Shown here piece by piece: positions 1-20,108 of a DNA stretch of 20,108 bases. The position numbers and the translations under genes were made by a program. Numbering within the stretch: position 1 is the stretch's first letter; each line of letters starts with the position of its first letter. Origin of the DNA: a virus; the IMG/VR virus record IMGVR_UViG_3300025889_001230, positions 1-20,108 of that record, one strand, 5' to 3'. A model generated the notes under the pieces. That model saw only the letters and a list, made by a program, of their open reading frames with translations, had not been told where the DNA came from and did not search any database.

Positions 1-256
1 GCATGACATACCGACCATCCGGCGGGCCTCTATCCCCGCGCTGGCGCATCAGGGGCCATCTCCGGCACGCGCCGATCGGGCGAAGCCCCGCGCTCTTCCG
101 CGGCCGCGCGCGCGGCGCAGGCGTTCACGACGCGAACTAGCCGCAGCAGGCGGGGTGGGGGCATCGACCCCGGAGGCGGGGGGCTAGATATTTACATGGC
201 CCCCCTGTATAAATGGGACCACAATTTGGAATGTTTACTTTTTATAAAGGTGGTAA
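1..256. other. GC-rich leader without a convincing gene
   Basis: The first ~190 bases are extremely GC-rich, with runs such as ccgcggccgcgcgcgcggcg near 99-118, and then give way abruptly at about 185-215 to the AT-richer composition of the rest of the window. Two forward frames stay open here: one from base 2 to a TAG at 185-187, and one from the ATG at 3 to a TAG at 138-140. Both predict Arg/Pro/Ala-rich peptides with no recognisable domain, as expected by chance in GC-rich DNA where stops are rare. Bases 190-256 are AT-rich and hold the ribosome binding site of the first gene. The stretch could be a genome or contig end, an untranslated packaging region, the tail of an upstream gene, or joined foreign DNA; the sequence alone does not decide. 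Confidence 0.5.
178..205. other. GC hairpin at the composition boundary
   Basis: GGGGGGC at 178-184 is the exact reverse complement of GCCCCCC at 199-205, giving a 7-bp all-GC stem with a 14-base AT-rich loop. No T-run follows, so it does not look like a standard intrinsic terminator. It sits just where GC-rich DNA changes to phage-like composition and 52 bases before the first gene. It could be a transcription or packaging-related structure, or simply a by-product of local G and C runs. Confidence 0.3.
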
Positions 257-385
257 ATGGGCAAAGCACAGAAAGCTGGCGCTAAGGTTGACGAAGCCTT
301 TAGCTGGGCCAGCAATGTCAAGCGGGCTTGGATGTTTGTTCTTGGAGCTGCTGTAATTGGATTTGCGGTCGGGGCAGTCATTTAG
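257..385 (+). CDS. 42-residue single-span membrane peptide
   Basis: A 42-codon gene starts at ATG 257 behind a strong ribosome binding site (AGGTGG at about 249-253) and ends at TAG 383-385. The protein starts MGKAQKAGAK, has a basic, mildly amphipathic N-terminal half ending around K22-R23, and then a hydrophobic stretch from about W25 to I42 (VLGAAVIGFAVGAVI) that could span a membrane once. There is no cleavable signal-peptide pattern because the hydrophobic stretch is C-terminal. The stop overlaps the GTG start of the next gene (TAGTG), implying translational coupling. The family is not recognised. Size and shape allow a small holin-like, lysis-accessory or virion membrane peptide, but nothing proves any of these. 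Confidence 0.7.
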   Translation: MGKAQKAGAKVDEAFSWASNVKRAWMFVLGAAVIGFAVGAVI

Positions 386-672
386 TGGCGACGTGGAATA
401 ACAAGGCTGGTCAGAACCCCAAAGGTGGTCTTAACCAAGCTGGTCGCGATTCTTACAACAGGGAAACTGGGGGCAATCTAAAGCCGCCTGTTAAATCTGG
501 AGACAATCCGCGCCGCGCGTCCTTCCTGGCCCGCATGGGTAATATGCCTGGTCCTATGGAAAGAGATGGAAAGCCCACTAGGCTTGCCCTTGCCTTGAGG
601 GCTTGGGGCGCTAGTAGCAAAGAGGACGCCCGTCAGAAAGCAAGAAATATTTCTGAGCGGAACAAAGCGTAA
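385..672 (+). CDS. small basic conserved phage protein (DUF6321-like)
   Basis: I place the start at GTG 385, overlapping the previous stop. This gives 95 residues that begin with the conserved-looking part of the family. The longer frame from 328 would run through the membrane-peptide gene. The protein is basic and rich in Gly, Asn and Arg. It carries GRDSYNRETGGNLKPP near residues 20-35, then SFLARMGNMPGPME and KPTRLALALRAWG around residues 48-78. This pattern (YNRxTGxxLKPP, then SFxARMxGxxGPM, then PTRxALALRxW) recurs in small proteins of many tailed phages; from memory it matches the family called DUF6321, which has no known function. Its place next to the terminase genes suggests a packaging or virion role, which is inference. 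Confidence 0.75.
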   Translation: MATWNNKAGQNPKGGLNQAGRDSYNRETGGNLKPPVKSGDNPRRASFLARMGNMPGPMERDGKPTRLALALRAWGASSKEDARQKARNISERNKA

Positions 673-845
673 TGCCTTCCAGTTCTGAAAAGCAGCGCAG
701 ATTTATGGCCGCTGCAGCGCATAATAAAGCGTTTGCAAAAAAAGCGGGCATACCGCAGAGTGTTGCCAAAGAGTACAATCAAGCCGACAAAGCAAAGAGA
801 ACGGCTAGAGTATTGAAAGATATGGATAATGTCGGACGAAGTTGA
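672..845 (+). CDS. 57-residue basic conserved phage protein
   Basis: ATG 672 overlaps the preceding TAA (TAATG) and the frame ends at TGA 843-845, giving 57 residues. The N-terminus PSSSEKQRRFMAAAAHNKAF followed by KKAGIPQSVAKEYNQADK resembles a class of short phage proteins of the form PS(x)SExQRRFMxAxAxxKA. These are often found near head or packaging genes and are highly basic and predicted helical. No catalytic motif is visible. The gene overlaps the next reading frame by 17 bases, as in a tightly packed operon. The function is unknown; a minor virion or DNA-associated protein is possible. Confidence 0.75.
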   Translation: MPSSSEKQRRFMAAAAHNKAFAKKAGIPQSVAKEYNQADKAKRTARVLKDMDNVGRS

Positions 846-1113
846 AAAGTTAGTCTTTGAGCCTAAAAGGACCCGCGGGCCGAACAAGTCTACTAAGAAC
901 GCCAGGGAGGCTATTGGTAGGTTTGTCGATGGCAACGCTGACAGGCTTCAAGAATGGCTTGATGAAGTGCATGATCGTGACGGGCCACGGGCTGCGTTTC
1001 AGTGCTTTCTCGATCTGATTGAGTATCATGTCCCGAAATTGAACAGGACGCAGCTTGTCGGGAACGAAGAGGGGCCGGTTGAGCTTGTTATTAAATGGCA
1101 ACAAGAGAAATAA
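829..1113 (+). CDS. terS: probable terminase small subunit
   Basis: This 94-residue protein lies directly upstream of, and overlaps by 19 bases, the large terminase gene, the standard place for the DNA-recognising small terminase subunit. It has a basic segment RTRGPNKSTKNAREAIGRFV at about residues 14-33, similar to the RGRPKGxxNKxT segment of many phage DNA-binding or packaging proteins. A helical segment at about 40-76 (LQEWLDEV, LDLIEYHVPKLNRTQ) matches the L..WL..V...DP..A...L..L.EY..PKL.R pattern of small terminase-like proteins. It is shorter than most experimentally known small terminases. The start at ATG 829 has only a weak purine-rich region upstream, so translation is probably coupled to the preceding gene. 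The assignment rests on position and pattern. Confidence 0.6.
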   Translation: MSDEVEKLVFEPKRTRGPNKSTKNAREAIGRFVDGNADRLQEWLDEVHDRDGPRAAFQCFLDLIEYHVPKLNRTQLVGNEEGPVELVIKWQQEK

Positions 1114-2435
1114 CGTTAAGTTATCAGCCAAGAAAAGCATTTAAGACATTTCATAATAGGAAAGAGCGGTGGGCTTGCCTTGTGGCTCACCGAAGGGCTG
1201 GCAAGACGGTAGCGGCGGTCAATGACCTAATCCGCGCCGCAGTCATGTCCAAGAGCCCGAACCCGCTTTTTGGCTATATTGCGCCTTTTCGCAGCCAAGC
1301 AAAGTCTGTGGCCTGGGACTACATCAAGCAATACGCGGCTCCGATCACTAAAAACGTAAATGAAGCCGATTTATTAGTAGAACTGATTAATGGGGCCAAG
1401 ATTCGGCTTTTCGGTGCCGACAACGCCGACGCAATGCGCGGCTTGGGGTTTGATGGCATCTATATGGACGAATACGGCGATTTTAGGCCGTCTGTCTGGG
1501 GTAATGTCATACGCCCCGCGCTATCCGACAAACAGGGCTGGGCGGTCTTTGGGGGGACGCCAAAGGGCAAAAACCAGTTTTGGGAGATATACGAAACTGC
1601 CAAAAGGTCAAAAGACGAGTGGTATCTGCTCAGACTGACGGCTACGGACAGCGGCATACTTAGCCCCGAAGAACTGGACGCCGTTAAGGCGCAAATTACG
1701 CCAGATCAGTATCTACAAGAGTATGAATGTAGTTTTGAAGCTGCCATTTTGGGCGCTTATTACGGCGTTGAGATGCGCCAGGCGGCAGAACAAAAGCGGA
1801 TTACAAAGGTAAAATATCAGCCTGAAATGGAAACGTTTACGGCTTGGGACTTGGGCTACACAGACGACACGGCGATCTGGTGGTATCAGGTAGCAAGGAA
1901 CGAAATTCACTTAATAGACTACTTTTCCGGCTCTGGGCTGTCCATTTCCGCCCTGGCAGACGTTATTAGAAGCAAGCCATATCATTATGGAAAGCACATC
2001 TTGCCCCACGACGCCAGGGCCAAGACTTTGGCAAGCCAGGGGCGCTCGATTATTGAACAATTAGGCGATCACCTTGGCATTTCTAGCCTATCTATAGCCC
2101 CCCACCTTTCCGTTCAAGACGGCATCCAAGCGGTCAGAATGACCTTGCCTAAATGCTGGTTTGACGAAGACAAGTGCCGGGATGGCATAGAGGCTTTAAG
2201 GCAATATGAAAGAGAATATAGCGAAGATTCAAAGAGTTTTAAGCAAAATCCAAAGCATAATTGGTGTTCTCACGGTGCAGATGCTTTTCGTATGCTTTCC
2301 GTCTCTTGGAAAAGTCCTCCGTCTAGTGTAGTAATTGACCCGAATAAACCATTGATAGTTGGTCCGGGTAACACGGCTACTCTTAACGATATGTGGGAGA
2401 GCCAAAGACGCCAACGGAGAAGGCAAAGAATATGA
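1095..2435 (+). CDS. terL: terminase large subunit (packaging ATPase and nuclease)
   Basis: The 446-residue protein has the two-domain layout of phage large terminases, the motors that pump DNA into the procapsid and cut the concatemer. ATPase motifs are visible: Walker A AHRRAGKT (31-38), Walker B GIYMDE (121-126, D125 and catalytic E126) and the coupling motif FGGTPKG (152-158). The C-terminal RNase H-like nuclease domain shows its metal-binding acidic residues in TAWDLGYTDDTA (D252 region), ILPHDARAK (D306) and HGADAFRML (D396). A Pro-rich and then strongly basic C-terminal tail (RRQRRRQR) ends the protein and could contact the portal or DNA. All key residues are present. No good ribosome binding site precedes ATG 1095, so translation is probably coupled to the small subunit gene. 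The stop overlaps the next start. Confidence 0.95.
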   Translation: MATREITLSYQPRKAFKTFHNRKERWACLVAHRRAGKTVAAVNDLIRAAVMSKSPNPLFGYIAPFRSQAKSVAWDYIKQYAAPITKNVNEADLLVELINGAKIRLFGADNADAMRGLGFDGIYMDEYGDFRPSVWGNVIRPALSDKQGWAVFGGTPKGKNQFWEIYETAKRSKDEWYLLRLTATDSGILSPEELDAVKAQITPDQYLQEYECSFEAAILGAYYGVEMRQAAEQKRITKVKYQPEMETFTAWDLGYTDDTAIWWYQVARNEIHLIDYFSGSGLSISALADVIRSKPYHYGKHILPHDARAKTLASQGRSIIEQLGDHLGISSLSIAPHLSVQDGIQAVRMTLPKCWFDEDKCRDGIEALRQYEREYSEDSKSFKQNPKHNWCSHGADAFRMLSVSWKSPPSSVVIDPNKPLIVGPGNTATLNDMWESQRRQRRRQRI

Positions 2436-2737
2436 GCATAGATACCCCTTATAGCATGAATTATGAACACGTTGCCGCAAGCCAAACGGCGCAAGTCCTT
2501 GGCACTACTGGCGGTACGGGGGATTATTTGCAGCGCCTTGTTTGCACAGTTTCTACTGCTGCTACCTCCACTGTCACTTTGCTAGACGATACACAGTCTC
2601 ACGTTGTTCTACCTGCAAACGTGGGCGGTGGAATCCGTGTCTACGTTATAGAAATTGGAGCTTCTTCTAAAAACGGAGCCTGGAAGGTGACAACTGCCGC
2701 CGGCGTGGAAGTTCTTGCAATCGGAATCTTTTCTTAA
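2432..2737 (+). CDS. small beta-rich phage protein, probably structural
   Basis: I choose ATG 2432, which overlaps the terL stop (ATGA) and has a GGAG/AAGG-rich region upstream, giving 101 residues. An upstream in-frame ATG at 2393 lies well inside terL and is less likely. The protein is rich in Thr, Val and Gly: GDYLQRLVCTVSTAATSTVT, then HVVLPANVGGGIRVYVIEIG, then SKNGAWKVTTAAGVEVLAIG. The closing part (GxWKVTTxxxVxVxxxGxF) is common in small hypothetical proteins of tailed phages and suggests a compact beta-sandwich. Its place between terL and portal suggests a minor head or decoration role. No function is established. Confidence 0.75.
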   Translation: MSIDTPYSMNYEHVAASQTAQVLGTTGGTGDYLQRLVCTVSTAATSTVTLLDDTQSHVVLPANVGGGIRVYVIEIGASSKNGAWKVTTAAGVEVLAIGIFS

Positions 2738-2758
2738 CCCTCATTTAAGGAATTAATT

Positions 2759-3034
2759 ATGCCTTACGGATACAGCCCCTCTCAGTTAGCAAGTGTTATG
2801 CAACGTATGCGCCCAGAAAATGCTGCTATGCAGCCTGGGATGCCCCAGGCACCTATGACGCAAACGGCGTCCAGACAGAAAATGATGCCTCAGGGACCTA
2901 TGACGCAACAGCAAATGAGGGCCGCTCCTACTGCTCAAGCTCCTGTAATGGCTAGCCCAAATGTAATGCAGCGCCCTGTTGCGGCACCTGCAATGCCGAT
3001 GGTTAATAGGAATATTATGCCTGTAAGGGGTTAA
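2759..3034 (+). CDS. Met/Gln/Pro-rich low-complexity protein
   Basis: A good ribosome binding site (AAGGA, 2747-2751) lies 7 bases before ATG 2759. The 91-residue product is striking in composition: I count 15 methionines, with Gln, Pro and Ala making up most of the rest. It has internal near-repeats (GMPQAPMTQTA, QGPMTQQQMR, and PAMPMV near the end). No hydrophobic membrane segment, catalytic motif or known domain is visible, so it is probably disordered. It lies between the small structural gene and the portal, with one base before the portal start. It could be a minor head or portal-associated protein, but this is only context. Confidence 0.75.
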   Translation: MPYGYSPSQLASVMQRMRPENAAMQPGMPQAPMTQTASRQKMMPQGPMTQQQMRAAPTAQAPVMASPNVMQRPVAAPAMPMVNRNIMPVRG

Positions 3035-3035
3035 T

Positions 3036-5288
3036 ATGCCGGTTCAAGAACAAAACTCTACGCTATCCAAATATCTTGAGATTGTTTCTTGTTACGAAAA
3101 CGATTTTAAGAAATGGGAAGGTAGAGTAACAAAGATTATTAAAAAATACCGGGACGATAACCGATCTAATTCAAGTTACGAAACCGCAAAGTTTAATATT
3201 CTTTGGTCAAATGTCCAAACACTTATTCCGGCGGTGTACTCACGTCTGCCAAAAGCAGAAGTAAGCCGCCGGTTCGGCGATAGCGATCCAATCGGCAGGG
3301 TCGCATCGCTACTTCTTGAGCGTAGCCTCGACTATGAGATCGAGCATTACTCTGATTATCGCTCATCTCTTTATAACTCTGTCGAAGACAGGTTTCTTGG
3401 CGGCAGAGGCGTGTCTTGGGTTCGTTATGACCCGCACTTAAGGATTCAGCCTGAATCTTATGAGCCAATACAGATAACCGAGGATGTAAGCGTCTATGAG
3501 GGTTATGAGGACGGCAGAGAAGAGTACAAAGAAGGCCAAAGTGGTGACATTCAAGACTTCACTACTCCACCTATGGAGATGCAAGAAGAAATTGATTACG
3601 AATGTTCGCCAGTAGACTATGTTCACTGGAAAGACTTTGGTCATACGCCAGCTAGGACTTGGGAAGAAGTAACTGAAGTATGGCGCTGGGTCTACATGAC
3701 CAAAGAGGCCGTTGTAGAAAGATTTGGGAAAAAGATTGCACGAAAGATTCCTTTTGACTCTTCTCCCGATCCTCTTAACAAATACGGCCAACAAAACAAA
3801 ACGCAAGACAGGGCTAAAATCTGCGAACTTTGGTGCAAGCAAAGCAATAAAGTCTATTGGTTTGCCAAAGGTATGCAAGACATAATTGAAGAATGTGAAG
3901 ACCCTCTTGAACTAGAAGGGTTTTTCCCATGCTCAAAGCCTTTGTATGCTACCACGACAACAGACAATCTTATTCCTGTACCTGATTTCACTCTTTACCA
4001 AGATCAGGCAAACGAACTTGACATTTTGTCGGACAGGATTGACGGGCTTGTTAAGGCGCTTCGCGTCAGGGGTGTTTACGATGCAAGCCAGCCAGCTTTG
4101 CAGCGGCTTCTTACTGAGGGTGAAAACAATTCGCTAATCCCCGTCGATAAATGGATGGCGTTCTCAGAAAAAGGCGGCTTAAGGGGAGCTATAGACCTTC
4201 TTCCAATTGATACTTTGGCTGCTGCTCTTTTGCAATGTTACCAGGCAAGATCCGACATCAAGAACCAAGTTTACGAGATTACCGGAATTTCTGACATTAT
4301 TAGAGGCAGCACATTTGCATCTGAAACTGCAACGGCGCAGCAAATCAAAGGCCAGTATGCCGGTCTGAGACTTCGTTCTATGCAAGAAAAAGTCTCAATG
4401 TTTGCAACAGAACTTTTAAGAATCAAGGCTCAGATTATTTGCTCTAAATATCAAGACCAAACAATCTTGATGTATTCCGCTGCTGACCAGTTAAGCCAAG
4501 AAGACCAGATGCTGATACCAGATGCGCTGGCGCTTCTAAGAGACAACCCGCTGCGCGGTTTCAGAATTGATATTGCTGCTGACAGTATGGTTCAGATCGA
4601 CGAGCAGCAAAACAAAGCAGACAGAATAGAATTTATGAACGCATTTGCAAACTTTATGCGTGAAGCTGTCCCTGCTGGTCAGGCTGTTCCTGAAATTACG
4701 CCAACCCTTATGCAATTAATCAAGTACGCAGTCTCAGGCTTTAAACAAGCAAAAACTGTTGAAGGAACAATTGATACTGCTCTTGAGCAACTAAAACAAA
4801 AAGCTATTCAGTCTCAGCAAAACCCGCAGCCTGATCCGGCTCAAATTCAAATGCAAATGGAACAACAAAAGTTCCAGGCTGAAACGCAAGCCGAAACTCA
4901 ACTGAAGCAGCTTGAGTTCCAATTAGAAAGTGAAATGAAAAAATTAGAAACGCAACTTGACATTCAGAAAATGCAACAAGAAGCAAAACTTGATGCAGAA
5001 AAAGAAATCATGGTCGCGCGTATACAAGCAAACCCAGGCATTGATCTGCCGATTGTTGAACAAGCAAAATATGCGGCTGATGCAATAGGTCTTGAAATAT
5101 CAAAAATACAAGAAGCTGTCGCTCAGATGGCTGAAATTCAAAAACAATCAGAAATCAAACACGATCAAATTATGAATCAATTGGCAGGGTTTATGCAGGT
5201 CATAACAGCGCCAAAAAGAATTATTCGCGGGCCGGATGGAAGGGCTATCGGAGCGGAGCCGGTTATAAATAAAGGAGCAATTCAATGA
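3036..5288 (+). CDS. portal protein
   Basis: The 750-residue protein lies between terminase and scaffold/capsid genes and has the length and shape of P22-type podovirus portals (P22 gp1 is about 725 residues). The portal is the dodecameric ring at the unique capsid vertex through which DNA enters and leaves. The N-terminal segment NILWSNVQTLIPAVYSRLPK (about 54-73) is characteristic of this portal group. It is followed by YEGYEDGREEY and acidic loops, and a long central clip/stem-type region. The last part, about 573-720, is extremely rich in Gln, Glu and Lys and strongly predicted as coiled coil, corresponding in position to the C-terminal helical barrel of P22-like portals. AAGGGG at 3025-3030 precedes the start by 5 bases. 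The stop overlaps the next gene (ATGA). Confidence 0.9.
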   Translation: MPVQEQNSTLSKYLEIVSCYENDFKKWEGRVTKIIKKYRDDNRSNSSYETAKFNILWSNVQTLIPAVYSRLPKAEVSRRFGDSDPIGRVASLLLERSLDYEIEHYSDYRSSLYNSVEDRFLGGRGVSWVRYDPHLRIQPESYEPIQITEDVSVYEGYEDGREEYKEGQSGDIQDFTTPPMEMQEEIDYECSPVDYVHWKDFGHTPARTWEEVTEVWRWVYMTKEAVVERFGKKIARKIPFDSSPDPLNKYGQQNKTQDRAKICELWCKQSNKVYWFAKGMQDIIEECEDPLELEGFFPCSKPLYATTTTDNLIPVPDFTLYQDQANELDILSDRIDGLVKALRVRGVYDASQPALQRLLTEGENNSLIPVDKWMAFSEKGGLRGAIDLLPIDTLAAALLQCYQARSDIKNQVYEITGISDIIRGSTFASETATAQQIKGQYAGLRLRSMQEKVSMFATELLRIKAQIICSKYQDQTILMYSAADQLSQEDQMLIPDALALLRDNPLRGFRIDIAADSMVQIDEQQNKADRIEFMNAFANFMREAVPAGQAVPEITPTLMQLIKYAVSGFKQAKTVEGTIDTALEQLKQKAIQSQQNPQPDPAQIQMQMEQQKFQAETQAETQLKQLEFQLESEMKKLETQLDIQKMQQEAKLDAEKEIMVARIQANPGIDLPIVEQAKYAADAIGLEISKIQEAVAQMAEIQKQSEIKHDQIMNQLAGFMQVITAPKRIIRGPDGRAIGAEPVINKGAIQ

Positions 5289-5692
5289 GTGTTCAATTTT
5301 CTACTGATGTAAGAGATGATCGTTTAGATCAGATACAGACCACAGTAGGCGCTTCCGCTGTATTGAAAATATGGAGTGGTTCTGTTCCCGCTAATTGTGC
5401 TGCTGCTGACAGCGGAACTACTCTTGCGACTTGCTCTTTGCCGTCAACTTGGATGTCTGCTGCCTCTGGTGGTTCTGCCTCCAAATCTGGAACTTGGGAA
5501 GATACTTCTGCCGATGCTACCGGAACGGCTGGACACTTTAGAATTTACGACAGCGGTGTAACGACTTGCCATATGCAAGGCACGGTAACGGCAACGGGCG
5601 GCGGAGGAGACATGACTGTTGACAGTACTTCTTTTACTGCCGGTCAGTCTTTTACAGTCGTAACTTTTACATTGACCGATGGCAACGCTTAA
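5285..5692 (+). CDS. conserved phage protein, beta-rich, probably virion-associated
   Basis: The start ATG 5285 overlaps the portal stop and has AAGGAG at 5272-5277 with 7 bases of spacing. The 135-residue protein starts with STDVRDDRLDQIQTTVGASA and continues VLKIWSGSVPANCAAADSGT. It then has a Gly/Thr/Ser-rich region with TSADATGTAGHFRIYDSG and QGTVTATGGGGDMTVD, ending FTLTDGNA. This set of motifs (AxLKIxxGxxPAxCAAADxGT, GTAGHFRIYD, QGTVTxTGGGGDxxxD) is common in hypothetical proteins of many podo- and siphoviruses, usually in the head module. It is probably a small beta-sandwich structural protein. There are no membrane segments. Exact function is unknown. Confidence 0.8.
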   Translation: MSVQFSTDVRDDRLDQIQTTVGASAVLKIWSGSVPANCAAADSGTTLATCSLPSTWMSAASGGSASKSGTWEDTSADATGTAGHFRIYDSGVTTCHMQGTVTATGGGGDMTVDSTSFTAGQSFTVVTFTLTDGNA

Positions 5693-5703
5693 TTGAGATA
5701 GTG

Positions 5704-6030
5704 ATGTCTTACATTGTCTGCTTCGATAAAACAGACGCGAAAATACATATGGTCGTATCTGGCGCTCACAATCTGAGCGATCCGGCTTTTCACCCTAGTG
5801 ATTGCTTTCAAGTGGTTTTCACGGGCGAAGAGTATAATAACGCTGGCGGTCAGTGGTACGCGCTTTGTAAACTAGCTGTTCTGCGAGTCTCTCCAGAAAA
5901 CGCCCTGGTCCTGAATAAGAGGGCTGATGACTATGACGCAGAACAAGAGCGCCTCAGAATAGAGCGCGAAACCATAGTAATAACTTCTCCAGACATCGAA
6001 GAGCCTTATACAAACGACGCGGTGATCTAA
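5704..6030 (+). CDS. hypothetical phage protein
   Basis: The frame can begin at GTG 5701 or ATG 5704. I prefer ATG 5704, giving 108 residues starting MSYIVCFDKT, because ATG is the usual start in this operon. The upstream ribosome binding site is weak (GAGAT at about 5695-5699), so the choice is not firm. The protein has a mixed alpha/beta look with YNNAGGQWYALCKLAVLRV in the middle and a charged helical stretch DDYDAEQERLRIERE towards the C-terminus. I do not recognise a family. It lies between two beta-rich structural genes and ends one base before the glycine-rich gene. A small virion or assembly role is plausible from context only. Confidence 0.7.
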   Translation: MSYIVCFDKTDAKIHMVVSGAHNLSDPAFHPSDCFQVVFTGEEYNNAGGQWYALCKLAVLRVSPENALVLNKRADDYDAEQERLRIERETIVITSPDIEEPYTNDAVI

Positions 6031-6031
6031 T

Positions 6032-8527
6032 ATGGTCACGCGGATAGTCCTCACCTCCGGCACGACGTGGAATGTTCCAAGCGACTGGAACAGTTCCAAC
6101 AACACAATCTACGCTATCGGCGCGGGCGGTAACGGCGAAGACGCTGTAGACAATTCTTACGGCGGTGTTGGGGGTGGCGGCGGGGAGTTCCGCGCTGTTC
6201 AGAACGTATCTCTTACCCCGTCTTCAACGGTTGATATTAACATCGCTGCTGGAGGTGCTGGGTCGGGCGCAGATGGCACTTGGCTAAAAAACAACGCCAG
6301 CACTATCGTTTTAGAAGCTAAGAACGGCGGAAACGGCGCGAGCAGAACTGAAGGCTCTGGCGGCACGGGCGGAACCGGCAGCTACATTGCGTTTGACGGC
6401 GGGGCTGGCGGCGCGAACACTAACACAAATAGTAGTGCGGGCGCGGGTGCGGGTGGTGGGTCGTCGGGCGGTCCAAACGGCGCGGGCGAGGTAGGTGGTA
6501 GCGCACAAAGCTCGACAAATCGCGGCGGTGGCGGCGGAGGTGGCGCGGGCGGGTCGTCCAGCACAGCGGGGCAAGACTCCACAACGAGTTCAGGCGGAGA
6601 TGGCGGCGACGGACCAGACGGGACGGGCGGCGGATCAGGCGGGACCCCCGGCGGTGCTGGAACCGCTGGAACGGGGGGTGGCGGCGGGGGCGCGAATAAC
6701 GCGACTGGCGGCACAGTAGCCACTGGCGGTGCGGGCGCGGTTTATTACGAATGGGATAGCGCGTATGGCCCTTCTGGGGGCGGTGGCGGTGGCGGTTCGG
6801 CGTCGGGTAGCGCCGGTACGGGCAATCGCGACGGTGGCGCGGGAGGCACTTACGGCGGCGGCGGTGGCGGTGGCTCTTTTTCATCATCTGTTGGGACGGG
6901 TGGCGCGGGTGGTCAGGGCCTCCTTGTAATTGAATATACTCCGCAAGCTGCAGATCGCGAGGCCGCTCTTAATGTAACTCTCGCCGACGCCACACTTTCT
7001 TCTGCGGCGGAACTCGGGGACGCCCCCACTATCGTTATTTTGTCCTCCGGCACGACTTGGGCTGTTCCGTCAGATTGGAATTCGTCAAACAATTCAATTG
7101 AGGCGATCGGCGCGGGCGGCACTGGCGCGTCAGCCGTTACCAATTCATTGGTCGGCGGTGGCGGCGGCGGCGGAGAATATCGTAAAGCAACGAATGTCAC
7201 ACTAACTGCGTCCAGCACGGTCGATATTAACATACCGGCGGGTGGTGCGGGATCGGCAGCCGATGGCGCTTGGCTAAAGAACGGCGCTGGCGGGGGTGGG
7301 ACAATCATACTTGAAGCCAAGAATGGCGCGAACGCGTCGGGCTCTTCCGGCGGCGCGGGCGGCACTGGCGGAACGGGTGCTGGTGGGAACTACGATGGCG
7401 GCGCGGGCGGCGCAGGGCAGTCCATAGACGCGGCTCGTGGCGGCGCTGGGGGCGGCGGTTCTGCTGGGCCGACAGGCGCGGGGAAAGCTGGCGCGGCTTC
7501 CGTCTCCAATCGCGGCGCTGGTGGCGGTGGCGGTAGCAACGGCGGCAGTTCAACTGCTGGCAATACCAGTCCGTCCGTAAACGTAGGCGGGGACGGCGGC
7601 CAAGGAACTGGCGGTACCGGCGCGGGCATTGGTGGGGGTAACGAAACTGTTGGTGGGAACGCTACGGCAGGCACAGGCGCAGGCGGGGGCGGTGGCGGGT
7701 CAGCCGGGGCGTCCGGGCCTACTCATGGCGGCACTGGAGCAATCGACACAGCATTTGACGCTTCTCACGGGGCGGGCGGTGGTGGCGGCGGCGGCGGCGG
7801 TGGTGGAGCGTCAGCAACGTCCGGAGATGGCGGCGCAGGAGCCACCTATGGCGGCGGCGGCGGCGGCGGCGGACAGTCTGGTTCCGGCACATCGGGATCG
7901 GGCGGCACAGGCGGGCAAGGCATCATTGTAGTTACTTACTTTCCTTCTAGCGCTAATATTAATGCCAGTTTGAGTGTAACGCTTGGAGAGGCAACACTAT
8001 CTTCAGCGGCCAATCTTCCTATTTCAGCAGATTTGTCGGCAACACTTGGGGATGCAACACTATCTTCAACAGCTAATCTTGATATTTCAGCAGATTTGTC
8101 GGCAACGCTTGGAGAGGCAACGCTATCTTCAACGGCTACAATTTCTTTTGCAAACATTAACGCAAATTTAAATATAACGCTTGAAAACGCCTCTTTGTCT
8201 TCAACCGCTACTATAACGCAACCCGTTGTTATTATTGAAGATACTCACGATGGCGATAAAAAAAGGCGTCTTTTCAAGAAAGAAATAAAAGACAAAGAAC
8301 AAAGAAAAAAGAAAATATTGCAAGCATACGAAAAGTTAATAGAAAATAAAAATGAAGAAGTGGAAAGTATAGTCAAAGAATTTGTCATTAAAGATAAAGT
8401 AAAAAACTATGTTTTTGAAAAGAAAAACATAGATTTTGATAAACTTATTAATGATTTAGACAAAGCAGAAAGACTTTGGAACTTATATATAATGATGGAC
8501 GACGAGGAGGTCTTGATTTTATTATGA
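6032..8527 (+). CDS. glycine-rich double-domain protein with repeats, adhesin/head-fibre candidate
   Basis: The 831-residue product has four parts. Residues 1-307 and about 331-636 are two related glycine-rich domains. Each starts with a strand-rich cap (SGTTWNVPSDWNSSNN and SGTTWAVPSDWNSSNN, then IxAIGAGG) followed by long Gly/Ala/Ser/Thr runs, and each ends GGTGGQG or GGAGGQG plus a beta strand. Such domains occur in phage tail-fibre adhesins, where polyglycine-II helices can pack into a sandwich that displays receptor loops. Residues 646-730 hold four copies of an ATLSST-type repeat, with a fifth (ALNVTLADATLSSAAEL) at 312-328 between the domains. Residues 731-831 are Lys/Glu-rich and helical (DTHDGDKKRRLFKKEI, then DKLINDLDKAERLWNLYIM), ending in DDEEVLILL. 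A similar repeat-plus-acidic-tail protein is common next to scaffolds in related phages, so this may be that protein with glycine-rich domains added. The start has a modest GGTGA site. The gene lies in the head module. Confidence 0.85.
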   Translation: MVTRIVLTSGTTWNVPSDWNSSNNTIYAIGAGGNGEDAVDNSYGGVGGGGGEFRAVQNVSLTPSSTVDINIAAGGAGSGADGTWLKNNASTIVLEAKNGGNGASRTEGSGGTGGTGSYIAFDGGAGGANTNTNSSAGAGAGGGSSGGPNGAGEVGGSAQSSTNRGGGGGGGAGGSSSTAGQDSTTSSGGDGGDGPDGTGGGSGGTPGGAGTAGTGGGGGGANNATGGTVATGGAGAVYYEWDSAYGPSGGGGGGGSASGSAGTGNRDGGAGGTYGGGGGGGSFSSSVGTGGAGGQGLLVIEYTPQAADREAALNVTLADATLSSAAELGDAPTIVILSSGTTWAVPSDWNSSNNSIEAIGAGGTGASAVTNSLVGGGGGGGEYRKATNVTLTASSTVDINIPAGGAGSAADGAWLKNGAGGGGTIILEAKNGANASGSSGGAGGTGGTGAGGNYDGGAGGAGQSIDAARGGAGGGGSAGPTGAGKAGAASVSNRGAGGGGGSNGGSSTAGNTSPSVNVGGDGGQGTGGTGAGIGGGNETVGGNATAGTGAGGGGGGSAGASGPTHGGTGAIDTAFDASHGAGGGGGGGGGGGASATSGDGGAGATYGGGGGGGGQSGSGTSGSGGTGGQGIIVVTYFPSSANINASLSVTLGEATLSSAANLPISADLSATLGDATLSSTANLDISADLSATLGEATLSSTATISFANINANLNITLENASLSSTATITQPVVIIEDTHDGDKKRRLFKKEIKDKEQRKKKILQAYEKLIENKNEEVESIVKEFVIKDKVKNYVFEKKNIDFDKLINDLDKAERLWNLYIMMDDEEVLILL
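7967..8221 (+). repeat. tandem 63-base (21-residue) coding repeats
   Basis: Within the glycine-rich gene, units at 7967-8029, 8030-8092 and 8093-8155 are each 63 bases and encode versions of DLSATLGDATLSSTANLDIS. A shorter diverged unit follows at about 8165-8221 after a three-residue insertion. The second and third units are nearly identical at DNA level over most of their length (gatttgtcggcaac, then cttgg, then ctatcttcaac), which indicates recent tandem duplication or slippage. A separate diverged copy lies at 6965-7015 between the two glycine-rich domains. The repeats are in frame, have no spacers of their own and are not a CRISPR array. They probably form short stacked beta elements. 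Confidence 0.9.
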
Positions 8528-8865
8528 GTACAACAAGAATAATCTATGATTCCAAAGGAAAACTTGCTGAATTTGAGGATGATTATTTAATTTGGTCTAG
8601 AAATAATCTAGATTCACCAAGTAAATCATTTAATGTTATTAGGGATATAGACCCGTATAAAAGTATGATTACTGGAGAGATGATCGACAGTAGGTCTAAG
8701 CACAGAGAACACCTCAGAAAGCATAATTGCATTGAGGTCGGAAACGAGAAAATGGAGACAAAGATTCCTGCGTATAAAGATAACAGACGGGAATTACTCC
8801 ATAAACAGCTTGGCGACATGAGTGATCGACAGGCAAACAAAATATTAAAACAACTGAGGGGTTAA
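8524..8865 (+). CDS. conserved small phage protein upstream of scaffold
   Basis: ATG 8524 overlaps the previous stop (ATGA) and gives 113 residues. AGGAGG lies at 8505-8510, a longer spacing than usual. An upstream in-frame ATG at 8476 lies inside the previous gene and is disfavoured. The protein has the pattern FNVIRDIDPYKSMITGEMID, then SRSKHREHLRKHNCIEVGNE, which is common in a family of phage hypothetical proteins found between portal and scaffold genes. The C-terminus is basic and helical (RRELLHKQLGDMSDRQANKI). The HREHLRKHN segment is His/Arg-rich, but there is no proper metal-binding spacing to support a nuclease call. It is probably a head-assembly accessory; function unknown. Confidence 0.75.
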   Translation: MSTTRIIYDSKGKLAEFEDDYLIWSRNNLDSPSKSFNVIRDIDPYKSMITGEMIDSRSKHREHLRKHNCIEVGNEKMETKIPAYKDNRRELLHKQLGDMSDRQANKILKQLRG

Positions 8866-8866
8866 T

Positions 8867-9865
8867 ATGTCTGAAGATTTAGACGAAGATTTGGAAGTAG
8901 AAAACGAAGAAAGTCCAATAGATCGCAAGGATTTATTGGCAAAACAGTTTGAGTATGCTGAAAACTCATCTCAAGAAAGAGATGAAAATGGTAGGTTTAA
9001 ACAGGCAAATCAAGAAATTAATAAGACTGAAGAAGAGTTTATTGAAGAAGAGCCTGTATGGAAAAAGCCGCCAAATAGCTGGAAAAAAGAATATCACGAA
9101 GCATGGATTGGGGCAGACCCTAAGATTCAAGAGTATGCTTGGCAGCGTGAAGAAGAGATGCGCCGTGGGGTAGAGCCTTTGAAGGAAAAGGCTCAGTTTG
9201 CAGATCATATTAATCAAGTCATTGAGCCTTACCTACCGACCATTCGCGGCCTTGGTATAGACCCCGCTACGGCCATTCAGGGGCTTATGAACGCCGATTA
9301 TACGCTTAGAAACAGCGACCCACAGGGCAAGCGGAATTACCTTATGCAGCTTGCCAGAGCGTATGGTATTGACCTTTCCGGCCAAACTAATGATAATAAT
9401 TTCCAAGAACAGTCTCAAAATAGAGACCCTAATTTTTATGCACTTAAAAATGAGTTGCAATCAATTAAGGGCGAAGTTGCGAGTTGGAAACAAGAGCAGG
9501 AACGGGTTAAAGACCAGGAAATCCTGTCGGAAATAAATAGTTTTTCTTCAAAGACTGAGTTTTTTGAAGAGGCAAGACCAGCAATGATTCAACTCCTACA
9601 GAGCGGGATGGCTGGCACGTTAGAAGAAGCCTATGAAAAGGCTACACGTTTAGACAACGATCTTTTTAATAAAATCCAATCGCGCCAACAAGCCGAATCG
9701 GAAAGTAAGAAAAGGGAGTTGGCTGACAAGGCTGCGAAAACAGCCAAAGCAGCGGCATTGAGTGTTAAGACCTCCGCACCCGGAGCTAGGCCCAAGGCCA
9801 AAGCGCAAGATAGGCGCGATCTTTTGAGGGAACAGTTCGATGAACTGGGAGGAGGACGCTTCTGA
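8867..9865 (+). CDS. putative head scaffold protein
   Basis: The 332-residue protein sits directly before the major capsid gene, where scaffold genes lie. Scaffolds fill the procapsid, set shell size and leave before or during packaging. It begins with a very acidic tail (SEDLDEDLEVENEESP). Residues 65-130 contain KKPPNSWKKEYHEAW and EYAWQREEEMRRGVEPLKEK, a pattern of podovirus scaffold-like proteins. Amphipathic helices follow (IEPYLPTIRGLGIDPATAIQ, then YLMQLARAYGIDL) and a charged helical, Ala/Lys-rich C-terminal part (about 275-325, AADKAAKTAKAAAL), fitting coat-binding helix-turn-helix ends of scaffolds. A second in-frame stop (TAA 9875-9877) follows the TGA at 9863-9865. GAGGGG at 8856-8861 precedes the start. 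Confidence 0.8.
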   Translation: MSEDLDEDLEVENEESPIDRKDLLAKQFEYAENSSQERDENGRFKQANQEINKTEEEFIEEEPVWKKPPNSWKKEYHEAWIGADPKIQEYAWQREEEMRRGVEPLKEKAQFADHINQVIEPYLPTIRGLGIDPATAIQGLMNADYTLRNSDPQGKRNYLMQLARAYGIDLSGQTNDNNFQEQSQNRDPNFYALKNELQSIKGEVASWKQEQERVKDQEILSEINSFSSKTEFFEEARPAMIQLLQSGMAGTLEEAYEKATRLDNDLFNKIQSRQQAESESKKRELADKAAKTAKAAALSVKTSAPGARPKAKAQDRRDLLREQFDELGGGRF

Positions 9866-9891
9866 TTAACTGATTAATCTAGGAGCAGAAA

Positions 9892-10893
9892 ATGGCTTTT
9901 GCAAATAGTGACATCAGCGACATCATTGCGACTAATATCCAGAGCCGCACGGGTGAACTCGCTGACAACGTGACGAACAACAATGCGTTGCTTCGTCGCC
10001 TTAAAGAGCGCGGAAACATTAAGACGTTTTCGGGCGGTAACGTAATCCTCGAAGAAATCATGTATAATGACTCTTCGACGAACAACACGAACAGCTATTC
10101 GGGCTACGAAGTGCTGAACGTGTCTCAGAACTCGCCAATTAGTGCGGCGCAGTTCTCCATCACGCAGTATGCGTCTGCGGTGTCAATCTCTGGTCTGGAA
10201 CAGCTTCAGAACAGTGGTAAAGAGGCAATCATTGAACTTCTCGATGGCCGTATGGCCGTCGCTGAAGCGCAGCTTGCCAACCGCATTGGTGGCGACATCT
10301 ACCTAGACGGCACGGGCAACGCTGGCAAGAACATCACGGGTCTTGCGGCGGCTGTTCCGGACTCGCCTTCTTCGGGAACTTATGGCGGCATCAATCGCGC
10401 AACTTGGAGTTTCTGGCGTCCCGTTTCTTATTCGGGTTCTTCGGATGGTGGCGCGGCTGTTAGCTCGTCCAATATCACGGGCTACATGGACGCGGTTGCG
10501 GTTCAGTTGATCCGTGGCACGGACAAGCCCGACCTTATCGTTGCTGATAACAACTACTATAAGCTGTACCTTCAGAGCCTTCAGGCGATCCAGCGCGTTA
10601 CGGACTCCGGTTCGTCGATGGCTGGCGCTGGCTTTGCGTCCCTCAAATATTATGGCGCGGGTATGTCTTCAGACGTTGTTCTTGACGGCGGTATCGGTGC
10701 TGATGCTACCGCGAACCATATGTGGTTCCTCAACACCAAGTATCTGCGCTTCCGTCCTCACGCTAACCGGAATTTCGTTCCGATTGGTGGAGAGCGTCAG
10801 GCAGTCAATCAGGATGCGATCGTCAAGCTGATTGGCTGGGCCGGCAACATGACCTGTTCCGGTTCGCAATTCCAGGGCGTCCTTATTGCTTAA
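9892..10893 (+). CDS. major capsid protein
   Basis: The 333-residue product, directly after the scaffold gene, is the probable coat protein that builds the icosahedral shell (HK97-type fold by family expectation). Its sequence is typical of this podovirus capsid family: NNALLRRLKERGNIKTFSGG near residues 29-48, AVSISGLEQLQNSGKEAIIE near 98-117, LDGTGNAGKNITGLAAAVPD near 139-158, DLIVADNNYYKLYLQSLQAI near 215-234, and LNTKYLRFRPHANRNFVPIG near 279-298. A strong AGGAG site (9881-9885) lies 6 bases before ATG 9892. The gene has visibly more G/C-ending codons than its neighbours, in line with high expression. The stop is followed 14 bases later by the next start. Confidence 0.93.
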   Translation: MAFANSDISDIIATNIQSRTGELADNVTNNNALLRRLKERGNIKTFSGGNVILEEIMYNDSSTNNTNSYSGYEVLNVSQNSPISAAQFSITQYASAVSISGLEQLQNSGKEAIIELLDGRMAVAEAQLANRIGGDIYLDGTGNAGKNITGLAAAVPDSPSSGTYGGINRATWSFWRPVSYSGSSDGGAAVSSSNITGYMDAVAVQLIRGTDKPDLIVADNNYYKLYLQSLQAIQRVTDSGSSMAGAGFASLKYYGAGMSSDVVLDGGIGADATANHMWFLNTKYLRFRPHANRNFVPIGGERQAVNQDAIVKLIGWAGNMTCSGSQFQGVLIA

Positions 10894-10907
10894 TTTGGAG
10901 AATTATC

Positions 10908-11174
10908 ATGGCTAGCACTTTTGGTATTTTGAACTACGCGGGACCGGCTTTTGCGGCTCGCACGACTACCCCAGAGTTGGCTGTTGGTACTGCAAATATT
11001 GGCAATGCCAACGACACTTGGGTCTACGTTAAGGCTACGGAGGCTGTCGCTACTGGTACTTGTAGCGTTGACTCTTCGTTTAACCTGACTGACGCCGCTG
11101 GAAGTTATACTGCCGATACGGCTTTTTCTTCCGGTGACTACGGCTGGGTCCGTTTGACGACTTCGCCGTTCTAA
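10908..11174 (+). CDS. putative capsid decoration protein
   Basis: This 88-residue protein follows the major capsid gene by 14 bases with a good ribosome binding site (GGAG, 10897-10900). It is Thr/Ala/Gly-rich and predicted to be almost all beta: PELAVGTANIGNANDTWVYV, then ATGTCSVDSSFNLTDAAGSY, then GDYGWVRLTTSPF. It has no hydrophobic span, no charged coiled coil and no catalytic motif. Small beta-rich proteins immediately after the capsid gene are commonly head decoration or stabilisation proteins in tailed phages. The name rests on position, size and fold expectation rather than on a specific motif. A strong hairpin follows the stop. Confidence 0.65.
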   Translation: MASTFGILNYAGPAFAARTTTPELAVGTANIGNANDTWVYVKATEAVATGTCSVDSSFNLTDAAGSYTADTAFSSGDYGWVRLTTSPF

Positions 11175-11187
11175 TAAAATAGGTTGA

Positions 11188-11207
11188 GGGGGAGGGAAAC
11201 CTCCCCC
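11188..11207 (+). terminator. perfect GAAA-capped hairpin after capsid genes, possible weak terminator
   Basis: GGGGGAGG (11188-11195) pairs perfectly with CCTCCCCC (11200-11207) around the four-base loop GAAA, a GNRA-type tetraloop. It lies in the only longer gap of the late operon, 13 bases after the decoration gene stop and 24 bases before the next start. No T-run follows (AATACCCTTAAAA), so it is not a classic intrinsic terminator. It could reduce read-through, mark an RNA processing point, or protect the 3' end of the abundant capsid message. Confidence 0.45.
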
Positions 11208-11231
11208 AATACCCTTAAAAGGAGAGGGAAA

Positions 11232-11801
11232 ATGGATAGCGATATTAATAATGCTGATTCAAAACTGACGGTTGAGTTTTACGAAAACGAACAAGAAGGA
11301 AAACTCAAGGGCGTCCCATTTGTAAGAATATTCATCCCAGCAGATCAAAGCCTAGTTCACGATCAGCCAGTTAGAGAAATTGATAAAAAAAGATTTCCTA
11401 GAGAATGGCTCAATTTTCAGATGAGCAACTCTTCTGCTGAAGAAATAGGAATCCCGCTAAGTAAATGGCTGGAAAATAAGCCCGAAGATATTTCAAGTTT
11501 TCAAGTTTCTGAATTGCAAATCTTGAACTTTAGAACAGTTGAACAAGTTGCAATGGCTTCTGATGCTCAAATCCAAAAGATAGGCATGGGCGCAATGGGA
11601 CTTCGCGAGAAAGCTCGCAACTATGTAAACAACGTGAATAATTCTCAGAACTCCAAAGAGCTTCAGTCTGCAAAAGACGAGATCGAGCAGCTAAAAAGCC
11701 AGATGAAAGAACTGATTTCTCAGAAAAAGGTCGGAAGGCCGAGGAAAGAGGAAGTAAATGTCAAGTACGATGTTGGAACTAGTCACGCAGGTGGCGAATG
11801 A
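11232..11801 (+). CDS. conserved phage protein with HhH-like segment and coiled coil
   Basis: I choose ATG 11232, directly behind a strong GGAGAGG region, giving 189 residues. The frame extends further upstream only through the hairpin. The N-terminal part (KLTVEFYENE, then GVPFVRIFIPADQSLVHDQP, then KKRFPREW) and the middle part (FRTVEQVAMASDAQIQKIGM, then LREKARNYV) recur in hypothetical phage proteins placed between capsid and adaptor genes. The TVEQxAxxSDxxxxxIGMGxxxLRxKA segment resembles a helix-hairpin-helix/SAM-like pair of helices that usually contact DNA or protein. The C-terminus is a charged coiled coil (about 143-165) ending in the basic motif KKVGRPRKEE, a possible AT-hook-like GRP. 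The end overlaps the next gene by 44 bases. Function unknown. Confidence 0.75.
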   Translation: MDSDINNADSKLTVEFYENEQEGKLKGVPFVRIFIPADQSLVHDQPVREIDKKRFPREWLNFQMSNSSAEEIGIPLSKWLENKPEDISSFQVSELQILNFRTVEQVAMASDAQIQKIGMGAMGLREKARNYVNNVNNSQNSKELQSAKDEIEQLKSQMKELISQKKVGRPRKEEVNVKYDVGTSHAGGE

Positions 11802-12663
11802 ATTAGGTATCCCGGCTCCTACATCTGTAGCGGGTAATACCAACCAAGACATTGTGCAAATCCTGGCACTTATGAACGCCAGCGGATACGAACTTTTGCG
11901 TAAATCCGATTGGCAGCATCTTACGAAAACATATTCTTTCTTTACAGATTACAAGACGACAACCGGAACCTACAGTCCTTCATCAAGAACCATTACTGGT
12001 ATTCCCTCAACCAGCGGTCTTGATACGAAGTATATGATTGTAGGTTCCGGCTTCCCTAACGCCACTTTCATTGAAAGTGTTGATTCCGGTACGCAAGTTA
12101 CGGCAACGCAATATCCTAACGAAACCGTAAGTAACGGAACTATCTATTTCCAAAAAGTAAAATACGATCTTCCAAGCGATTACGATTCTATCGTGCCAAG
12201 AACACAATGGGATAAATCTAAACATTGGGAGATGCTTGGACCGGAAAGTCCTCAACAATGGGAGTGGATATTAAGCGGTTACATAAGCACTGGCCCAAGA
12301 GTTAGATGGAGATTATTATCAGGCTATTTTCAGATTTGGCCGGGATTTAGCAATAATGAATTGCTTGGTTTTGAATATAGGTCAAAGGCTTGGGCAGAGT
12401 CTTCAAGCGGTACGCCAAAGAATAGTTTTAATGTTGATACGGATACCTGCATCTACCCTGACCGTCTTATTGTTCTTATGACAAAGCTAAAGTATTTTGA
12501 AGCAAAAGGCTTCGATACTACAGCAATGTACAGAAACTTCTTGACGGAACTTGAGACTGATATTGCTCAAGACGCCTCTTCGCCAAACCTTTCTTTTGCT
12601 CCCAAGCTAAATTCCATTTTGATTGGATACGACAACATACCGGATAGCGGATACGGCGAATAA
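11758..12663 (+). CDS. head-to-tail adaptor protein (P22 gp4-like)
   Basis: The 301-residue protein starts at ATG 11758 behind a GAGGAAGAGGAAG-type purine region. An alternative start is the in-frame ATG at 11770. The N-terminus STMLELVTQVANELGIPAPT, then NQDIVQILALMNASGYELLR and the SDWQHLTKTYSF that follows, is typical of the podovirus adaptor or packaged-DNA stabilisation family, which docks under the portal after packaging. The remainder is beta-rich with many aromatic residues (PRTQWDKSKHWEMLGPESPQ, then PRVRWRLLSGYFQIWPGF), and a helical end follows (KLKYFEAKGFDTTAMYRNFL, then ELETDIAQD). It is longer than P22 gp4 (about 166 residues), so the comparison is one of role rather than close identity. 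Its stop overlaps the nozzle start (TAATG). Confidence 0.75.
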   Translation: MSSTMLELVTQVANELGIPAPTSVAGNTNQDIVQILALMNASGYELLRKSDWQHLTKTYSFFTDYKTTTGTYSPSSRTITGIPSTSGLDTKYMIVGSGFPNATFIESVDSGTQVTATQYPNETVSNGTIYFQKVKYDLPSDYDSIVPRTQWDKSKHWEMLGPESPQQWEWILSGYISTGPRVRWRLLSGYFQIWPGFSNNELLGFEYRSKAWAESSSGTPKNSFNVDTDTCIYPDRLIVLMTKLKYFEAKGFDTTAMYRNFLTELETDIAQDASSPNLSFAPKLNSILIGYDNIPDSGYGE

Positions 12664-14225
12664 TGGCGTATCTTGTAAACAGTCTTGTTCAGAAAGCTGC
12701 GGCTAACGTAGACTCTCTTCCGTCGCCGGTTGGAGGCTGGAACGCTAGAGACTCTTTGGCTGGCATGGAGCCATATGACGCTGTTAGCCTTGTCAATCTT
12801 TTTCCAAGTACGTCAAATGTAGTATTGCGCGGCGGGTACTCTGAACACGCTACGGGCATGAGCGGCCCTGTAGAGACTTTAATGGTCTATGCGGGCGGCG
12901 CTACAGAAGAAATGTTTGCCATAGATGCAACAGGTCTTTCGATCTATGATGTTACTTCTTCTGGTGCGGTTGGTTCCGCAGAAGTATCAGGACTAAGTAG
13001 CGCGAGATGGGAACATATCAATGTTTCAACCCCAGGAGGTAATTTTCTTTATGCCGTTAATGGGATTGATTCGCCGCTTCTTTATGATGGCACAACATGG
13101 ACATCTATAACGGGTGCTTCTAGCCCAGCAATTACAGGTGTAACGACAAACGATCTGTCAAACATAACTCTATTTAAAAACCGCGTATGGTTCATAGAAA
13201 AAGACACGCTTGTAGCCTGGTATCTTCCGACTTATTCAGTAGGTGGCGCGGCAAACTATATAGATTTAAGAGCCGTCGCAAAGTACGGCGGCTATATTGT
13301 CGATGTAGACACTTGGACTATAGACGCGGGGTATGGTGCTGACGACAATCTTGTATTCGTAACTTCTCAGGGCGAAGTAATAGTTTACGCAGGTACGGAC
13401 CCAGCTAGTGCGTCTACATGGAACCTTATAGGTGTATGGAAGCTAGGAACTCCAATTGGCAAAAGGTGTCTTTATAAATACGGCGGCGACCTTCTGATAT
13501 TAACTAATGATGGTTTGTTCCCTCTTGCTTCAGCACTTCAGAGTTCAAGGCTCGATCCGCGAGTAGCCCTCTCAAACAAAATTGAAGGCGCTATTAGTGA
13601 GTATGCAAATCTATACGGAAACAACTTTGGTTGGGATATAGTTTATTCCCCCAAACATAGTGGCTTATGGGTAAATGTTCCTGTTTCCAGCGGCAAGCAA
13701 GAACAGTTTGTAATGAACAGCATCACTAAATCATGGTGCAAGTTCACTGGTTGGGACGCTAATTGTTGGGAGATATACAACAATAACCCTTACTTCGGTG
13801 CTAGTGGTGCCGTCTACAAAGCATGGGATGATGGCTATTCTGACAATGGCTCAAATATAGAGACATCGGCACTACAGGCATTTAATTACTTTGGCTCCCG
13901 CGGCGTAAAGAAGTATTTCACCCGCGCAAGAGCGTCTATCTTTACTGACGGGAACCCAGGCGTTTCTGTCGGCGTAAACGTAGATTTCAATCTTTCAGAC
14001 AACACAACGCCAATAACATTCATACCCGCAACTGGTGCGGTATGGGATACCGCGACATGGGATGATGCAAACTGGTCAGATTCGTCCGTTATAACAAATA
14101 ACTGGCTAGGCGTTAGCGGCATTGGGTATTGCGGATCAGTTCAGTTTAAGAGTGTTAGCAGGGGGACAAGCATGGAGTGGGCGGCTACTGACGTAGTTTT
14201 CCAAGCTGGATGGGCTGGAATATAG
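12663..14225 (+). CDS. tail nozzle/packaged-DNA stabilisation protein (beta-propeller-like)
   Basis: The 520-residue product follows the adaptor gene and matches the podovirus stabilisation or nozzle family that closes the tail tube below the adaptor (P22 gp10 and T7 gp12 have this role). The N-terminal hallmark LPSPVGGWNARDSLAGMEPY, then VNLFPSTSNVVLRGGYSEHA (about 19-63) is strongly family-like. The rest is a long series of beta strands with repeated Gly/Asp turns and Trp residues, as in a beta-propeller (for example NITLFKNRVWFIEKDTL, DNLVFVTSQGEVIVYAGTDP, KYGGDLLILTNDGLFPL, TKSWCKFTGWDANCWEIYNN). The closing Trp/Asp-rich stretch VWDTATWDDANWSDS is also typical. There is no enzymatic motif. 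It overlaps the acetyltransferase gene by 16 bases. Confidence 0.85.
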   Translation: MAYLVNSLVQKAAANVDSLPSPVGGWNARDSLAGMEPYDAVSLVNLFPSTSNVVLRGGYSEHATGMSGPVETLMVYAGGATEEMFAIDATGLSIYDVTSSGAVGSAEVSGLSSARWEHINVSTPGGNFLYAVNGIDSPLLYDGTTWTSITGASSPAITGVTTNDLSNITLFKNRVWFIEKDTLVAWYLPTYSVGGAANYIDLRAVAKYGGYIVDVDTWTIDAGYGADDNLVFVTSQGEVIVYAGTDPASASTWNLIGVWKLGTPIGKRCLYKYGGDLLILTNDGLFPLASALQSSRLDPRVALSNKIEGAISEYANLYGNNFGWDIVYSPKHSGLWVNVPVSSGKQEQFVMNSITKSWCKFTGWDANCWEIYNNNPYFGASGAVYKAWDDGYSDNGSNIETSALQAFNYFGSRGVKKYFTRARASIFTDGNPGVSVGVNVDFNLSDNTTPITFIPATGAVWDTATWDDANWSDSSVITNNWLGVSGIGYCGSVQFKSVSRGTSMEWAATDVVFQAGWAGI

Positions 14226-14614
14226 TAAGCGGCCCAGAAGTGGGCCATTGGACTGCTGAGAAATTAAAGGCTGGTTATTTTGCAGAAAGGTCTAACGCTA
14301 TTGGTTTTGTAAGGGACGGTAAGTTAGTTGCCGGAGTTATTTATGAAAATTGGAACGGCAAGTCTCTTATCAATCATATTGTTATAGAAGGTCGTGTAAA
14401 CCGGACTTTTTTGAGAAGTATATGTGACTACGCTTTTAACGTCTGCAAAGTAAACAAGTCTATAGCGCCAGTATCGAGTGACAACGAGAAGAGCATAAAG
14501 TTTGTAGAGAAGATGGGTTACAAAAAAGAAGCAACTATAAAAGATGCCCACCCAAACGGTGACATACTAATTTATAGCTTGGTTAGAGAAGATTGTAGGT
14601 TTTTAGAGGTATAA
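14210..14614 (+). CDS. GNAT-type N-acetyltransferase-like protein
   Basis: The 134-residue protein has a GNAT-like order of elements: an N-terminal region with the beta hairpin AIGFVRDGKLVAGVIYENWN (30-49), strand SLINHIVIEG (52-61), helix TFLRSICDYAFNVCK (66-80), strand KSIAPVSSDN (83-92) and the motif B-like DNEKSIKFVEKMGYKKEATI (91-110). The usual acetyl-CoA pyrophosphate loop (R/Q-x-x-G-x-G/A) is replaced by GRVNRTFLRS, so cofactor binding may be altered or lost. Such proteins occur in the tail modules of a number of podoviruses; their substrate is unknown. The start at ATG 14210 lies within the nozzle gene end and has no clear ribosome binding site, implying coupling. The next gene starts one base after its stop. 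Confidence 0.75.
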   Translation: MGWNIVSGPEVGHWTAEKLKAGYFAERSNAIGFVRDGKLVAGVIYENWNGKSLINHIVIEGRVNRTFLRSICDYAFNVCKVNKSIAPVSSDNEKSIKFVEKMGYKKEATIKDAHPNGDILIYSLVREDCRFLEV

Positions 14615-14615
14615 C

Positions 14616-15515
14616 ATGGGTAAAAGCGCACCAACTCCACCTCCCGCTCCAGATTACATGGGATTGGCAAATCAGCAGTATCAGCAGAACCTGGCCGCTG
14701 CTCGCGCTACTGCCATGCTCAACAATCCGAATATCATTACGCCATTCGGAACTCAGACGGTCACTTACGAAGGCGACATTCCTACACTTACGCAGACTCT
14801 TACGCCAACGGCAGAGGAGACTGTCAGGTCGCAACAGCTTGTCTCCCGCGATCTTGCCAATCTTGGACTTATGGGTATTGGCACGGCGCAAGATATTCTT
14901 GGAACGCCGTATGAATACACTGGCCCAGGCATACAGACTTCTCTTGAAGGCGTCCCAGAGCTTCCCGTAGGGGCCGGAATGACGGGGCAAGAGGCCATTC
15001 TTTCCCGTGTTGAACCGGCGTTTGCCAGACAGGAAGACCTTCTTCGTCAGAGGCTTGCTAACCAAGGCATAACACCCGGCAGCGAAGCGTGGAACGCTGA
15101 AATGTCTGGGCTTAATATGCAGCGATCTGATGCGATACGTCAGGCGGCTGTTGAAGGTCTCAACCTTGATATTGCCACACAGCAACAGAGATTTGGGCAA
15201 TTGCTCCAAGAAGCACAGTTTGGAAATCAAGCCGCTGCAAACCAGCTTCAGCAAGAACTTGCTATTCGCAATGTCCCGCTTAATGAGATTGCCGCTCTCA
15301 TGTCAGGCGCTCAAGTGCAACTTCCGCAATTTCAACAATACTCGGGCGGCGGTCAAATCGCTGCTGCGCCTACTTTTGAAGCGGGTCAGGCACAAGGCCA
15401 ATACGCAATGGACCTTTATGGTCAGCAGGTTGCACAAGCAAATGCTCAAAATGCTATGTTGGGCCAAATAGCTGGTTCTGCGCTAGGAATGTTTGATTTT
15501 GGTTTTGGTGGTTGA
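14616..15515 (+). CDS. virion protein, probable internal/ejection protein
   Basis: The 299-residue protein starts with a Pro-rich tail (GKSAPTPPPAPDYM) and Gln/Ala-rich helix. It then carries NPNIITPFGTQTVTYEGDIP with TLTQTLTPTAEETVRSQQ (about 38-73), FARQEDLLRQRLANQGITPG with SEAWNAEM (about 134-161), and NVPLNEIAALMSGAQVQLPQ (about 218-237). This ordered set is common in podovirus proteins coded between nozzle and large internal virion genes, sometimes labelled tail-fibre-domain or ejection protein. The C-terminus is helical and ends in a short Gly/Phe-rich hydrophobic segment (GSALGMFDFGFGG). No lytic-enzyme motif is seen. A GAGG-type site lies upstream of ATG 14616. Confidence 0.7.
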   Translation: MGKSAPTPPPAPDYMGLANQQYQQNLAAARATAMLNNPNIITPFGTQTVTYEGDIPTLTQTLTPTAEETVRSQQLVSRDLANLGLMGIGTAQDILGTPYEYTGPGIQTSLEGVPELPVGAGMTGQEAILSRVEPAFARQEDLLRQRLANQGITPGSEAWNAEMSGLNMQRSDAIRQAAVEGLNLDIATQQQRFGQLLQEAQFGNQAAANQLQQELAIRNVPLNEIAALMSGAQVQLPQFQQYSGGGQIAAAPTFEAGQAQGQYAMDLYGQQVAQANAQNAMLGQIAGSALGMFDFGFGG

Positions 15516-15537
15516 AGTTAATTAAAGAGAAATAAAA

Positions 15538-16968
15538 ATGGCCGATGGACCTTACGAAATTGCTAGTTTGTTTGCTCCTGTTGACCCTTATAGGCGGGAA
15601 CGCGAAGAAGCTGCTAGGCGTATTCAGTACGCACAGGCTTTAGCCGCTCAAGCGGATCAGCCTACTCGCACTTTTGAGGGTCCAATGGGTCCGGCATATA
15701 CACCTTTATGGGGAGAGATTCTGAAAAGGGCAATTCCGACTGTCGGCGGCGCTTACTTGGAATCGAAAGCTAGAGAGAAAGAAGCAGATATTTCTGAGAG
15801 GGAGGAAGCTGTTCGCGAAGAAGTTCAGGATGCGATTAGAAGGAGAATTTCTAAAGAACCGTTCAGTATTCGCACACTTGCCGCTCATGGCATAACTCAG
15901 CAAGACATGGATACTTATGAAGGGTCTGCTTACCCAGTAGCGCCATCTCCTGATAATATGTCAATTTCAGAGAGCTTGGTTTACGAGCTTCCTTCATTGT
16001 CTGAAGACGCACAGGCAATGGCGGCTCCGTTTATACAGAATATGCAATTGCAAGAAATGATGTCTGAGCAAGATCGTCAGAGGGCGCGTGAAGACATTTT
16101 GTATAGAGAGGGCGTTGAAGCGTTATACAGAGAACCCCCCGAAAGATATCGTCAATTAACTCCTGAAGAATTGCCGCCGGGAGCAAGGTCTGGGCAAATC
16201 AGCCTGCTTACAGGGAAGACAGATTATAATTATGCTCCCGCGTCTTCATCTGGCGGTGGACCAATAAGATATCAGCAAACTGATCCCGTTAGATTGCCAG
16301 ACGGAAGCGTTGTGCAAGCAAGATTTAACCCAGGTTCGGGTCAATATGAATATCAAAATGAAGATGGCCAATATGTAGCCATACCGTCTGATTCGAGGCC
16401 GACAACAGCGGGTGCTGGTGGAACCCTTAATCCAAAACAATTCCTTGATCTTCGAATGGAATATTTAATGGAAGAACAAGCCCTTAATCGCATGAATGAA
16501 TATCTTAATACAATTGGTGACATAAATATTGGTTTTAAAAATCTTGCAGATCAAGTTTCTGGCAGCATTAAAACACTCTTTGATACCGGAGAATACACGC
16601 CGGAGGAAATTTCTAGGCAGGTTGCTCAAGGGCAGCTTCAGGGATTGCTTGGACTATTTAGGACAGAAATTGTTGGTCCTGGTGTTATGACTGAATACGA
16701 CGCTCAAAGGGTTATAAATGCCTTGGGCGGTAATATCGGCGCACTAACAAATCCCCAAGTTGTTGAACCGCTACTTCGTCAACTTTATCAGGACAAACAA
16801 CTTAGAAGTAATTTGCTGCGTCAAGAAGTGGAAAGAAATGCTCCTACTTATGGATATGAGGTACCAGCTCCTCTTGCTCCTGATGATTTAGTGGGCGCTT
16901 TACCGCAACCGTCAGAAAATCAATCAGTTCAGAATCAGGCTGATGAAATTATTAAAAGGAATCGATAG
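15538..16968 (+). CDS. probable internal virion (ejection) protein
   Basis: The 476-residue protein is rich in Gln, Glu, Arg and Ala. It contains a strongly charged helix KAREKEADISEREEAVREEV (about 76-95), further helices, a Gly-rich hinge with a small beta unit (LPDGSVVQARFNPGSGQYEY and onward, about 253-282), and a helical C-terminal half (KQFLDLRMEYLMEEQALNRM). There are no signal peptide, membrane segment or catalytic motifs. Its place between two other internal-type proteins and before the fibre gene suggests it is packed in the head and ejected with the DNA, as T7 gp14-16 or P22 gp7, gp16 and gp20 are. The ribosome binding site is modest (AAAGAGAAA before ATG 15538). The stop overlaps the next GTG start (TAGTG). 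Confidence 0.65.
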   Translation: MADGPYEIASLFAPVDPYRREREEAARRIQYAQALAAQADQPTRTFEGPMGPAYTPLWGEILKRAIPTVGGAYLESKAREKEADISEREEAVREEVQDAIRRRISKEPFSIRTLAAHGITQQDMDTYEGSAYPVAPSPDNMSISESLVYELPSLSEDAQAMAAPFIQNMQLQEMMSEQDRQRAREDILYREGVEALYREPPERYRQLTPEELPPGARSGQISLLTGKTDYNYAPASSSGGGPIRYQQTDPVRLPDGSVVQARFNPGSGQYEYQNEDGQYVAIPSDSRPTTAGAGGTLNPKQFLDLRMEYLMEEQALNRMNEYLNTIGDINIGFKNLADQVSGSIKTLFDTGEYTPEEISRQVAQGQLQGLLGLFRTEIVGPGVMTEYDAQRVINALGGNIGALTNPQVVEPLLRQLYQDKQLRSNLLRQEVERNAPTYGYEVPAPLAPDDLVGALPQPSENQSVQNQADEIIKRNR

Positions 16969-18917
16969 TGGCTACAGCGGATGAATATGCAAGATGGATT
17001 ATTCAAAATCAGGATAAAGCTGGTACTCCTGATTTTCAGATAGTTGCTAGGGCTTATGAAGAAGCTAAACAAGCCGAACAATCATCTTCGCCGCCGCGTC
17101 TCATTGAGCAGCGAGCGCAGAATACAGAAGAGCAGCGCCAGCAATATGCTCAAGAAGAAGGCGAGCGTTTACGCCAAGAAAGATATGCTGCCGGACAATA
17201 CGGCCAAAGATTTATTACCCCTGAAGAACGCCGCGCCCGTGTAGGCCTTCCTTCTCTTACTAACGAACAAGCTCTCAGAGAAAATATTGCTGCTGCCGGT
17301 GGTGTTGCTTCTGGCTTGGTTTCTGGTGCGTTAGGGCTACCTGCAGACCTTGTTACCCTTGGCGGAAATATTCTAACACTTGGAGCAATGGGAAACCCTC
17401 TTGAGCCTATAACATCAGCGGGAATTCAAGAATCAATAAATCAGCAATTGCCCGAATATTTAACCGATACTAGGTCTTTTGATCCCATGTCGCAATTTGG
17501 GCAAGTTTTTGCTCCAGGGGCAGCGGTTGCAAAAACAGTTGATATTGCAGCACCAGTTGTTTCTAGGGTTACTTCTAATTTATATCGAGGCAAAGGCCGT
17601 AATCTTGCTGAAGGATTAAGAAGGGGTGCTTTAGAAGACATTGCCCCAAGGGCAAGTGAAGACCGTTTGCGGTTAGCAGAGGTACTTCGTAAGCAGCAAG
17701 CCGCCGAAGCGCAGCCAACATTTTATTCCACTAGAACTCCTACGGAGGTTGGAACCGAACTCCAAGCCGCCGCAAGAGGCAATGTAGCTGATATTGAAAG
17801 AGCGCGTTCGGAGACTGATGAGGCTTTGCGCCAAACAAGAAATGAAATTGTAAGACAAAACGAAGCTAACGGAGTATTTATTGACCAAACTCCGGCTTAT
17901 GAAGAAATCATTAGACGAACACAGCCATACGTTAATGAGAGGGTGTACGGACCTGGATTAAGGCCAAGCGTTGTTCCGGAAATAAGAAATCTTTATAAAA
18001 GGTTAAATGATGCTATCAGGACTCGAAAGATTGAATTAGACCCAGATGAGGCTCGCGCCGCAATAAATGCTGGCGCGCAGGATGTGGAAAGAAGCGGTGA
18101 AAAATTCTACCGCACTTTCCGGACATCTTTTGATGCTATTGATGAACTTCGTCGTTACTTTGGACAGGCTTTTGCACAAAATGCAGAAGGTTTCAAAGCT
18201 ATACCAAATAATGTAAAGCAAGATTTTTATAGACTTATTGATGAAGTCCAAAATCAATACGTTGGGTCTGCGCAGCCGGAACTACAAACAAATTGGAAAA
18301 AATATACCAATCAGCTTAATGAACTGGATACAAGAACTGGCCGCCGTCTAACATCTGAGGATGTTTTGGGCGCTGAGGCTTATAGGGAAATAGGCAGGGG
18401 AAGCGAAAACATAGATAGGCTTATCCAGCAAACTGGAAATCCAGAAGTGGTAAGAAATGCAGCTCTTGATTTCTTTTTGAACAAAATACAAACAAGCAGT
18501 TTAAGGGAAGCTGAAAAAATGCTTCAGCCAGGAAATATTTTATTTGAAACCTTAAATAACCCAAATCTTGCTGATGTTAAAACAGCGGTTACTACTGCAA
18601 TTAATGATTTGCAGCGCGGAGCAAGAAGGTCTGAGGTCTCAGGAAGAATTGCTCAAGGAATTGAGAGTCAAGTGCCTGAGTTAAGGCAATTGCAAACTGA
18701 AATTGAAAACTTGCCAATTGATAAATCACTTACAAAAATTCAACAATATTATGAAAAATATTACCCGGAAGGTTCCGAAGAATACGCAAGAGTTATTCAA
18801 GACGTTAACAGAGCCACGAGTGCAATGGAAAAACGAAGGGTAATGCGTAATTGGTTTCTTGGCATTGCTGGTCTTGGTGGTGCTACTGCCGTGACTAATG
18901 CGTTTATCGGAGATTAG
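16968..18917 (+). CDS. large internal virion (ejection) protein
   Basis: The 649-residue protein begins at GTG 16968, overlapping the previous stop, with AAAAGGA about 6 bases upstream. It is mostly helical, with Gln/Arg/Glu-rich coiled-coil stretches (QRAQNTEEQRQQYAQEEGER near 50-69, and AQPELQTNWKKYTNQLNELD in the second half). A Gly/Ala/Leu-rich hydrophobic patch lies at about 104-142 (GGVASGLVSGALGLPADLVT), and the last ~22 residues form a second hydrophobic segment (WFLGIAGLGGATAVTNAFIG). Such membrane-active stretches fit a protein ejected into the host envelope to help the DNA through. I see no lysozyme-type catalytic pattern. The identification rests on size, composition and position. 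Confidence 0.65.
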   Translation: MATADEYARWIIQNQDKAGTPDFQIVARAYEEAKQAEQSSSPPRLIEQRAQNTEEQRQQYAQEEGERLRQERYAAGQYGQRFITPEERRARVGLPSLTNEQALRENIAAAGGVASGLVSGALGLPADLVTLGGNILTLGAMGNPLEPITSAGIQESINQQLPEYLTDTRSFDPMSQFGQVFAPGAAVAKTVDIAAPVVSRVTSNLYRGKGRNLAEGLRRGALEDIAPRASEDRLRLAEVLRKQQAAEAQPTFYSTRTPTEVGTELQAAARGNVADIERARSETDEALRQTRNEIVRQNEANGVFIDQTPAYEEIIRRTQPYVNERVYGPGLRPSVVPEIRNLYKRLNDAIRTRKIELDPDEARAAINAGAQDVERSGEKFYRTFRTSFDAIDELRRYFGQAFAQNAEGFKAIPNNVKQDFYRLIDEVQNQYVGSAQPELQTNWKKYTNQLNELDTRTGRRLTSEDVLGAEAYREIGRGSENIDRLIQQTGNPEVVRNAALDFFLNKIQTSSLREAEKMLQPGNILFETLNNPNLADVKTAVTTAINDLQRGARRSEVSGRIAQGIESQVPELRQLQTEIENLPIDKSLTKIQQYYEKYYPEGSEEYARVIQDVNRATSAMEKRRVMRNWFLGIAGLGGATAVTNAFIGD

Positions 18918-18919
18918 TA

Positions 18920-19963
18920 ATGAGCTACAACGGGTCGGGTACATTCTTAATCAATACAGCGGGTCAGCCTGTTGTAGCAGGTACTACCATAACCGCGACG
19001 GCGTTTAATACGCTAACGACTGATCTTGCAAATGGACTTACGAACGCTATTTGCAAAGATGGTCAGTCAACTCCTACTGCTGACATATCCTTCGGCAATA
19101 ACAAGATAACGAACCTAAAGGCTGGAACGCTTCTTTCGGACGCCGCCCGCTTGTCTCAAGTTCAAGACGGATCGACAATCTACCTTACATCTGTAAGTGG
19201 GACCGACACGATCACCGGGACGGCGGTTCCAAGCATTTCCTCTTACACTGCCGGGAATATGTTTAACTTCGTTGCTGCTGGCACTAATACCGGCGCTGCG
19301 ACGATCAATATTAACGGCATAGGCGCGGTGTCGATAACAAAGAACGGCGCTACTGCACTCGATGCCGGTGATATTTCATCCGGCAAAGTCTACACGATTG
19401 TCTACGATGGCGCTCAATTCCAAGTCGATATTGCTGGATCGATATCAACACCGATTTCAATCGCCAATGGTGGGACGAACGCCGCTACTGAATCAGACGC
19501 CAGGACTAACCTTGGCGTCCCAACGGGAACAAGCGGAGCCGTCCTTGGCTTCTTGGATGGGGCCAACACTTGGTCTGGTATTCAGACTCTATCTGTCGGC
19601 GCAGACATTACTCCAGCCGCAACTCCATCAACAACGTCAGTAGGTTATCTTGGTACTCCGCTGAATACTCAAAATACAGCCTATACATTTATTATGTCTG
19701 ACGCTGGGAAGACAATATATCACACAAGCGCCACGGCTCACAGTTACGCCATCCCCGCAAATGGTTCAGTCGCATATCCAATTGGAACTATTATCTGCAT
19801 AGAGAACGAGAGCGGCGCTGGCAACATCACTCTTTCCATCAATACTGACACGCTAAGGTGGAACTCAAGCACTGGGACAAGAACTATCGCTGCTAATGGC
19901 AGCGCAGCTATCAAGAAAGTTGACTCTACAACTTGGCGATTAGTCGGGGCGGGCATTACATAA
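18920..19963 (+). CDS. tail fibre/spike protein
   Basis: The 347-residue protein has the modular layout of phage tail fibres. GGAG at 18909-18912 precedes ATG 18920. The N-terminus (SYNGSGTFLINTAGQPVVAG) and the segment NNKITNLKAGTLLSDAARLS (about 60-79) are the usual virion-attachment type. A small beta domain follows with AAGTNTGAATININGIGAVS and LDAGDISSGKVYTIVYDGAQ (about 118-166). Then a linker IANGGTNAATESDARTNLGV (about 181-200) resembles the NGGTGAxTxxxARxNLG repeat of fibres. The last ~100 residues form a Ser/Thr/Gly-rich beta domain common at fibre ends (YTFIMSDAGKTIYHTSA, then IPANGSVAYPIGTIICIENE, then LRWNSSTGTRTIAANGSAAI). This domain is expected to bind the host surface or trimerise. 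The stop overlaps the next start. Confidence 0.85.
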   Translation: MSYNGSGTFLINTAGQPVVAGTTITATAFNTLTTDLANGLTNAICKDGQSTPTADISFGNNKITNLKAGTLLSDAARLSQVQDGSTIYLTSVSGTDTITGTAVPSISSYTAGNMFNFVAAGTNTGAATININGIGAVSITKNGATALDAGDISSGKVYTIVYDGAQFQVDIAGSISTPISIANGGTNAATESDARTNLGVPTGTSGAVLGFLDGANTWSGIQTLSVGADITPAATPSTTSVGYLGTPLNTQNTAYTFIMSDAGKTIYHTSATAHSYAIPANGSVAYPIGTIICIENESGAGNITLSINTDTLRWNSSTGTRTIAANGSAAIKKVDSTTWRLVGAGIT

Positions 19964-20108
19964 TGGCTGGTGCGCTTGACGCTTATTACATGGCTCTTGC
20001 CGGTGGTATAGATTTTACCCCCGTTACCAATACCTACACTTCCGGCTCTGGGAATGAGACTGTCCCAGTAGGTGCTTCCTCAGTCACTATTTACGTTGGT
20101 GGCGCAGG
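19963..20108 (+). CDS. glycine-rich protein, 5' part only (cut by window end)
   Basis: ATG 19963 overlaps the tail fibre TAA (TAATG), and the frame remains open to base 20108, giving 48 complete residues. The sequence starts MAGALDAYYMALAGGIDFTP. It then shows YTSGSGNETVPVGASSVTIY running into VGGAG, which is the start of a glycine-rich tail-adhesin domain (TSGxxTxxVPxGxxxVxIxVxGAGG). The same opening type begins each half of the glycine-rich gene at 6032-8527. It is probably a second fibre or adhesin component next to the tail fibre. The length and C-terminus are outside the window. Confidence 0.75.
   Translation, partial: MAGALDAYYMALAGGIDFTPVTNTYTSGSGNETVPVGASSVTIYVGGA

Follow-up and report, generated by a model that had tools for sequence, protein, structure and literature searches.

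The glycine-rich gene of a 20.1-kb phage fragment (20,108 nucleotides, the whole stretch of DNA that was analysed, here called the window) is flanked by portal and scaffold/capsid genes and probably encodes a modular, exchangeable virion appendage, attached by its C-terminal domain (the C-domain) and bearing two Pam3-type adhesin domains on a beta-repeat stalk. The two glycine-rich adhesin domains would form the N-terminal tips of the appendage, a short stalk of beta repeats would carry them, and the conserved helical C-domain would end the stalk and attach the appendage to the virion. The domain structure, the glycine-rich family, the constancy and place of the C-domain, and the swapping of all that lies N-terminal to it are apparent at the level of sequence; the role of the C-domain as attachment part, or anchor, we infer from its constancy.

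Gene order and coding of the window protein

The genes of the window run from the terminase large subunit through the portal protein, two small proteins of 135 and 109 aa, the glycine-rich protein and g113 to the scaffold and the capsid protein (Table 1). Behind the capsid gene follow a tail adaptor-like gene (11758), a tail-hub-like gene (12663), genes for more structural proteins, and then the tail fibre gene. The 135-aa gene was found again in a few relatives only and, as judged by eye, beside a stalk-repeat protein in an unrelated phage (loci L005, L050, L055, and L182). The 109-aa gene possibly encodes a fibre partner or chaperone.

Table 1. Positions of features in the window
Feature	Position	Strand	Remarks
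Portal gene	3036..5288	+	phrog_12082 portal, E 6.4e-175; Mx8 p45 homologue; left border of variable slot
Small cassette gene, 135 aa	5285..5692	+	phrog_3758 "virion structural protein"
109-aa gene	5701..6030	+	Accompanies glycine-rich gene; in an unrelated phage, 88% identical and next to a 91%-identical copy of that gene
Glycine-rich gene (ORF)	6032-8527	+	831 aa
Glycine-rich domain D1, residues 1-307	6032..6952	+	Gly_rich_2/Pam3-type adhesin tip
Linker between D1 and D2	6953..7024	+	One copy of the stalk's 21-24-aa repeat (AALNVTLADATLSSAAEL)
Glycine-rich domain D2, residues 332-637	7025..7942	+	Related to D1
Stalk	7946..8224	+	Four 21-24-aa beta repeats (SADLSATLGDATLSSTAN type)
C-domain, about 100 aa	8225..8524	+	Acidic and hydrophobic C-terminus DDEEVLILL; carrier/anchor candidate
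g113	8524..8865	+	Right border of slot, conserved; ATGA overlap with C-domain gene
Putative scaffold	8867..9865	+	Positioned as Mx8 p47; similarity across relatives
Major capsid (major head) protein	9892..10893	+	PHROG E 4e-103
Ordinary tail-fibre gene	18920..19963	+	N-terminus conserved, C-terminus variable; far downstream of slot

Further along the structural module, an acetyltransferase-like (GNAT) gene lies at 14210-14614, and an acyl- or GNAT acetyltransferase is annotated at the equivalent place in Mx8 (p53), BUCT555, and ppBjS10J-1. The tail-hub-like protein (12663-14225) matches a PHROG labelled "amidase," a name that Mx8 p52 carries as well; the label may be a mis-annotation.

The original prediction had described two related tandem glycine-rich domains between the portal and scaffold/capsid genes, and both its coordinates and its account of their content were correct: D1 and D2 share 61% identity from end to end. 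What it had described as an AT-rich end turned out to be a distinct, charged and conserved domain behind four repeats, and the same repeat joins D1 to D2. The stalk consists of direct DNA repeats with spacings of 63, 63, and 72 nt. Base differences between D1 and D2 fell at third codon positions in 198 of 379 cases, and changes between D1 and its copy in an unrelated phage were distributed 23/21/40 over codon positions 1/2/3. Since changes are biased toward the third position and D1 is kept in an unrelated phage, the frame is coding; chance or artefact as the source of the ORF was ruled out by this pattern and by the existence of relatives. The GC content is 64 to 66% in D1/D2 (GC3 0.58), 42% in the stalk repeats (GC3 0.27), 26% in the C-domain (GC3 0.27), and 43% in the portal gene (GC3 0.39). 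The high GC content of D1/D2 owes much to glycine codons; a GC3 break near position 7943 persists all the same.

Family and fold of the glycine-rich domains

Family scans with the whole 831-aa protein gave no match, probably because its glycine-rich composition hides one, and a tblastn search with the whole protein against isolated phages gave none either. Residues 1-103, taken separately, passed the cutoff of Pfam family PF21722 (Gly_rich_2; 25.8 bits versus 24.3), with full-length D1 and D2 scoring just 11.5 and 9.6 bits, so that only the start of the domain passes. The same family was passed strongly by proteins in the slot of two relatives, L065 and L066 (E 3.6e-44 and 5.3e-22). When a profile of nine glycine-rich domains (A3) was searched against the PDB with hmmsearch, it matched the tail fibre of cyanophage Pam3 (7ypx/7yfw) at E 1.5e-6, positions 3-142. 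The original prediction had proposed structure prediction and a structure search as a check, and the monomer fold of D1 likewise matched the Pam3 fibre (VIA-align to 7ypx, Z 7.7 with 171 residues aligned), followed by the Bxb1 tail tip (6.1) and a next row at 3.6; the Z value of 7.7 is below 8, yet clearly above the unrelated rows. The AlphaFold model of D1 was dependable only in the beta strands near both domain ends, the glycine loops being poor (mean pLDDT 50). Together, family, profile, and fold make the adhesin-type identity of the glycine-rich domain well supported, and the domain is a newly found member of an already known family. A search for further relatives of the domain returned only the few loci already found and L167.

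Pam3 gp24 (PDB 7YPX/7YFW; TNF-like and glycine-rich tip) recognises its host by this tip domain (PMC9608196), and the glycine-rich loops of the window protein would bind a host surface or particle. In both proteins, long glycine-rich loops come after a beta platform. The arrangements differ, however: gp24 docks to the baseplate through an N-terminal helical domain and has its tip at the C-terminal end, whereas the window protein starts with its glycine-rich domain, in two copies, and ends in a conserved C-terminal domain. A likeness to the gp38 adhesin of Salmonella phage S16 (PDB 6F45), which has a polyglycine type II sandwich and N-terminal helices that bind gp37, had first been proposed. 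As in gp38, many glycine-rich motifs are split by variable segments, and gp24, the closer solved relative, was likened to gp38 by its authors (PMC9608196); 6F45 itself was not among the matches listed by sequence or fold, in a comparison where the glycine loops were modelled at low confidence, and no gp37-like partner, such as S16 gp38 has, was identified for the window protein.

A constant C-domain behind exchangeable N-terminal parts

Next, we looked at how the locus varied across 80 loci with capsids 85 to 100% identical to that of the window. Matches to the window protein lay mainly in the C-terminal ~100 residues. The C-domain was present in 135 loci, some of them overlapping, and exactly one full copy was found in 19 of 22 near-complete records. 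At every locus with both borders covered it sits between the portal gene and g113, homologues of which also occur in same-lineage prophages without a cassette. The invariant residues are a D-x-HDG motif, two glutamates, and, close to the end, a DE pair, and the acidic-hydrophobic C-terminal tail was found in 109 of 111 carriers versus 4 of 2630 background ORFs. At moderate confidence, the AlphaFold model of stalk and C-domain showed a single long helix and a helical hairpin in the C-domain, which had no fold match in the PDB. The C-domain was also without significant sequence match in Pfam, PHROGs, NCBIfam, and the PDB, and tblastn did not find it in the isolated-phage collection. Yet it is encoded by at least 380 phage stretches from environmental samples. 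A capsid-alignment scan of bacterial genome and bin contigs found it in five, namely, four metagenome bins with capsids 87 to 89% identical, whose names are unsafe evidence of host, and one weak case (L191).

The distance from portal to C-domain ranges from 48 to 5076 nt across loci. The shortest forms of the slot contain a WD-rich leader only; other slots contain 20-26-aa repeats that are mutually unrelated in sequence (autocorrelation peaks in nearly all). Longer slots contain additional genes of their own, with matches to tail fibre (E 3.5e-40), minor tail (1.1e-27), and YadA head repeats (2.2e-12), and some hold Gly_rich_2 domains, fused to the C-domain in L066 and separate from it in L065. 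The C-domains of L065 and L066 are 99% identical and follow unrelated N-terminal parts of 20 and 364 aa, and those of L012 and L022 are 98% identical and follow unrelated repeats. An alignment of relatives had been suggested as a way to see whether the domains come and go, and they do: the C-domain stays constant, and the N-terminal content is swapped. Among the capsid-selected loci, a cassette was present in 36 of 53 with the C-domain (17 were without) versus 0 of 6 lacking it (Fisher test, P value = 0.002, which overstates independence, the loci being mutually related). The WD-pentad motif of the carrier leaders is also present in the tail-hub-like protein (12663-14225). A second variable position lies between the capsid and tail-adaptor genes, where three relatives have an extra gene of 465 to 659 aa that starts alike in all three (L175:12897-14876, L177:7804-9771, and L167:3870-5267) and the window has none.

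Instead of an anchor, the constant C-terminus could be a domain that acts as a fibre chaperone or in trimerisation, whether its client is fused to it or separate. In the Pam3 chaperone gp25, a variable N-terminal part precedes a conserved helical one, and intramolecular chaperones located at the C-terminus have been described (PMC9608196); the C-domain is likewise predicted to be helical, and near-identical copies occur both fused and free (L065/L066). We nevertheless consider this explanation unlikely, because 34 loci hold the C-domain alone, without a cassette, directly behind the portal gene, where it has a WD-rich leader of its own; because the variable part of carriers consists of repeats, with no evident client-binding domain; and because family searches matched no known chaperone family. 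The stand-alone copies also count against the anchor reading, since the C-domain may have a role of its own.

The cassette is mobile as well. Positions 5710-6936 (109-aa gene and D1) have 91.6% DNA identity to an unrelated 60-kb phage (L085), in which they lie beside tail and lysis genes. The protein of that phage also has two glycine-rich domains, with a linker and terminal repeats from a different family than those of the window; within each of the two proteins, linker and stalk repeats match one another. The original prediction that the gene was built of pieces of different origins was thus borne out by the GC3 break, by this mobile module, and by the C-domain with its swapped N-terminal parts. 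Repeats of the window's stalk family (TLGAATLSS type) also make up most of a 1138-aa protein near tail-hub-like genes in another unrelated phage (L181:5098-8514).

In more distant phages the slot is again occupied. Contigs of bacterial genomes or bins with portals about 32 to 43% identical have large inserts there, several of them fibre-like by sequence, and the carriers of L191, L198, and L207 have repeats and then a charged tail. The distant Mx8-like record G001 and the distant Rhizobiales-bin contig L208 have glycine-rich genes in the slot and no detectable C-domain, a further point against attachment by the C-domain. In the portal-capsid interval of L208, two genes (1334-2973 and 3263-5395), one of them glycine-rich, have signal-peptide-like starts, and a pectin-lyase/tailspike-like gene is also present. 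These two starts, in one prophage-like contig, are what would favour a non-structural product, a secreted or cell-surface moron within the late operon; the window protein has no signal-peptide-like leader, and its neighbours and the relatives of its module are fibre proteins, which makes such a product highly improbable.

Comparison with known systems and possible sites of attachment

Podovirus tail fibres are conserved at the N-terminus and diverge toward the C-terminus (PMC10386132). In the classical type, the conserved N-terminal domain binds the virion. We observed this pattern of conservation in the tail fibre of the same phages, the gene at 18920 (9 of 9 matches begin at residue 1). The carrier is the opposite, with a constant C-terminus and a variable N-terminal part, and thus departs from the classical fibre.

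It is quite possible that the slot is an extra tail or neck fibre locus, whose products attach, as podovirus fibres and spikes otherwise do, to the tail hub or the junction of portal and adaptor, with none on the head. Cassette genes show similarity to tail fibres and to a tailspike, and in other phages glycine-rich genes of this type follow gpJ/tail fibre (P19250A), separate tail adaptor from hub (G001, in addition to its slot copy between portal and scaffold), or adjoin tail and lysis genes, as in the 60-kb phage. However, these genomes encode their ordinary tail fibre, of opposite polarity, at another place, and the genes linked to the C-domain gene are those of head assembly. A tail or neck site would be compatible with the exchangeable appendage that we favour. 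Adjacency to the portal gene weakly suggests a location on the head; genome neighbourhood is not virion location, and the site may be the capsid, the portal vertex or neck, or the tail.

In T4 Hoc, the N-terminal part varies and the conserved C-terminal domain binds the capsid (PMC10385173). The carrier has the same polarity and in this respect a Hoc-like architecture, a likeness that does not amount to homology. Family scans detected no Ig family in the window protein, which does not prove that an Ig-like domain is absent, and the C-domain showed no resemblance to Hoc. Among isolated phages, the window's portal and capsid are nearest to those of Myxococcus phage Mx8 and its relatives (Mx9, BUCT555, and ppBjS10J-1), at <55% identity (portal, 32 to 36%; major capsid, 47 to 52%), and gene order is shared. 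The Mx8 group differs in that no more than three short genes, and at least one, separate portal from scaffold; there is neither a long cassette nor a match to the C-domain.

Literature searches found no papers on this locus, whose portal-adjacent carrier and exchangeable cassette make it a new form of a known type of system. More tentatively, Mx8-lineage podoviruses might keep a dedicated portal-adjacent carrier, widespread and so far undescribed, whose C-domain would fix interchangeable adhesins, stalks, and fibres to the capsid or the portal vertex, independently of the tail fibres, in a Hoc-like manner with unrelated parts. The adhesin cassette is common to unrelated phages, with the stalk repeat exchanged. 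If the C-domain is an anchor, it would mark where environmentally common phages swap modules for surface binding independently of their tail fibres, and it would provide a sequence handle for finding such modules.
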